A stretch of DNA of 64,000 nucleotides. Source: a bacterium (GTDB taxonomy: Bacteria > Myxococcota_A > UBA9160 > SZUA-336). The translations under genes were made by a program, and so were the position numbers. Positions 1-64,000 of this stretch are shown piece by piece. Below the pieces are notes generated by a model. The model was not told the origin of the DNA, ran no database searches, and saw only the letters and a list, made by a program, of their open reading frames with translations. Each line of letters starts with the position of its first letter. Within the stretch, counting starts at the first letter, position 1. Location: contig JAAELY010000118.1 of NCBI GenBank assembly GCA_024226335.1, positions 1 to 64,000 on the forward strand, in the 5' to 3' direction.

Positions 1-68
1 CTTCGCTCCTCAACCCCAATCGCGGGGGTGGGGAGTCCTTTCACGTCCATCTTCTTCCTCTCTGTCAT
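1..68 (-). CDS. Partial unknown protein, N-terminus only
   Basis: The minus strand has an ATG at 66-68 preceded by a purine-rich stretch (GGAAGG, about 9 bases upstream) and stays open to the left edge, giving about 22 residues that begin MTERKKMDVKG. Nothing in so short a stretch identifies a family. It could be the start of a gene leaving the window, or a chance open frame in the degraded DNA that lies beside the tRNA. Confidence 0.25.
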   Translation of the reverse strand, partial: MTERKKMDVKGLPTPAIGVEER

Positions 69-268
69 CGGTGTTCACCTTCCACCGCCCTACAGTAATT
101 CCAAGGGGGCCTGGTGTCTCACTGACGTTGGCAGAGAGGGCTGGGTTGATTGAAATCACTGAGGAAGCCCGTAGTTGGGAGCCCGGTGAAGCTGTACGTG
201 TTGTCTAGAAGCAAAAGCGAGGGTTTCTGTCCCTAACGAGATATGAAATCACCGAAAAAGGGGCAGAC

Positions 269-400
269 ATGATTCGATGGCGTGTGTACCGATTCGCGGT
301 GATCGGCGATGGCTCTCAGTTTGTCACTGTCGCAGGCAAAGATACGAAGCTCGTGGACTTTATGATCGATCGTTGCCGCGAAACGAAAGGCCTACCCTGA
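269..400 (+). CDS. Small unknown ORF, 43 residues
   Basis: An ATG follows AAGGGG with about five bases of spacing, and the frame closes with TGA after 43 residues (begins MIRWRVYRF, ends ETKGLP). No family is recognised. After its stop the same frame continues directly into the integrase-like tail at 401-502. The two pieces may therefore belong to one decayed element, with this stop as a disabling mutation or a junction. It could also be a genuine small protein. Its isolation and degraded surroundings argue for low confidence. Confidence 0.25.
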   Translation: MIRWRVYRFAVIGDGSQFVTVAGKDTKLVDFMIDRCRETKGLP

Positions 401-502
401 GGGGGCCAGAATGCTCACACCTACGCCCACCTCATCCCCGAGGAGTTGAAGGGCTACGGCGACGCACTCACGACGGCTCCGGACGGTCCGATACGGGCCT
501 TC
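401..502 (+). pseudogene. Remnant of tyrosine recombinase (integrase) C-terminus
   Basis: The frame reads a segment with HTYAHLIPEEL followed by KGYGDAL. This resembles the end of phage and plasmid tyrosine recombinases, where the nucleophilic Tyr sits in a TYxHL context close to the C-terminus. No upstream catalytic Arg or HxxR box is present and no start codon is associated, so only a tail could survive. It points toward the 3' end of the adjacent tRNA-Phe (571-646, minus), a classic integration site. The resemblance is short, so this is an inference rather than a firm call. Confidence 0.35.
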
Positions 503-570
503 GAACCCAAGGCGCCGAATGCTGTGGCACACCCCCCACCGAAAAGGCGAGCAGTGCCGGCTGCTTCCCG

Positions 571-646
<76 letters not shown>

Positions 647-688
647 ACGCGTTCCGGCCGCCAGAGTGGAAGCCGGACGCGGGGGCGG

Positions 689-717
689 AGTATGGCGTTT
701 CCCGAAGGAGGCGACAA
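689..717 (-). promoter_or_regulatory. Candidate sigma-70 promoter of tRNA-Phe
   Basis: On the minus strand TTGTCG (712-717) is followed after exactly 17 bases by CATACT (689-694), each matching four of six consensus positions. Transcription would start near 682, leaving a leader of about 36 nt before the tRNA. Spacing and position fit, but no other evidence supports it. Confidence 0.4.
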
Positions 718-812
718 CGGACGGGGAAGTCAGGGCTGCCATTGCCCGAAAAAGTGCGAGCTTGCGTTGAATTCCCCGCATGGGCCGGATCTGGTCCTGG
801 CCGGTCCGTTGG

Positions 813-1457
813 TCAGTGGTTCGGGCCCTCGATCCGGATGGATTCCATCACGACGTTGGTGTGGGGGCGGTTCGTCTTGCGGTCGCGCTCTACCTGCGAG
901 ATGCGCACGGCCACTTCGATTCCCTCGATCACCTCGCCGAAGACCGTGAACTGGCCGTCGAAGAGTTCCTTCCAGTCCTCGTGGTCGGCGACCATGATGA
1001 AGAACTGACTACCGGCGGTGTCGACGCCTTCCTTGCGCGCCATGGAGAGGATTCCGCGCCGGTGGGGGGTGTCGTTGAACTCGGCGCGCAGGAAGTAACC
1101 TGGTCCACCGAAACCGTCGTTGCCCGGGTCGTCGTCCTTCGTGTTCGGGTCGCCGGCCTGCGCGAACATGCCGGGCAGTACGCGGTGGAATGTCACGCCG
1201 TCATAGAAGCCCTGGCGGGAGAGTTTCTTGAAGGCACTCACGTGGTTGGGTGCGATCTTCGGGAAGAAGCGCAGTTTGATCACCCCGAAATCGCGCACGT
1301 GGATGACGCCGATCTCCTCGGCAGGTCGGGTGGGTTCCGATGCCGGTGCCGCGGGGTCGCCGCACGCGTTGAGCGTCGACAGTAGAAGCAGCGCCCCAGC
1401 GAGTTGCGCGATTCCGGCGCGGATTCCGGTGCGTTGCGTCCAGGAGTTTCGAATCAC
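813..1457 (-). CDS. Cyclophilin-type peptidyl-prolyl isomerase, lipoprotein
   Basis: Catalyses cis-trans isomerisation of proline peptide bonds to help exported proteins fold. The 214-residue product has a lipoprotein signal peptide (hydrophobic run then LSTLNAC, predicted lipidated Cys32), a short Pro/Ala-rich linker, and one cyclophilin domain from about residue 48 to the end. Family signatures are visible: FHRVLPGMFAQAGDP carries the catalytic Arg, and the SQFFIM core follows. It starts with GTG. The lipidation signal places it in the periplasm, tethered to a membrane. It is transcribed alone and divergently from the ggt gene, with 53 bases between the starts. Confidence 0.92.
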   Translation of the reverse strand: MIRNSWTQRTGIRAGIAQLAGALLLLSTLNACGDPAAPASEPTRPAEEIGVIHVRDFGVIKLRFFPKIAPNHVSAFKKLSRQGFYDGVTFHRVLPGMFAQAGDPNTKDDDPGNDGFGGPGYFLRAEFNDTPHRRGILSMARKEGVDTAGSQFFIMVADHEDWKELFDGQFTVFGEVIEGIEVAVRISQVERDRKTNRPHTNVVMESIRIEGPNH

Positions 1458-1510
1458 GGCGATACCCTACCAGACCGTCTGTTTCACGGCGGCGTGATAG
1501 GGTCCGGCGT

Positions 1511-3235
1511 ATGAATCGCACGTCGTTCTGGTCGGCTTTCGTGGCGAGCCTTTTGCTCGTCGTCGTTCCCCAACTGACCCTTGCCGCAGCCCACCAGCCC
1601 GTGCACGGGACGCACGGCATGATCGTGACTTCGGTCGAGCCCGCAGCAGCCGTGGGTCAAGAGATCCTCTTGCGCGGAGGCAATGCGATTGACGCCGCTG
1701 TCGCCAGTGGACTCGCCGCGGGCGTCGCGCATCAGTTCAGCTCCGGATTAGGTGGCGGTGGCTTTCTGGTCGTACACACCGCGGAAGGTAAGGATTTCGC
1801 CATCGACGCACGCGAGACCGCGCCGGCCAGCGCCAGCCCTGCGATGTATCTCGATGAAATAGGCGTGGCCGACCCGAAGGCGTCGCGTTACGGAGCTCGC
1901 GCCGTGGCCATTCCCGGTCTGGTCCAGGGACTGGAAGAGACGCATCGACGCTTCGGCAAGCTGCCGTGGCGCGATGTCGTGCAGCCTGCGATCCGCATGG
2001 CCCGCGAGGGATTCGCGATCGGACCTCATCACCGCCGGATCCTGAAGATCGTGGAAAAGCGACTGGCGGGGTATCCGGAGACCGCGCGTGTGCAGTTGAT
2101 CGACGGGGAGGTCCCGGCGCTGGAGGCCGTTCTCAAACAGCCCGATCTCGCGAAAACACTGCAAGCAATCGCGGAACGCGGATCCGGGGCGATGACCGAA
2201 GGGCCGATTGCCGAGGCGATCGTCGCCGCGTCCGAAGGGGTGCTCACGCTGGAGGATCTTTCGGGGTATCAGGTGGTGTGGCGCGAGCCGATTCGCGGCC
2301 GCTATCGCGGTTACGAAATCGTATCGATGCCACCTCCGAGTTCCGGGGGTGTACTGCTCGTCGAGCAACTCAATGCGCTCGAGGACTTCGACCTGAAGTC
2401 GCTCGGTCACAACTCCAGCGACATGATCCACCTGGTTTCACAGGCGATGAAGCTGGCTTTCGCGGATCGAGCGGCGCATCTGGGGGATTCCGACTTCTAT
2501 CCGGTTCCGGTGCAGTGGCTCACTTCTCGCGCGTACGGGAATATTCTCGCGAGTCGCCTGCGCACGCCACCTTTCTGGAAGCGCCTGCCGTGGAGATGGG
2601 GGAAGCCGCATCTGCTGAATGTAAGTGGGCCGACCACGCCGCCCGACGATTCCGGAACGACACATATTTCCGTCATGGATGCGCAGGGCAATGCGGTGTC
2701 GTTGACCCAGACGGTCAACACACTCTTCGGTTCCCTGATCACGGTTCCCGGAACCGGCATCGTGCTGAATAATGAGATGGATGACTTTTCGGCCTCGCCC
2801 AGTGGATCCAATTCCTGGGGCGCGGTCGGGCGGACGGCCGCGAATGCGATCGCGGTGGGCAAGCGTCCGCTCTCAAGCATGACGCCTACGATCGTACTGC
2901 GCGACGGTCAGGCGCGTATGGTCGTCGGCAGCCCGATGGGTACGATCATCATTTCCGCCGTGTTGCAGACGCTGATCAACGTGATCGACTTCGACATGAA
3001 TGCCCAGGCTGCGGTTTCTGCGCCGCGTTTCCATCACCAGTGGCGACCCGATGGCATCATGCTCGAACCCGAACACCCGCGCGACGTGCGCGACCGCTTG
3101 AGCGAGATCGGCCATCAGTTGATCGATCGCCGTTTCTATCTGGGCGCTTCCCAGCTCATCTTGCGCGACGCCGAGACGGGCGAGTTCTGGGGTGGGGCCG
3201 ACCCGCGCCGCGATAGCGCGGCCGCCGGCCTGTGA
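1511..3235 (+). CDS. ggt: Gamma-glutamyltranspeptidase
   Basis: Hydrolyses gamma-glutamyl bonds of glutathione and transfers the glutamyl group to amino acids or water in the periplasm. The 574-residue precursor opens with a cleavable signal peptide (residues 1-26, ending LTLAAA). It then carries the family N-terminal hallmark GGNAIDAAVA, the GLGGGGF glycine stretch, and the autoprocessing site before TTHISVMD, where Thr383 should become the nucleophile of the small subunit. NNEMDDF and PLSSMTP further on are conserved substrate-pocket motifs. The length is normal for the family. The protein is expected to mature into two subunits by self-cleavage. Confidence 0.96.
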   Translation: MNRTSFWSAFVASLLLVVVPQLTLAAAHQPVHGTHGMIVTSVEPAAAVGQEILLRGGNAIDAAVASGLAAGVAHQFSSGLGGGGFLVVHTAEGKDFAIDARETAPASASPAMYLDEIGVADPKASRYGARAVAIPGLVQGLEETHRRFGKLPWRDVVQPAIRMAREGFAIGPHHRRILKIVEKRLAGYPETARVQLIDGEVPALEAVLKQPDLAKTLQAIAERGSGAMTEGPIAEAIVAASEGVLTLEDLSGYQVVWREPIRGRYRGYEIVSMPPPSSGGVLLVEQLNALEDFDLKSLGHNSSDMIHLVSQAMKLAFADRAAHLGDSDFYPVPVQWLTSRAYGNILASRLRTPPFWKRLPWRWGKPHLLNVSGPTTPPDDSGTTHISVMDAQGNAVSLTQTVNTLFGSLITVPGTGIVLNNEMDDFSASPSGSNSWGAVGRTAANAIAVGKRPLSSMTPTIVLRDGQARMVVGSPMGTIIISAVLQTLINVIDFDMNAQAAVSAPRFHHQWRPDGIMLEPEHPRDVRDRLSEIGHQLIDRRFYLGASQLILRDAETGEFWGGADPRRDSAAAGL

Positions 3236-3312
3236 TCGGACTTCACAGCGCGCAACTGACATGAAGTGTTCAGGTAAGGAACTGGACGCAGCAACCGATC
3301 AACCCATGAAGC

Positions 3313-4002
3313 ATGAGCCACATCTGTGATTATGGGAGTGAGTTCCATCTCCTGCGCTATCTGGGGCGGCATCGCGCATATCTGAACGCGCGTGTCCTGG
3401 AAACGATCGGGGCCGACGCCATCGCCTGGATCGATTTTCATTTCGATCGCAGGGCCTCCGGAGCGGACGACGAGCTCAAGGGTCTCGAGTTCATCGAAGA
3501 TCCCGACACACTCGCCGCCTGGGCGCAGGTCTGGCCAGGCGGCAGTCAGTCGCTGAGCTGGGACTCCGTCGCTCAGTTGCGCACCGGGGAAGCGAGCAGT
3601 TTCCTTCTACTGGACGCCTGTTCCAGCATCGGCGATCTGGCTTCGAGTTGTCAGGCGAGCAACGGGAAGCGCGAGCAGATTCAAGCGGCCCTGGAGCACA
3701 CCCGGGAAAGGCTCGAGGTCCCGGCCGAGTGCGACTGGATGAACCGTTACTACGGTCTGGCATCCAGGCTGGCGGCACTCGCGTTCCTGCGAGAGCAGGG
3801 CATCGATGCGCATTTCATGCGTCTCTACTTCGTGGGCGATGAGCACCCGCGTCACCACTGTCCCCAGAGTTCAGAAGAGTGGAAAGAGGCGCTCGGGGAA
3901 CAATCCCAGCAAATCGGCCTTCCACCCGGACATTCTCTGGTCGGCCGGATCCACGAACTCTTCCTGCCCATCTGCCCACTCGGCTGCGACGCGGGTTCTT
4001 AG
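3313..4002 (+). CDS. Unknown protein, 229 residues
   Basis: No family is recognised. The product has no signal peptide or membrane segment and is acidic and mixed in composition. Its N-terminal third contains LLRYLGRHRAYLNARVLE and an aromatic-acidic stretch (IAWIDFHFDRR). The C-terminal region has several Cys and His residues (DEHPRHHCP, PICPLGC) that could bind metal. It starts with ATG 77 bases after ggt and ends four bases from the convergent M16 peptidase gene. Coding character looks genuine: an intact frame filling the gap between two known genes. Confidence 0.7.
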   Translation: MSHICDYGSEFHLLRYLGRHRAYLNARVLETIGADAIAWIDFHFDRRASGADDELKGLEFIEDPDTLAAWAQVWPGGSQSLSWDSVAQLRTGEASSFLLLDACSSIGDLASSCQASNGKREQIQAALEHTRERLEVPAECDWMNRYYGLASRLAALAFLREQGIDAHFMRLYFVGDEHPRHHCPQSSEEWKEALGEQSQQIGLPPGHSLVGRIHELFLPICPLGCDAGS

Positions 4003-4006
4003 TCCA

Positions 4007-6655
4007 TCAGCGCACGATGGCGATGACCGGCTTGTCGAGCTGGATCAGTCGCTTCGCTACCCGCTTCAGGTCGTCGAGTGTGACGGCGTCGATGTGCTTC
4101 GCGTAGTCGAGATGTCGATCTGCTCCCAGGGTGTACAAGGTGTCGAGGGAGAGCAGGCTGGCTTGCGACGAGTAGCGCTGCAGCGAAACGGCCTGGGAGC
4201 CAATCAGATAGGCGCGCGCCCGCGCGATTTCCTCTTCCTCGATCGGGCCATTGAGGAGCTTGTCGAGTTCGCTTCGCAAGCCCGCCAGGGACTGGTCGAG
4301 CTTGTCGGGCGCGCTCGCGATGTACACGCCGAAGATCCCCGGGTCCAGGCCCTCGATCGCGAAGGCGGTCACGGAGTAGGCCAGGCTTTGTTTGTCTCGA
4401 AGTTCCAGGAACAGGCGTCCACCCTGACCCGAGAGCACCTGTGTCAGTACTTCGAGGGCGGGCACGTCGGGGTCACCGAGCTTCAAGCCCTGAAAACCCA
4501 TCACGATGTGCACCTGGTTCTTGTTCTTCGTGAGCGAGGTCTCGCGCGCTTCCGACGCTGGACTGGGAATCTCGCGTTCGGGCAACGAGACTACGGAATC
4601 ACCCGTCCAATCGGAGAGGTATTGCGATAGGGATTCGACGACGGCATCGGGATCGACATCCCCGACCACGGACAACACGCCGTTGCTGGGTCGGGCGTAG
4701 GTTTCATAGTAGTTCGCGAGCGCCTTGCGATTGATCTTGCCAAGCGACTCCTCGGTTCCGATCGCGCGGAAGCGATACGGATGTCCCGGATAGATCTCGC
4801 GCTGGAAAATCTCGAAGGCCTTCGAACTCAGATTGTCTTCACTGCGGCGCAGGGCGGCCAGGCGTTCGACTCGAGCTTTTTCGATCTCCTCGGGATCGAA
4901 GGCGGGGTGAAGGAGAACGTCGGAGAAGAGATCGAGTCCCTCATCTAGCGACTCCTTCAAGAACTCCCCCGTGAGCCCGAAACTATTGCGCCCGGAGAAT
5001 CCTTCAATGGATCCGGCGATGCCTTCGATTTCGGCTGCCAGTTGGGCGGCGCTGCGCTGCTCCGTTCCTCGTTCCAGTACATCGGACAGGAAGGAGGAGA
5101 TTCCCTGGGTTTCCTCGGACTCGGCCAGAAGACCTCCGAGGAAGGACAGACGCATCGAAACCAGCGGGATGGTGGTGTTCGGTTTCACGACCACGCGCAG
5201 TCCATTGGGCAGAGTGAATGTGTGGATACCCCCCGCCAGTTGTTCGCCGCCGGTGACGCTGCGTTCCGCGCTGAGGCCGACATCCAGCGCTGCAAATAGC
5301 GCGTTGTCGGTCAGGTCGGGGCGAACGTCTTTGGCCAGAAGAACCACGATGCTGGCCCGATCGGCGCGCAGGTATTTCTGCGCCACTCGTTTCAGGTCTT
5401 CGGGAGTGGCATTTCGAACGGCTCGCAGATACTCCTCCTCCAGTTCGATCCCGCCGGCGAGAGTTTCGAAGTAACCGTACTTGCGCGCCTGGCCCTGCAT
5501 CGTCTCCTTCTCGTGGACTTCGCCGGACAGCAGGTTGACGCGGGCGCGTTCGAGTTCCTTTTCTCCGGGCCCGAAGGCGCGCAGACGTTCGATCTCTTCT
5601 GCGACGGCTTCGAGGGTCGGCTCGATCTTGTCGCCCTCCAGAACTGCGTCGACCATGAACAGACCCGGATCCAGCGGCGTGTAGGCGCCCGCGCTGATTC
5701 CGTGCACCAGGCCTTCGCGGTCCTTCACATTGCGATACAGGCGCGAACTATCGCCGCCTCCCAGTACCATCGAAAGAAGATCCAGGAAAGGCGTTTCCGG
5801 ATCGCGGAAGCTGGTTGCCGGGTAGGAGATGCCGAGCAGTGTCTGCTCGAATTCGCTGCGCACGATCTTGGATCGCGAAGAGTCTTGCACGGGTTCCGGC
5901 GGGCGGGGGTGTTCGAGACCGGCACGTGGCTGCGCATCTGCAAACGCGCTCTTGATCTGCTCCATGACCTTGTCCGGATCCAGATCCCCCACGGCAACGA
6001 AGGCCATGTTATTGGGCACATACCATTTGTGGAAGAAGTCCAGCAGGCCGTCGCGTGTAAAGCTCTTGACGCTCTCGGCTGTGCCGATCACGGGAAGCGA
6101 GTAGGGGTGCTGGGTGAACGTGGTCTCGAAAGTCGCTCTGGAGTGCGCGCGGCGCGGGGAGTCCTCGCTGCGGTTGATCTCCTCGAGCACCACGAGTTCC
6201 TCGCGCGTGAGTTCCTCGGGGTCGAAGGTCGAGTGTTGTACCGCGTCGGCCAGGACATCGATGCCGACTGCGGAGTCCCGGCTCGCCATCGTGATGTGAT
6301 AGACGGTCATGTCGAAGGACGTGAAGGCGTTGATATTGCCACCGGCCGCCTCGACCGTGCTTGCAATCTCACCGACTGCGCGCCGCTCCGTTCCCTTGAA
6401 CAACATGTGCTCGAATACGTGCGCCATGCCGGCTTCCGAAGCCTGTTCGTCGGCACTGCCGACTCGGACCCATACGTTCAAGGCCACTACCGGAGCGGAG
6501 TGATCCTCGATCAGGACAACCTTGAGACCGTTGTCGAGCGTGGTACGCACCACTCCCTCCTCGAGTTGTGAACTGCGCAGGCTCCATCCCGAAGGAAGTG
6601 CGGTGCAGGCGCAGACCCATACTATTGTGAGTGAAAACCCCAGAAGTCGGAGCAT
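4007..6655 (-). CDS. M16 family zinc peptidase, two-domain (pitrilysin/insulinase type)
   Basis: Probable periplasmic metallopeptidase of 882 residues. Start ATG at 6655 was chosen because it begins a signal sequence (MLRLLGFSLTIVWVCACTA, possibly lipidated at a Cys) and leaves 66 bases to the divergent hemW; the frame is open further upstream into hemW but without a sensible start. The N-terminal half carries the inverted zinc motif HVFEH (residues 79-83) and a downstream EE pair near 158-159, the expected third ligand. The second half repeats the M16 fold but lacks the HxxEH motif, as is usual for the structural C-domain of this family. The substrate is unknown. Confidence 0.92.
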   Translation of the reverse strand: MLRLLGFSLTIVWVCACTALPSGWSLRSSQLEEGVVRTTLDNGLKVVLIEDHSAPVVALNVWVRVGSADEQASEAGMAHVFEHMLFKGTERRAVGEIASTVEAAGGNINAFTSFDMTVYHITMASRDSAVGIDVLADAVQHSTFDPEELTREELVVLEEINRSEDSPRRAHSRATFETTFTQHPYSLPVIGTAESVKSFTRDGLLDFFHKWYVPNNMAFVAVGDLDPDKVMEQIKSAFADAQPRAGLEHPRPPEPVQDSSRSKIVRSEFEQTLLGISYPATSFRDPETPFLDLLSMVLGGGDSSRLYRNVKDREGLVHGISAGAYTPLDPGLFMVDAVLEGDKIEPTLEAVAEEIERLRAFGPGEKELERARVNLLSGEVHEKETMQGQARKYGYFETLAGGIELEEEYLRAVRNATPEDLKRVAQKYLRADRASIVVLLAKDVRPDLTDNALFAALDVGLSAERSVTGGEQLAGGIHTFTLPNGLRVVVKPNTTIPLVSMRLSFLGGLLAESEETQGISSFLSDVLERGTEQRSAAQLAAEIEGIAGSIEGFSGRNSFGLTGEFLKESLDEGLDLFSDVLLHPAFDPEEIEKARVERLAALRRSEDNLSSKAFEIFQREIYPGHPYRFRAIGTEESLGKINRKALANYYETYARPSNGVLSVVGDVDPDAVVESLSQYLSDWTGDSVVSLPEREIPSPASEARETSLTKNKNQVHIVMGFQGLKLGDPDVPALEVLTQVLSGQGGRLFLELRDKQSLAYSVTAFAIEGLDPGIFGVYIASAPDKLDQSLAGLRSELDKLLNGPIEEEEIARARAYLIGSQAVSLQRYSSQASLLSLDTLYTLGADRHLDYAKHIDAVTLDDLKRVAKRLIQLDKPVIAIVR

Positions 6656-6721
6656 CGATTTCCTCCGCGATCGGTTTCGGATCGGAAGCGTGCGATCCGA
6701 GGGAGGCATAAGATACGTGCC

Positions 6722-7888
6722 GTGAACGACGTCACAAGCGCACCGGGTCTGGGGGTGTACCTCCACGTGCCGTTTTGCGAACGGGTCTGTCCGTATTGCG
6801 ACTTTGCCGTCTGCGGTGTCTGGCGGCTGGAGGAGGAGCGCGAGGCGACGTATATCGCGGCGCTCCTGCGCGAACTCGATCTCGCACGGGCGCAACTCGG
6901 CGATCGTCTGCCGGATCGTCCACTCGATACGCTCTACTTCGGAGGTGGCACTCCTTCGATGCTCCAGCCGGATTCCGTCGCTCGGCTGATCGAGGCCGTG
7001 CGAGGAGTTTTTCCCGGGGATCCGGACGTGACCCTGGAGTTGAACCCGGGCGCGGTCGAGCGCGCCCGGATCCCGGGTTTCCGCAAAGCCGGGGTCACGC
7101 GTGCCTCACTCGGGGTCCAATCCCTGAGCGACGTCGTGCTCAAGAGGCTGGGTCGAGCCCACACTGGAGCGGATGCCCGAGCCGGACTCGACGCCTGCCT
7201 GAGCGCCGGTTTCGCCTCGGTATCGGCCGACCTGATCTACGGAGCGCCCGCTCAGAGCGAAACGAGCCTGAAGCAAGACCTGGATGTGCTGGTGGAATCC
7301 GGTGTTCCCCACATATCGGCCTACGCGTTGACGCTCGAACCCGGCACTCCGTTTTTCCGGGCTGCACCCCAGGGGAAGATCAAGCTACCCGGCGAAGACG
7401 AGGCCTTGCGCATGGGAGCGCTCGTATGCGACACGCTCGCCGCAGCCGGTCTCGAACGCTACGAGATTTCGAATTTCGCGCGCCCCGGCCATCGCTCGCG
7501 CCACAATCAGCGCTACTGGTTGCGCGAGGACGTGTTGGGTCTCGGAGTGTCTGCCGGGAGTCTGGTCGGCGAGCGCCGCTGGTCGAACCTGCGCGATCTG
7601 GCCGCGTGGGAGCAGGCGCTGGCGAGAGGGCGTCTACCGATCGCCGAGTCCGAGGAGTTGAACCTCGAGCAGCAGCGCCGCGAGTACCTTTTCCTCGGCT
7701 TTCGTCGCCTCGACGGCATCGATCGTGCGCGTTTCGAGCGGATCTTCGGATCCCCGATCGAAGCGCACTTCGCTGCAGAAATCGCCGAGCTTCAACACCT
7801 GGGTCTGATCGCGGAAACGAGTGGACATTGGCGCCTTACGGAGAAGGGCTTGTTGTTTGCCGACGAGGTCCTGATGCGTTTCGTCTGA
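6722..7888 (+). CDS. hemW: Radical SAM heme chaperone HemW
   Basis: 388 residues, GTG start. The radical-SAM cluster motif is CERVCPYCDF (CxxxCxxC) at about residues 19-26, followed by the SAM-binding GGGTPS and the HemN-family C-terminal motif HNQRYW. The family includes coproporphyrinogen III dehydrogenase HemN. The spacing of the Cys residues, the short N-terminus and the length near 380 fit HemW, a heme-binding chaperone that delivers heme to respiratory proteins. It lies alone between the divergent M16 gene and motA. Confidence 0.9.
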   Translation: MNDVTSAPGLGVYLHVPFCERVCPYCDFAVCGVWRLEEEREATYIAALLRELDLARAQLGDRLPDRPLDTLYFGGGTPSMLQPDSVARLIEAVRGVFPGDPDVTLELNPGAVERARIPGFRKAGVTRASLGVQSLSDVVLKRLGRAHTGADARAGLDACLSAGFASVSADLIYGAPAQSETSLKQDLDVLVESGVPHISAYALTLEPGTPFFRAAPQGKIKLPGEDEALRMGALVCDTLAAAGLERYEISNFARPGHRSRHNQRYWLREDVLGLGVSAGSLVGERRWSNLRDLAAWEQALARGRLPIAESEELNLEQQRREYLFLGFRRLDGIDRARFERIFGSPIEAHFAAEIAELQHLGLIAETSGHWRLTEKGLLFADEVLMRFV

Positions 7889-7986
7889 GGTCTGGAACTC
7901 GAGCGAATTCCGCTCAGTGTGGCTTAATCTCTTCGTGGTGAAATTCCGATAGTGGGACAACGCCAACTGCCCAAGAGCGCCTCCCT

Positions 7987-8745
7987 TTGGATCTCGGAAC
8001 TATCATCGGAATCGTCGTCGGCTTCGCGCTGATCATCGCCTCCATCATGCTCGATGGCTCATTGATGGCCTTCGTCAACGCTCCGGGACTGACCGTCGTT
8101 GTCGGTGGCACGATCGCCGCGACCTTGATCAACCAGAAGATGAAGTACGTGATCGGCGCATTCGGCGTCTTCAAGCACGCGATCATCGACAAGGCGATCT
8201 CGATCGATGAGCTGCTGGAGACGATGCAGGAGATGTCCCAGAAGGCGCGTAAGGACGGCATGTTGGGCCTCGAGGAAATCGAGGTCAGCGATCCCTTTCT
8301 GGCGCGAGGCACCGTAATGGCGATCGACGGCATGGAAGAGGAGTTCATCGTCTCGACCATGACCCGCGAACTCGGGGAAATGCAGAAGCGCCACAAGCGC
8401 GGTCAGGACATCTTCAAGTTCATGGCGACGACCGCGCCGTCCATGGGCATGATCGGAACGCTCATCGGACTCGTGAATATGTTGCAGGCGCTCGAGGACC
8501 CGGCCGCGATCGGCCCCGCCATGGCCGTCGCTCTGCTCACCACCTTCTACGGGGCGGTGCTCGCATTCCTCATCTTTGGACCCGTCGCAGAAAAGCTCGC
8601 CGGGCGCACGAAAGAGGAACTTCTGCGCGGGAATCTGGCGATTGCCGGAATCCAGGCGGTCGTGCGCGGCGACAACAAGAACGTATTGCAGGCGCGCCTC
8701 GACGCTCTTCTGGCGCCGAGCGAGCGGGCCACCGAAGACGGCTGA
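7987..8745 (+). CDS. motA: Flagellar motor stator protein MotA
   Basis: Proton-channel subunit of the MotAB stator that powers flagellar rotation. The 252-residue protein has four hydrophobic segments: two at the N-terminus (MDLGTIIGIVVGF and the VVVGGTIAATLI region) and two late ones around TAPSMGMIGTLIGLV and AVALLTTFYGAVLAFLI. A charged cytoplasmic loop between them contacts the rotor. The start is TTG, supported by alignment with the usual MDL beginning; no strong ribosome site is seen. motB follows 38 bases downstream. No other flagellar gene lies in the window. Confidence 0.93.
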   Translation: MDLGTIIGIVVGFALIIASIMLDGSLMAFVNAPGLTVVVGGTIAATLINQKMKYVIGAFGVFKHAIIDKAISIDELLETMQEMSQKARKDGMLGLEEIEVSDPFLARGTVMAIDGMEEEFIVSTMTRELGEMQKRHKRGQDIFKFMATTAPSMGMIGTLIGLVNMLQALEDPAAIGPAMAVALLTTFYGAVLAFLIFGPVAEKLAGRTKEELLRGNLAIAGIQAVVRGDNKNVLQARLDALLAPSERATEDG

Positions 8746-8783
8746 TTCAGTGGGGCTGTTGGAATTGAGTCCGGGGGAACCGA

Positions 8784-9653
8784 GTGGCCGGTGAATTCGT
8801 CTCAGAGGAAGAATCATCCGCAGAGGGCTGTCCCGCCTGGATGGCGACTTTTGGCGACATGATGAGTCTTCTGCTCTGCTTCTTCGTTCTATTGCTCTCG
8901 TTTGCGAACACCGACGCAGCCAAGTTCAAGGCGATGGCGGGTTCGATGAAGGAAGCCCTGGGCGTGCTCGTGCCGAATCCCGGCAATTGGGATGTTCGGT
9001 CGAATGAGCTGATCGAGATCTCTCCGAGCGAATCCAAGCCCAAGATCGCCATCGAAATTCCGGTTCCCCACGACGATGCCATGGACAAGGATGATTCGGA
9101 CGGCAAGGGCGAGAGTGCCGCGGTCAAGAAGATGGTAGGGCGGGTGGACAAGCTGATCGATGAACGCAGTCTGCGTGGAATCGTCGAAGCGGTGCCCGGA
9201 ACCAGTGGCGTGACGATCCGGGTCAAGGGCACTCTCATGTTCAACCCCGCCTCCGATGAGCTGCGCATGGGTTCGATTCCGATTCTCGAAGAGATCGCGG
9301 AGCTCGTGCAGGCCTTTGACTACAATCTTGCCGTCAACGGGCACACCGACGACGTGCCAATCAAGACGGCCCGCTACCCTTCGAATTGGGAACTGTCTGC
9401 TGCGCGTGCGGTCGCCGGTCTTCGCTATCTGATATCGACGGGAAAGGTGGACCCCGCACGGGCAAGTGCGAGCGGCTTTGCCCATACGCGTCCGATCGCC
9501 AAAGCCGACACGGCCCAGGCTCGCGCGCTGAATCGTCGGCTCGAATTTGTCTTTTATCGCGGGGAAGACCCCAGAGCAGGTGCCACTTTGAACTCGACGG
9601 ACCGGAAGCTTCGCGGAATTTCCGATCGGGCGGGGGGATCCCTGGCTCCATAG
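8784..9653 (+). CDS. motB: Flagellar motor stator protein MotB (OmpA domain)
   Basis: Partner of MotA, anchoring the stator to peptidoglycan. A short cytoplasmic tail is followed by one membrane helix (PAWMATFGDMMSLLLCFFVL) that contains the essential proton-accepting Asp, here Asp25. After a periplasmic linker comes an OmpA-type peptidoglycan-binding domain from about residue 155, with NGHTDDVPI and the ALNRRLEF ending. GTG start, 289 residues. It is co-transcribed with motA. The Asp and OmpA motifs exclude a truncated ExbD/TolR-like protein. Confidence 0.94.
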   Translation: MAGEFVSEEESSAEGCPAWMATFGDMMSLLLCFFVLLLSFANTDAAKFKAMAGSMKEALGVLVPNPGNWDVRSNELIEISPSESKPKIAIEIPVPHDDAMDKDDSDGKGESAAVKKMVGRVDKLIDERSLRGIVEAVPGTSGVTIRVKGTLMFNPASDELRMGSIPILEEIAELVQAFDYNLAVNGHTDDVPIKTARYPSNWELSAARAVAGLRYLISTGKVDPARASASGFAHTRPIAKADTAQARALNRRLEFVFYRGEDPRAGATLNSTDRKLRGISDRAGGSLAP

Positions 9654-9734
9654 CTGTCTGGTGGGAGACTACTGCGGGACGGAATTGCACAGGTCCCACA
9701 GGAATCTGCCGAAGAATCCCCTTATCGGACCCCG

Positions 9735-9763
9735 TTGACCTGCATGCGGGTCGTGGGTACGGT
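9735..9763 (+). promoter_or_regulatory. Candidate promoter of the grpE-dnaK-dnaJ group
   Basis: TTGACC (9735-9740) and TACGGT (9758-9763) are separated by 17 bases in the 170-base gap between motB and grpE. The -35 is near consensus; the -10 matches only three of six positions. No CIRCE-type inverted repeat is present, so HrcA control is not suggested by sequence. Confidence 0.35.
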
Positions 9764-9823
9764 TCGGGCCGAGCAGGGCTCCGGGTAGATCCCGTAGCTG
9801 CCCGCCTGATTGAGGAAAAGCAG

Positions 9824-10510
9824 ATGTCGGACCCCAAAGGACCCAAAGTCAGCATGCCTGAAGAGCTCAAGGATGCTCTGGAAGGGCCGGATGCGACGGA
9901 GTCTGCCTCCGGTTCGGATGAATCCCCGGTTTCTGATCCTCCGCTCTCTGATCCCCCGGGTCCGGAGTCGCCTTCTGCGTCCGGCGGCGATGATGAACTC
10001 GCGGCGGCCCAGAAAGAACTCCAGGAATTCAAAGACAAGTACCTGCGTCTGGCCGCCGACTTCGACAATTACAAACGCCGTATGCTCAAAGAGCGCAACG
10101 ACCTGCACAACTACGCCAATGAAGGTCTCATCAAGGAGCTTCTGGGCACGGTCGACAATCTCGAGCGAGCTGCGGAGCATGGGAAGAAGGACGACGCCTC
10201 CAGCGACAATCAGAGTCTGATGGAGGGAATCGAGTTGACGTACCGGTCGTTGAAGCAATTGCTCGACAAGTCCGATGTTCGCGTCGTTGATCCCTGCGAT
10301 GAGAAGTTCGACCCACAGGTTCACGAGGCCATGCGCCAGGTGCCTCGCGATGACCGGGAGTCCGGAACCGTCGTGGAGGTCTATCAGAAGGGTTATGTGC
10401 TGAAGGATCGGCTGCTTCGTCCCGCGCTTGTCGCGGTCTCGAGTCGTCCGGAAGCAGGAACGTCAGAGGAGTCGAAACCCGACCCTGATGGCGACGCTGA
10501 AACTGCATAG
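9824..10510 (+). CDS. grpE: Nucleotide exchange factor GrpE
   Basis: Releases ADP from DnaK during the chaperone cycle. The 228-residue product begins at ATG 9824 with GAGGAAAAG ahead of it. The N-terminus (about 70 residues) is disordered and rich in Ser, Pro, Asp and Glu. A long coiled-coil helix follows (DKYLRLAADFDNYKRR, the GrpE signature), then a four-helix and beta-wing domain ending near KGYVLKDRLLRPALVAVS. The acidic Pro/Ser-rich leader is longer than in E. coli. dnaK follows 49 bases later. Confidence 0.95.
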   Translation: MSDPKGPKVSMPEELKDALEGPDATESASGSDESPVSDPPLSDPPGPESPSASGGDDELAAAQKELQEFKDKYLRLAADFDNYKRRMLKERNDLHNYANEGLIKELLGTVDNLERAAEHGKKDDASSDNQSLMEGIELTYRSLKQLLDKSDVRVVDPCDEKFDPQVHEAMRQVPRDDRESGTVVEVYQKGYVLKDRLLRPALVAVSSRPEAGTSEESKPDPDGDAETA

Positions 10511-10559
10511 GAGGAAGTGTCCGGGCGCCTGTCGCTCGCTGGCATAACGCTGATTCGTC

Positions 10560-12410
10560 ATGGGCAAAGTTGTTGGAATCGATCTAGGGACCACGAATAG
10601 CTGTATAGCGATCCTCGAACGCGGTGAGCCGACGGTGATCGCGAACAGTGAGGGAGGCCGAACGACGCCCTCCATCGTCGCCTTCAATGAAGAGGGCGAA
10701 AAGCTCGTCGGTCAGATCGCGAAACGACAGGCCGTGACGAATCCGCATAGCACCGTATACGCAGTCAAGCGCCTCATCGGTTGCAGCTTCGCGGACGATG
10801 ACGTCCAGCGTTTTTGCAACACCGCTCCCTTCGAGATCTGCAAAGCCGATAGCGGCGATGCCTGGGTAAACATCCAGGACAAGCGGCGAAGTCCAGAGGA
10901 GATTTCCTCGGTCATCCTGGCCAAGATGAAGGAGACCGCGCAGGACTACATCGCCGAGGAGGTGACCGAGGCGGTCATCACGGTTCCCGCGTATTTCAAC
11001 GACGCGCAGCGACAAGCCACCAAGGATGCCGGGCGCATCGCGGGGCTGGACGTCCTGCGAATCATCAATGAGCCCACAGCGGCGGCGCTGGCCTACGGCC
11101 TCGACAATGAAGGCGAGGAGACCATTGCCGTCTTCGACCTCGGCGGCGGCACTTTCGACCTCTCGATCATGCGCCTGGGCGATAGTGTTTTCGAGGTTCT
11201 CTCGACTCACGGTGATACCTATCTGGGGGGCGAGGACTTCGACGAGATGATCGTCACGATGCTCGCCGACCGTTTCCTGGAAGCCAACGGAATCGACCTG
11301 CGCGAAGATGCAATGGCGTTGCAACGCTTGAAGGAAGCGGGCGAGCGCGCCAAGCAGGAGCTTTCTTCGGCCGAGGAAACCGATATCAACCTGCCTTTCG
11401 TGGCTGCGGATGATTCGGGCCCGAAGCATCTGGCAGAGATCATCACCCGCGCAGATCTGGAAGAACTGGTCGCTCCGCTGATCGACCGGCTCGAGAGCCC
11501 GTGCAAGGCTGCGCTCGAAGACGCAGGCCTTTCGCCCGATCAGGTCGATCGCGTGATTCTCGTGGGCGGCATGACGCGCATGCCGCGTGTCCAGAAGAAG
11601 GTTGAAGAGATCTTCGGCAAGCCGCCGCATCGCGGTGTCAATCCCGACGAGGTCGTGGCGGTAGGCGCCGCGATTCAGGGTGGTGTGCTCAAGGGAGAAG
11701 CCGAGGACGTACTGCTTCTGGACGTGATTCCGCTCTCGCTCGGTGTGGAGACGATGGGTGGGATCATGACTCCGATCATCCCGCGAAATACCACGGTGCC
11801 CACGCGCAAGAGTGAAGTCTTCTCTACCACCGAAGACAATCAGAACCTGGTGCGCATTCACGTGCTGCAAGGCGAGCGCGATCTCGCGGATGACAACAAG
11901 AGCCTCGGCCGCTTCGAACTGGTCGGAATCCCCCCGGCTCCACGTGGCGTTCCCCAGATCGAAGTCATCTTCGACATCGACGCGGACGGCATACTGAACG
12001 TCTCCGCCAAAGATCTGGGTACCGGCCGTGAACAGCAGATTCGCGTGGCCGCATCTGGTGGCCTCAGCCAGGATCTGGTCGACAGTCTCGTGGACGAGGC
12101 TTCCGAGCATGCCGAATCAGATGCGCACCGACGCACGATGGTGGAGTTGCGCAATAGCGGCGACGGTCTGATCTATTCGGTCGAGCAGACGCTCAAGGAA
12201 TATGTGGATCAAATCACCGATGACGAGCGCGAGGAGATGAAGGAGAGCCTCCATCGGGCTCGCCTGGCTCAGGAAGGCAGCGACGAGACCCAAATCCGCG
12301 ATGCGGTCGAGGATCTCCAGCAGCTCGCCTATCGCATGACCGAGGTCATGTACGAGCGCCTCGGATCTGACGACGGCGCCGAGGATGACGACGAGATCCT
12401 CGACGAATAG
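10560..12410 (+). CDS. dnaK: Chaperone DnaK (Hsp70)
   Basis: ATP-dependent cytoplasmic chaperone, 616 residues. The ATPase domain shows the phosphate-1 loop IDLGTTNSC, the phosphate-2 loop [11 protein letters not shown] and the adenosine motif VGGMTRMP. The conserved interdomain linker appears as [12 protein letters not shown], followed by the beta-sandwich substrate domain and helical lid. The C-terminus is acidic ([13 protein letters not shown]) but lacks the usual EEVxD-like ending. The ribosome site before ATG is weak. It lies between grpE and dnaJ in the classic order. Confidence 0.97.
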
Positions 12411-12521
12411 GCCCCTCCCGGATTCTCGACCGAATCCGCTCCCCAGCTCAAACTTGCCAAACTGATTTCAAGCCATAGGTTGAGCGAGATCTATGTCTGG
12501 AACCGGGAATCGGAGCGCATT

Positions 12522-13625
12522 GTGAAGCGGGATTACTACGAAATTCTGGGGGTTTCGCGCGATACCTCCGCTGATGAACTGAAAAAGGCCTATCGCAAGC
12601 TCGCCCATCAGTTCCATCCGGACAAAAATCCCGACGATCCGGCCGCGGAGGCCAGCTTCAAGGAGGCTTCCGAAGCCTACGCGGTCTTGTCCAACGCCGA
12701 GCAGCGCGCCCAGTACGATCGCTTCGGCCATGCGGGGGTGGGCGGACCGGGCGGCCGCGATCCCTTCGAAGGCTTCGATCCGTTCTCGAGCTTCTCGGAT
12801 TTGTTCAGCGACTTCTTCGGACGCGACGTGTTCGGTGGGCGAGGCCCGGGGCGCGGCAATGGACGACGCGGAGCCGATCTGCGCTACGACCTGGAAGTCG
12901 ATTTCACGATTGCCGCCATGGGTGGAGAGGAGTCGATCCGAGTCCCCAAGCACCGTGCTTGCGAACCGTGCAACGGCCTTGGCGGTGAGCGCGAAACGTG
13001 TCCGCGTTGCGGCGGTCACGGCCAGGTCGCGCTCCAACAGGGCTTCTTCCGTATCAACCGCACCTGCGATCGCTGCCAGGGCCTGGGGCAGAGCCTGAAG
13101 GTGGCTTGTCAGGAATGTCGCGGGCAGGGACGAGTCGAATCCGTGCAAAATCTGACGGTGCGTATTCCCGCAGGAGTGGATGACGGCGTGCGCCTGAGAT
13201 TGCAGTCCGAAGGCGAGGGCGGCCTAGCCGGTGGTCCTTCGGGCGATCTCTTCGTGGTGATTCACGTCAAAGAGCACTCCCTGTTTGAACGCGATGGCGC
13301 CGATCTGCACTGCGAGGTCCCTGTTTCGATTGCGCAGGCGGCTCTCGGTTGCGATATCGACGTTCCGAATCTCGAAGGCAGAGAGACTCTGAAGATCCGT
13401 GCCGGGACGCAGTCGGACGAAGTGATCCGCATGCGCGGGAAAGGTCTGCCGCGTCTCGGAGGCGGGCCGCGCGGTGACCTGCACGTCCATATTTTCGTCG
13501 AGGTGCCCAATAAGCTCGATGATCGGCAGCGCGAACTGCTCGAAGAGTTCGCGGAGATTTCCGGTGACGACGTCAATCCGCGGCGTCGTGGCTTTCTCAA
13601 CAAGCTGCGAGACCTGTTCGATTGA
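12522..13625 (+). CDS. dnaJ: Co-chaperone DnaJ (Hsp40)
   Basis: Stimulates DnaK ATPase and delivers substrates. GTG at 12522 is preferred (M-K-R-D-Y-Y; GGAG six bases upstream) over an upstream TTG at 12480, which would add 14 unrelated residues. 367 residues: J domain with the HPD tripeptide (residues 32-34), a Gly/Phe-rich linker, four CxxCxGxG zinc motifs (CEPCNGLG, CPRCGGHG, CDRCQGLG, CQECRGQG), then the C-terminal beta domains. The linker between the first two zinc motifs is only five residues, shorter than in E. coli DnaJ. The stop codon overlaps the start of the next gene. Confidence 0.95.
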   Translation: MKRDYYEILGVSRDTSADELKKAYRKLAHQFHPDKNPDDPAAEASFKEASEAYAVLSNAEQRAQYDRFGHAGVGGPGGRDPFEGFDPFSSFSDLFSDFFGRDVFGGRGPGRGNGRRGADLRYDLEVDFTIAAMGGEESIRVPKHRACEPCNGLGGERETCPRCGGHGQVALQQGFFRINRTCDRCQGLGQSLKVACQECRGQGRVESVQNLTVRIPAGVDDGVRLRLQSEGEGGLAGGPSGDLFVVIHVKEHSLFERDGADLHCEVPVSIAQAALGCDIDVPNLEGRETLKIRAGTQSDEVIRMRGKGLPRLGGGPRGDLHVHIFVEVPNKLDDRQRELLEEFAEISGDDVNPRRRGFLNKLRDLFD

Positions 13626-15583
13626 GCCGCCTCCTGCGCGTTAGCGTCTGGGTTTCCCTGGCTCTGCTTACGGCATGCACGCAGCCTCAGTTGGTTCGCA
13701 ACGGCACAGCGGTTCCCTACGAAACGGCCGCAGCCGTCGATCTGGCCGAGTCGCGCCAGGCCATCTCGAAGCGGGACTTCTCGACGGCGCGCGCCAGGCT
13801 CGAGCGTTTCCGATCGGAGTTGCCTCGCAGTCGCCGGCTCGACGAAGCGCTGTACCTGCTCGGCGGCGTAAACGAGCAACTCGATCGCCGAGAGAGCGCA
13901 GCCGCTGTCTGGCGGGAACTGGTGGAACGCCATCCGAGAAGTCGCTTCGCGCCCGAATCCGCCTTGCGCGCGGCGCGCATCTACCGCGACCTGGGACGTT
14001 TCGAGGCCGGACATCGATTGCTTGCGAGTTCGCGCTTCGACTCTGCAGAGGCCTCGGTTCGCGTCAAACTCAATCGTCTACAGGGTGATCTCGCACGCGC
14101 ACTTGGAGACTATCCCGACGCTGTGATCGCGCTGGCCCATGCGCGACGCGATGTGAGCAATGCAGATGAGCTACGAGAACTCGATCTGGAACTCGAAGAA
14201 CTGATCGATAGCCGGATTCCGGAAGCAGAACTCTTTGCACTGGCATTCCGTCTACCCCGTGGGTCGGTCTACGATCGCGTCAACCTGACGCTTGCATCGC
14301 GTCTATTGACGCGGGGCGACCGGGACGGCGCCCGCGCAGCGCTCGACCGATTATCAGGGGCGCTGAGTCCACCCGACGAGATCGAGCTCCAGAGCCTGCT
14401 CACGCGCCTCGAGCGGGGGCTCGGTGAAGTCGAGGAAACGCTCGGTCTGGCGATTCCCCTCTCTGGACCGTACGCACCCTTTGGCGAGTCGGTCCTGCGC
14501 GGCGCAGTACTTTCGCTCGGTTTGTACGACAATCCCGACTCGCACTTTCGCGTGATCGTTCGCGACACGGGTGGCGATGTCGCGCAGGGGAAACGCGCGA
14601 TCCGAGAACTCGTCGACGCGGGCGTCAGTGGCATCATCGGACCGCTGCGTTCCTCGGTGGCAGAGTCCGTGGCGCCGATCGCCGAAGAGGCGGCCATTCC
14701 CATGCTCACACTGGCTAAACGCGAAGGTGTGGCGCTTCTCGGCGACTACGTCTTCCGCCTCGGTCTCTCGGTTGCCGACGAAGCCCGTGCACTCGCGCGT
14801 TACGCCACCGAAACGGCCGGTTTTCAGCGCCTGGCCATCCTCTATCCAGAGGACGAGTACGGCACCAAGTTCAAGAACCTGTTCTGGGAGGCGGTCGAGG
14901 AGCAGGGCGGGGCGATCGTCGGCGTCGAGGCGTACCAGCCAGACTCCGTCGACTGGCAGAACGAGATCAAGAAACTCGTCGGGATGTACTACCTGACCGA
15001 CGATGAGCGCGAGCGAGTAGAAGAGCATCGCAAACTCATGAAGCGTCCAGAGACGAATGCGGAGAAACTCGAAGATCCGCGCTTCCAGGGTCTGCCGCCG
15101 TATGTCGACTTCGACGCCCTGTTCATTCCCGACAATGCGGGCAAGGTGGGGCTCATTCTTCCGCAACTGCGCTTCTATGATATTCGCGAGGCTACGTACC
15201 TGGGCGGTAGCGCCTGGAACGATTCCGAACTCATCAAGATTGCCGGCCGAGAGGCGCGTCGATCGGTCTTCGTCGATTCGTTTCATCCACAGAGCAACTC
15301 GCCGCGTGTCGTTGCCTTCGCGGAGCGCTTCATCGGAACCTATGGAGATCCACCCGATGCACTTGCTGCGGACGGATACGACGCTGGCGAACTCTTTCGA
15401 CAGTTGATCGAAAGCCGCCAAGGGCTGAAGCGCGAAGAGTTGCGGAGCGAACTTCTGCAGGTCAGCGACTTTCGCGGCGTGTCCGGGGTGACGTCGTTCG
15501 ACGAAACTGGCGGTACCCGTAAAGACGTGCACCTTCTGACAGTGCGGGGCGGTGAAATCCAGACACTGGAGTCGATCCCGTAA
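13622..15583 (+). CDS. LpoA/LppC-like lipoprotein with TPR-like and periplasmic-binding domains
   Basis: 653 residues, TTG start overlapping the dnaJ stop by four bases. The lipoprotein signal ends LLTAC (predicted lipidated Cys19). Residues about 40-240 form helical tetratrico-like repeats. From about 265 on the sequence resembles a type-I periplasmic-binding fold (IPLSGPYAPFGESVLRG; RLAILYPEDEYG; FDALFIPDNAG). This two-part plan matches LpoA, the outer-membrane lipoprotein that activates penicillin-binding protein 1A in gammaproteobacteria, though an amino-acid-receptor origin is possible. Translational coupling to dnaJ is unusual for such a protein. Confidence 0.75.
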   Translation: MSRLLRVSVWVSLALLTACTQPQLVRNGTAVPYETAAAVDLAESRQAISKRDFSTARARLERFRSELPRSRRLDEALYLLGGVNEQLDRRESAAAVWRELVERHPRSRFAPESALRAARIYRDLGRFEAGHRLLASSRFDSAEASVRVKLNRLQGDLARALGDYPDAVIALAHARRDVSNADELRELDLELEELIDSRIPEAELFALAFRLPRGSVYDRVNLTLASRLLTRGDRDGARAALDRLSGALSPPDEIELQSLLTRLERGLGEVEETLGLAIPLSGPYAPFGESVLRGAVLSLGLYDNPDSHFRVIVRDTGGDVAQGKRAIRELVDAGVSGIIGPLRSSVAESVAPIAEEAAIPMLTLAKREGVALLGDYVFRLGLSVADEARALARYATETAGFQRLAILYPEDEYGTKFKNLFWEAVEEQGGAIVGVEAYQPDSVDWQNEIKKLVGMYYLTDDERERVEEHRKLMKRPETNAEKLEDPRFQGLPPYVDFDALFIPDNAGKVGLILPQLRFYDIREATYLGGSAWNDSELIKIAGREARRSVFVDSFHPQSNSPRVVAFAERFIGTYGDPPDALAADGYDAGELFRQLIESRQGLKREELRSELLQVSDFRGVSGVTSFDETGGTRKDVHLLTVRGGEIQTLESIP

Positions 15584-15685
15584 TCAAGTTCACGGTCCCG
15601 CGCGACGATTTTCCTTTACGGAACGCGGAGCCCACGCCGTCTGGACAAACCAGCCAGTTCGGGCCCGCAGAGTACGGAGCGGACC

Positions 15686-18088
<2,403 letters not shown>

Positions 18089-18141
18089 TCGGACTCCGGT
18101 CTCGGGAGGTCTGCGCCTCGTCTCTGTGATACCCATGGGGC

Positions 18142-19164
18142 ATGGCTACGCTGGACCTGAATACCCTGGGCGAATTTGGTCTGATCGAAGCCGTGCGCCG
18201 GCGAGCCGGTGACCCCGGCCGTCGCTGGCGACGCGGGATTGGTGACGATGCGGCCGTACTGCGACCGGTGCAGGGGCGGGACCTGGTCTTTACCGCGGAC
18301 GCTCTGAGCGAAGGGGTGCATTTCCGCTGGTCGACCACCGATGGGCGTTCGCTGGGTCGCAAGACACTCGCGGTCAATCTCTCCGATGTGGGTGCGATGG
18401 GCGCGCGACCGCTTGGCTTCCTGCTCTGTCTCGGGCTGCCGGTTGACGCAGACAGTCGCCGCATCGATGCGTTCGTAACCGGGCTTCTCGACGAAGCCGC
18501 CGAAGCGCGCTGCCCGCTCATCGGCGGCGACACAGTGCGCGCGGATGTCTGGAATCTGAGCGTCACGGCGATCGGCGAGGTCGAGGCGGGCGGGGCTCTA
18601 CGACGCGATCGCGCGCGACCGGGGGACCGGATCTGTGTGACCGGGACTCTCGGCGGGTCTGCGCTCGGACTGAGGCTCCTCGAAGCCGGGTCGCTCGACT
18701 CGCGGGCGGAGAGACGCTTTGCAAAGCTGCATCAGCGGCCACACCCGCCTTACGAAGTCGGGCCGAAGCTCGTCCGAGCGGGCCTGGCTGCCTGCGCGAT
18801 CGACATTTCCGACGGGCTCGTACGCGATCTGGGACATGTTCTCGAACAGAGCGGTTGTGGCGCTGAACTGGCACTCGAGCGGATTCCCCTGCTATCCGGA
18901 TTTCGCGGAGAGTGCGAACGGGCAGGGTGTGATCCCGAAGAGATGGCTCTGTCCGGCGGAGAAGATTTCGAGTTGCTTTTTACGGTCGCTGCTGACGCAC
19001 CCGACGCAGAACGTCTCACGAAACGCCTGGGAGTACGCGTCAGTGATATCGGTGTAATTACCCGCACTGGCCGCCTGGACTTCTTTCGCAAGGACAAACG
19101 TGTTTCGCTCGCCAATAAAGGTTTCGAGCACTTCAAGCCGCTAGGCCCGCGTTCCGACAAGTAA
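18142..19164 (+). CDS. thiL: Thiamine-monophosphate kinase
   Basis: Phosphorylates thiamine monophosphate to the active cofactor thiamine diphosphate. The 340-residue protein belongs to the PurM/ThiL ATP-binding fold: GEFGLIEAV at the N-terminus, the metal-binding [20 protein letters not shown], the long [15 protein letters not shown] helix, LIGGDTVR, and the C-terminal [13 protein letters not shown] and [11 protein letters not shown] motifs. All hallmark acidic residues are present. It starts with ATG, 53 bases after lon, and precedes the chemotaxis cluster by 44 bases. No thiamine riboswitch is visible upstream. Confidence 0.95.
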
Positions 19165-19208
19165 ATGGAACGTTAGAGCGCACTGGAGTTGCGCCTAGAG
19201 GGCGAGGC

Positions 19209-20459
19209 TTGCGACTCGACCTGTCCTATAAACTGATTCTCGGATTCATGGCCGTCGCCGCCGTAGGGGCCGGTTTGCCCCGGGCACTGGAGCGTCTGGG
19301 GGCACCCGAATGGGCCGCCTTCGTACTCGCGCTGATCACCGGTGCATGGCTCGGCTGGATATACGCCGGTCAGCTCACCTTGAACTTCCGCACGCTGCGT
19401 AGCTGTACCGATCGCATCAGTCGCGGAGATCTGACCGCGACCGTCGATATTGAAGCGGGTCGCCGCTTTCCAGACGAAACCGTCGACCTCGCACGCTCGA
19501 TCGGAACCATGCTTCAGAGTCTGCGGGAACTGGTGGAGCACATGCAGCGGGCTTCGGACGAAGTGGCGCAGTCCTCGCGCGAACTCTCCGAGTCGTCCAA
19601 GAGCGTCAACGCAACGACCCATGCAATCGGGGCGGGCATGGAGACGGCCACCGATGCCGCTCATAAGCAGAAGCAGGATGTCGAAGCTATTTCGCTGCGG
19701 ATCCGTGAGATGGCCGAGGCGCTCAAGGGCAACGCGGAGAGCGCGCGAGCGGCTTCTACACTGACCGCTCAGGCCAGGCAGCGCATCACGACGGGCGTCG
19801 AGTCTTCGCGAACCTCTGAAGCGAATATGCAGACACTATTCGAGAAGATCGAATCTGCCGGGCTCCTGGTCCAGAGTTTTGATCAGAAGATCCATTCAGT
19901 TCATCGCGTGACCGAGATGATCACGAGCGTTGTCGAAAAAACCCATCTGCTATCTCTGAACGCATCGATAGAAGCGGCTCGCGCTGGTGATGCTGGGCGC
20001 GGATTCACGGTCGTGGCCGAAGAGATTCGCAAACTCGCTGAGAGCGCGGGTGGGTCGGCCGAACAGATCGAGGTCTTGATTCGCGAACTCGAAGACGAGT
20101 CGAAGAAGATTTCCGAGGTCACTGCGACGATCGGCGAGGATGTACGCGGAGGACGCCAGAATCTGAATGGCATCTTCAATACCCTGGAACAGGTCAAGGA
20201 GGCCGTCGACGAAGCATCGCATCGCTCCGACGAAATCTGCACGCAGGCTGGAACTCAGGCCGTCGATGCAGAAGAGATCGTTGAGGCCGTCGTGAAGGTT
20301 GCCTGCGATGTTTCCGAGAGCGCGTTGACGATCAGTGAGATGCGCCGCGGACTGTCCACGCAGACTGCGTCGACCGAAGAGATGGTGCGCTACGCCGCGC
20401 GCCTGCTCGATATGTCCGTCCAACTCGACGAAGTCGCTAGACGCTTCGAGACGCGGTGA
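19209..20459 (+). CDS. Methyl-accepting chemotaxis protein without a periplasmic sensor domain
   Basis: 416-residue receptor. Two adjacent membrane helices (about residues 7-24 and 34-55) are joined by only about ten residues, so no extracytoplasmic ligand domain exists. A HAMP-like segment follows ([16 protein letters not shown]), then a long coiled-coil signalling domain with the conserved hairpin around [19 protein letters not shown] and [16 protein letters not shown]. It starts with TTG after GAGGGCGAG. It begins an operon with cheW, cheY, cheA and cheC and overlaps cheW by one base. The stimulus may be sensed in the membrane or cytoplasm. Confidence 0.9.
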
Positions 20460-20962
20460 TGAATCCGTTCGAAGAAACAAGAGAGGTCAGTTCCAGCGGC
20501 TGGTTGCGTTTTGAAATCGATGAAGCGCGTTTTGCCTTGCCGCTGGAGTCGATTGCCGAAGTGAGTCGCGCTTCGCGGCCGCGCTTGATCCCGCGCGTTC
20601 CGCTCGAGGTCGGAGGTGTATTGAACTTCCGCGGAGAACCGCTTCCAGCCATCGACGGAGGCGTTCTCTTGCTCGGAAGGCCCGCAGCGAAACATCACCA
20701 CCTGCTGGTCATGCAACAGGATGGTCTGCGGATCGGAGTACTGGTGGGACATGTCGCGAAGATCGAACGGTCCCTGCGATCCCTGCGTGCAGCAGATGGG
20801 ATTCCAGATCCAGAACTGGAACTGGACTTCGTCGAGCAGGTCGGCAACGGAAGTGAAGCTCTAGGACTGGTGCAGCCCGAGAGCCTGGTCGAAAGAGCCA
20901 AGGAACTACTTCAGGAACAGCGTTCAGAAGGGGAATCCAACTCATGTCACAACGTATTCTGA
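20459..20962 (+). CDS. cheW: Chemotaxis adaptor CheW
   Basis: Couples receptors to the kinase CheA. The 167-residue protein is a single CheW/SH3-like beta-barrel domain: WLRFEIDEARFALPLESIAEV, a central GVLNFRGEPLPAIDGG motif and RIGVLVGHVAKIER. The ATG overlaps the MCP stop as ATGA. A GTG three bases upstream is possible but would give a redundant Met. Its last 19 bases overlap the start of cheY in another frame. The C-terminal 30 residues are charged and may be a flexible tail. Confidence 0.88.
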   Translation: MNPFEETREVSSSGWLRFEIDEARFALPLESIAEVSRASRPRLIPRVPLEVGGVLNFRGEPLPAIDGGVLLLGRPAAKHHHLLVMQQDGLRIGVLVGHVAKIERSLRSLRAADGIPDPELELDFVEQVGNGSEALGLVQPESLVERAKELLQEQRSEGESNSCHNVF

Positions 20963-21321
20963 TCGCGGATGATGCCGCATTCATGCGGGAGATGCTCCGC
21001 GACATCCTGACCGAAGGAGGTCACGAAGTCGTTGCTGAAGCGGCCGACGGCAATGAAGCCGTTGCGGCGTTTCAGGAGTACCAACCCGATGTCATCACTC
21101 TCGACATCGTCATGCCGCGAAAGAGCGGTCTTGAAGCCCTGCGCGACATCATCGCAGCCAGTCCCGGGGCCTGTGTGGTCATGTGCAGCGCGCTCGGCCA
21201 GGAAGCCCTGGTGATGGAGGCTCTCGATTCTGGCGCAGCCGAATTCGTGGTGAAGCCCTTCAAGCCGGATCAGGTGCTCTCAGCGATCGAGAAGGCGACC
21301 GGAAAGACCGCGCAGGCCTGA
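20944..21321 (+). CDS. cheY: Chemotaxis response regulator CheY-like
   Basis: Single receiver domain of 125 residues with the full phosphorylation site: acidic pair Asp9-Asp10, phospho-acceptor Asp54 in LDIVMP, Ser82 in CSALG and Lys104 in KPFKP. There is no output domain, so it acts by protein contact, presumably with the flagellar switch or a partner protein. It starts at ATG inside the end of cheW. The next gene encodes the kinase CheA and the last gene of the cluster the phosphatase CheC, which is the standard partner set. Confidence 0.92.
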   Translation: MSQRILIADDAAFMREMLRDILTEGGHEVVAEAADGNEAVAAFQEYQPDVITLDIVMPRKSGLEALRDIIAASPGACVVMCSALGQEALVMEALDSGAAEFVVKPFKPDQVLSAIEKATGKTAQA

Positions 21322-21328
21322 GCCGACC

Positions 21329-21844
21329 GTGAACCTGGACAAGTACAGAACCCTTTTCGTCGACGAGGCCACAGAGCACCTCGGCGAGATGGGTCGTGCG
21401 GCCGCGCTCCTCGGTCAAGGAGCACCCGATACCGACGCAGACGGGGCGATCGACACATTGTTCCGCATGGCTCACTCGATCAAGGGCATGGCGGCGTCGA
21501 TGGAGTTCTCGGACATCGCAGAACTGTCGCATTCGCTCGAAGATCGCATGGAGCCGTTCCGGAGCGGTGCGGCTTTGGACTCCGAGGAACTTCAGTTGAT
21601 CTCGGAGGTCATCGCAGCGCTCGAAGCCATGATGGGTGGCGTCGAAGAGGGGATCTCGCCGGACGCCGACCCCGAATTGCTCGAGCGTCTTCGTGCTCCG
21701 GTGGAGCGCAAGACGGCGAAGCGCTCGGCGGCAAGCAATCGGGTAAAAAAAAAAGCCCCGCGGTCACTCCGCCACCACTGCCGCGTTCCGTCCGCGTCCG
21801 CACAGAAGCGGTGGACCGGTTTCTGGCCGCAGTGGGTGAACTGA
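21329..21844 (+). CDS. cheA: Histidine kinase CheA, N-terminal part (frameshifted gene)
   Basis: GTG start. This part encodes the P1 phosphotransfer domain with the phosphorylated His49 in FRMAHSIKGMA, then a Lys/Ser-rich linker. At a run of ten A (21745-21754) this frame continues only to a stop at 21844, adding about 30 residues of unrelated sequence. The dimerisation, ATPase and CheW-like domains continue in the frame shifted by -1, which reads directly from the run into SPAVTPPPLP and on to the P3 domain. Either the gene is broken, the run is miscounted in the assembly, or the frames are joined by slippage. No P2 domain is present. Confidence 0.85.
   Translation: MNLDKYRTLFVDEATEHLGEMGRAAALLGQGAPDTDADGAIDTLFRMAHSIKGMAASMEFSDIAELSHSLEDRMEPFRSGAALDSEELQLISEVIAALEAMMGGVEEGISPDADPELLERLRAPVERKTAKRSAASNRVKKKAPRSLRHHCRVPSASAQKRWTGFWPQWVN
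21744..21755 (+). other. A10 homopolymer at the cheA frame junction; possible slip site
   Basis: Ten consecutive A lie between GT and GC in a GC-rich gene. In the upstream frame the codons are GTA AAA AAA AAA GCC, so the heptamer A-AAA-AAA is in the correct phase for -1 ribosomal slippage. One extra A in the transcript would join the same frames. A weak stem (GCGGT with ACTGCCGC) can form just downstream. A sequencing indel gives the same picture and cannot be excluded. Confidence 0.5.
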
Positions 21845-22944
21845 TGCAGCGACAGGCGCGTCTCGAGCAACTCCACCGCAAGGCTCCCTTCTGGGAGCAC
21901 CACGGCGAGTTCAGCGAAGAACTCGATGGCATGGAGAACGTGGTCCGCGAGTTGCGCCGTCGCGCACTCGATATCCGGACCACGCCAGTCAGGCGCGTGC
22001 TTGATCGAATACCACGGGTTGCGAGTGAGCTGGCACGCGAGCTGGGCAAGCAGGTTCGTGTTGAACTCTCCGGTGAGAATGTCGAGGTAGATCGCGCGAT
22101 CCTCGACCATCTGGACGACCCGCTTCTTCACGTGATTCGCAACGCTATCGACCACGGTATCGAGACGCCCGAAGAGCGCCTGTCTGCAGGTAAAGACGCA
22201 ACGGGCACACTGCGCCTGAGCGCATCGCGGGTTGCGGGCCGGATGCATTTGCGCGTCGAGGAAGACGGGCGCGGCATCGATATCGAAGCGCTGAGAAGAC
22301 GAGCCGTCGAACGGGGTCTCCTGCTCGAGATGGTTGCTGAAGATCTGCCGCCAGAGAGAATTCGCGAACTCGTGTTCGAGCCCGGTATTTCGACCCGGGC
22401 CGACGTGACCGACATCTCGGGGCGCGGTGTGGGAATGGATGCGGTCAAGCGCTCGATCGAATCGCTCGGTGGTACGGTTTCCATAGAATCGGCGTCCGAG
22501 ACCGGCACTATCTTCGATTTCGATCTGCCTTCGATGGTCGCGTTGCAACGCGTGCTCGTCTTGAAGCTCGGGGGGGAGCGTGTGGCTCTTCCTGTGGCCC
22601 AGATTGAGGCAGTTCTCGGAGCCGAGGAAAGCCAGATCGAAGCCAACACCGGTGACGCGTTCTTTGAATTCAAAGGCGAACCGCTGCCACTTCTCGATCT
22701 TGCAGAAGAGGTCGGGCTGCCGCGCACGGCATCGGCCAGCAACGCGAATGTTCTCGTGGTAGAGGTCCGCGGATTTCGACTCGGTCTGCTCGTGGATCGC
22801 GCGGTTGGAGACATGGAGGTCTTCGTCCGTGAAACACCTCGTCCCTTGTCCACTTTGGCCGCGCTAGCGGGAGTGGCAGTTCTTCCCGACGGGGCACCGG
22901 TCTTTGTGTTGGAGATCGGTGTACTCGTGGAGCGCTTCCTATGA
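21811..22944 (+). CDS. cheA: Histidine kinase CheA, C-terminal part (P3-P4-P5)
   Basis: Continuation of cheA in the -1 frame; the GTG at 21811 marks the first possible start but the domain frame is open back through the A run. It contains the P3 dimerisation helices (VDRFLAAVGELMQRQ), the P4 ATPase with N box HVIRNAIDHGIETPEER, the G1 box DGRGID and G2 box GRGVGMDAVKRSIESLGG, and a P5 CheW-like domain that binds receptor and CheW. Without the P1 part it could bind ATP but not phosphorylate itself in cis. The end overlaps cheC by four bases. Confidence 0.88.
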   Translation: MDRFLAAVGELMQRQARLEQLHRKAPFWEHHGEFSEELDGMENVVRELRRRALDIRTTPVRRVLDRIPRVASELARELGKQVRVELSGENVEVDRAILDHLDDPLLHVIRNAIDHGIETPEERLSAGKDATGTLRLSASRVAGRMHLRVEEDGRGIDIEALRRRAVERGLLLEMVAEDLPPERIRELVFEPGISTRADVTDISGRGVGMDAVKRSIESLGGTVSIESASETGTIFDFDLPSMVALQRVLVLKLGGERVALPVAQIEAVLGAEESQIEANTGDAFFEFKGEPLPLLDLAEEVGLPRTASASNANVLVVEVRGFRLGLLVDRAVGDMEVFVRETPRPLSTLAALAGVAVLPDGAPVFVLEIGVLVERFL

Positions 22945-23480
22945 ACTACGACGAAGATCATCTCGCTGAACTCGCGAATATCAGCGCAGGTCACGTCGCG
23001 ACGGTCCTCGCTCGCCTGCTGGACAAGACCCTGCTCATGGATCCACCTCAGGTTCGCCTGATTCCGCCCGATTCGGGACCGCTCGATTCCATGTCGGACG
23101 AAGAGCGGGCAGCGGTCGTCTATGCGGACCTCGTGGGGGTGTACCCGGGACAGGCTGCGCTGGTTCTTCCGGAGCACGCGATTGTGGCGATCGTAGAGCG
23201 ACTCGTAGGAAAGACTCTCGAAGACGAGGAGCTCGACGACCGGGCTCGTTCCGCGCTCTGCGAGATGGGGAACATCGCTATTTCGGCTGCTGCCAACGCT
23301 CTTGGCGAGATCGAAGGAGGCATCGTTATTCCCTCGCTCCCGCGCCTGGAGCTCGTGGCTGAAACGGTACCGGCCTTGACCGGCCGACCTGGAACCGAAG
23401 CCAGCTACGTCGCCGAGGTAGAGCTTTTCGAACCCCAGGGCGAGATGCGCCTGCTGTTCCTCTGGATTCCGTCTGACTGA
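22941..23480 (+). CDS. cheC: CheY-P phosphatase CheC
   Basis: 179 residues, ATG start overlapping the cheA stop (ATGA). The CheC/CheX/FliY phosphatase fold is marked by two copies of a helix with conserved Glu and Asn separated by three residues: HLAELANISAGHVA (Glu10, Asn13) near the start and LCEMGNIAISAAANALGE in the middle. Two copies are typical of CheC, whereas CheX keeps one. It should dephosphorylate CheY-P. CheD, its usual partner, and the methylation enzymes CheR and CheB are absent from the window. Confidence 0.88.
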   Translation: MNYDEDHLAELANISAGHVATVLARLLDKTLLMDPPQVRLIPPDSGPLDSMSDEERAAVVYADLVGVYPGQAALVLPEHAIVAIVERLVGKTLEDEELDDRARSALCEMGNIAISAAANALGEIEGGIVIPSLPRLELVAETVPALTGRPGTEASYVAEVELFEPQGEMRLLFLWIPSD

Positions 23481-23551
23481 TCCGCTCTCGGTCTCCTGAG
23501 CTTCGTTGCAGGGGACGTGCAGTCAGGTCGACTCCCGCTTATCCTTGGGGA

Positions 23552-24301
23552 ATGGACCGAGATCACCTGACCCGTCTTCTGGAGCGCTTCGAGCGGCGCG
23601 AGCTTTCTCGCGAGGACGTTCTGGAAGAACTTGCGCGGCTTCCGTTCCGGGCTCTGGGTGACGCGCGTGTCGATACGCATCGCGCCCTGCGCCAGGGTAC
23701 CCCTGAGGTTGTCTTCGGACTGGGCAAGACGGTGGACCAGATCGTACGCATCGTCGAGACGCTGCGGGACGCGGATCAGAATGCCCTGGTCACGCGCGTC
23801 GAGTCCGATGTCGCGCGCGCCGTAGGCGCGCGGATTCCCGAGATCGAGTTCCATCCCGAAGCCCGGATGCTCGCTCTACGCGTCGGGGAACGGCGCATCG
23901 CCGGACGCGGCCCCATCGCGGTCGTGACTGGCGGAACCTCGGACCTTCCGGTGGCCGAGGAAGCCGCCCTGGTTGCGGAGTTTCTGGGCAACAAGGTCGA
24001 GCGCTTGTACGACGTGGGAGTGGCCGGTCTGCACCGACTACTCGCTTCGATCGACGTCCTGCGGTCGGCGAATGTAGTGATCGCGATCGCCGGGATGGAG
24101 GGTGCACTGCCTTCGGTGATCGGAGGCCTGGTGGAGCGGCCCGTGGTCGCCGTTCCCACGAGCATCGGCTACGGTGCATCTTTTGGCGGTATTGCCGCAT
24201 TGCTCGGCATGATCAACTCCTGTGCCTCGAACGTGACGGTGGTGAATATTGACAACGGCTTCGGGGCGGCGAATGTCGCGTCGCTCATCAATCGCTCGTA
24301 A
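23552..24301 (+). CDS. larB: Nickel-pincer cofactor biosynthesis protein LarB
   Basis: Carboxylates and hydrolyses nicotinic acid adenine dinucleotide, the first step of nickel-pincer nucleotide synthesis. The 249-residue protein has the LarB N-terminal helices with FRALGDARVDTHRALRQG and a PurE-like C-terminal domain: VVTGGTSDLPVAEEA, DVGVAGLHRLL, IAIAGMEGALPSVIGGL and PTSIGYGASFGG. It is 71 bases downstream of cheC. Its end overlaps larC by 29 bases. The cofactor serves lactate racemase and related LarA-like epimerases; none is encoded here. Confidence 0.94.
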   Translation: MDRDHLTRLLERFERRELSREDVLEELARLPFRALGDARVDTHRALRQGTPEVVFGLGKTVDQIVRIVETLRDADQNALVTRVESDVARAVGARIPEIEFHPEARMLALRVGERRIAGRGPIAVVTGGTSDLPVAEEAALVAEFLGNKVERLYDVGVAGLHRLLASIDVLRSANVVIAIAGMEGALPSVIGGLVERPVVAVPTSIGYGASFGGIAALLGMINSCASNVTVVNIDNGFGAANVASLINRS

Positions 24302-25493
24302 GCGAAAGGCAGCCGAGGGGCGCCTTCTGCATTTTGATTGCTATTCCGGGGCTGCCGGCAATATGCTCCTGGGCGCCTTGCTCGACGTGGGGGCGTCTGC
24401 GCGTCAGGTGCGAGAACAAATCAGCTGCCTGGGTGTTGACGGCATTCGCATGCGTGTCTCGAACGTGAAACGGGGAGCGATTGCCGCCCGCTATGTGCAG
24501 TTCCGAGGACCGGCCCGAGATTCCAAGCAACGCCGCTGGGCCGAGATCCGCAAGCTGATCAGCAAGGCTCCGCTGCGCAATCGCGTACGCGAACGAAGTC
24601 TTGAAGTATTCGAAGCTCTGGCCGAGTCCGAGGCTCGAGTACACGGAGTTGCGCCGGAGCGCGTTCATTTCCACGAAGTCGGTGCAATCGATGCAATCGG
24701 CGACATCGTCGGTGTATGCGCAGCCTTGGATGCGCTCGAGGTGTCGCACGTGAGCAGTTCGCCCCTGGCCTTGGGACACGGCCAGGTGAAGACCGAACAC
24801 GGTGTGCTGCCCCTGCCAGCTCCCGCGAGCTTGCTCCTGCTGGCCGGGATCCCCACGTACCCGGTCGATGTCCCCTGGGAAACCGTAACGCCAACGGGCG
24901 CTGCGTTGTTGCGAGTTCTGGTGGACGAGTGGGGACCGATGCCGGCGATCACCCCGCTCGACCAGGGATTTGGCGCGGGCCAGGATCGCTCCGGCCCCAT
25001 GCCCAACACTCTGCGCGTTGCACTGGGTGTGTCCAACGATGCGCTCGCTCGCGACACGGTGAGTGTAATCGAGACTCACCTGGACGATACACATCCGGAA
25101 CACCTGCCGTTTCTTCTGGAACGGTTGATGGAAGACGGTGCGCTCGACGCTTCATTGAGTTCCCTGACCATGAAGAAGGGGCGTATGGGGCAGTTGTTGC
25201 GCGTGCTGGCCCGACCCTCGGATAGGGATCGACTCGCACGTCGCGTCTTGTTGGAGTCCAGCGCATTGGGGGTTCGCTTCAGTGAGCTTCCCAGGCTCTT
25301 GCTCAAGCGCGAGAACCTCACGGTGCAGACGGATTACGGTGCGATTCGCGTCAAGATCGCACGCGCTCCCGACGGTGCCACGAGTGCCGCGCCCGAATAC
25401 GAGGCGTGCGCGCGTGCGGCACGCAAACACAGCGTTCCGCTTGGGCGCGTGTATCGCGCTGCTGAACGCCGCGCCGAAGAAGAACTCTCGTGA
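24273..25493 (+). CDS. larC: Nickel-insertion protein LarC
   Basis: CTP-dependent cyclometallase that inserts nickel in the last step of pincer cofactor synthesis. ATG 24273 is chosen over an upstream TTG at 24249 because it follows a G-rich site and adds little unrelated sequence. 406 residues: the N-terminal HFDCYSGAAGNMLLGALLDVG motif, VHFHEVGAIDAIGDIVG with metal-binding His, the ETHLDDTHPEHLPFLLERL region and a C-terminal domain. In some lactobacilli the two halves are joined by programmed frameshifting; here one continuous frame encodes both. It overlaps larB and couples to the esterase gene. Confidence 0.94.
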   Translation: MSRRSSIARKRKAAEGRLLHFDCYSGAAGNMLLGALLDVGASARQVREQISCLGVDGIRMRVSNVKRGAIAARYVQFRGPARDSKQRRWAEIRKLISKAPLRNRVRERSLEVFEALAESEARVHGVAPERVHFHEVGAIDAIGDIVGVCAALDALEVSHVSSSPLALGHGQVKTEHGVLPLPAPASLLLLAGIPTYPVDVPWETVTPTGAALLRVLVDEWGPMPAITPLDQGFGAGQDRSGPMPNTLRVALGVSNDALARDTVSVIETHLDDTHPEHLPFLLERLMEDGALDASLSSLTMKKGRMGQLLRVLARPSDRDRLARRVLLESSALGVRFSELPRLLLKRENLTVQTDYGAIRVKIARAPDGATSAAPEYEACARAARKHSVPLGRVYRAAERRAEEELS

Positions 25494-26251
25494 CGATCGA
25501 ATCCGGTCCTTTCGAACTGGGCGACGTTAGTGGAGACGGACCGGCCGTACTGTGCGTCCACGGACTCACCGGCACTCCCTACGAGGTGCGGCCCATCGCC
25601 GAGGCGCTCGCGCACAACGGCTTTGTCTGCGTTGGACCTCTGCTACCCGGACACGGCACGACCCCCGCAGAGTTGTCGATCGTTTCCCATCAGCAGTGGC
25701 TAGAGGCCGTCGAGCGCGCGTGGGATGCACTCGCCAAGCGACATCCGCGTGTGTACGTGCTGGGTCTCTCACTCGGCGGTCTCCTGAGCCTTGCGCTCGC
25801 GCAGAATCGCCCGGTGGCCGGGGCGGTGATCATGGCCGCGCCCCTGCGACTGGGGCGCGCGGTACGCTACGGCGTCCCCTTGCTCCATCGCTGGTTGCGG
25901 GAGATTCCCAAGACGCCCGGCATCCTCGACCCGCAAGCACGAGCGGTGCACCCGGGTTACGACCGCATGCCGCTGTCTTCGGTCAACCAGTTGATCCATC
26001 TGGCGCGTCGGGTCCGAGGTGATCTGGCACGGATCGACGCCCCTCTGCAGCTCATCTTCAGCCGCTGTGACGAGACCGTAGACCTGCAGAACCTGGATCA
26101 GATCATAAATGGAGTGAAATCACCTCAGATCGAGACTCTCATCCTCGAAGATTCCGGCCATGTTCTTCCGGTCGATCGCGAAAGTGTGAAGGTCGCAGCA
26201 TCGGTTGTGGAATTTCTGACCTCTCAGGAAGCCTCTACGCTTGACGCGTAG
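25490..26251 (+). CDS. Alpha/beta hydrolase, carboxylesterase or monoacylglycerol-lipase type
   Basis: 253 residues, GTG start overlapping the larC stop by four bases. The fold is shown by the oxyanion motif VHGLTGTPYEVRPIAEAL, the nucleophile elbow GLSLGG (Ser94), an acidic residue in SRCDETVD and the catalytic His in EDSGHVLPVD. The short lid and the PLLPGHGTTP stretch resemble Est30-like thermostable carboxylesterases. No signal peptide is seen, so it is probably cytoplasmic. The substrate is not deducible. The link to larBC may be only transcriptional. Confidence 0.87.
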   Translation: MTIESGPFELGDVSGDGPAVLCVHGLTGTPYEVRPIAEALAHNGFVCVGPLLPGHGTTPAELSIVSHQQWLEAVERAWDALAKRHPRVYVLGLSLGGLLSLALAQNRPVAGAVIMAAPLRLGRAVRYGVPLLHRWLREIPKTPGILDPQARAVHPGYDRMPLSSVNQLIHLARRVRGDLARIDAPLQLIFSRCDETVDLQNLDQIINGVKSPQIETLILEDSGHVLPVDRESVKVAASVVEFLTSQEASTLDA

Positions 26252-26317
26252 TCTGGATCTGGGAATCCTAAGGCGCTGCATTACTCCAACCAACACCAGG
26301 GGGCCAGAGAGACTCAA

Positions 26318-26533
26318 ATGGCAGAACTTCCCGCAGCAGCCGTCAAGCGCCTGCTCACCAAGCACGGCAGCGAACTCAGGACATCTTCTTCCGCGGTCGA
26401 CCTGGCTGTTGCCGCGACCGAAAGCTACGTCGCCCGTCTGGCCCAGGAAGCGAGTGCTTCCGCTCAAAAAGAGCGCCGCAAGACCATCATGGATGCCGAC
26501 ATCGAGAAGGCGCGCGAGCAGCTCGGCGGCTAG
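26318..26533 (+). CDS. Bacterial histone-fold DNA-binding protein
   Basis: A 71-residue protein that aligns along its whole length with archaeal histones such as HMfB. Helix 1 is ELPAAAVKRLLTKHG, loop 1 follows with Arg21, helix 2 runs from about residue 24 to 52, loop 2 holds the RKT signature (Arg54-Lys55-Thr56), and helix 3 is DADIEKAREQL. The archaeal counterpart has ELP at the start and RKTIKAEDIE at the end, so the match includes functional positions. It lacks the acidic-rich tail or fused domains found elsewhere. Histones of this size occur in Bdellovibrio, where one is an abundant chromatin protein. ATG is preceded by GAGAG. Confidence 0.88.
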   Translation: MAELPAAAVKRLLTKHGSELRTSSSAVDLAVAATESYVARLAQEASASAQKERRKTIMDADIEKAREQLGG

Positions 26534-26559
26534 CGACCCTCGGCCGCGCAGACTTCCGC

Positions 26560-27927
26560 TCAGGAACGCTTGAGTGCGCGCGCTGCGAGGTACTCGATCA
26601 CGCGGATCCAGCGCACTTCACCATCCCCGTGGAAGTGCAGCAGGCGGACCCCTGCCAGCACACTGGCAAAGCCGGGAAGATTGACGCGCGAAACAACTCG
26701 TCCGACCACGTCGATTTCGCCCAGCGGTTTCGGCAGCGCGATTCGATAGTGTTCGTCGCGACCGAGTTCGATCTCGCGGCGGGTTCGCAGCGTGAGCCCG
26801 CCGCGCGCAACGGATTCCGTCAGGTCATCCCAGTCGAGGTCCCGTTCGTGGGTCCTGACGCGAAAGCGCGCGGGAAAGCGCGAGAATCGCCGTTCGCTGG
26901 AGTTATCGAGCATATTGTCGAAGGTCGCGATGACGCCGTCCCATTCGAATGGACCGGGCAGGTAGGCGGAGGCGCCTGCGGCCTGCGCGGCCACCTGGCT
27001 GGCACTACGGGAGCGTTCTTCGAGCAGGACGATCGGCAGTTGCTCGATTCCCGCAATATTGCGCATGCGCACCGTCAGCTCGAAACCATCGATCCGGGGC
27101 ATCTGCGCCTGGATCAACACGAGTTCGTAACTGTGTCGCCGGAACGCATCCAGAGCCCTGGTCGGATCCCTGGGTATGTCGGGTCGGATCTCTCTCGAGG
27201 GTAGTTCCGCCACGAGTTGATCCCGCAGCAGCCCCTGTTGTGCCACGACGAGCACGCGGTGGTCATCGGCCTTCTTGGCTGCCACGTCCAGGCTCAGAGC
27301 AGGCCTTTCCGAAGCACGGGCCAACTGTTCGGTTCGCTGCTTCTTTGCAGCGTCGCGCGCAAGCCGTCCCATTTCGGTCGTCAGGGCGATTTCGAGTTCA
27401 CTTGCTCTCGCATCTTCGTACGGCCTGAAGCGACGGTCTTTTGGTGAAGCGAGCGACACATCCGCCAACGGACCGACGCTGGGCAACTGGATCTCTACCG
27501 GTGAGCGAACCTCAACGCTCTTGCAGCTAAAGTCGTTCAAGGGAATCTGCAGCCGCGTACCGCGGTGCGCGCTACGGGCGTCGATGCGCCGGGCCCGAAA
27601 TCGCTCGCGCGCAGCGGTGAGTTCCCCTTGTGCCACAGACCAGGCGCGGCGCAGTCGCGACTCGATGTCCGCAGCTGAATCACAGGTGCCTACTTCGATC
27701 GCTGGAAGGTCGAATAGCGGGCGCGGCTGAAAGAACTTCAGGCTCTTGTGATCGACCGTGAAGAAACGTGCACGCTCGATGGGAAATGGTGGGCCGAGGG
27801 TCTCAAAGGGCGTCGTAGAGAGCACGAGTTCGCCCACGGCCAGGTTGGCCCCGCTTTCGATCTTCATTTCGATCCCGAAAGATCGAAGTCGATCGATCAG
27901 GAATTGCTTCTGATGGTCCGCCGACAC
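26560..27927 (-). CDS. PilZ-domain protein with an inactive receiver domain
   Basis: 455 residues in three parts. The N-terminal about 215 residues are unrecognised, with a long charged helix around 180-220. Residues about 223-335 follow a response-regulator fold, but the phospho-acceptor Asp is replaced by Gln273 (LIQAQMPRIDG), the acidic pair reads AQQ, and the conserved Lys of KPF is missing (LPGPF). Residues about 345-440 form a PilZ domain with RRFSR and SVARGG, the c-di-GMP-binding motifs. It likely responds to c-di-GMP rather than phosphorylation. It lies downstream of groEL behind a strong hairpin. Confidence 0.78.
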   Translation of the reverse strand: MSADHQKQFLIDRLRSFGIEMKIESGANLAVGELVLSTTPFETLGPPFPIERARFFTVDHKSLKFFQPRPLFDLPAIEVGTCDSAADIESRLRRAWSVAQGELTAARERFRARRIDARSAHRGTRLQIPLNDFSCKSVEVRSPVEIQLPSVGPLADVSLASPKDRRFRPYEDARASELEIALTTEMGRLARDAAKKQRTEQLARASERPALSLDVAAKKADDHRVLVVAQQGLLRDQLVAELPSREIRPDIPRDPTRALDAFRRHSYELVLIQAQMPRIDGFELTVRMRNIAGIEQLPIVLLEERSRSASQVAAQAAGASAYLPGPFEWDGVIATFDNMLDNSSERRFSRFPARFRVRTHERDLDWDDLTESVARGGLTLRTRREIELGRDEHYRIALPKPLGEIDVVGRVVSRVNLPGFASVLAGVRLLHFHGDGEVRWIRVIEYLAARALKRS

Positions 27928-28017
27928 GAGCGAAACCCCTCCAGGTTGGGTGGGCTACGTGTTGGCAATCGGTTTCGACTGGACTTCGCTTGAAAGCCCA
28001 GCCGACATCAGAGACAG

Positions 28018-28053
28018 GACGGCCCCGACGGAGACAACTCCGCCGGGGCCGTC
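28018..28053. terminator. Strong hairpin between groEL and the PilZ gene
   Basis: GACGGCCCCG pairs with CGGGGCCGTC, and an inner CGGAG-ACAA-CTCCG stem continues it, giving about 15 base pairs. It sits 22 bases after the groEL stop and 91 bases before the PilZ-protein start, both on the minus strand. There is no T tract on either side, so it may end, attenuate or stabilise the groEL message rather than act as a classic intrinsic terminator. Confidence 0.6.
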
Positions 28054-28074
28054 GAGATCGCATGGACGATGAGC

Positions 28075-29709
<1,635 letters not shown>

Positions 29710-30012
29710 CTATTTCTTCTTGCGGGAACCCGTGATTGCGAGGATCTCGTCCTCTCTCAAAATCACGTAGTCCAATCCGTCGAGTGTGACTTCGTTGCCG
29801 CTGTACTTGCCGAACAAGACGCGGTCGCCTTCTGCAACGTCTAGCGGATGAATCTTGCCGTCGTCGCTCACTTTGCCTTTACCAGTGGCTGCGACGATGC
29901 CCTCCTGGGGGCGTTCCTTTGCCGAGTCGGGGATGATGATTCCCCCGGCTGTCTTCTCCTCCTCCTCCACCCTTTGGACGAGGACTCGATCCTGAAGCGG
30001 TCGGATTTTCAT
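29710..30012 (-). CDS. groS: Co-chaperonin GroES
   Basis: Heptameric lid of GroEL, 100 residues. Start ATG at 30012 matches the family start [12 protein letters not shown]; an upstream in-frame ATG would add 15 residues of non-family sequence. The mobile loop ([17 protein letters not shown]), the roof hairpin and the [16 protein letters not shown] end are all present. The C-terminus has four basic residues (RKKK). It is the first gene of the groES-groEL operon. Confidence 0.97.
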
Positions 30013-30120
30013 TTCTGCTGTCTCCCTGAAGTCGCCTGAAGTCGTCCACGGGCGCAATTTTTTGCCCGAAATCGAGCACGCGGAAACGGGGTCGGGCCGC
30101 CGGTCGCCGGGACCCGCGGC

Positions 30121-30148
30121 AGAGTAGGACCGAGTCCGGGACTGTCAA
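30121..30148 (-). promoter_or_regulatory. Candidate promoter of groES-groEL
   Basis: On the minus strand a perfect TTGACA (30143-30148) is followed after 16 bases by TACTCT (30121-30126). A transcript from about 30114 would have a 5' leader of about 100 nt. No CIRCE element or sigma-32-type boxes are seen, so housekeeping expression is the simplest reading. Confidence 0.5.
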
Positions 30149-30207
30149 CCGGTTCACTCACGCCCGTGACCGAGGGTTGCGACCCCCGGGAGACCACCCG
30201 CGCCGGG

Positions 30208-32157
30208 CTACCGGGTGCGCTCGCGAGTGTCGCCGCCGGCGATCGTCCGCTCCAGAGCGGCGATCCGAGCACGGGAGACCGCGCGATTGGCAAACGGCCC
30301 GGCGGGCACGCCCTCGCGCAGCGCGGAGAGTGCGAGATCGGGTTCTCCGGCCAGTTCGTAGGCCACGGCTTCGGTGCTGCGCAGATGGAAGCGTCTTCGG
30401 GGCTGCAGGTCGATCGCCCTCTCAATCTCCTGACGAATCTGCTCGATCTGCCCCTGACTGCCCAGGATCCGCACCAGTCGACTCCAGGCTCGGACCAGCA
30501 GCGGATCCTTTTTCAGGGCCTGGCGGATCAGGTGAATCCCGCCCTGGAGATCGGATTGGCTCATCGCCAGCGCTCCGCGTGCGAGCAGGAAATCCGGGTG
30601 GTCCCCAACCACGAGTTCGGCATCCGGAAGGGGCTCGCGGAGTCTCGGAGAGTTGGGCGGCAGAAGAATTACCGCCAGCTGATCCATGTAGACGATCTTC
30701 CACGAGAGTGGCGGTTCAGTCATTTTGCGTGCAAGTCGACCGATTCCACCGGGCAAGATAGCGGCGTCGGCCGGGTACTGGCTCATGCGAGCTGCGAGCC
30801 CGGGCGCGCTATTTAGCATTGCCTGGTAGTCGTTGTAGATCTTTTCTCCGTACAACGTGTTCGCACGGCCGTCGATGAACACCTTGAACTCGGGCGCGTG
30901 CAGCATGATGTAGCCGCCCCAGTTGTAGTAGTTGAGCAGGCGTTTTCCGGGATTTAGCGCCTGGAGGTATCGCAACGAGGCTTCCGGGTACAGATTGCCC
31001 TCGGTCCAGCGATGCAGGAGGCGCGGGTGGATGCGCACGTCCGTCCAGAGCAGCGAGCCCACCAGAACGGCCGCGACAATCGCGGTGAGTCCGGCGGCCT
31101 GTGTGCGAAGAACCGGCAGCCCCACCGAGGCCACGTCGCGTCCCCATCGAATCCCTGAGGCGACCAGTGGGGCGGCGACGATTCCGAAAAGTGGAATGAA
31201 GCGACGCGAGGTGACGGCCATCTCGAAGCAGACCGCCGCCAGGCATATCAAGTAGGGGTCGATCTTCGGGAACGCGGGCAAGCCCTTTTCCCGCAGACCG
31301 TCCGAGAGACCGCGCACGGAGCCCAATAGCCCAAGCAGCGTGCCGATGATCGCGAACAGTCCGATCAACCAGAAGCGGCCTTCGAACAGGCGCAGCGATA
31401 GTTCGAATTCGGGCGGTCGCCACTCGACCAGAAGCCGAAACGGAGAATCGGAGTCGAGGTAGGCCAGAGGGTACTCGAGGATCCGGTAGCCCCACGGGTT
31501 GACCAGAAATGCGAGCGTGCAACCGGCGACGCTGAACCACAGTGGCCATGGGATCACGAGGCGGCGGGCGTCGGCGCAAAGGCGAAGAGTCTTCACGAGC
31601 ACGTGCAGACCGATCATTCCGTAACCGAATGCGAAGCCACCGTGTGTGTTGCACCAGATCACCATGGCCGGTGGCCAGAACCAGTGCGCGCGCGGATGAT
31701 CGCGGGTCAGCAGGAAGATCCCTGTCAGTAGCAGTGTCGTCAGATGCGGGCGGATATCGAGAAACCAGAAGGCGCTCGAAGCCGCCAGCCAGATTGCCGC
31801 CCCCGCAGCGAACGCCGAGCCGCTCACGCGCCGGGCGACCGCGAAGGCGAGGCTGAAAATCGCGACCAGCAACGCCAGGTTGAGCCAGGCGACCAACTCC
31901 GGATGAAACGAGTACGCGCTCCAGTACACGATGTCCCAGAGCCACTCGTGGTTCATCCACTCGTCGCCCGCCGCAGTCCAGGAGAAGTGGTCGGCGCGCG
32001 GGACGCCACCGCGCTCGAGGATGTCGCGGCCCGAGGCCAGATGCCACCAGAGATCGGAGCCTGCAACTGCGGGCTGGAACCAGGAGGACGCACCTAGAAT
32101 TGTCGCAAATGCGGCCAGGAATCCGTTGATTTTCGCTGTTTTTTCGATTAAGCTCAT
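30208..32157 (-). CDS. Multi-pass membrane protein with GT-C-like features and C-terminal TPR-like repeats
   Basis: 649 residues. About ten hydrophobic helices occupy residues 1-390. An early extracytoplasmic loop contains GSDLWWHLASGRDILERGG and WMNHEWLWDIVYW, a layout reminiscent of GT-C-type glycosyltransferases, where an acidic residue lies in the first loop. A periplasmic region follows with GKRLLNYYNWGGYIMLH and VFIDGRANTLYGE. The last 130 residues look like helical repeats. The enzymatic role is unproven. It may handle lipid-linked sugars or a surface glycan. ATG start at 32157, divergent from lexA. Confidence 0.65.
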   Translation of the reverse strand: MSLIEKTAKINGFLAAFATILGASSWFQPAVAGSDLWWHLASGRDILERGGVPRADHFSWTAAGDEWMNHEWLWDIVYWSAYSFHPELVAWLNLALLVAIFSLAFAVARRVSGSAFAAGAAIWLAASSAFWFLDIRPHLTTLLLTGIFLLTRDHPRAHWFWPPAMVIWCNTHGGFAFGYGMIGLHVLVKTLRLCADARRLVIPWPLWFSVAGCTLAFLVNPWGYRILEYPLAYLDSDSPFRLLVEWRPPEFELSLRLFEGRFWLIGLFAIIGTLLGLLGSVRGLSDGLREKGLPAFPKIDPYLICLAAVCFEMAVTSRRFIPLFGIVAAPLVASGIRWGRDVASVGLPVLRTQAAGLTAIVAAVLVGSLLWTDVRIHPRLLHRWTEGNLYPEASLRYLQALNPGKRLLNYYNWGGYIMLHAPEFKVFIDGRANTLYGEKIYNDYQAMLNSAPGLAARMSQYPADAAILPGGIGRLARKMTEPPLSWKIVYMDQLAVILLPPNSPRLREPLPDAELVVGDHPDFLLARGALAMSQSDLQGGIHLIRQALKKDPLLVRAWSRLVRILGSQGQIEQIRQEIERAIDLQPRRRFHLRSTEAVAYELAGEPDLALSALREGVPAGPFANRAVSRARIAALERTIAGGDTRERTR

Positions 32158-32466
32158 CTTGGCTCGGCGACGGACTCTCTAGAACGTCTGGAAAACAATT
32201 TCCCAGACGTTCAGGCAGGTCCCGAAGGTGGCAGTTCCAGGGGAACCCGGCGGAACGTGGAGAGCGTCGCTCGTCGGCCACTCATTGGCTTGATTTTCGT
32301 GAATTTCAACGGGGGCCGATCGGAACCGGCAAAAGATCGCGAATCCCCCCGCAAAAACTGGTTCTCAGTTTAGAGTAGGATGATCGGTCACGAGAACCAG
32401 GCATTGACCCAAGGATGGGATCGAAAGCGCTGGTTTCTCGGATAGCGGCAGAGATTGGGGGTCCAG
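32158..32466. other. Divergent intergenic region between membrane-protein gene and lexA
   Basis: A 309-base gap holding the upstream regions of both genes. It contains the perfect inverted repeat at 32358-32400, AT-rich patches near 32135-32150 and a T-rich segment before the minus-strand start. No RNA gene or small coding frame was found in it. Confidence 0.5.
32358..32400. promoter_or_regulatory. Inverted repeat upstream of lexA, candidate operator
   Basis: CTGGTTCTC (32358-32366) and GAGAACCAG (32392-32400) are perfect 9-base inverted repeats 25 bases apart, and end 66 bases before the lexA start. TAGGAT (32376-32381) between them is a possible -10 box. The arrangement could be two half-sites that bind LexA on both sides of its own promoter. 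The LexA box of this lineage is not known to me, so the binding protein is inferred. Confidence 0.45.
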
Positions 32467-33069
32467 ATGCATCTGACCAAACGGCAGAAAGAGATTTTCG
32501 ATTTCATCTGCGAGTCGCTTGGCGAGGATGGCTACGCGCCGAGTCTCGAAGAGATTGGCGAGCGTTTTGGGTTGTCGTCGGTGGCGACGGTCCACAAGCA
32601 TGTCCAGAATCTCGTGGAGAAGGGACTGCTGCGAAAAGCCTGGAATCGCAGTCGTTCCATCGAGGTTGTCGATCAGGCGCCGCGCTCCGACAGCGTCGAG
32701 ATCCAGTTGATGGGAAACGTCGCGGCGGGCGGCCCCATCGAGGCGGTCGCAAATCCCGAATCGATCGGGGTTCCGGCGCAGATGGTAGGTCGCAGGCAGT
32801 GCTTCGGACTGCGCGTGCAGGGCGACTCGATGATCGAAGACCACATCGTCGATGGAGACGTCGTGATCCTGGAGTCGAGGAATCTTCCGCGGGCGGGCGA
32901 GACCGTGGTCGCGCTGATCCGGCGCGAGGAGTGCACACTCAAGAAGTTCTATCAGGACGGCGGCAAGATCCGGCTCGTGCCCGCGAACGAGCGTCTCCGA
33001 GCGATGGAGTTTCCGGCCGAAGACATCGATATCCAGGGTGTCGTCGTCGGCCTCATACGGGGTTACTAG
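32467..33069 (+). CDS. lexA: SOS repressor LexA
   Basis: 200-residue repressor of DNA-damage genes. ATG 32467 follows a GGGGG site and gives the family start MHLTKRQKEI; a GTG 12 bases earlier adds four residues. The winged helix-turn-helix is in residues 1-65 (SLEEIGERFGLSSVATVHKH). The self-cleavage site is Ala87-Gly88 in VAAGGP, the catalytic Ser121 lies in QGDSMIED and the Lys near 159 in CTLKKF. All residues for RecA-stimulated autolysis are present. It is monocistronic or leads into the pterin genes 82 bases on. Confidence 0.95.
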   Translation: MHLTKRQKEIFDFICESLGEDGYAPSLEEIGERFGLSSVATVHKHVQNLVEKGLLRKAWNRSRSIEVVDQAPRSDSVEIQLMGNVAAGGPIEAVANPESIGVPAQMVGRRQCFGLRVQGDSMIEDHIVDGDVVILESRNLPRAGETVVALIRREECTLKKFYQDGGKIRLVPANERLRAMEFPAEDIDIQGVVVGLIRGY

Positions 33070-33150
33070 TCCGGAATCATTGAGGATTCCATATCAGGTC
33101 CGCGGCAGCGGTCGCGACCTGTGTGCGGCGAACGTGTAGACTGTCGGCGA

Positions 33151-33552
33151 ATGCTGCTGACTCGTCGGATGGATTTCTCGGCCTCGCACTGTGTGCGCCG
33201 GGCCGACTGGGACCAGGCGCGAAATCTCGACGCCTTCGGTCCCCGGGCCGATCAGCCGAGCCACGGCCACAACTACGTGCTCGAGGTCAGTGTCGGCTGG
33301 AAGGTGGACCCTCAGACCGGCATGGTGATCGACCTGAAGGAACTCAAGGAAGTGATGGAGTCTGAAATCGGCCGCCGCTTCGATCATCGCGACCTGAACA
33401 CAGATACGGACTTTTTCGCGCACGATGCACCGACCGCCGAGAATCTTGTGAGGGTCATCTTCGATCTGCTCGAGGCCGCGTTGCCCAATGGGCTTCTTCA
33501 GCGGGTTCGGCTGATGCCGAACCGCGATTGCGCGGTAGAGGTGACGCGATGA
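33151..33552 (+). CDS. PTPS/QueD-family protein lacking catalytic residues
   Basis: 133 residues of the 6-pyruvoyl-tetrahydropterin synthase fold. The three zinc-binding His are kept (His13; His38 and His40 in SHGHNY), as is the Asp-His pair at 78-79 (FDHRDL). The catalytic Cys is absent: the stretch before HGH reads ADQPS, with an acidic Asp34 four residues before the first His, and the substrate-anchoring Glu of the last strand is Pro (RLMPNRD). PTPS-III enzymes of folate synthesis replace Cys with Glu, so altered chemistry is possible; a structural role is also possible. It overlaps the next gene by four bases. Confidence 0.85.
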   Translation: MLLTRRMDFSASHCVRRADWDQARNLDAFGPRADQPSHGHNYVLEVSVGWKVDPQTGMVIDLKELKEVMESEIGRRFDHRDLNTDTDFFAHDAPTAENLVRVIFDLLEAALPNGLLQRVRLMPNRDCAVEVTR

Positions 33553-33965
33553 CGATCGTGATTCGCCGCTACTATTTCAGCGCAGCGCATGTTCTCCGCC
33601 GCTCCGACTGGGACGAAGATCGAAACCGGAGTGTGTATGGGAAGTGCGCGAATCCGGCGGGGCACGGACATAACTACGAAGTATTCGTGAGCGTCCGAGG
33701 CGATCCAGATCCCGACACGGGTCGAGTCGTTTCCTGGGAGCGCATGGACAACATCATTCGCGAGCGGGTGATCGAACCTCTGGATCACACATTTCTGAAC
33801 CGCGAAATTCCCGAGTTCTTGCGCACTGTACCGACGGCGGAGAACATCGCGCGCTACATATGGGACGCACTCAAAGGTGAACTCGCTCCCGCGCAGTTGC
33901 ACCGCGTTCGACTGGTCGAAACCAGGAACAACTCTGTCGAGTATTACGAGGATTTGAACGCATGA
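33549..33965 (+). CDS. 6-pyruvoyl-tetrahydropterin synthase, eukaryote-like type
   Basis: 138 residues. Compared with mammalian PTPS all key residues are kept: zinc ligands His14, His39 and His41, catalytic Cys33 in [13 protein letters not shown], the Asp79-His80 pair (PLDHTFL), and Glu124 in [10 protein letters not shown]. The enzyme converts dihydroneopterin triphosphate to 6-pyruvoyl-tetrahydropterin, a biopterin precursor. It may alternatively act like QueD. The start ATGA overlaps the stop of the degenerate paralogue, and the end overlaps folE by four bases. The three genes form one unit using the FolE product. Confidence 0.88.
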
Positions 33966-34525
33966 AGGTGAGCGAAGGTCTGATCGAAGCTCTGATCAAG
34001 GAAATCGGCGAAGACCCGACCCGGCAGGGACTCAGGAAAACGCCTGAACGTGTGTCGCGGGCCATCGAATTCCTGACGCAGGGCTACCAGCAGGATCCCC
34101 AGGAGATTCTCAATGGGGCGGTTTTCGAAGAGGAATACGACGAGATGTTGCTCGTGAAGGACGTCGATTTCTACAGCTTGTGCGAGCACCACATGCTGCC
34201 GTTTTTCGGCCGGGCCCACGTGGCCTATCTGCCGGCCGGGAAGGTCGTGGGATTGTCGAAGATCCCGCGTCTGATCGACATGTATTCTCGTCGGCTCCAG
34301 GTCCAGGAGCGCTTGACCAATGACGTGGCCGGGGAGATCGACCGGGTTCTTAGCCCCAGGGGAGTCGCAGTCATCATGGAGGGCCAGCACCTGTGCATGA
34401 TGATGCGCGGGGTCCAGAAGCAGAACTCCTACACCATCACCAGCGCCATGCTCGGGGAGTTCCAGACGAACTCGAAGACCCGGACCGAACTGATGGCCCT
34501 GATCCGAAAGCGACGAGACCTCTGA
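33962..34525 (+). CDS. folE: GTP cyclohydrolase I
   Basis: Opens GTP to dihydroneopterin triphosphate, the entry to folate, biopterin and queuosine. 187 residues, ATG overlapping the PTPS stop by four bases. The family core is clear: [15 protein letters not shown] near the start, zinc ligands Cys74 and His77 in CEHHMLPF and Cys145 in [11 protein letters not shown], then the [21 protein letters not shown] helix and the Q-K-Q motif. It is the type IA enzyme. Its adjacency to two PTPS-like genes suggests a dedicated pterin pathway. Confidence 0.96.
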
Positions 34526-34659
34526 GGGCCCCCGGGCGAGGGATTTTTCGACGCAACCCGTCGAATCTGCCGGTCGCCTGCTCGTCGGATCTATATCGGG
34601 TCCCGGTGAACTGCAATCTCGCCGGTCCATTCTTCGAAGATGCGCGCCTACGAGGCCGC

Positions 34660-34947
34660 ATGTTCTGGTCTATCTACTTGATTTGGTTGATGATTCCAAT
34701 TCTCATGTCGAGCTTGACACAAGTCCTCAAGTCGCGTAGTTTGGCGGCAGAGAAGAGACTGACCGAGTTGCATTCCTACGTCGGCCCCCCGTTCACGACA
34801 CCAGGTATGGGTGTCGTGGAGCGCGCGCGGAGCCTTTTTTTGTACCTGCAAGTTGACACAATGCGTCGAAGGTCAGGCAAGGCCGACCTCGACGGCGCTG
34901 CTGAAATCGGCCAAAAGCAAAATCTCGTCGGGGATCGAGGCATCTAA
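34660..34947 (+). CDS. Doubtful small membrane-anchored ORF, 95 residues
   Basis: The frame starts at ATG with one hydrophobic helix (WSIYLIWLMIPILMSSL) followed by a charged tail. No family is recognised and no ribosome site is clear. The strong hairpin at 34794-34818 lies inside the frame, and codon use is poorer in GC at third positions than in neighbours. It may be a real small protein or an accident of the intergenic region. Confidence 0.25.
   Translation: MFWSIYLIWLMIPILMSSLTQVLKSRSLAAEKRLTELHSYVGPPFTTPGMGVVERARSLFLYLQVDTMRRRSGKADLDGAAEIGQKQNLVGDRGI
34794..34841 (+). terminator. Hairpin followed by a T tract after folE
   Basis: CACGACACC (34794-34802) pairs perfectly with GGTGTCGTG (34810-34818) around a seven-base loop. 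Seven T begin at 34835, 16 bases after the stem. The distance is too long for a textbook intrinsic terminator, but the structure is the only good candidate for ending the pterin operon or a small RNA in this gap. Confidence 0.4.
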
Positions 34948-34958
34948 GGGGGGCCGCC

Positions 34959-35078
34959 TTGATCGACTGCCCCGTGAACGAGAAAACAGATCAACCCGCG
35001 GCGCTCACCCGGACCGGGCGCCCGGCCGACCGCATCGATTGTCCGGGAAGCACCGACCAGCGAACGGGTAGTCCTTAA
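34959..35078 (+). CDS. Doubtful small ORF, 39 residues
   Basis: TTG preceded by AAGGGGGG with about six bases spacing, encoding a short hydrophilic peptide with two Cys-Pro pairs (IDCPV near the start, IDCPGS near the end) that could bind metal as a dimer. No family is known. The strong ribosome-site match is the only support. Confidence 0.2.
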
Positions 35079-35133
35079 TCAGCGCGCAAGGCCGCGCCGA
35101 TCGGGGGTGCCATCAAATGACAGAGCGAGAAGT

Positions 35134-36570
35134 ATGAGCGCCAAGGACACCACCGTAGATCCGAAACACAGCAACGTGGACCCCGAAGAGGAAGCGGCGC
35201 GCAACCGCAATACGTTGCTCTCCTATTTCAACGACATCGCCAGCATTCCGACCTTGACAAAGGAACAGGAAGTGATGCTCGCGAAGGAGATGGAGACGGC
35301 CACGTTCGAAATGCGCGCGGGCATTCTCTCGGTGCCGTTTACCTGGCGCGAGGCCGTAGAGATCTGGATCGGATTGCAGAACGAGAATCGCGTGACTGCA
35401 AAGATGTCCGAGGCCTACGGTTCGGGTACACCGGACGGTGAGGAACGCGGCGAACGACTCGACAAGTGCCTCAAGCGGGTGGAAGCACAACTCGCCAAAT
35501 ACGACGAATTGAATGCCGAAGCCAAACCGGAGAAGGACAAGACCGACCGCGTCGCAAAGAGCATCCAGAGGAAGCTCAAGGAAGCGGATCTGTCGATGCA
35601 GATCTTCGAGCGGGTACGGCGCAAGCTGCGAAGTGCGCGTGACACCATGCAAGGGTTCGATCGCCAGATCGAAAGCCTGAAGTCGCCCAAGCGCATGCCT
35701 CGCAGCGAAAAGGGCAAGGTCGAACGCGATCGCGACGTACGAGCATTGCGCAAGCAGTTGCGCGAAGTCGAGAAGTCGGTCGGCATGCGGACTCCGGATT
35801 TCCTGAAGCTGATGGACCAGGTGGATATGGCCTACGACCGGCTCATGTACCACAAGAACAAGTTTGTGCAGCACAACCTGAAGCTGGTCATCGCGATTGC
35901 CAAGGACTACCGGAACATGGGTATCGCGTTCCAGGACCTGATTCAGGAAGGCAACCTCGGGCTGATTCGCGCGGTCGAGAAGTTCGACTATCGCCGCGGT
36001 CACAAGTTCTCGACCTACGCACTCTGGTGGATCCGGCAGGCACTGATCCGCGCCATCCAGAATCAGTCGCGAACGATCCGTATTCCGAGTCATATGCACG
36101 ACACGCTCTTGAAGTACTACCGGACCTTCAATGCGCTCTCGAAGAGGCTCGGTCGCGAGCCGAAAAACTCGGAGCTCGCCAAGGAGTTGAAGATCACAGT
36201 CGAGCAGACGGAGCGTCTCCAGAAGATGACGCGCGAGCCGGTTTCGCTCGAAACGCAGGTGAAGGGGACGGACTCGAAGGTGCTCAAGGACTTCGTAAAG
36301 GATCCGACCAGCATCTCGCCGCTGGACGGTCTGGATCGTTTCCGGCTGGAAAAGGCGACGGAGGAATCGATCTCTCAACTCAACGAGCGGGAGCGCAACA
36401 TCTTGCGCTGGCGTTTCGGCATGAAGGGAGAACAGGACCACACCCTGGAAGAGATCGGGGAAAAGCTGGGCCTGTCCCGCGAGCGCGTGCGCCAGCTCGA
36501 GGCGCGGGCGATCGAGAAACTGCGCCACTCCTCGAAACAACGCTTACTAGAGGTCTTTGCGGACCTCTAG
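35134..36570 (+). CDS. Sigma-70 family RNA polymerase sigma factor (group 1/2, RpoD-like)
   Basis: 478 residues, ATG 35134. Regions are visible in order: 1.2 ([23 protein letters not shown]), a long charged non-conserved region to about residue 225, region 2 with [29 protein letters not shown] and [13 protein letters not shown], region 3, and region 4.2 with [20 protein letters not shown]. Region 1.1, the autoinhibitory domain of most principal sigmas, is missing, and the segment after region 2.4 reads [16 protein letters not shown]. It may be the lineage's main sigma or a group 2 paralogue. A terminator follows. Confidence 0.88.
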
Positions 36571-36648
36571 GGGGATCAATTCCCTATAGCAAGTCGCGCT
36601 GGGGGAGATCCTCAGCAGATAACAGGTTAGGGACGCTACAGTCCACAC

Positions 36649-36692
36649 AGAAACGCCCCATGAGCCTCAAGGCCCACGGGGCGTTTCTTTCT
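36649..36692 (+). terminator. Rho-independent terminator of the sigma-factor gene
   Basis: AGAAACGCCCC (36649-36659) pairs perfectly with GGGGCGTTTCT (36678-36688) over 11 base pairs, followed by TTTCTG. It lies 79 bases after the stop codon. A and T at the two stem feet make it a usable terminator in both directions. Confidence 0.85.
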
Positions 36693-37022
36693 GTAGGGAA
36701 AATATCTCATATGGGAGATAATCTCTGCGCTCGGGCTACCCGAAGAAATCGCCGCCCGAGAGCCGGATTCCGACGCCGGTGCGGCGTCCAGCGAAATCCG
36801 AAAAGTCAATATTTACGGATTGTTGGCTCTCTTGCTTGCCGTCGGGATCGGTGCGATGTGTCGCCGGTTTCCGGCCAATACCGCCACAAATCTCACGCGC
36901 AACCCACGTTAACTTCATGACAGGAAGACGCAAAAAGGGTTGGTTTTCATCTCGATTCATGAGAGCCTACTGATAGCGCTGTGGCGCTGAGGGAGACATA
37001 GGTGAGTTTTAAGGGAGGGGAA
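36693..37022. other. Upstream region of the secreted-protein cluster
   Basis: 330 bases with no gene. Two small hairpins are visible: TATCTC/GAGATA (36703-36720) and TCGGG-CTA-CCCGA (36731-36743). The segment at 36780-36950 is AT-richer than the flanks and ends in the strong ribosome site GGGAGGGG before 37023. A promoter must lie here but no convincing -35/-10 pair was identified. Confidence 0.4.
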
Positions 37023-39797
37023 ATGGTCACAATAAGACTATTCACACTTTTGGTCGTGGCGTTGTTCGCCATGCCGGCAGTGGCAGATGTATTTCCGTAT
37101 GAAGGCATTAGCGCCAGCACGCTCAACGGCCAAGTAGATCAAACACATCGTTCGTGCAACACCGCAGGTAATGGTCCTGCCGGTGCGCCGTACACCTGCT
37201 ATAGCGATACCGGCGCCCCGTGCACCGGACTCGCCGCGGGTACGGCCTGCGAAGTGCAACGCGTTCCTGCCGGTGCTTGCACCGGTGGTAACCTGGCAAC
37301 GAATTGCGTCTGGCCCGACGGTGGAGGTGTCTGTGTTGGAGATGCCAACGTCGCCTGTCTGACGGATTCGTATGAAGAGACGGGACTTTTCCCCAATACC
37401 GACGGGTACAGCACGATGTGCTCCGCTGCCGGTGGTGGCTCGGATCCCAACTGCGACATGTCCGGTGTGACGGCCGCGTGCCGCTGCCAGGGAACCGATG
37501 ACTCGCTCGCTACGTTCACCACGACCGTCTGTGGTGCCGCGGCGAAGAGCCTGTGCTCGGACGGCGATCTGATGAGCCCGTGGGCGGGCGGTGGAACGGC
37601 GATCTGCCTCCACTCCGTTACGACCAGCAACAGCGCCTCCGCCTGCGGTGGTACTTCTGGTCTGGGCGTAACCAACTCGGGTCCGAGGTTCAGCGCGAAC
37701 GAGAACAAGAACATCAACTACTCGCCTCAACGCGACCCGGGGACGATCACGGGTTCCGGTGGTACAGGTGAGATCAACCAGGCTCGTACGACGTGGGCCG
37801 GTACGACCGGTGCTTTCTCTGGCGGTTTCGACATCACTGTCGTCGAACAGGAAGCCGATTCGTATTGGGTCGATTACGCCTATGACCCGATCGAGAACAA
37901 CGGTTCGTTCAACCTCCATCTGGTCAACTTCCTGTGCAATCCGAAGTCGGGTTATGTGCCAGGTGGAGTGAGCAACACCGACCCCAACAACCCCCTGTAC
38001 TGCCACGAAGACGGCAACGGCGGCATGATCTTCCTCTGGGAGAGGGACATCACCGCAAGCGAGCAGGTCGCGAATCCGGACTGCCCGCCGACCTGCTACA
38101 AGGACTTCGACCTGACCACCTACGAGATGGAAGCGCTCACCGATCCGCGCATCAACACGGCCCCGGGCTATGCGGATGGCGTCGGCCAGATCGACCACAA
38201 CTCCGGCCTGCAGCTCGCTATTGAGAGTGGCGAAGCCTCCACCGGCCGTATCGCTGGCGCAGGCGATGTCATCAGCATCAACCCGATCGCGTCGCGCACC
38301 TGGCTGGTGGACGGAGACTCTCGCTGCTACCTCGGCGGTGATCCCGATCGTGTCCATCCTGGCCGCATCGGTCGTTGCGACGCAAGCCCGGATCCCTGCG
38401 ATCCCACGCTCGCGGGTAGCACCGCTGGAGACCCGAACGCTGGCGTGAGCGGCTGTGCCGCGGCTGACACGTGCTACTACTGCTGGGGTCCCTACGATGC
38501 AACCACCAACCCATCGGCTCTGCCGGTCGGTTACAACACCCACGGACTGGCCGAGCTGGATCTGAACACCCACGGTCGCATGGGTATGATCGCCAAGGGG
38601 TCTCTGGCCGTGGACATCGAGATTCCGCTCTTCATCATCGGAACCTCGGGTGAGGCCAGCGGCGAGTTCCGCGATCACGACTCCACCGGCATCTTCGACA
38701 AGGTAGATCTTGGCGAAGTCGATCCGCTGTCCTTCCCGGCCGTGGGTATAGGTAGTGGTGGAACGTTCAACGCGGGTTCAACTCTGCCCATCGGCCGTAC
38801 GGTCGGTACCAGCTCCACCTACTCGGCTGCTTCAGTCGGAACCGTGGCAGCCGGCAGCACGTTGCTGCGCACCGCCAACTACAGCCCAGGTCCGGACGGC
38901 GTTCCCGGTTGCATGGGAGACAACGATTCCGGCGATATATTCAATACTTGTGACCAGATCCTCGGCGGCGGAGCGGCGGGCAACACTGGTTCGGACGACG
39001 TGGCGGGCACACTGTCGTACCTCGGTGTCACTGGAGTCCCGGGCGCGAAGTACCCCTGGCGTCAGGCAACACAGACTGCGGTTGATCACTTCAGTAGCAC
39101 TTACGGCTACACGGATCCCGATCCGCCCACATGGAGCACGGCCGTTGCATTCCCGATTCGCGACATCAACGTTCTCGGTTTCCCGCAGGCGGGTGACGTA
39201 CTCGTAAAGATTGCAGGAGCCACCTGCCCAATCGTGGATGGTGGACCGGAGTGCGGTCTGTGCCAGGCGGGTACCGATGATGACCGCGACGGCGTTTGCG
39301 GAGCTGCTGACCTGTGTCCGACGGTTGCTGACCCAACCAATGCGGATACCGATGGCGACGGCATTGGTGATGCATGCGACAACTGCCCGACTCTCTCCAA
39401 CCCGGCTCCTCCGGGTGGACAGCCCGCGGGTCACTCGACCTCGGGTGGGCAGGCTGACGACGACTGCGACGGTATCGGCAATGCCTGCGATACCGCCTAC
39501 GCAGCGCCCGGCGTTTTCCATGTCGCGATCGATGCGAATGACATCAGCGCGTTCAAGGGTGCGATCAACAAGACGATCGCCTTCAACTCGACGTGCCCGA
39601 CCGATGTCTTCGATACCGGTTCGACCGCTTGCGAGTTGTACGACGTCAACGGCGACCGGAGCCTTTTTGCCGTTTCAGTCGATGCCAATGACATCGCGGC
39701 GTTCAAGCTGACGATCAACAAGTCGATCGCCACGATCCAGGCCGGAGCGGGAGGAGGCATCCAGCCAACTTCTGGCGCCTGCGCCCTGGGTGACTGA
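37023..39797 (+). CDS. Large secreted protein with TSP3 repeats and dockerin-like C-terminal module
   Basis: 924 residues. ATG 37023 follows GGGAGGGG; a signal peptide (residues 1-22, ending PAVADV) directs export. The bulk (about 25-740) is Gly, Ser, Thr and Cys rich with no recognised domain. About residues 745-795 hold thrombospondin-type-3 calcium repeats ([30 protein letters not shown]). The last 110 residues contain two dockerin-like calcium loops ([22 protein letters not shown]). The same C-terminal module ends the protein at 41574-42623. Probably a cell-surface or matrix protein stabilised by calcium and disulfides. Confidence 0.85.
39378..39797 (+). repeat. First copy of the TSP3/dockerin-like module
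   Basis: About 420 bases encoding the last about 140 residues of the large secreted protein. The copy at 42195-42623 is alignable along its whole length with many identical blocks, for example the stretch encoding [21 protein letters not shown]. Both copies begin with a DNCP calcium motif and end Gly-Asp before the stop. The pattern suggests duplication of a terminal module rather than independent origin. Confidence 0.85.
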
Positions 39798-39820
39798 TCT
39801 GAGCTAGTGGGGCCCGGGTA

Positions 39821-39842
39821 CCCCGACCCGAAACGGTCGGGG
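39821..39842. terminator. Hairpin after the large secreted-protein gene
   Basis: CCCCGACC pairs with GGTCGGGG around the six-base loop CGAAAC, 23 bases after the stop codon, in a GC-rich surrounding. No T tract follows, so termination strength is uncertain. Confidence 0.5.
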
Positions 39843-40014
39843 GCCCGCGCCTCGGGCTCTAAGTGCCCGAAAATGGAAACGATTTTTGGACACATTTTCT
39901 GCTTTTCAAAACTCTAAGATGCATGATATAAACCCCACAATGATTCACGATGCTCTCGATTGCGTACTCTTGGCCGAAAAAGTCGGCGCAATCGGGTCCA
40001 AGAAGGAGGGAATG

Positions 40015-40602
40015 ATGAGACGGTTTGGACTTCTAGTACTCGCGGTGGCGCTGGCCATCGGATTTTCTGCGCCGACACAGGCTGCAACGATCCTCAAGGC
40101 GTACACCGTCCCGGGATCGGGTGCGTATCACCTTACTCTGACTGAAAATGCCGGAGCTGGAATTGTCAATTTCGGTTTCTTGGCCAATCCCGGACTCACG
40201 TTCGCGATGACCAGCGGAGCCGTTGGTGATGGCTCTCAGTTGAACCCTGAGTTCCTCGGCTTCACGGCCAACCAGGGCATCCCCAATGCCTTTCCCCCGT
40301 ATGGGGGCCTAAAGCCCGATGTGATCACGGATACGGACCCGGGCGTAAACAACTTCGGTGGCGGAAATCTGTTCATTTTCCCGTCGTCGGGTTTTCAGCC
40401 GCTTCTGGTCCCGGCGGGTGGTGTGGAGCACTATCTTGGCGTGCTGACCTCGACCGCGATCGATGGCGTTGGTCTGACCTGGATGGATGCCACCCAGCAG
40501 CCGATGGCGGTTACGGTCGTCGTCCTTCCGGAGCCCGCTTCTGCGCTGCTGCTGGGCCTTGGCCTGGCCGGTCTCGCGGTTCTGCGTCGTCGCAGCGCCT
40601 AA
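40015..40602 (+). CDS. PEP-CTERM sorted exported protein 1
   Basis: 195 residues. ATG 40015 sits five bases after AGGAGG; another ATG at 40012 is too close to it. A signal peptide ends APTQAA. The C-terminus carries the PEP-CTERM sorting signal: LPEPASALLLG, a hydrophobic helix and RRR. Such proteins are cleaved and anchored or exported by an exosortase. The mature part is small and beta-rich, starting TILKAYTVPGSGAYHLTL, and is related to the next protein. No exosortase gene is in the window. The function of the mature domain is unknown. Confidence 0.85.
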   Translation: MRRFGLLVLAVALAIGFSAPTQAATILKAYTVPGSGAYHLTLTENAGAGIVNFGFLANPGLTFAMTSGAVGDGSQLNPEFLGFTANQGIPNAFPPYGGLKPDVITDTDPGVNNFGGGNLFIFPSSGFQPLLVPAGGVEHYLGVLTSTAIDGVGLTWMDATQQPMAVTVVVLPEPASALLLGLGLAGLAVLRRRSA

Positions 40603-40625
40603 GCTAGATCGAGTTTGAAGAAATT

Positions 40626-40661
40626 CGGGCGGTGTCTCTTCGGAGACGCCGCCCGTTTTCG
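40626..40661 (+). terminator. Rho-independent terminator after PEP-CTERM gene 1
   Basis: CGGGCGGTGTCTC pairs with GAGACGCCGCCCG (one G-T pair) around a TTCG tetraloop, 13 base pairs, followed by TTTTC. It is the best terminator in the window and lies 24 bases after the stop. Confidence 0.92.
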
Positions 40662-40810
40662 TTAAATGCGCGAGAACTGCTTGCCCGAGGAGTCGAGTTG
40701 CCTGTCTAAGTGCTTGAAATCAAAGGAATATTTCCGATTTCTGTTCGTTCTATAGTACAATGCAGCCAGATTGGGATGGACTTGTTGAAACGGCACTCGG
40801 GGAATTTTCG

Positions 40811-41395
40811 ATGTTCAAGCACAGCTACACCGCAATAGTCGCGCTAGTCGCGCTCCTTTCGATCTCGACGAGCGCGGATGCCCTCACGCTCCGCGTTTAT
40901 ACGAACGCCGGTAGCGGGGAACTCCACCTGACCCTCGAGGAAGAGAGCGGGGCCGCTGTGAACGAGTTCCCATTTCTGGTCGTCGAAGGTCTTCAGTGGC
41001 AGGCCTCCACGAGCGCCAGCGGACCCGGAACGCCCCTGGACGAATTCCTGGGCAACCTGGCCGTTCAGAGCGACGTGGGGCTCAGCCTGGGCGATGTGAC
41101 GACCGATCTCGACCCGGGCGCCCAGCAGTTGGCGCCAGGAAGCCCGTACCTGCTCCTGGTCTTCGTATCCCCGGGTAATCTTGCCGACATCCTGCCGGCG
41201 GGTGCCCCCGAAACCTATCTGGGTTCAGTTCTGATCAATGGGGATGAGACGAATCCCGAACTGGGTTTTCTGGACGGAATCCAGGAGCCGCTGCCGTTCG
41301 AACTGATCGTGCTGCCTGAACCGGCTCTGGTCTCGTTGTTGAGCCTTTCGATTCTCGCAGCGCTTGCCTCGCGCAGTTCGCACCGGCGGGCGTAG
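40811..41395 (+). CDS. PEP-CTERM sorted exported protein 2
   Basis: 194 residues, ATG 40811 preferred because GGGGA precedes it and it begins the signal peptide (ending SADA). The mature start TLRVYTNAGSGELHLTL parallels the first PEP-CTERM protein (same Tyr-Thr, Gly-Ser-Gly and His-Leu-Thr-Leu pattern), and the end VLPEPALVSLL, helix and HRRA form the sorting signal. The pair are diverged paralogues with clearly different middle sequences. It is followed by the second module-carrying secreted protein 178 bases later. Confidence 0.83.
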   Translation: MFKHSYTAIVALVALLSISTSADALTLRVYTNAGSGELHLTLEEESGAAVNEFPFLVVEGLQWQASTSASGPGTPLDEFLGNLAVQSDVGLSLGDVTTDLDPGAQQLAPGSPYLLLVFVSPGNLADILPAGAPETYLGSVLINGDETNPELGFLDGIQEPLPFELIVLPEPALVSLLSLSILAALASRSSHRRA

Positions 41396-41573
41396 CCGCG
41401 CTTCTGGATCGACTCACCAGAACCCGGTTTCCGCCCCGAGAAGCCCCGGACAGCCTCCTCGCGCCGGCGAAGCACAGCCCTTCCAGGCACTCGAAAACCC
41501 CGTAAGTCCACTCCGATTGATGGTATGATCCACGAGCTTCCGGCCATGTCGAGTTGAAGGGAGGACTCACCCG

Positions 41574-42623
41574 ATGCGCTTAATTCTTGTTCCAGTGGTT
41601 GCTCTGCTTTTAGCGTTCCCGCTGGCGACCGCTGATGCTTTCGAGGTGTTTCAGGATCCCAACCAGCTCGGGGTGACCGGATCCGCTCCGGTTGAAATTC
41701 CCAAGACCGGTACTCCGACCGACGTGTATCTGTATTGGGAGAGCGCGGGCTCTACTCCGTCGGACCCGAACGCGGTCTGCGATACCGGACTGGGAGCCGA
41801 AGTCTGCGCATACGATGTGCACATCGGAGGAACGGGAGCGGTCTCAATCGATAGCTTCGTTCCAACCGATCCCAATGTGGTCCATTTCATATCCGGCAAT
41901 GTGCTCCGCTTCAACGGGGGCGATCCGATCTTGGGTGAGTTGCAGACGATCCTGGGCATACCCCTGGGAACGATGACTGTCAGCGCCACGGGAGAAGGAA
42001 CGGCCACCGTACAGGGAAACCTCATCGTCACCGCTGCACTGGCCACCGATCCCGTGGCGACGGGGACTATCGTCGCGCAGGCGTCTCCTCCAGATGGAGA
42101 CGGTGACGGAGAGCCGGATGCCACCGACAACTGCCCGACGGTTTCAAACGCTCTGCAAGAGGACGCAGACCTGGACTCCGTGGGCGATGCCTGTGACAAC
42201 TGCCCCGTAACCTCGAACCCGGCTCCACCGGGTTCACAACCCGCAGGTCATTCGACCACGGGTGGGCAGGCTGACGACGACTGCGACGGTATCGGAAATG
42301 CTTGCGATACGGCCTACGCGGCGGCGGATGGGTTTCACACGTCGATCGACGCGAATGACATCACCAAGTTCAAGGGTGCGATCAACAAGACGATCGCTTT
42401 TGCCACGGATTGCCCGTCGGATGACTTCGATCCGGGCAACGCGGGCTCGACCGCGTGCGAACTCTACGACGTCGACGGCAACCGGAGCGGTTTCGCCACT
42501 GCGGTCGATGCCAATGACATCACGGCGTTCAAGCTGACGATCAATCAGAGCATCGCCACGATTCAGGCGGGAGCCACCGCGGGCATTCAGCCATCTGCGG
42601 GTTACTGCGTCCTGGGCGACTGA
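41574..42623 (+). CDS. Secreted protein with TSP3 repeats and dockerin-like C-terminal module
   Basis: 349 residues. Signal peptide residues 1-22 (ATADA). Residues about 23-170 are a beta-rich domain of unknown type (EIPKTGTPTDVYLYW, AYDVHIGGTG). It is followed by TSP3-like calcium motifs ([28 protein letters not shown]) and two dockerin-like loops (SIDANDITKFK, AVDANDITAFK). The terminal 140 residues are a paralogue of those of the large protein at 37023-39797. The shared end suggests a common mode of attachment or assembly on the cell surface. GGAGG precedes ATG. Confidence 0.85.
   Translation: MRLILVPVVALLLAFPLATADAFEVFQDPNQLGVTGSAPVEIPKTGTPTDVYLYWESAGSTPSDPNAVCDTGLGAEVCAYDVHIGGTGAVSIDSFVPTDPNVVHFISGNVLRFNGGDPILGELQTILGIPLGTMTVSATGEGTATVQGNLIVTAALATDPVATGTIVAQASPPDGDGDGEPDATDNCPTVSNALQEDADLDSVGDACDNCPVTSNPAPPGSQPAGHSTTGGQADDDCDGIGNACDTAYAAADGFHTSIDANDITKFKGAINKTIAFATDCPSDDFDPGNAGSTACELYDVDGNRSGFATAVDANDITAFKLTINQSIATIQAGATAGIQPSAGYCVLGD
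42195..42623 (+). repeat. Second copy of the TSP3/dockerin-like module
   Basis: Counterpart of 39378-39797. It starts at the same DNCP codons and ends at the homologous Gly-Asp stop, with small in-frame length differences near DDFDPGNAG. The two copies lie in the same orientation about 2.8 kb apart with the PEP-CTERM genes between them, so they are possible substrates for recombination. Confidence 0.82.
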
Positions 42624-42635
42624 TTGCAGAAGAGT

Positions 42636-43148
42636 TCAGTCCTCGGCGCGCAGATGCTCCGTAAGAACCCGTTGAGGGGCCGAGTTGAGCCAGGAGAACT
42701 GCAGGTAGCGGTTCATCTCGTTCGTGGCTCGCTCGACGGTCCAGCCGTCGTCGGTTGTGCGCACCAGGCCGACCATGTAACCCGTGCGGTCGACACCGTT
42801 TCTGCAGTGCACGAGGAGTGGATGGTTCGCCGGATCGCGCACGATCCGCAAGAAGCGCTCCACGTCGTCCTGTGATGGAGGTCGGCTCGCCGACAGGTTG
42901 AACGAGTACAGGCGCAGCCCGTGATGCGCGGCGAAGGCGCTCTCGAATCCCGGAGTGCGACCGCGCAGGTTGATCAGCGTGCGAACACCGCGCTTCGAGA
43001 CAAGCCAGCGCAAGAAGAGGGGAGAGGGCTGCCCCGAGCGGTAGATCTGCCCCTCGTGTACTTCGCCGAAGTTGTACAGGGTGCGCGCGCAACCCGGACT
43101 GCCCGCGAGCACCACGAAGGCGAGGAGCGTCGCCGCTCCGCAGCGCAC
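42636..43148 (-). CDS. Dual-specificity tyrosine-phosphatase-like lipoprotein
   Basis: 170 residues, GTG start. The signal ends in AGSPGC (predicted lipidated Cys20), placing it in the periplasm. The domain matches Siw14/DSP-type phosphatases: IYRSGQPSP, GVRTLINLRGR, and the active site HCRNGVDRTG with nucleophile Cys115 and Arg121. An extracytoplasmic phosphatase may act on phosphosugars, lipids or polyphosphates rather than proteins. It overlaps the end of the PpiD-like gene by one base and converges on the secreted-protein gene at 42623. Confidence 0.85.
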   Translation of the reverse strand: MRCGAATLLAFVVLAGSPGCARTLYNFGEVHEGQIYRSGQPSPLFLRWLVSKRGVRTLINLRGRTPGFESAFAAHHGLRLYSFNLSASRPPSQDDVERFLRIVRDPANHPLLVHCRNGVDRTGYMVGLVRTTDDGWTVERATNEMNRYLQFSWLNSAPQRVLTEHLRAED

Positions 43149-44611
43149 TAGTTCTGCGGGTACAGGTCGAAGAGGCGGATTGCCCCGGCCTGTTCGAGTT
43201 CTCGTCGCCGTTCGTTCAGCCAGAGATTGCTCGTGAGCGCCCGCGAATTTTGTAGGAGCTTCTCGCGCGTTGCCGTCATGGCCGCCTGAATGCTCTCCTC
43301 TTCCGGTTCCGAGCGCTCCAGGAGATCGATCGCGAAAAACGAATTGCCCCGTACGAGCGTCCGCGCCGCTACGGGGTTTTCCTCGCTCAGGGCGAAGGCC
43401 GTCTCCACGATGCCCTCAACCCCATCCAGTCCGGGAATCTTGCCCTCTGACAGCTGGAAGGGCGGAGTGACCTCGACCGGGATCTTCAGGCTGGCCGCGG
43501 CCGAGAGAAAGGATTCGCCCGCCTGAGCCTTCTTGATCAATTCATCGATCGCCGTGCGCGCGGCTCCGGCGGCTCGTTCGGACGTCAATAGCTCGCGCGC
43601 GAGCTGTTGGGCAACACTTTCGAAGGATTTCTCGACCGCCTCCTGGTGTTCGTCGACTCGGATCAGGTGGACGCCTCGCTCGGTCTCCACGGGTCCCGAG
43701 ATCGCGCCGACCTCCAGGCCAAAAGCCACTTCGTCAAACGGCGCCATCATGCGGCCTCGGGGGAATCGTCCCAGGTCTCCTCCCTGTTCCTTGGTCGCAG
43801 CATCGTCGGAAAGCTCCTTCGCGACGTCGGCGAAGTCTTCGCCCGCCTCGACGCGGGCCTTGGCCTTGAGGGCGCGGGCGGCTCCATCGTCTCCGGCGAA
43901 CAGAATGTGCCTGGCCCGCAACTCCTCGGCCTGGCGGAACTCGGATTCCCGACTCTGGTACAGCGCCCGGATGCGCTCCGGCTCGCCATCGACCAGTGCG
44001 CTGACCTCTTCATCGCTCAGTTCGATCCGGTCCTCAAAACTCTTCGCTTCAGCCGTGGCGACCCGCAGTTTCAGGGTCGTTCGGCCTTGAATGATCGAGT
44101 CGCGTACGGCCGCGTCTGAAACGCGCACCGTCGATTCGACCATTCGCGAGAATTTTCGCGTCAGCAGGTCGCGCCGGTGTTCTTCCATGTACTCGCGGGT
44201 GCCGAGCCCCACGCGCGCCAGGTAGCGTTCCAGCAGTTCTCGATTGTAGACACCGCCGCTCTGGAAGTCCGGGTTGCTCTGCAGAGCTACGCGCAATGCG
44301 GCGTCGGGTACGTTCAGACCGAGAGCTCGAGCCTCCTGCGCCACGATGTAGCGCTGAATCAGTCCGTTTCGCGTTCGCTCGTCGAGCAGGGCCCTGAGCC
44401 GCTCGGCATCGAGACCCCCGGTGAATTCTTTGAGGTTGCGATCGTTGATCTCGCGGAAAAACTCGAATACGTCGCGAGAGATTGCCTCGCCGTTCACTTC
44501 CGCCACGCTCGCCGTCGAATTCCCGCCACTGCCAGGCTGGCCGAATACCAGGACAAATGCGAGCACGACCGCCGCTACGACGCCGTATCTGATCCACTTC
44601 CACATGTTCAT
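43148..44611 (-). CDS. PpiD/SurA-like periplasmic folding chaperone with parvulin domain
   Basis: 487 residues. One N-terminal membrane helix (about 6-24) anchors it, followed by a SurA-N-like helical region (VNGEAISRDVFEFF, RNGLIQRYIVAQEARALG), a parvulin-type PPIC domain at about 228-325 (ARHILF, GGDLGRFPRGRM, ETERGVHLIRVDE) and a C-terminal helical region. PpiD assists folding of secreted proteins near the translocon. A second in-frame Met two residues on could be the start. It pairs with the downstream phosphatase lipoprotein in one operon. Confidence 0.88.
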   Translation of the reverse strand: MNMWKWIRYGVVAAVVLAFVLVFGQPGSGGNSTASVAEVNGEAISRDVFEFFREINDRNLKEFTGGLDAERLRALLDERTRNGLIQRYIVAQEARALGLNVPDAALRVALQSNPDFQSGGVYNRELLERYLARVGLGTREYMEEHRRDLLTRKFSRMVESTVRVSDAAVRDSIIQGRTTLKLRVATAEAKSFEDRIELSDEEVSALVDGEPERIRALYQSRESEFRQAEELRARHILFAGDDGAARALKAKARVEAGEDFADVAKELSDDAATKEQGGDLGRFPRGRMMAPFDEVAFGLEVGAISGPVETERGVHLIRVDEHQEAVEKSFESVAQQLARELLTSERAAGAARTAIDELIKKAQAGESFLSAAASLKIPVEVTPPFQLSEGKIPGLDGVEGIVETAFALSEENPVAARTLVRGNSFFAIDLLERSEPEEESIQAAMTATREKLLQNSRALTSNLWLNERRRELEQAGAIRLFDLYPQN

Positions 44612-45913
<1,302 letters not shown>

Positions 45914-45939
45914 ACTGAACCGGGGGATTCTGAACCGCC

Positions 45940-46836
45940 TTGGGCGATCTACTGCGCCGCTTTCGCTACCCCCTCACGTACCTGATGCTCTGTTCGCTCT
46001 GTGTGTTCGGAATGAGCTCGCAGCGCGGTCCCGCAGAGTTTGGAATTGCACCCAGGCTCGTGTTGGGGATCACCTTGCCGTTGGAGCGCATGGTGACTCT
46101 ACCCGTGCGCGAAGTACGCGCGGTCTGGCGGGACTATCTGGCACTCGTGGCCGTTCGCCAGGCCAACGAGCGCTTGTTGGATCGCCTCGCGCGACTCGAG
46201 GAAGAGAACCTGCAATACCGGGAGGCGATCCTGTCCAGCGTTCGCTTCCAGAAGCTGGCCGGCTTCCGCGCTCAACGCGACGTACCCATGGTTCCGGCCA
46301 ATGTCGTTCACCAGGATCATTCGTCCTGGTTCCAGTCGGTGATCATCGACCAGGGATCGGTCGCCGGTATTCGGCCCGGCATGCCCGTGATCACCGACTC
46401 CGGCGTTGTCGGTCTGGTATCGGGGACCACCCCGAGTGCTGCGAAAGTCCTCCTGGTGGTCGATCCGCAGAGCCGTGTCGATGCCTATGTCGAGCGCTCG
46501 CGCGCCCGCGGCAGCGTGCGCGGCGGTACGGATCGCGCGTGCGAATTCGATTACGTACTGCGCGACGACGATGTTCAGGAAGGAGATCTTCTGCTGACGT
46601 CGGGACTCGGAGCCGTGTACCCGAAGGGGCTGGCGGTCGGGTATATCTCGGAAGTCGAGCACAAACGCTTCGGTCTTTTCCAGGTCGCGAGACTCAAGCC
46701 CGCTGTCGATTTCAGCAGGCTCGAAGAGGTCTACGTGATTCTCGAGCAGCGCACACTGCCGCCAAGCGAAGCCTTCTCCAGTGATGATCCAGGGCTCTGG
46801 CCCAAGGAGTCCAAGCTTCCCGAGGGCAACGGATGA
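45940..46836 (+). CDS. mreC: Rod-shape-determining protein MreC
   Basis: 298 residues, TTG start after CCGGGGGATTC. A single N-terminal membrane helix, a coiled coil (LLDRLARLEEENLQYRE) and two beta-barrel domains with VIDQGSVAGIRPGMPVI, VVGLVSGTTPSAAKVLLV and LLTSGLGAVYPKGLAVGYI. MreC links MreB to the periplasmic peptidoglycan machinery, binding PBP2. The C-terminal 20 residues are charged. It overlaps mreD by four bases. Confidence 0.93.
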   Translation: MGDLLRRFRYPLTYLMLCSLCVFGMSSQRGPAEFGIAPRLVLGITLPLERMVTLPVREVRAVWRDYLALVAVRQANERLLDRLARLEEENLQYREAILSSVRFQKLAGFRAQRDVPMVPANVVHQDHSSWFQSVIIDQGSVAGIRPGMPVITDSGVVGLVSGTTPSAAKVLLVVDPQSRVDAYVERSRARGSVRGGTDRACEFDYVLRDDDVQEGDLLLTSGLGAVYPKGLAVGYISEVEHKRFGLFQVARLKPAVDFSRLEEVYVILEQRTLPPSEAFSSDDPGLWPKESKLPEGNG

Positions 46837-47369
46837 TCCTCTTTCTCAAGCTGCTCGGGCTCGCAGTCGCGCTGCTTCTGGGCCAGTCGCTCGTGGCCGA
46901 GGTCCTGCCTGTTCGCACGCGACCGGATCTCGTGCTGATTTTCGCGCTGGCGATGGGGCTCAGGGCGGCCGCGACGCAGGGTCTGGTGCTCGCGTTCGGA
47001 ATGGGTTTTGTGTTCGACGTACTGTCCGGCTCACCACCGGGCCTGTACGCCCTGTTGCGCGGCACGGCGGCCGCCGCCACTCGGCTGCTCGATCGCGCGC
47101 TGTATCTGCGCGCGGCACTTCCCTGGGCGATCTACGTGGCGGGTTATGCAGTGTTCGACTGGATCCTGCTGGGTGGCGCGCTCCGCCTGTTCGCTCCCGA
47201 CGCTTCGCTTACGTGGTCGGAACTCGCGCTTCGAGTCCCGGGCAGCGCACTTCTCACAACGCTGATCGCTGCGCCCCTGCTGGCTGTTTTCATGCGTCTG
47301 GACTTCGATCCAGAAGGCGAGTCGGCCTGGCCCACATTGGGTTCTAGCGGCTCGCGAACTCGCCCGTGA
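46833..47369 (+). CDS. mreD: Rod-shape-determining membrane protein MreD
   Basis: 178 residues with five or six hydrophobic helices, the ATG overlapping mreC. The characteristic MreD motif RPDLVLIFALAMGLR follows the first helix, and GFVFDVLSGSPPGLYAL marks the next. It is an integral membrane partner of MreC and PBP2. Family sequences diverge widely; position between mreC and mrdA is strong support. Confidence 0.9.
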   Translation: MILFLKLLGLAVALLLGQSLVAEVLPVRTRPDLVLIFALAMGLRAAATQGLVLAFGMGFVFDVLSGSPPGLYALLRGTAAAATRLLDRALYLRAALPWAIYVAGYAVFDWILLGGALRLFAPDASLTWSELALRVPGSALLTTLIAAPLLAVFMRLDFDPEGESAWPTLGSSGSRTRP

Positions 47370-49252
47370 CTTCGTTCTCGAATTCCGGCCCCGACAGCGC
47401 CCTGGAGCGTCGACTGGCCGGGGCCGCTCCGGTGGTCATTGCGGTCTGGTTGCTCCTGCTCTCGCGGCTTTTCTACCTGCAGGTCATCGAAGGCGAAACC
47501 TACCGCCATCACGCTGAGAGAAATAGCGTGCGCACGAGTCGCGTGATGGCCCCGCGGGGCATGATTCTGGATCGCAACGGGGAAATTCTGGTCGACTCGC
47601 GCCCATCATTCGACGTTCTCGTGGTGGCGAACGAAACCGATGATCTCGAGCGCACACTGGGGCGCATCGCGGGGCTCGCGGACCTGGAACGGGGGACCCT
47701 CCTGGCGAACTTCGGCAAGCCGCGTGGACGAGCCAGCTTTCAGCAACGGCGCGCCGCGCACGATCTCCCGCGCAATGCCCTGGCGCGAATCGAGGCTCGT
47801 CTGTGGGCGCTCAAAGGTGTGCTCACGCAGGTCAATCCGGTGCGCGCCTATCCCAACGGATCCAGCGCCGCGCATCTTCTGGGCTGGCTCGGCAAGATCG
47901 ACGCGGAGCAACTCAAGAGCCGTCGCTTTCAGGGCTATCGTCCGCGCGATGTGATCGGCAAAGAAGGCGTAGAGTGGCTGCTCGACGCCGAGCTGCGGGG
48001 CCGCGATGGTGGTCGCAACCTGCTCGTCGACGCGCACGGACGCGAGTTGCAGCTTCTAGGGGCAGTCGCACCGCAACCGGGACACAACGTCGTACTCACG
48101 ATCGACGGCGATTTGCAGCGCATTGCGGAAGCGGCGCTCGAGAAGGCCGGGCGAAATGGCGCGGTCGTCGCATTGGATCCGCGTGATGGAAAGGTCCTGG
48201 TGCTGGCAAACAGGCCGTCCTACGACCCGAACTTGTTCGCGATCGGGATCGATACCGAGCAATGGAAGGAGTTCACTGCGAATCCGACCAAGCCACTGCA
48301 CAATCGCGCGATTGCCGGCCAGTATCCACCCGGTTCTACCTATAAGGTCGTGACCGCATTGGCGGGCATCGAGGAGGGAGTCATCGAGGAGAACACACGG
48401 GTTCACTGCGGAGGCTCTTACAAGCTGGGTCGGCGTCGTTATCGCTGTTGGAAGCGCGGCGGTCACGGCTGGGTCGATCTGCATCGAGCCATCGTCGAGT
48501 CCTGCGACGTGTTTTTCTACCAGACCGGCCACAAGCTGGGTGTCGACAAAATTGCGTACTACGCGAGGGAACTGGGCTTTGCCAAGCGGACGGGCATCGA
48601 GCTGCGAGGCGAGATGTCGGGATTGATTCCCACGTCGGCGTGGAAGGAGCGGCGCTTTGGCGAGCCCTGGATCGAGGGCGAGACCATCTCGATCTCGATC
48701 GGGCAGGGCTTTGACCTGGTTACGCCGATCCAACTCGCGAGTGTCTACGCGGCGATCGGCAACGGCGGTACCCGCTACAAGCCCTATCTGGTCGATCGCA
48801 CCGAGAGCCCTGAAGGCGATCTGATCGAGAAGAGGGCCCCAGAGGTTCTGGGTGAGGTGCCGATCAGTCGCGAAGCACTGGCCAAAGTGCGCGAGGGGCT
48901 GCGCGGGGTCGTGAAAGAGAGGCGCGGCACCGGCTACGCCATGAGACGCCTGCCGGAGAAGACCTCGGCGGCGGGTAAGACGGGCACCGCACAGGTCGTT
49001 GCGCTCGCCAAGGATCCGGTCAAGGACGAGAGCCTGATCCCCGAAGCCCAACGAGACCACGCCTGGTTCGCCACCTATGTGCCCGCGGACGAACCGCGGA
49101 TCGCCATTGCCGTACTCGTCGAGCACGGCGGTCATGGCAGTTCGACGGCGGCGCCAATTGCCGCCCAGATCGCCAAGGCGTTTCTCGAAAAGGAAATCGC
49201 AGCGCGTCCAGCGCCACCTGAACAGGAGGTCGCAGCGCTTGGCAGCCATTGA
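47366..49252 (+). CDS. mrdA: Penicillin-binding protein 2
   Basis: Transpeptidase for sidewall elongation, 628 residues. A short cytoplasmic tail and one membrane helix are followed by the dimerisation domain (APRGMILDRNGEILV) and the transpeptidase domain with SxxK at Ser324 (PPGSTYK), SxD/N (VESCD) and KTG near 538 (AAGKTGTAQ). A Cys-bearing stretch (HCGGSYKLGRRRYRCWKRGG) is typical of PBP2. Overlaps mreD and rodA. Target of beta-lactams such as mecillinam in enterobacteria. Confidence 0.95.
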   Translation: MTSFSNSGPDSALERRLAGAAPVVIAVWLLLLSRLFYLQVIEGETYRHHAERNSVRTSRVMAPRGMILDRNGEILVDSRPSFDVLVVANETDDLERTLGRIAGLADLERGTLLANFGKPRGRASFQQRRAAHDLPRNALARIEARLWALKGVLTQVNPVRAYPNGSSAAHLLGWLGKIDAEQLKSRRFQGYRPRDVIGKEGVEWLLDAELRGRDGGRNLLVDAHGRELQLLGAVAPQPGHNVVLTIDGDLQRIAEAALEKAGRNGAVVALDPRDGKVLVLANRPSYDPNLFAIGIDTEQWKEFTANPTKPLHNRAIAGQYPPGSTYKVVTALAGIEEGVIEENTRVHCGGSYKLGRRRYRCWKRGGHGWVDLHRAIVESCDVFFYQTGHKLGVDKIAYYARELGFAKRTGIELRGEMSGLIPTSAWKERRFGEPWIEGETISISIGQGFDLVTPIQLASVYAAIGNGGTRYKPYLVDRTESPEGDLIEKRAPEVLGEVPISREALAKVREGLRGVVKERRGTGYAMRRLPEKTSAAGKTGTAQVVALAKDPVKDESLIPEAQRDHAWFATYVPADEPRIAIAVLVEHGGHGSSTAAPIAAQIAKAFLEKEIAARPAPPEQEVAALGSH

Positions 49253-50345
49253 TCGACGTCTGATTCAGAACTTCGAGTGGCCGATCTTCGTCATGGGACT
49301 GTCGCTGGCCATCATCGGAGTCGTAAACCTGATCTCTGCCTCGCCGGAGCAGACGGGTGGGATTCCAGATACGGCCTGGCGTCAGCTCATCTGGACCGGA
49401 GTCGGTCTGGGCGCCCTTGTGGTGACGCTCCTGCTGGACTACCGCAACCTGCAACGACTGGCGTTCCCGCTGTATTTCCTGTGTATCGGTCTGCTCGCTG
49501 CGGTTCTGCTGACTGGCCCGATCATCGGCGGTTCACAGCGCTGGCTCGTGTTTGGTTCGATCCGCCTGCAACCCTCGGAGCCGACGAAGCTGGCCGTGAT
49601 GATCCTGTTCGCCCGCCTGCTCGCACGCCGCACCTCGAATGCGGAAATCGGCTTGACCGATCTCGTGGCGCCAGCACTGCTGATGGCTGTTCCGGCGGCG
49701 CTCGTGCTACGCCAACCGGATCTCGGCACCACCCTTCTGATCTTGATCGTGCCGGGCACCTATCTGCTCGTGGCGCGCGTACGCATCAGATCACTGGTCA
49801 GCCTGGCTGCGGCGGGTGCAGCGGCGGCGTTGACGGGTTGGTTCTTCTATTTGCACGATTACCAGAAGGAACGCGTCCTCACCTTCCTCAACCCCGAACG
49901 CGATCCCCTGGGCGCCGCCTATCACGCGATTCAGAGCCGGATTGCAGTCGGTTCAGGTGGGCTTTTTGGCAAGGGGTATCTGCGCGGGCCGCAGAGTCAG
50001 CTCGATTTCCTCCCCGAGCAGCAGACCGACTTCGTTTTCTCGGTGCTGGCTGAGGAGTGGGGTTTCGTTGGCGCGGGGGCGGTGTTGCTGCTGTATCTGG
50101 GTATGATGATCCGCGGCCTGATGATCGCCCACGCGTCGAGGGATCTGTTCGGAACCTATCTCGCCGTGGGCGTTGTGGCGCTGTTCTTCTGGGCGGGCGC
50201 GATCAATGTGGGCATGGTGGTCGGTGTTCTGCCCGTCGTGGGCGTGCCTCTGCCCATGTTGTCTTACGGCGGATCTTCACTGCTCACGTGCATGATCGGT
50301 CTGGGTCTGTTGATGAACATCTCCATGCGGAGGTACATCTTCTGA
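49239..50345 (+). CDS. rodA: Rod-shape peptidoglycan glycosyltransferase RodA
   Basis: SEDS-family polymerase, 368 residues, about ten membrane helices. TTG 49239 is chosen because GGAGG lies about nine bases upstream and no earlier start gives family sequence. The hallmarks PSEPTKLAVMILFA, RQPDLGTTLLI, FLPEQQTDFVFSVLAEEWGF and PLPMLSYGGSSLLTCMIGLGLLMNI are intact. It works with PBP2 encoded just before it; the two overlap by 14 bases. Confidence 0.94.
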   Translation: MAAIDRRLIQNFEWPIFVMGLSLAIIGVVNLISASPEQTGGIPDTAWRQLIWTGVGLGALVVTLLLDYRNLQRLAFPLYFLCIGLLAAVLLTGPIIGGSQRWLVFGSIRLQPSEPTKLAVMILFARLLARRTSNAEIGLTDLVAPALLMAVPAALVLRQPDLGTTLLILIVPGTYLLVARVRIRSLVSLAAAGAAAALTGWFFYLHDYQKERVLTFLNPERDPLGAAYHAIQSRIAVGSGGLFGKGYLRGPQSQLDFLPEQQTDFVFSVLAEEWGFVGAGAVLLLYLGMMIRGLMIAHASRDLFGTYLAVGVVALFFWAGAINVGMVVGVLPVVGVPLPMLSYGGSSLLTCMIGLGLLMNISMRRYIF

Positions 50346-50393
50346 ACCGATCCTCCCCCCACAGTGACTTTCTTGCTGGGCTAGAATCCTCTC

Positions 50394-51068
50394 ATGGGTA
50401 GTGCTCGGCTCCGCGTGGGCGCGTTCTTCGACGTCGACAAGACGATCATCTCGGAGAACTCCGCGAATATGTTCTTCAAGGAACTCTACGAGCGCGGCGA
50501 GATCGACACATGGCAGGTACTGGCGGGTCTCGGGGCCTACCTGCGCTACAAGCTCAATCTGCTCGATATTGAACGCTGGACCGAGCGCAATCTTCAGATT
50601 TTCGCAGGCCGCAACGAACAAGCGCTCGCTCGCGAGGTCGAGGGCATGGTCCGGGAGCAATTGATCCCGGTGATCTATCCGGAAGCCGATCGACTCGTGC
50701 GCCAGCACATCGAAGACGGACATCTGGTCGCGCTGGTTTCGGGCGCGACCCAATTCGTCATCTACCCGATCGCGACTCACCTCAACGTCAAACACACGCT
50801 GTACACCCACCTCGAAGCAGACGACGGCGTGTTGACGGGACGGGTGCTCAAGCCGATCTGCTTCGGCGAGGGCAAGATCTACTGGATCCAACAGCTGATC
50901 GAGCGCGAGGGCATCGAGCTGGCGAAGAGCTACTTCTACACGGATTCGATCACCGACCTGCCACTACTGGATCTCGTCGGCCACCCGGTAGCGGTCAATC
51001 CCGATCCACTGCTTTATCGCAAGGCCCTCAGTCGCCACTGGCCGGTGCGCTTTTTTAGGGCTCCTTAG
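50394..51068 (+). CDS. HAD-IB family phosphatase (phosphoserine phosphatase-like)
   Basis: 224 residues. Catalytic loop FFDVDKTII (Asp13, Asp15), motif II LVSGATQFVI, the Lys-containing GEGKIYWIQQL and the acidic motif YFYTDSITDLPLLDLVG with downstream VAVNPDPLLYRKA. The family covers SerB-like and lipid or sugar phosphatases, and related bacterial proteins are annotated HAD-IB hydrolase. Substrate unknown. It follows rodA by 48 bases and converges with trxA. Confidence 0.88.
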   Translation: MGSARLRVGAFFDVDKTIISENSANMFFKELYERGEIDTWQVLAGLGAYLRYKLNLLDIERWTERNLQIFAGRNEQALAREVEGMVREQLIPVIYPEADRLVRQHIEDGHLVALVSGATQFVIYPIATHLNVKHTLYTHLEADDGVLTGRVLKPICFGEGKIYWIQQLIEREGIELAKSYFYTDSITDLPLLDLVGHPVAVNPDPLLYRKALSRHWPVRFFRAP

Positions 51069-51134
51069 GCGGGCGACGTACCCGTGACGATCGCTTGATT
51101 GCTCCCGATACCCACTCCGGGAAACGCGGCGAGC

Positions 51135-51461
51135 CTACGCCAGCATGCTGTCGATCTGTTCTTTCAGCTTGTCTTTTGGCTGCCGTCCGATGAGTGCGCT
51201 GGCCACCGTTCCGTCCTTGATAAAGAGGATCGTGGGCATGGAGCGCACCTGCAGATTGCTCGCGGTCTTCGGGTTTGAATCGACATCGACCTTCGTCACT
51301 CTCAGGCGATCGCCGTATTCTTCGGCCAGTTCCTTGATGACGGGTGCGAGCTGACGGCAGGGGGCGCACCACTCCGCCCAGAAGTCCACGAGCACGGGGG
51401 TCTGGGATTTCAATACCTCCTGCTCAAAGGTCGCGTCGGTTACGTCAAGAATCGTTGCCAC
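51135..51461 (-). CDS. trxA: Thioredoxin
   Basis: 108-residue cytoplasmic dithiol-disulfide oxidoreductase, single thioredoxin fold with the active site WAEWCAPCR (Cys32, Cys35), cis-Pro in RSMPTILF and PVLVDFWA. GTG start preceded by GGAGG. The first 34 bases of the gene region are duplicated 44 bases away (see repeat). Confidence 0.96.
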   Translation of the reverse strand: MATILDVTDATFEQEVLKSQTPVLVDFWAEWCAPCRQLAPVIKELAEEYGDRLRVTKVDVDSNPKTASNLQVRSMPTILFIKDGTVASALIGRQPKDKLKEQIDSMLA

Positions 51462-51464
51462 GGG
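51431..51464 (-). repeat. 34-base direct repeat, copy at the start of trxA
   Basis: Contains the GTG start and first codons of trxA. An identical 34-base sequence lies at 51475-51508, ten bases of different sequence away, so the shift is 44 bases. Only this copy has the GGAGG ribosome site in front. Confidence 0.9.
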
Positions 51465-51474
51465 AAACCTCCAG

Positions 51475-51508
51475 TCGCGTCGGTTACGTCAAGAATCGTT
51501 GCCACGGG
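51475..51508 (-). repeat. 34-base direct repeat, copy inside the rhodanese-like gene
   Basis: Same 34 bases as 51431-51464. Here they overlap the last residues and stop of the lipoprotein gene at 51489-51938, in a different reading frame from trxA, so the last five residues and stop come from duplicated DNA. Confidence 0.9.
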
Positions 51509-51938
51509 GGCCTTCTTCAGATTGCAGTGCCGAAGCATACAGCCGGCTTCGCTCGTCGGCATCGCTTGGGATGAATACATAGATGGGTTGGTTTCCCGCC
51601 CGGGCCAGAGCCGCCGCCGATCGGTACGCAATACGCTTTTCGGAGCCGACGATGAGCACCCCGGCCAGCTGAGGCACGTTCTCGGGAGGCTGGGCGGGCG
51701 ATGAACTGAGCTTCCAGCGCACACCTCCCGGCAGCGGGCCGGGCTGGTCGTCCCCGTCCGACACGGCGTCGACCAGGGCGATTTTGGGGTCGCCGAGCAT
51801 CTGGCTGGCTTGCTCGAGGCTCACGACCTCAAACCAGGGCGGAGAGCCCGAGCAGGCGAAGCCCAATGCCATCGCCAGGACCGCGATCAGCCCTCCATAC
51901 GGTCGCCCAAAGAGGCGTTGCAGCAGCAGCCGTTCCAT
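51489..51938 (-). CDS. Rhodanese-like lipoprotein lacking the catalytic Cys
   Basis: 149 residues from ATG 51938 (GGGACGG five bases upstream); an ATG at 51962 would add eight residues. The signal ends LGFAC, predicted lipidated. The body resembles a rhodanese domain (VVSLEQASQML, IALVDAVSDGD, GVLIVGSEKRIAYRSAAALARAG), but the loop that should hold the active-site Cys reads GSEKR, so sulfur transfer is unlikely. The C-terminus ends in residues supplied by the 34-base duplication. The function is unknown. Confidence 0.65.
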   Translation of the reverse strand: MERLLLQRLFGRPYGGLIAVLAMALGFACSGSPPWFEVVSLEQASQMLGDPKIALVDAVSDGDDQPGPLPGGVRWKLSSSPAQPPENVPQLAGVLIVGSEKRIAYRSAAALARAGNQPIYVFIPSDADERSRLYASALQSEEGPRGNDS

Positions 51939-52113
51939 CAAATCCGTCCCATCAGAAACCATATTCAGCGCGGATTCTACCCGGGCTGGGGAGGGGGGCC
52001 AAGTCCCGGCCAGCTATAGCGGACGGCGTAGGACAGGGCTGGAAGCCTCTCGAGATCCACGCGCTTGCCCGACGCGCCACGGGGGGCGAAGATCAGGCAT
52101 CCGGAGGCTTCAA

Positions 52114-52650
52114 TTGGCGCGAATTCGCCTGCATGAAGGGGACATTTCGGCCGCTGAGGTCGATGCCGTGGTCAACGCCGCCAATACCGAGCTACGGCTC
52201 GGATCGGGCGTGGCAGGGGCGATCGGCCGGGCCGGTGGCCCTTCGATCCAGACCGAGTGCGACGAGCACGGGCCGATCAAATTGGGAGCGGCCGCACTGA
52301 CCGGGGCGGGTAATCTGCCCGCCCGCCACGTCATTCACGCGGCCGGTATGCAACTGGGCAGCAGCGTGAATGCAGATTCCCTGCGCGCCTGCACCCGCGC
52401 TTCGCTCGAACTCGCTGCCGAACGGGGCCTGACCTCGATCGCATTTCCGGCGATCGGCACCGGAGTCGGCGGTTTTTCCGTGCAAGATTGCGCGGAAATC
52501 ATGCTCGAAGAGGTCAAACGCTTTCTCGAGTCGCCCGGAAGCCTCGAAGAAGTTCAATTCGTGCTCTTCGGCGAGCCGAACTACCGGATTTTCGAGATGG
52601 TGGACGATGCCGCGAAGATCCGCGCGCAGATGGAGAAGATGGGCCGATGA
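52114..52650 (+). CDS. Macro-domain (ADP-ribose-binding) protein
   Basis: 178 residues, TTG start six bases after GGAGG. Macro-domain signatures: ISAAEVDAVVNAANTELRLGSGVAGAI for ADP-ribose binding and FPAIGTGVGGFSVQDCAEIM. These proteins remove or bind ADP-ribose or acetyl-ADP-ribose. It lies directly before the heme operon, overlapping the first gene by four bases, so the two are probably translated together. Longer upstream frames exist but without a sensible start. Confidence 0.9.
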   Translation: MARIRLHEGDISAAEVDAVVNAANTELRLGSGVAGAIGRAGGPSIQTECDEHGPIKLGAAALTGAGNLPARHVIHAAGMQLGSSVNADSLRACTRASLELAAERGLTSIAFPAIGTGVGGFSVQDCAEIMLEEVKRFLESPGSLEEVQFVLFGEPNYRIFEMVDDAAKIRAQMEKMGR

Positions 52651-53426
52651 CGCAGTTCCTACACGCCTGTGCGATGGCGTTATACGTGTCTGCGTCCGCA
52701 CTCGGCTGGCGCGGCCGCCCCTCGGTGACGGCGGCGTGGTTGCTCGGCGTAGGTGCTTTGCTGCACGCATCCGGCTTCCTGGCCCTCCATCTCGAGACCC
52801 CCCCGATCCCATTGGAGAGTTTTCCCGCTGCGCTCTCTCTGATTGGCTGGTTGCTCGTGGTTGCCTATCTGGTCTGCTTGCGTATCGCTCGCGTGCGCGT
52901 CGCAACACATTGGGTGGCCGGGATCGCCGCCCTGTTTACAATGAGTGCGGAGATCGGCTTCCAGTCGTCCGTCCCGGTGGATGTGGTCGCAGACACGGGC
53001 TCTGGCTGGATGCACGCGCACATCCTGCTTTCGACTGGTGGTTTCAGCTTGCTCGGGCTCGCCAGCCTCGCGGGGCTCGGTTACCTGGTCAAAAAACGCC
53101 TGCTCAAGAACAAGAGATCGGGACCGGTGGTGTTGCCCTCGCTCGAGAGCCTGGATCGCGCCGAACATTGGACGCTTGGCCTGGGCTTCGCGTTCTTGAG
53201 TCTGGGCGTCGTTACCGGCTTTGCCTGGGGTATGGGGCGCAGTCCGAGTCCCTGGAACAACCACAGCCTGTTCCTGCTGGTGGCCTGGGTGATCTATCTG
53301 GGACCCGTTGGCGTCCGTCTGGTACGTCGCCAACACGGAGCGGTACCCGCCCGCGGAGTCGTGCTGGGTTTCGCATTCCTGGCCTTCTTCTACCTCGGCA
53401 TCCGTTTGCTCGGAGCCGCAGCGTGA
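52647..53426 (+). CDS. HemX/CcsA-like cytochrome c assembly membrane protein
   Basis: 259 residues, about eight membrane helices, ATG overlapping the macro-domain stop. Conserved features of the CcsA/HemX family: paired His near helices (HASGFLALH, MHAHILLSTGGFSLLGLASLAGLGYLVKK) and the WAWG-like motif region FAWGMG with SLFLLVAWVIYLGPVGVRL. In many bacteria this gene precedes hemA and may bind heme or help regulate GluTR. A family-level assignment only. Confidence 0.82.
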   Translation: MTQFLHACAMALYVSASALGWRGRPSVTAAWLLGVGALLHASGFLALHLETPPIPLESFPAALSLIGWLLVVAYLVCLRIARVRVATHWVAGIAALFTMSAEIGFQSSVPVDVVADTGSGWMHAHILLSTGGFSLLGLASLAGLGYLVKKRLLKNKRSGPVVLPSLESLDRAEHWTLGLGFAFLSLGVVTGFAWGMGRSPSPWNNHSLFLLVAWVIYLGPVGVRLVRRQHGAVPARGVVLGFAFLAFFYLGIRLLGAAA

Positions 53427-54691
53427 ATCTCTTTCTGGTTGGACTCAACCATCGCACGGCGCCGGTTGCCGTGCGGGAACGCTACGCGGTTCCGAGCAAC
53501 CGCGCTGCCGTAATCGACGAGAAACTGGTGCAGGTACCCTCGCTTGCCGAGGTCGTTCTCGTCTCGACCTGCAATCGCACCGAATTGATCGGTGTCGGTC
53601 CGAGCATCGACGACGGGCTCGAGATCCTCAACAGCTTCCTTCATGCAGAGATCGGCGATGGAAGCGCCAGGGCCGATCAGTTGTACGAGTTGCGCGGGGC
53701 CGATGTCGTCACCCATCTGTTCGAACTCTCAGCCAGCCTCGACTCCATGGTCGTAGGCGAGGCGCAGATCCTGGGTCAGGTCAAGGCGGCCTACCGTTGT
53801 GCCGTCGAGGCGCGCAGTTGTGGACCGATTCTCAACCGACTTTTCCAACGGGCATTTCGCACCGGCAAGCGGATTCGCACCGAAACAGGTCTGGGCGCGT
53901 CATCGGTTTCGGTCGCGCGCGTCGGTGTGCAGCTCGCGCGCGAAGTTTTTGAGTCCTTTGAGGGCAAGCGTGTACTCCTGCTGGGCGCGGGTGAAATGGC
54001 GGAATCGGCGGCCATCGGTCTGCGCGACGCGGGAGTGCGCGACACGGTGGTCGTCAATCGTTCTGCGGAGCCCGCCCGTGCTCTGGCCGTGCGGCTGGAC
54101 GGGAGCGCGCGCACCCTCGACGACCTGGATGAAGAGATTGCACTGGCGGATGTAGTGATCACCTCGATCAACGTCGAGCGTCCGATCTTGACCAGGGAGC
54201 GGCTCAGCGCGTCTCAACACGATCGCCACGGTCGACCCGTACTGATGATCGACCTGGGTATCCCGCGCAACGTGGAGCCGGACTGTCAGGAACTTCCCGA
54301 CGTGTACGTCTACGACCTCGACGACCTCGAGGGTGTGGCGGAGCGGGGGCGCAGCGCCCGTCTCGAAGCGCTGGATCCCGCGCGAGCCATCGTCGTCGAA
54401 GAACGGGTGCGCTTCGAACGTTGGTACGCAGCTCTGCCTCTGGTCCCTACCATCCGCCAGTTGCGACAGCGAACTCAGGAACTGCTCGAGGCCGAGCTCC
54501 GAAGTGCCGGAATTGCCTCAGACCCACGAAATCCAGATGAGGCGGACTTGACGCGAATGTCCGAGGCAATCGCCGCCAAGATTTTGCATCGTCCACTGGA
54601 ACGACTTCGCGCAGAAGCCGAAAATGGAACCGGTCCGTACTATGCCCAGGCGGTGAGTCTCCTTTTCGACCTGGATGAGGAAGAAGATTGA
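53423..54691 (+). CDS. hemA: Glutamyl-tRNA reductase
   Basis: First step of C5 tetrapyrrole synthesis. GTG overlapping the previous stop; 422 residues. The nucleophile Cys50 is in STCNRTEL. The N-terminus is VNLFLVGLNHRTAPVAVRE. The NADPH domain has VLLLGAGEMAESAA, DLGIPRNVEPD, and the C-terminal dimerisation helices. The frame is open upstream but no family sequence lies there. It is the start of the committed heme pathway and couples into hemC. Confidence 0.96.
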   Translation: MNLFLVGLNHRTAPVAVRERYAVPSNRAAVIDEKLVQVPSLAEVVLVSTCNRTELIGVGPSIDDGLEILNSFLHAEIGDGSARADQLYELRGADVVTHLFELSASLDSMVVGEAQILGQVKAAYRCAVEARSCGPILNRLFQRAFRTGKRIRTETGLGASSVSVARVGVQLAREVFESFEGKRVLLLGAGEMAESAAIGLRDAGVRDTVVVNRSAEPARALAVRLDGSARTLDDLDEEIALADVVITSINVERPILTRERLSASQHDRHGRPVLMIDLGIPRNVEPDCQELPDVYVYDLDDLEGVAERGRSARLEALDPARAIVVEERVRFERWYAALPLVPTIRQLRQRTQELLEAELRSAGIASDPRNPDEADLTRMSEAIAAKILHRPLERLRAEAENGTGPYYAQAVSLLFDLDEEED

Positions 54692-55596
54692 CGACGTTGA
54701 GACTCGGAACTCGGGGAAGCGATCTCGCCATCGCACAGGCGGACTGGACTGCAGCCCAGTTGCGAAAACTTGGATGTGAGGTAGAGCTGGTCAAGATCAC
54801 GACGACCGGTGATCGCCTCGAAGGTCCGATTTCGGCCTCGGGCGGCAAGATGCTCTGGGTGCAGGAGATCGAAGAAGCCCTGCTGGAGGGTTCCATCGAT
54901 CTGGCCGTACACAGCGCCAAGGATCTTCCAACCGCGCTTGCGGACGGTTTGACGATCGGTGCTTATCCACAACGCGAGGATCCGCGAGACGCCTTTGTGG
55001 GAGCACCCGGTCGACGTTTCGCATCGCTTCCGCCAGGTGCGCGGGTCGGAACCGGAAGTGCCCGCCGCATCGCGCTCCTGCGCTCACTGCGTCCCGAACT
55101 CGAGCCCGTGCCGATTCGCGGAAACGTTCCCACGCGACTCGCCAAGATCGAGTCCATGGATCTGCACGGCGTGCTACTTGCTTCCGCCGGTCTGATACGC
55201 CTGGGAATGGAGGATCGCATTCTCGATCCCCTGGACCCGGAGCGATACGTGCCGGCCGCGGGCCAGGGGGCGCTCGCGCTCGAGGTGCGAATCGACGATG
55301 AAGATATTCACCAGATCATCGCGCAACTCGAGAACACCAATGTGGCGGCACAAGTACGCGCGGAGCGCGCACTGCTCTTCGAACTGGGCGGTGACTGCCA
55401 GACGCCTCTCGCCGTGCACGCTTCGATCCACGGCATCCGCCTGCAGTTGCGCGCACTCGTGATGTCGCCCGACGGCCGCGAAAGAGTCGAGGGATCAGCG
55501 GAGGCCGAGCTAGGCGGACCCGAGATGCTCGGCGTTACGCTCGGACGCGAACTTCTACAGCGCGGCGCCGGTCGTCTGATCGAGGGACAGGGGTGA
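54688..55596 (+). CDS. hemC: Hydroxymethylbilane synthase (porphobilinogen deaminase)
   Basis: Polymerises four porphobilinogens. 302 residues, TTG overlapping the hemA stop. Family motifs LRLGTRGSDLAIAQA, TTGDRLEG, the HSAKDLPT loop, GTGSARR and cofactor-attaching Cys237 in LGGDCQTPLAVHA are complete. Coupled to the next gene by GTGA overlap. Confidence 0.96.
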   Translation: MTTLRLGTRGSDLAIAQADWTAAQLRKLGCEVELVKITTTGDRLEGPISASGGKMLWVQEIEEALLEGSIDLAVHSAKDLPTALADGLTIGAYPQREDPRDAFVGAPGRRFASLPPGARVGTGSARRIALLRSLRPELEPVPIRGNVPTRLAKIESMDLHGVLLASAGLIRLGMEDRILDPLDPERYVPAAGQGALALEVRIDDEDIHQIIAQLENTNVAAQVRAERALLFELGGDCQTPLAVHASIHGIRLQLRALVMSPDGRERVEGSAEAELGGPEMLGVTLGRELLQRGAGRLIEGQG

Positions 55597-57119
55597 GTGG
55601 ACGTGTCGTGCTCGTCGGGGCCGGTCCCGGCGACCCCGATCTACTCACTGTGCGAGCTCTTCGAGAGCTGCAGAATGCACAGGTGCTGCTCTACGACGCC
55701 CTGATCGATCCGATTCTGCTCGGGCTGGCGCCCGAGGGATGCGAGCGCATCGATGTGGGCAAGCGGGGCGATGGTACGCGAGGCGTATTACAGAGCGAGA
55801 TCGCGGACTTGTTGGTCAGCAAAGCGCTTGCCGGTCACGACGTCGTGCGTTTGAAGGGGGGCGATCCCTTCATGTTTGGACGCGGAGGAGAAGAGGCCAG
55901 CGCGTTGCGGCAGGCGGGGATTCCCTTCGAGATCGTACCGGGCATCTCTTCGTCCGTGGCCGTACCGGCCTACGCGGGGATTCCAGTAACGGATCGACGC
56001 GTATCTTCTTCGGTTACGGTCGTCACGGGGCATCGGGGCAAGGAAACGAACGACGACCGCGTCGACTGGGAAGGGCTCGCACGAGGTGCGGAGACTCTGG
56101 TCATTCTGATGGGCACTGCATGGCTGGACGATATCGTGGCACGCGTGCTCTCGACCGGGCGCGATCCGCAGACGCCTGCTGCAGCGATCGCATCCGGGGC
56201 AACGCCGCGCCAAAAGGTCGTGTGCTCGCCGCTAGTTGATCTGCCTAAAAGGGTTCGAGACGAAGGTTTGAAAGCACCGACGACGATCGTGATCGGGCAG
56301 GTCGTACAATTTCGCGATGAACTTGCCTGGTTCGAAAAGCGGCCACTGTTCGGACGACGCGTGCTCGTACCGCGCAGCGAAGACCAGTCGACCGGATTGG
56401 CGCTCGAACTGCTTCGGCGGGCCGCCCAGCCCGTCGTTCTCCCCCTTCTGGAGTTCGTGGCCGCCGAAGACGAAGAGTCCCTGGCACAAGCGCTGGCCGA
56501 GGTTTCCAGCTACGACTGGTTGGTATTCACGTCCGCCAATACAGTGCGATTCTGCGCCGCCCTCCTCGAGGGTCGCGACCTGTCACGCGTCGCAGTCGCC
56601 TGTATCGGAGAGGCGACGGCCGGCGCAGCGCGCGCCGCCGGGTTGCGTGTGGACGTGGTTCCGAGCGGAGCGTCGCTCCCCGATGAACTGGCTCGTCAGA
56701 TTGCTCGAACCGGCCCACTGCGCGGCCGGAAGCTGCTCTATCCGCGCGCAGAGCGCGCCCGGGAGCGCCTGCTGACCGCACTGCTCGGAGAGGGGGCCCA
56801 GGTAGATCCTGTAGTGGCCTATCGCACCCGCATGCCCGAAGGCTCGGCCGCGAAGTTGCACGAGGTCGTGAAACAGGGAATCGATGCGGTGACCTTCACC
56901 AGCCCATCTACCGTGGAGCACTTCTTTTCGACGATTTCCAAGACCGAGTGCGAGGCTCTCGAGGGGCAGGTCGTCTTCGCGTGTATCGGGCCGACGACTG
57001 CAACCGAGGTTGCGCGCTGGTCGAAAGCCGAGCCCGTGATCGCCGAGCGGCAGAGCGACGAAGGACTGGTGAAAGTACTTGAACGGGCCTTTGCGGAGGG
57101 AAGCGATGCCATTTCCTGA
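55593..57119 (+). CDS. cobA-hemD: Fused uroporphyrinogen-III C-methyltransferase / uroporphyrinogen-III synthase
   Basis: 508 residues. Residues 1-245 are a CobA/SUMT methyltransferase ([46 protein letters not shown]) that methylates uroporphyrinogen III at C2 and C7, leading to siroheme or corrins. From about 260 a HemD domain closes hydroxymethylbilane ([46 protein letters not shown]). The fusion is common in diverse bacteria. GTG start; the end overlaps hemB by 14 bases. Confidence 0.95.
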
Positions 57120-58080
57120 ACATCGTCCGCGTCGACTGCGACGCAGCAGTGGAATGCGCGATCTCGTGCGCGAAACGCATCTGACGCCTGCCCAACTGAT
57201 CGACCCGATCTTCTGTGTCGAAGGACACGGAGTGCGAGAGTCCGTAGCATCGATGCCCGGTGTCGATCGCTTGTCGGTCGACCGATTGAGTGACGAGGCC
57301 AAGCGCATTGCCGATCTCGGTATCGGCGGTGTGATCCTGTTCGGAATTCCGCAACACAAAGATGCTCTGGGATCTGGTGCCTACGATGACGATGGCGTCG
57401 TTCAGCGAGCGACGCGGGCGATCAAGGAGGCGGTCCCCGATCTGGTCGTGGTCGTGGATGTGTGCCTTTGTGAGTACACCGACCACGGGCACTGCGGCGT
57501 GTACGAGAACGGGGACGTAGACAACGACGCGACGCTCCCGCTGTTGGCGCGAACGGCGGTTTCGGCCGCTCGGGCCGGCGCCGACGTGATTGCTCCCAGC
57601 GATATGATGGACGGGCGAGTCGGCGCGATCCGTCAAGCGCTCGACGGCGAAGGCTATGCGGATCGTGCGATCCTCTCGTACGCCGCCAAGTACGCTTCCG
57701 CTTTCTACGGTCCTTTTCGCGATGCGGCCGAGTCTGCGCCCATGACCGGAGATCGCCGCGGCTATCAGATGGATCCGGCGAACGCGCGCGAAGCGCTGGT
57801 CGAGATCGAAGAGGATCTGATCGAAGGTGCCGATATGGTGATGGTGAAACCGGCCATGCCCTGTCTCGATATCGTGCGCGCTGCGCGGGATCGCCTCGAT
57901 GTGCCGATTTTCGCGTATCAGGTCTCGGGGGAGTACAGCATGATGCAAGCCGCGATCGCCCAGGGTTGGCTCGACGCGGAGCGCGCAATCGACGAAAGCC
58001 TGATCGCGATCCGGCGCGCAGGCGCGGACGGCATCATCAGCTATTTTTCAAAGAGTTGGGCGCAACGCTTCCGTGGCTGA
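57106..58080 (+). CDS. hemB: Porphobilinogen synthase (delta-aminolevulinate dehydratase)
   Basis: Condenses two aminolevulinates. 324 residues; ATG 57106 with GGAGGG six bases ahead is preferred to a TTG 27 bases earlier. The zinc-binding triad [14 protein letters not shown] (three Cys) marks the zinc-dependent subfamily. Catalytic Lys lie in [17 protein letters not shown] and [10 protein letters not shown]. It lies inside the hem operon after hemD. Confidence 0.96.
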
Positions 58081-58264
58081 CCTCGAGTACAAAGTCGTCG
58101 AGACTTCGTCGGTGACCGACGACGACCTGCAGCGAATCATCAATGAAACGGTCAAGCAGGGGTGGACGCTCGAGAACATCCAGTTCGCGATGCGCGAAGC
58201 GTCGAAGCGTCCTTCGATGGCGTTCGTGATTTTCACGCGCCTCGAAGAGCATGCCTCTTCCTGA
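58073..58264 (+). CDS. Small DUF4177-like protein
   Basis: 63 residues, GTG start overlapping the hemB stop by eight bases. The sequence [34 protein letters not shown] has the short beta-helix-strand pattern and conserved Gly-Trp of DUF4177-like proteins. No function is known. Overlap with both neighbours suggests translational coupling to hemB and to the metzincin gene. Confidence 0.72.
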
Positions 58265-59612
58265 TGCTGCCGGCCGCTGCACGCGGATGGTCAGCCGGAT
58301 CGTCGCGCTGGTCTTCACGCTGTCCTGCGCCAGCACGCAAGCGCCGCTTCCCATCCTTCCTCACCTGACCTGGGCGACGCCCGTCGAGCGCGATCCCTCG
58401 CTTCCCAGTATCGGTCTTGCCCGTTTCGAGGACACGCGGCCCATCGAAGTCCGGAACGGATCGTCTCCCGGTATTCAGTTCGGCTGGTTCAGTATCCGTC
58501 GCGAGGGAGATCACCGGACAGGGGATGCCGCATTTGCAGGCGATCTTGTGATGGGTCTGCGCCGAGATGCACGCGAAACTCTGGTGCGTTCCGGTGATTT
58601 CTCGGATGTCCAGACAGTCGAATTTGATCCCTTGGCGCTCGACGAGGCGGAATTGGCGCACGCGCTGAGTTCTGCGCAACTCGACTACGCTCTCTCTGCG
58701 ACGCTCGATGAGTTCGCTGGAGTCCAGTATCAGAGTTTCAGCATGACACCTATGCGTGTCGGTTGGATCCGCAATCGCTTTGGCCCGGCCTCGGGCCGGG
58801 TTTCAGTCAGTTACCGCTTGTATGATAAGAAGGGGATCGTTTGGAGCGAACGCATCAACACGGACCACGAGAGTCCGGACGCAACGATCGTACAAGCCGC
58901 CCTCGATTCCATGGCAATTACCAACGAGGCGTTGGCGCAAGCCGTCCACACCCTGGTTGCGGCGCAGCGCCCCCGTAGTATGCGTGTCATTCCGGTACGC
59001 GTGCTCGACGGGTGTGATCTCGGTCGAAAGCGGGCGGCCAGGCTGATTGCCGAAGTGAGTCGAGTGTTTTCTCGCGAAGCCGACTTGCTCTTTCGTCCCG
59101 AATACCAGATCTGGGACCCACCCGATGCACCCTGGCATCCCGCTCCACTGCTCGATGCTCTGACGCAGATCGATCCCTCCGAGGGAGGTTTCGTCGTCGG
59201 TCTGGCTCGATTCGGAAAAGGGCAGACCCCGGGTCTGCCCGATGACCGTTACGGGCTTTCCCGGTCATTTGGCCGCCACGCGATCGCGCGTTGTGAAAGC
59301 CGCAAGGTGGAGCCGCTGACGGTGATTCACGAGTTCGGGCATCTGATGGGTGCGGTGCACGTGTCGGATCGTGCTTCGGTCATGCATCCGAAGGCGGTGT
59401 TCGACGCGCGCTTCTTTGATCCGCTCAACCGACGGATACTGCTCGCAATTCGCGATCGCGAAATCGGCCGCCCTCTGTCGCGAGAGGTGATCAACCGGCT
59501 CGGAGCGATCTATCGGGCCGCATCCAGATTCCCCGACAAGGTCGAACCCCGAGGACTCGAACTGACGCTAAACGCGCTAGAGCGTATTCCCAGCTCGAAG
59601 CTCGGCCAGTAG
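58251..59612 (+). CDS. Exported metzincin-type metalloprotease with an N-terminal unknown domain
   Basis: 453 residues from ATG 58251 (ATG 58287 also possible). A signal-like or lipoprotein-like leader (VALVFTLSCAS) is followed by a domain of about 190 residues resembling YajG-like lipoproteins (LARFEDTRPI, AGDLVMGLRRDARETLV). A metalloprotease domain has HEFGHLMGAVH (zinc ligands His360, His364, His370; Glu361 catalytic) and a Met-turn SVMHP downstream, which define the metzincin clan. The combination is unfamiliar. The end overlaps the LLM gene tail by 36 bases. Confidence 0.78.
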   Translation: MPLPDAAGRCTRMVSRIVALVFTLSCASTQAPLPILPHLTWATPVERDPSLPSIGLARFEDTRPIEVRNGSSPGIQFGWFSIRREGDHRTGDAAFAGDLVMGLRRDARETLVRSGDFSDVQTVEFDPLALDEAELAHALSSAQLDYALSATLDEFAGVQYQSFSMTPMRVGWIRNRFGPASGRVSVSYRLYDKKGIVWSERINTDHESPDATIVQAALDSMAITNEALAQAVHTLVAAQRPRSMRVIPVRVLDGCDLGRKRAARLIAEVSRVFSREADLLFRPEYQIWDPPDAPWHPAPLLDALTQIDPSEGGFVVGLARFGKGQTPGLPDDRYGLSRSFGRHAIARCESRKVEPLTVIHEFGHLMGAVHVSDRASVMHPKAVFDARFFDPLNRRILLAIRDREIGRPLSREVINRLGAIYRAASRFPDKVEPRGLELTLNALERIPSSKLGQ

Positions 59613-60554
59613 CTCCAGCGAATTTTCAATGTCGACTTCGCTCGCACCGGGTACTCGCAGTCGCGCCACGAGATGGGTCATGGAGATCTGCTCCCGGTAA
59701 CGGTGGATGCCTTCGGCTACTTGCTCGGGCGTTCCTACCAGGGCCACGGAGTCGATGTCGGCACCGGCCGCCCTCCGCAGGCTGGCGGCTCCCGCTTGCG
59801 CGAGAGCTGCATTCTGTTCCGCGAGCGACTTGCGCACACGTTCGACGACGGGTTCGCTATGACTGATGAAGACGGTGCGCATGACCGGTACCGCCAGATC
59901 ACGGATCTGCACCTCCGGTGGAATGGCTTCGCGGTGCCGCGCGTAGTTGTCGATGAGGACCGGCAAGGGTTCCATCGGTGATGCGAGATAGGGAAGGCCG
60001 AGTCCGCCGACTTGTGCCAAAGCCTTCGGTCCGAAGCCAGCGACCCAGATCGGCGGGTGCGGCTTCTGCACCGGAAGCGGGGCGAGGCGAACCGGGCGCT
60101 CATCCATCTCGCCTTCGAATGCCACTGGCTCGCCGCGCCATGCACGCGTCATCAGTTCCAGGGCCAGGCCAAAACGATGGCGCTTCTCCTTTTCCGGGAC
60201 GTCGAAAGCCTTGAACAGCGCCGATCGGAAACCGCGACCAGCGCCGAGGATCACACGTCCGTTCGACAACCGGTCGAGTACGGCAATCTCTTCAGCGACA
60301 TGAATCGCGTGTCGGACCGTTAGCAGGTATGAGGTGGTTGCGAGCTTGAGTCGACTCGTTCGCGCCGCTACTGCTGCGAGCAGTAGTAACGGTGCCGGTA
60401 AGGCAGCTTCGCCGACGAAGTGACTTTCGGGCAGCCAATAGGAATGGAAACCGAGTTCTTCGGCTCGTTCGGCCTGCGAAGTGTGCAGCGCTGCGGAGCC
60501 GCTTCCATCGTCACGCCAAGGAGTCAGTCCGACCTCGAGCGGTGTTCGACTCAC
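59577..60554 (-). CDS. Luciferase-like flavin (LLM) oxidoreductase
   Basis: 325 residues from GTG 60554, which overlaps the ABC1 stop by four bases; an upstream frame is open but not family-like. The TIM-barrel LLM pattern is seen: ELGFHSYWLPESHF, RLKLATTSYLLTVRHAIHVAEEIAVLDRLSNGRVILGAGRG, PPIWVAGFGPKAL and VGTPEQVAEGIHRY. These use FMN or F420; the partner is not identified. Convergent with the metalloprotease. Confidence 0.9.
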   Translation of the reverse strand: MSRTPLEVGLTPWRDDGSGSAALHTSQAERAEELGFHSYWLPESHFVGEAALPAPLLLLAAVAARTSRLKLATTSYLLTVRHAIHVAEEIAVLDRLSNGRVILGAGRGFRSALFKAFDVPEKEKRHRFGLALELMTRAWRGEPVAFEGEMDERPVRLAPLPVQKPHPPIWVAGFGPKALAQVGGLGLPYLASPMEPLPVLIDNYARHREAIPPEVQIRDLAVPVMRTVFISHSEPVVERVRKSLAEQNAALAQAGAASLRRAAGADIDSVALVGTPEQVAEGIHRYREQISMTHLVARLRVPGASEVDIENSLELLAELRAGNTL

Positions 60555-61909
60555 GATTGGCGAGCCAGCCAGGGGAGCAAGCCTTTGACCAGGTCGAGAG
60601 GCGTCCCCAGTTGATGTGCGACGCCGGTGATCAGTCCGAAGACGCGCCCCAATAACCACAGGTGCGGCGGAATGCTGGCGACCGGGTCGTCGCGCAGTAA
60701 ATCCGCGAGTTGCTGGCCGATTTCACGGGTGGTTTCGTGCCAGCCGTCTTCGCTGCCGCGCTTCACCAGGGCGACCAGCAACTCGGCGGCGCACTCCACG
60801 GTTCCCGACTCGGGATCGCTGGTGCGCAGGCCCAGATTGCGCAGATTCGCCGACGTCGCTGCGACGTTTCGCGACAACAATCCCGTGGCGAGAAGCATCA
60901 CCTGCTCGCGGAAATCTGCTGGCACTTCCTGCATGAGGCCAAAGTCGAGAAAAACCAGCTCGAACTCACCGTCATCGGTGGGGACCACGAGCAGATTGCC
61001 GGGGTGTGGATCGCCGTGGAAAAATCCGTGTTCCAGAATCTGCTCGGCGAACGCATTCAGTAGTCGCGCGACGATTGCCGAGGGGTCGATATTGGCACGC
61101 TGTAGACGGCGTGTGTCCGTCACTTTGATTCCCGGAATGTACTCCGTGACGAGCAGACGTCTACGCGTCAATGAGGGGACGATCTTGGGAATGCGGATAC
61201 CCCGACCGTCTGCAAAATTGTCTGCTATGCGCAGAGCGCTCGACGCTTCGAGTCCGAAGTCGAGTTCGCGCTTCAGATTCTCTTCCAGCTGATCGAGCAG
61301 GTGCGCGTATCCCAGCGTGCCTTCGATCCTCTCGATCGCGCGCGTGGCCACGCGCAGGTTCCGCAGGTCAGCTCGCACGGCGGCCTCGACCTCGGGTCGT
61401 TGCACCTTGACCGCGACCTCACGGCCGTCGAACAGTGTGGCGCGATGCACCTGTGCAAGAGATGCAGAGGCGATCGGTCGGCGCCAGAAGCGCGCGAAGA
61501 CCTGTTCTGGCGGTGCTCCGAGTTCCTCTTCGATCACTCTGCGAACGACCGGATAGCGATTGGGTCGCACCCGGTCCTGGAGATGTTCGAGTCGGTCGAT
61601 ATAGGCTGGCGGCAGCACATCGGCGCGCGCACCGAGGAACTGTCCCGCCTTCAGCAGCACGCCACCCAGGTCTTCAGCTGCGCCGTGCAGTGTGCGCGCG
61701 CTGATCTTGTGCCAACTGTGGCGCGCCCGACGTACAACGCCTCGCAACACGCCGTGGTCCAGAAGGTGAAGCCCTTTGTAGCCGAGGTAGACCTGTGCGA
61801 TGGCCGCGCCCGTGCGCGTGGCGCGACGAACGCGTTCGCTGCGCCCCAGGAGTGCGTCGGGACTCTCCTGTCGTGGAGCCTCTTCGTTGTTCGTGTCGGC
61901 GTCGGTCAT
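60551..61909 (-). CDS. ABC1/UbiB-family atypical kinase
   Basis: 452 residues. Atypical protein-kinase-like fold: GGVLLKAGQFLGARADVLP (KxGQ motif), the Ala-rich loop ASASLAQVHRA instead of a Gly loop, the invariant Lys in VAVKVQRPEV, HGFFHGDPHPGNLL and the DFG-like FLDFGLM. UbiB/Coq8 relatives work in quinone synthesis or lipid transport. One C-terminal hydrophobic region may contact membranes. Confidence 0.93.
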   Translation of the reverse strand: MTDADTNNEEAPRQESPDALLGRSERVRRATRTGAAIAQVYLGYKGLHLLDHGVLRGVVRRARHSWHKISARTLHGAAEDLGGVLLKAGQFLGARADVLPPAYIDRLEHLQDRVRPNRYPVVRRVIEEELGAPPEQVFARFWRRPIASASLAQVHRATLFDGREVAVKVQRPEVEAAVRADLRNLRVATRAIERIEGTLGYAHLLDQLEENLKRELDFGLEASSALRIADNFADGRGIRIPKIVPSLTRRRLLVTEYIPGIKVTDTRRLQRANIDPSAIVARLLNAFAEQILEHGFFHGDPHPGNLLVVPTDDGEFELVFLDFGLMQEVPADFREQVMLLATGLLSRNVAATSANLRNLGLRTSDPESGTVECAAELLVALVKRGSEDGWHETTREIGQQLADLLRDDPVASIPPHLWLLGRVFGLITGVAHQLGTPLDLVKGLLPWLARQS

Positions 61910-61917
61910 ATCGCCTC

Positions 61918-63270
61918 CTACCAGAGAGTAGGCGGCGTCTTCGAACAGCTCCAGGATCCATTGAGTTCGTGCTCAGCCAGGAGGGCCTGGGCGGCCAGAT
62001 CATCGGCGTTGGGCACGGCGCCGGAGGCGACGTCGGGTTCGTCGAGTTCCCAGGTTTCTGCCTCCTCGGGATTCTCGCTCGGGCCTTCTGCTTCGTCGAG
62101 GTCATCGGCGTCGTACTCGAACGGGGGGCTGTACTGACACTGAACCCAGAGGACGCTCGCGAATTCCAATGCGTAGGAGTCGCCAAAACTCGTGTACGTG
62201 AACCCATCGTCATCTGCGAGCAGGCCGATGCGAGGCCGCGGGACTCCGTCCAGAAACTCCGGTACCAGCTCCGCGATGTCGTCCGGGTAGGTCTGCTCTG
62301 CTGCCTTGAACTCCTCGAGTGCGACCAGCAGGCGAAGCGCGGTCGTGTCGCGCGCCTGGACCTGGAAGGAGGAAGCCGCCGAATTGGAAAGTGAGATCGC
62401 CACGAAGACGAAGAGACCGACAGCCATACGCAACAAACCGGCGCGAGAGGCTTCGTTTCGATCGCTGGGTCCGAGCCAGGCGACGGCGCCTGCGTAGGCG
62501 AGCGCGGCCAGACCGACTCCGATGCGCGCGGCCGATAGCTGGAAGATCGGGAACGCGAGGACGAATGCAGCAATCGCACTGCAGACCGCACCCGCGGCAA
62601 ACCCGGCCCCTCCCCCCAAGCGCTTGCCGAGCCAGACTCCCGCCCCGGCAGATGCGTGTAGCGCGGACAGCCAATAACCCACCAGGAGCAGACCGAAGAG
62701 CGAAACGATGGGCCACGGACTCACGTTGAATGCGATAGCCGGGTTGGTTCCGGTGATCTCGGTCATCAAAACGAAGATCGTGGCAAATGTGAGTACGGCG
62801 ATGGCGATGAACGCCAGTGCGCCCCGGCGCAGGGCCGAATGGGCCAGCGACGGCGCGAAGACCGCGCCGGCCACGATCCCGGAGAACACGAGTACGACGG
62901 CGGGGAAGCGCCACTCGAAAAAACGCCAGACGCTCTCTGCGGTATAGCCGTAGAAGACGAATACGCACATGACCAGGACCAGAGAAAACAGTCCCGCACG
63001 TGCGAGGGCATTTCGGAACAGCCCGAAGCCGATTGCGAGCAGTACCAGGAGCGGTGCCGTGAAAACCGCGATCGGCAACGCGGCGGCAGGAAATCCCTGA
63101 CGCGCCATATCGGCCAGGGCTTTCGCCGGTAGCCAGCGCAGAGCCCAACCCTTTGGCCGCCACCACTCCAGGTCACTGAACATCTGCGATGCCGTCGGAC
63201 CGGCGCCGAAGAAGTAGTGGTAGAAAATGACCAGACCGACAAGGGCGATCCAGAGGGCAGCACGCAACAT
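61918..63270 (-). CDS. Multi-pass membrane protein with a pseudopilin-like periplasmic tail
   Basis: 450 residues. About ten hydrophobic helices fill residues 1-300, including a stretch with KGWALRWLPAKAL and Gly-rich helices. After the last helix comes RDTTALRLLVALEEFKAAEQTYPDDIAELVPEFL, which resembles the middle of type II pseudopilin GspG-like sequences, followed by a Glu/Asp-rich tail. No enzyme motif is recognised. It is a conserved-looking hypothetical; start ATG 63270. Confidence 0.65.
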   Translation of the reverse strand: MLRAALWIALVGLVIFYHYFFGAGPTASQMFSDLEWWRPKGWALRWLPAKALADMARQGFPAAALPIAVFTAPLLVLLAIGFGLFRNALARAGLFSLVLVMCVFVFYGYTAESVWRFFEWRFPAVVLVFSGIVAGAVFAPSLAHSALRRGALAFIAIAVLTFATIFVLMTEITGTNPAIAFNVSPWPIVSLFGLLLVGYWLSALHASAGAGVWLGKRLGGGAGFAAGAVCSAIAAFVLAFPIFQLSAARIGVGLAALAYAGAVAWLGPSDRNEASRAGLLRMAVGLFVFVAISLSNSAASSFQVQARDTTALRLLVALEEFKAAEQTYPDDIAELVPEFLDGVPRPRIGLLADDDGFTYTSFGDSYALEFASVLWVQCQYSPPFEYDADDLDEAEGPSENPEEAETWELDEPDVASGAVPNADDLAAQALLAEHELNGSWSCSKTPPTLW

Positions 63271-63325
63271 CGAAAGGGCTCCGTGAAGGGAACCCCGATT
63301 CTACTCCTTTTCGCTCCTCTCGGAG

Positions 63326-63775
63326 CTACTTTCGCCGCGGGACGATCTGCAAGGAGGAGCCCTGTTCCGAGTCCTTGGGCTTGGCGGAAATGCTCACGTT
63401 CACATTGAACTCGTAACCGTCGAGCAATCCGCGCACGAGCTCGTCGAGGTTTGCGCTCTGCAACCATTCGCCGAATTCCTTGCTGACGCGGGCGATCATC
63501 TGCTCGCGCAACTCTTCCCCCTGCTGGCTGACGAAGCTCGTCCAGTCCTTGGGGGCGACCTCGGCGAAAGCCCGGCGCACCGCTTCTTCGGTCATGAAGA
63601 AACTCGAGAGCCCGACTCCGGCGGCCCGGCGCACCGCCTCCTGGAAGATGGCTTCGAGAGGACCGGCCCTTCGCCCGTCCTCAGGGATTTCCCCCTCCAG
63701 CGGATCTCCTTCCGCGGGGGGCTCGTGGAGAGGTTCCTTCGGGGTGCGGGTCCGCTTGTCTCGCTCGCGTGCCAT
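63326..63775 (-). CDS. Unknown soluble protein, 149 residues
   Basis: Start ATG 63775 avoids the long unlikely upstream extension. The N-terminus is basic (ARERDKRTRTPK), the middle contains EAIFQEAVRRAAGVGLSSFFMTEEAVRRAF, and the C-terminal 60 residues are helical then beta (DGYEFNVNVSISAKPK). No family is recognised. The Lys/Arg-rich ends may bind nucleic acid or polymer. Low-complexity start and unknown role. Confidence 0.6.
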   Translation of the reverse strand: MARERDKRTRTPKEPLHEPPAEGDPLEGEIPEDGRRAGPLEAIFQEAVRRAAGVGLSSFFMTEEAVRRAFAEVAPKDWTSFVSQQGEELREQMIARVSKEFGEWLQSANLDELVRGLLDGYEFNVNVSISAKPKDSEQGSSLQIVPRRK

Positions 63776-63874
63776 GCCGGAAATACTAGACCATATGGAG
63801 CCAGTCACTCCACAGGGCCTCGCGGCTCGCAGAACGAATTTGGCAGGGCTTGGCTGTCGTGGTACTTCGGAGCG

Positions 63875-64000
63875 GTGATACACGACATCATGAAAACCAA
63901 GATTGCCGCGCTCTCTGCTGGCGACAGCCTGTGGACCGTCAAGGAGATCATGGACCTGGGCAGTGTTCGCCATCTGCCGGTCGTGGGCGGTGGGACCCTC
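63875..64000 (+). CDS. CBS-domain protein, 5' part
   Basis: Open to the right edge of the window. GTG 63875 or ATG 63890 starts a protein beginning MIHDIMKTKIAALSAGDSLWTV, followed by KEIMDLGSVRHLPVVGG, the first strand-helix-strand of a CBS domain (IMxxxxxxL...HLPVV). CBS pairs bind adenosyl ligands. The rest lies outside the window. Confidence 0.75.
   Translation, partial: MIHDIMKTKIAALSAGDSLWTVKEIMDLGSVRHLPVVGGGTL

Follow-up and report, generated by a model that had tools for sequence, protein, structure and literature searches.

The window, i.e. the whole stretch of 64,000 nucleotides that was analysed, contains a gene for a small histone on its forward strand (26318..26533, +). The open reading frame is intact, runs from an ATG start to a TAG stop and encodes 71 aa. 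Upstream on the same strand lie two conserved neighbours, larB (23552..24301, +; PF00731) and larC, encoding a nickel insertion protein (24249..25493, +; PF01969, E = 1e-124), followed by a gene for an alpha/beta hydrolase (25490..26251, +; PF12146/PF00561/PF12697). An earlier note on this DNA had placed the histone downstream of larBC; larC is indeed upstream, but the hydrolase gene is the direct neighbour. A che cluster, ending with a gene for a CheC/CheX-like protein (22941-23480, +), runs directly into larBC. Downstream of the histone follow a convergent gene for a response-regulator and PilZ protein (26560..27927, -; PF00072, PF07238), which is conserved in many loci, and groEL, recognised from its translation (28075..29685, -). 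The sole Rfam match in the window was a tRNA gene (574-646, -).

The product of 26318-26533 is certainly a true stand-alone histone, as the earlier note had called it. In the histone-fold profile search which that note had proposed, the protein matched PF00808 with E = 5.3e-13 and 49.5 bits (curated cut-off 21.4); the match to PF00125 had E = 6.3e-10. With the NCBIfam profile archaea_histone it scored 34.6 bits, below the cut-off of 50 bits (HMfB, 98; HBb, 31.7). It was the sole PF00808 match in the window's genome, i.e. a single-copy gene, and it is internal to a contig of 151 kb. Since the RKT motif and the RD clamp occur with zero exceptions in 41 orthologous sequences, a chance reading frame is ruled out. 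Residues common to the aligned family are M1, P5, A7, K10, R11, R21, A26, E35, A42, A45, A49, R54, K55, T56, M58, D61, and I62. Family members are 69-74 aa long with a median pI of 9.3; the net charge of the window member is low (+0.6).

Predicted fold and contact residues

An AlphaFold2 model based on 41 sequences predicted a histone fold (pLDDT 93) with alpha1 at residues 6-16, alpha2 at 24-51, and alpha3 at 59-69. Foldseek returned HPhA, NF-YB, and H3 for this model at a probability of 1.00 and TM 0.79-0.91, with E-values near 2e-3 and none below 0.001, which we put down to the short chain. The loop-1 Ser and the Arg of RKT are 31 residues apart in HMfA, HMfB, HPhA, and the window protein (S23 and R54), against 27 in HBb, HLp, and HTkC; the sequences of the latter three came from PDB alignments retrieved with a bait sequence, completed by the last residue of HLp from its paper and by four supplied residues at the end of HTkC, which leaves the spacing unaffected. 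The R21-R54 distance is constant in 42 family sequences, and 9-13 residues follow the Asp of the RD clamp. Together with the spacing of 31 rather than 27, this indicates an alpha2 that is one turn longer and a full alpha3. The helices thus have nucleosomal dimensions (about 28 residues for alpha2 and about 10 for alpha3). They do not have those of the alpha3 histones (HBb, FtF, and ZZ), which a 2024 survey defines by an alpha3 of 3-4 residues and an alpha2 shorter by 4-5 (PMC11390915). The full-length architecture is well supported. In the window family, Ala or Thr stands at several positions that belong to the hydrophobic core in HMfB (L28, L32).

Residues relevant for DNA binding and for dimer-dimer contact were taken from PMC6136690. 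The DNA-contact residues R10, R19, K53, and T54 as well as the RD clamp R52-D59 (HMfB numbering) were invariant in 42 of 42 sequences. Loop 1 is one residue longer than in HMfB, and R21 is the counterpart of the minor-groove residue R19, again in all 42. The earlier note had set Leu20-Arg21 where HMfB has Arg-Val and had suspected an altered DNA contact of loop 1; the former was an alignment slip, and the loop-1 Arg is conserved, not changed. The archaeal layout described there was borne out, with full alpha2 and alpha3, the ELP start, RKT, and the minor-groove Arg all present.

Among the dimer-dimer residues L46, H49, D59, and L62, only D59 is kept. The position of L46 holds Ser in 29 of 42 sequences, that of H49 is never His and in most cases Ala or Lys, and that of L62 is mostly Lys or Arg. 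As the dimer-dimer residues of HMfB are not kept, canonical hypernucleosomes are probably not built. G16 of the stacking loop (HMfB numbering) is kept in 37 of 42. In the window protein, K51 could pair with D61; position 51 is not conserved across the family, so such a pair would be no family-wide feature.

Distribution, chromosomal site, and promoter

Matches to PF00808 were found in 33 of 60 relatives. Across the phylum, 50 of 379 genomes had a match, each a single one, and all 50 belong to the window's class; these counts are lower bounds, as genome G009, which had counted as lacking the histone, carries it at the end of a contig (L105). The wider reach suggested by the earlier note thus holds for most of this bacterial class, and the nucleoid packing suggested with it is plausible. 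Relatives of the window histone were looked for in viral contigs, phages, and plasmids and none were found, which leaves a mobile-element origin unsupported. A scan of genome contigs with near-exact patterns gave one named relative among the matches listed, a MAG labelled 'Deltaproteobacteria bacterium' (68% identity). Occurrence of the family beyond the phylum is possible. Genes for HU/IHF were also present, with two in the window's genome and matches in 59 of the 60 relatives.

The conserved order at the site is che-larB-larC-(hydrolase)-histone, with groESL oriented towards it. Che followed by lar is seen again across the window's class, part of which also has the hydrolase gene. The histone gene follows larC or the hydrolase gene in 20 of 21 loci, which come from families f1, f3, f5-f8, and f10 and from the named MAG; synteny, which the earlier note had proposed to look for in neighbouring genomes, is therefore conserved. 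Downstream, 18 of the 21 loci have groEL on the opposite strand, frequently separated from the histone gene by a PilZ protein gene, and lexA comes next in many. In one locus (L047), the stop codon of the histone gene is immediately followed by a tandem repeat of about 20 bp (GGCCCCGATCCGTGGGCTAG).

Most histone genes of the family likely have their own sigma-70-like promoter, as suggested by motifs upstream of them. The pattern TTGAC[AG]-N16-18-(TANNNT or AATCCTA) occurred in 25 of 42 upstream regions (0.1 on average after shuffling), and TTGACA by itself in 23 of 42 (0.6 after shuffling). The candidate promoter TTGACG-N17-AATCCTA (26241..26270, +) is the single match in the window and overlaps the 3′ end of the hydrolase gene; it is the weaker part of the promoter evidence, because the AATCCTA variant was added after inspection of family f1. 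Codon usage, taken as a proxy for abundance, gave no sign of high histone expression.

Relation to known histones and predicted role

An HMM of the family scored HPhA, HmvA, and HMfA at 38-41 bits, HMfB at 27.7, HBb at 23, HTkC at 15, and HLp at 7.5. In a small ML tree, which has a midpoint root and whose seventy residues cannot settle the origin, the alpha3 types formed one group (UFB 99); the window family was placed apart from them, together with the nucleosomal references and closest to HmvA/MJ1647 (UFB 98).

The family shares full alpha2 and alpha3, the ELP start, RKT, the RD clamp, and the pair of minor-groove Arg and Thr (RT pair) with HMfA, HMfB, and HPhA. It differs from them in the additional loop-1 residue, in L46, H49, and L62, which are not kept, in Met for K56, in its bacterial host, and in a score below the archaea_histone cut-off. 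MJ1647/HmvA (PDB 8BDK), a bridging histone of Methanococcales and the closest reference in the tree, has the LPxAxVKR start in common with the window family; it carries a 27-residue C-terminal tetramerisation module and no counterpart of R19 (PMC10516927), whereas the window family keeps the Arg and lacks the module. The face-to-face histones HLp and HTkC likewise have the histone fold, and loop 1 of HTkC is similar (EMRVS), but both are alpha3-truncated with the shorter spacing, and a torus tetramer is formed via R49/N53/R55 of HLp.

The 2024 survey regards nucleosomal histones as exclusive to archaea (PMC11390915). According to Hocher 2023 (PMC10627809), bacterial singlets are diagnosed by their shorter alpha2, and the minor-groove Arg is not conserved in bacterial histones; the alpha2 analysis of that study dropped bacterial proteins longer than 65 aa, so that the present family, given its length, would fall outside it. 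A histone of archaeal/eukaryotic length in a bacterial class is a form that these surveys report only outside bacteria. A class-wide, full-length bacterial family breaks the rule that stand-alone histones of bacteria are alpha3-truncated and that nucleosomal histones of prokaryotes are confined to archaea.

We consider it fairly probable that this full-length single-domain histone, fixed at one site across most of the class, is a DNA-bending dimer beside HU/IHF and does not form canonical hypernucleosomes. The protein would form the usual handshake homodimer and use alpha1 together with the paired loops L1 and L2 to bind DNA without sequence specificity, R21 reaching into the minor groove. As a nucleoid-associated protein next to HU/IHF, each dimer would bend about 30 bp. 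With the DNA-binding residues kept and two HU/IHF genes present, an additional DNA-bending dimer is the likeliest job. In one family (f4, see below), the long histone would have been lost, with an HBb-like histone present instead.

Tetramers of the window histone are possible by its sequence, as G16 is mostly kept, D59 is kept, and K51-D61 is a potential pair. The protein might therefore wrap DNA as a tetramer or hypernucleosome through a changed interface, for example with H49-D59 replaced by a salt bridge between K51 and D61, or as a closed tetramer. Full-length alpha2 and alpha3, the builders of the four-helix bundle, speak for this, and some basic singlets are predicted to form closed tetramers in a 2026 survey (PMC13260811). 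We nevertheless regard wrapping as unlikely, as most members have Ser, Ala/Lys, and Lys/Arg where HMfB has L46, H49, and L62 and the variable position 51 makes the substitute salt bridge no property of the family.

That the histone regulates locally or in a specialised way, for example at the neighbouring operon or at a few sites, and is not a general chromatin protein, is rather improbable. Its fixed place adjoining the che and lar genes, the presence of HU/IHF, a codon usage without sign of abundance, and the fact that family f4 lives without the long histone would suit such a role; however, the residues for general DNA contact are all kept, the gene's own promoter is conserved, and f4 has another histone instead.

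The earlier note had pointed to the Bdellovibrio histone, which is the wrong model, since that type has a short helix 2 and a truncated helix 3. HBb/Bd0055, likewise bacterial and stand-alone, resembles the window family in its loop-2 motif RKT[IV]M, the RD clamp, and Met at the position of K56 of HMfB, and the tetramer residues of HMfB are absent from both. The shared RKT[IV]M is possibly due to convergence or a long-branch effect. HBb itself has a rudimentary alpha3 and no minor-groove Arg, and its alpha2 is one turn shorter, i.e. helix 2 of the window histone is longer by 4 residues and its helix 3 is full length. Moreover, HBb reached 23 bits with the family HMM against 38-41 for HPhA, HmvA, and HMfA, and the alpha3 types separate in the tree (UFB 99). 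That the window protein is itself an alpha3-truncated dimer histone of this kind is very improbable. An archaeal contig or gene misassembled into the genome, a draft in 556 contigs, can be rejected with near certainty, as bacterial che, lar, groESL, and lexA genes surround the histone on its 151-kb contig, the same gene order is shared by other families, and 49 further genomes gave matches.

Histone types within the class

Family f4 keeps larB-larC-hydrolase and lacks the long histone. In five f4 genomes the hydrolase gene is followed, after a gap of 10-68 bp, by the convergent PilZ gene with no histone. In a further sequence of this family (L107 from 6520, genome G020), 3 kb lie between the hydrolase and PilZ genes, opening with a short tandem repeat (GGTCGCTAGAGCGTAGCGATC...). 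In a gene tree used as species tree, f4 genomes grouped with the histone-bearing families, G021 standing apart from the rest of them; only the f4 grouping is used, the GroEL outgroup being muddled by paralogues and partly inside the class. This grouping favours histone loss over late gain.

A profile of alpha3 histones gave strong matches in f4 genomes, with E down to 1e-22. Fifteen of these HBb-like histones were read out (L152-L161, L167-L171); all are stand-alone, 62-63 aa long, and encoded elsewhere in the genome. The best PDB match of one was HBb (1e-14), and an AlphaFold2 control for an f4 histone gave a poor model (pLDDT 65), which was left out of the comparison. The TTGAC box was present in none of the 15 regions upstream of these genes. 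Strong alpha3 matches (E at most 6e-20) occurred in 28 genomes of the class, 27 from f4 and one from f11, and by hand count these showed zero overlap with the 50 genomes carrying the long histone in the 379-genome sample; as related genomes are not independent, the non-overlap may represent a single event.

We infer that the HBb-like histone of f4 functionally replaces the long one. More broadly, the long histone may be a separately inherited bacterial lineage of the nucleosomal kind, exchanged within the class for the HBb type, so that two architectures would do the same chromatin job; this we hold to be about an even matter, leaning slightly towards doubt. The family provides a natural protein in which the nucleosomal fold and DNA contacts are kept and the known tetramer residues are absent, and f4 an apparent natural swap of two histone types between related bacteria. 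Both are relevant to how histones passed from one domain to another and to which of their parts wrapping DNA, as opposed to bending it, requires.

The window's genome also has a separate gene, G000:C189 (L172:927-1475, +), for a protein of 182 aa in which a ZZ-like zinc finger is fused to a C-terminal alpha3 histone domain. This ZZ-type category is already described, and similar genes occur in several other families of the class. Finally, two alpha3-type matches adjoin in one open frame in G051:C86:2016-2399 (282 aa) and in G156:C291:1956-2321 (254 aa), and these frames perhaps encode doublet histones.
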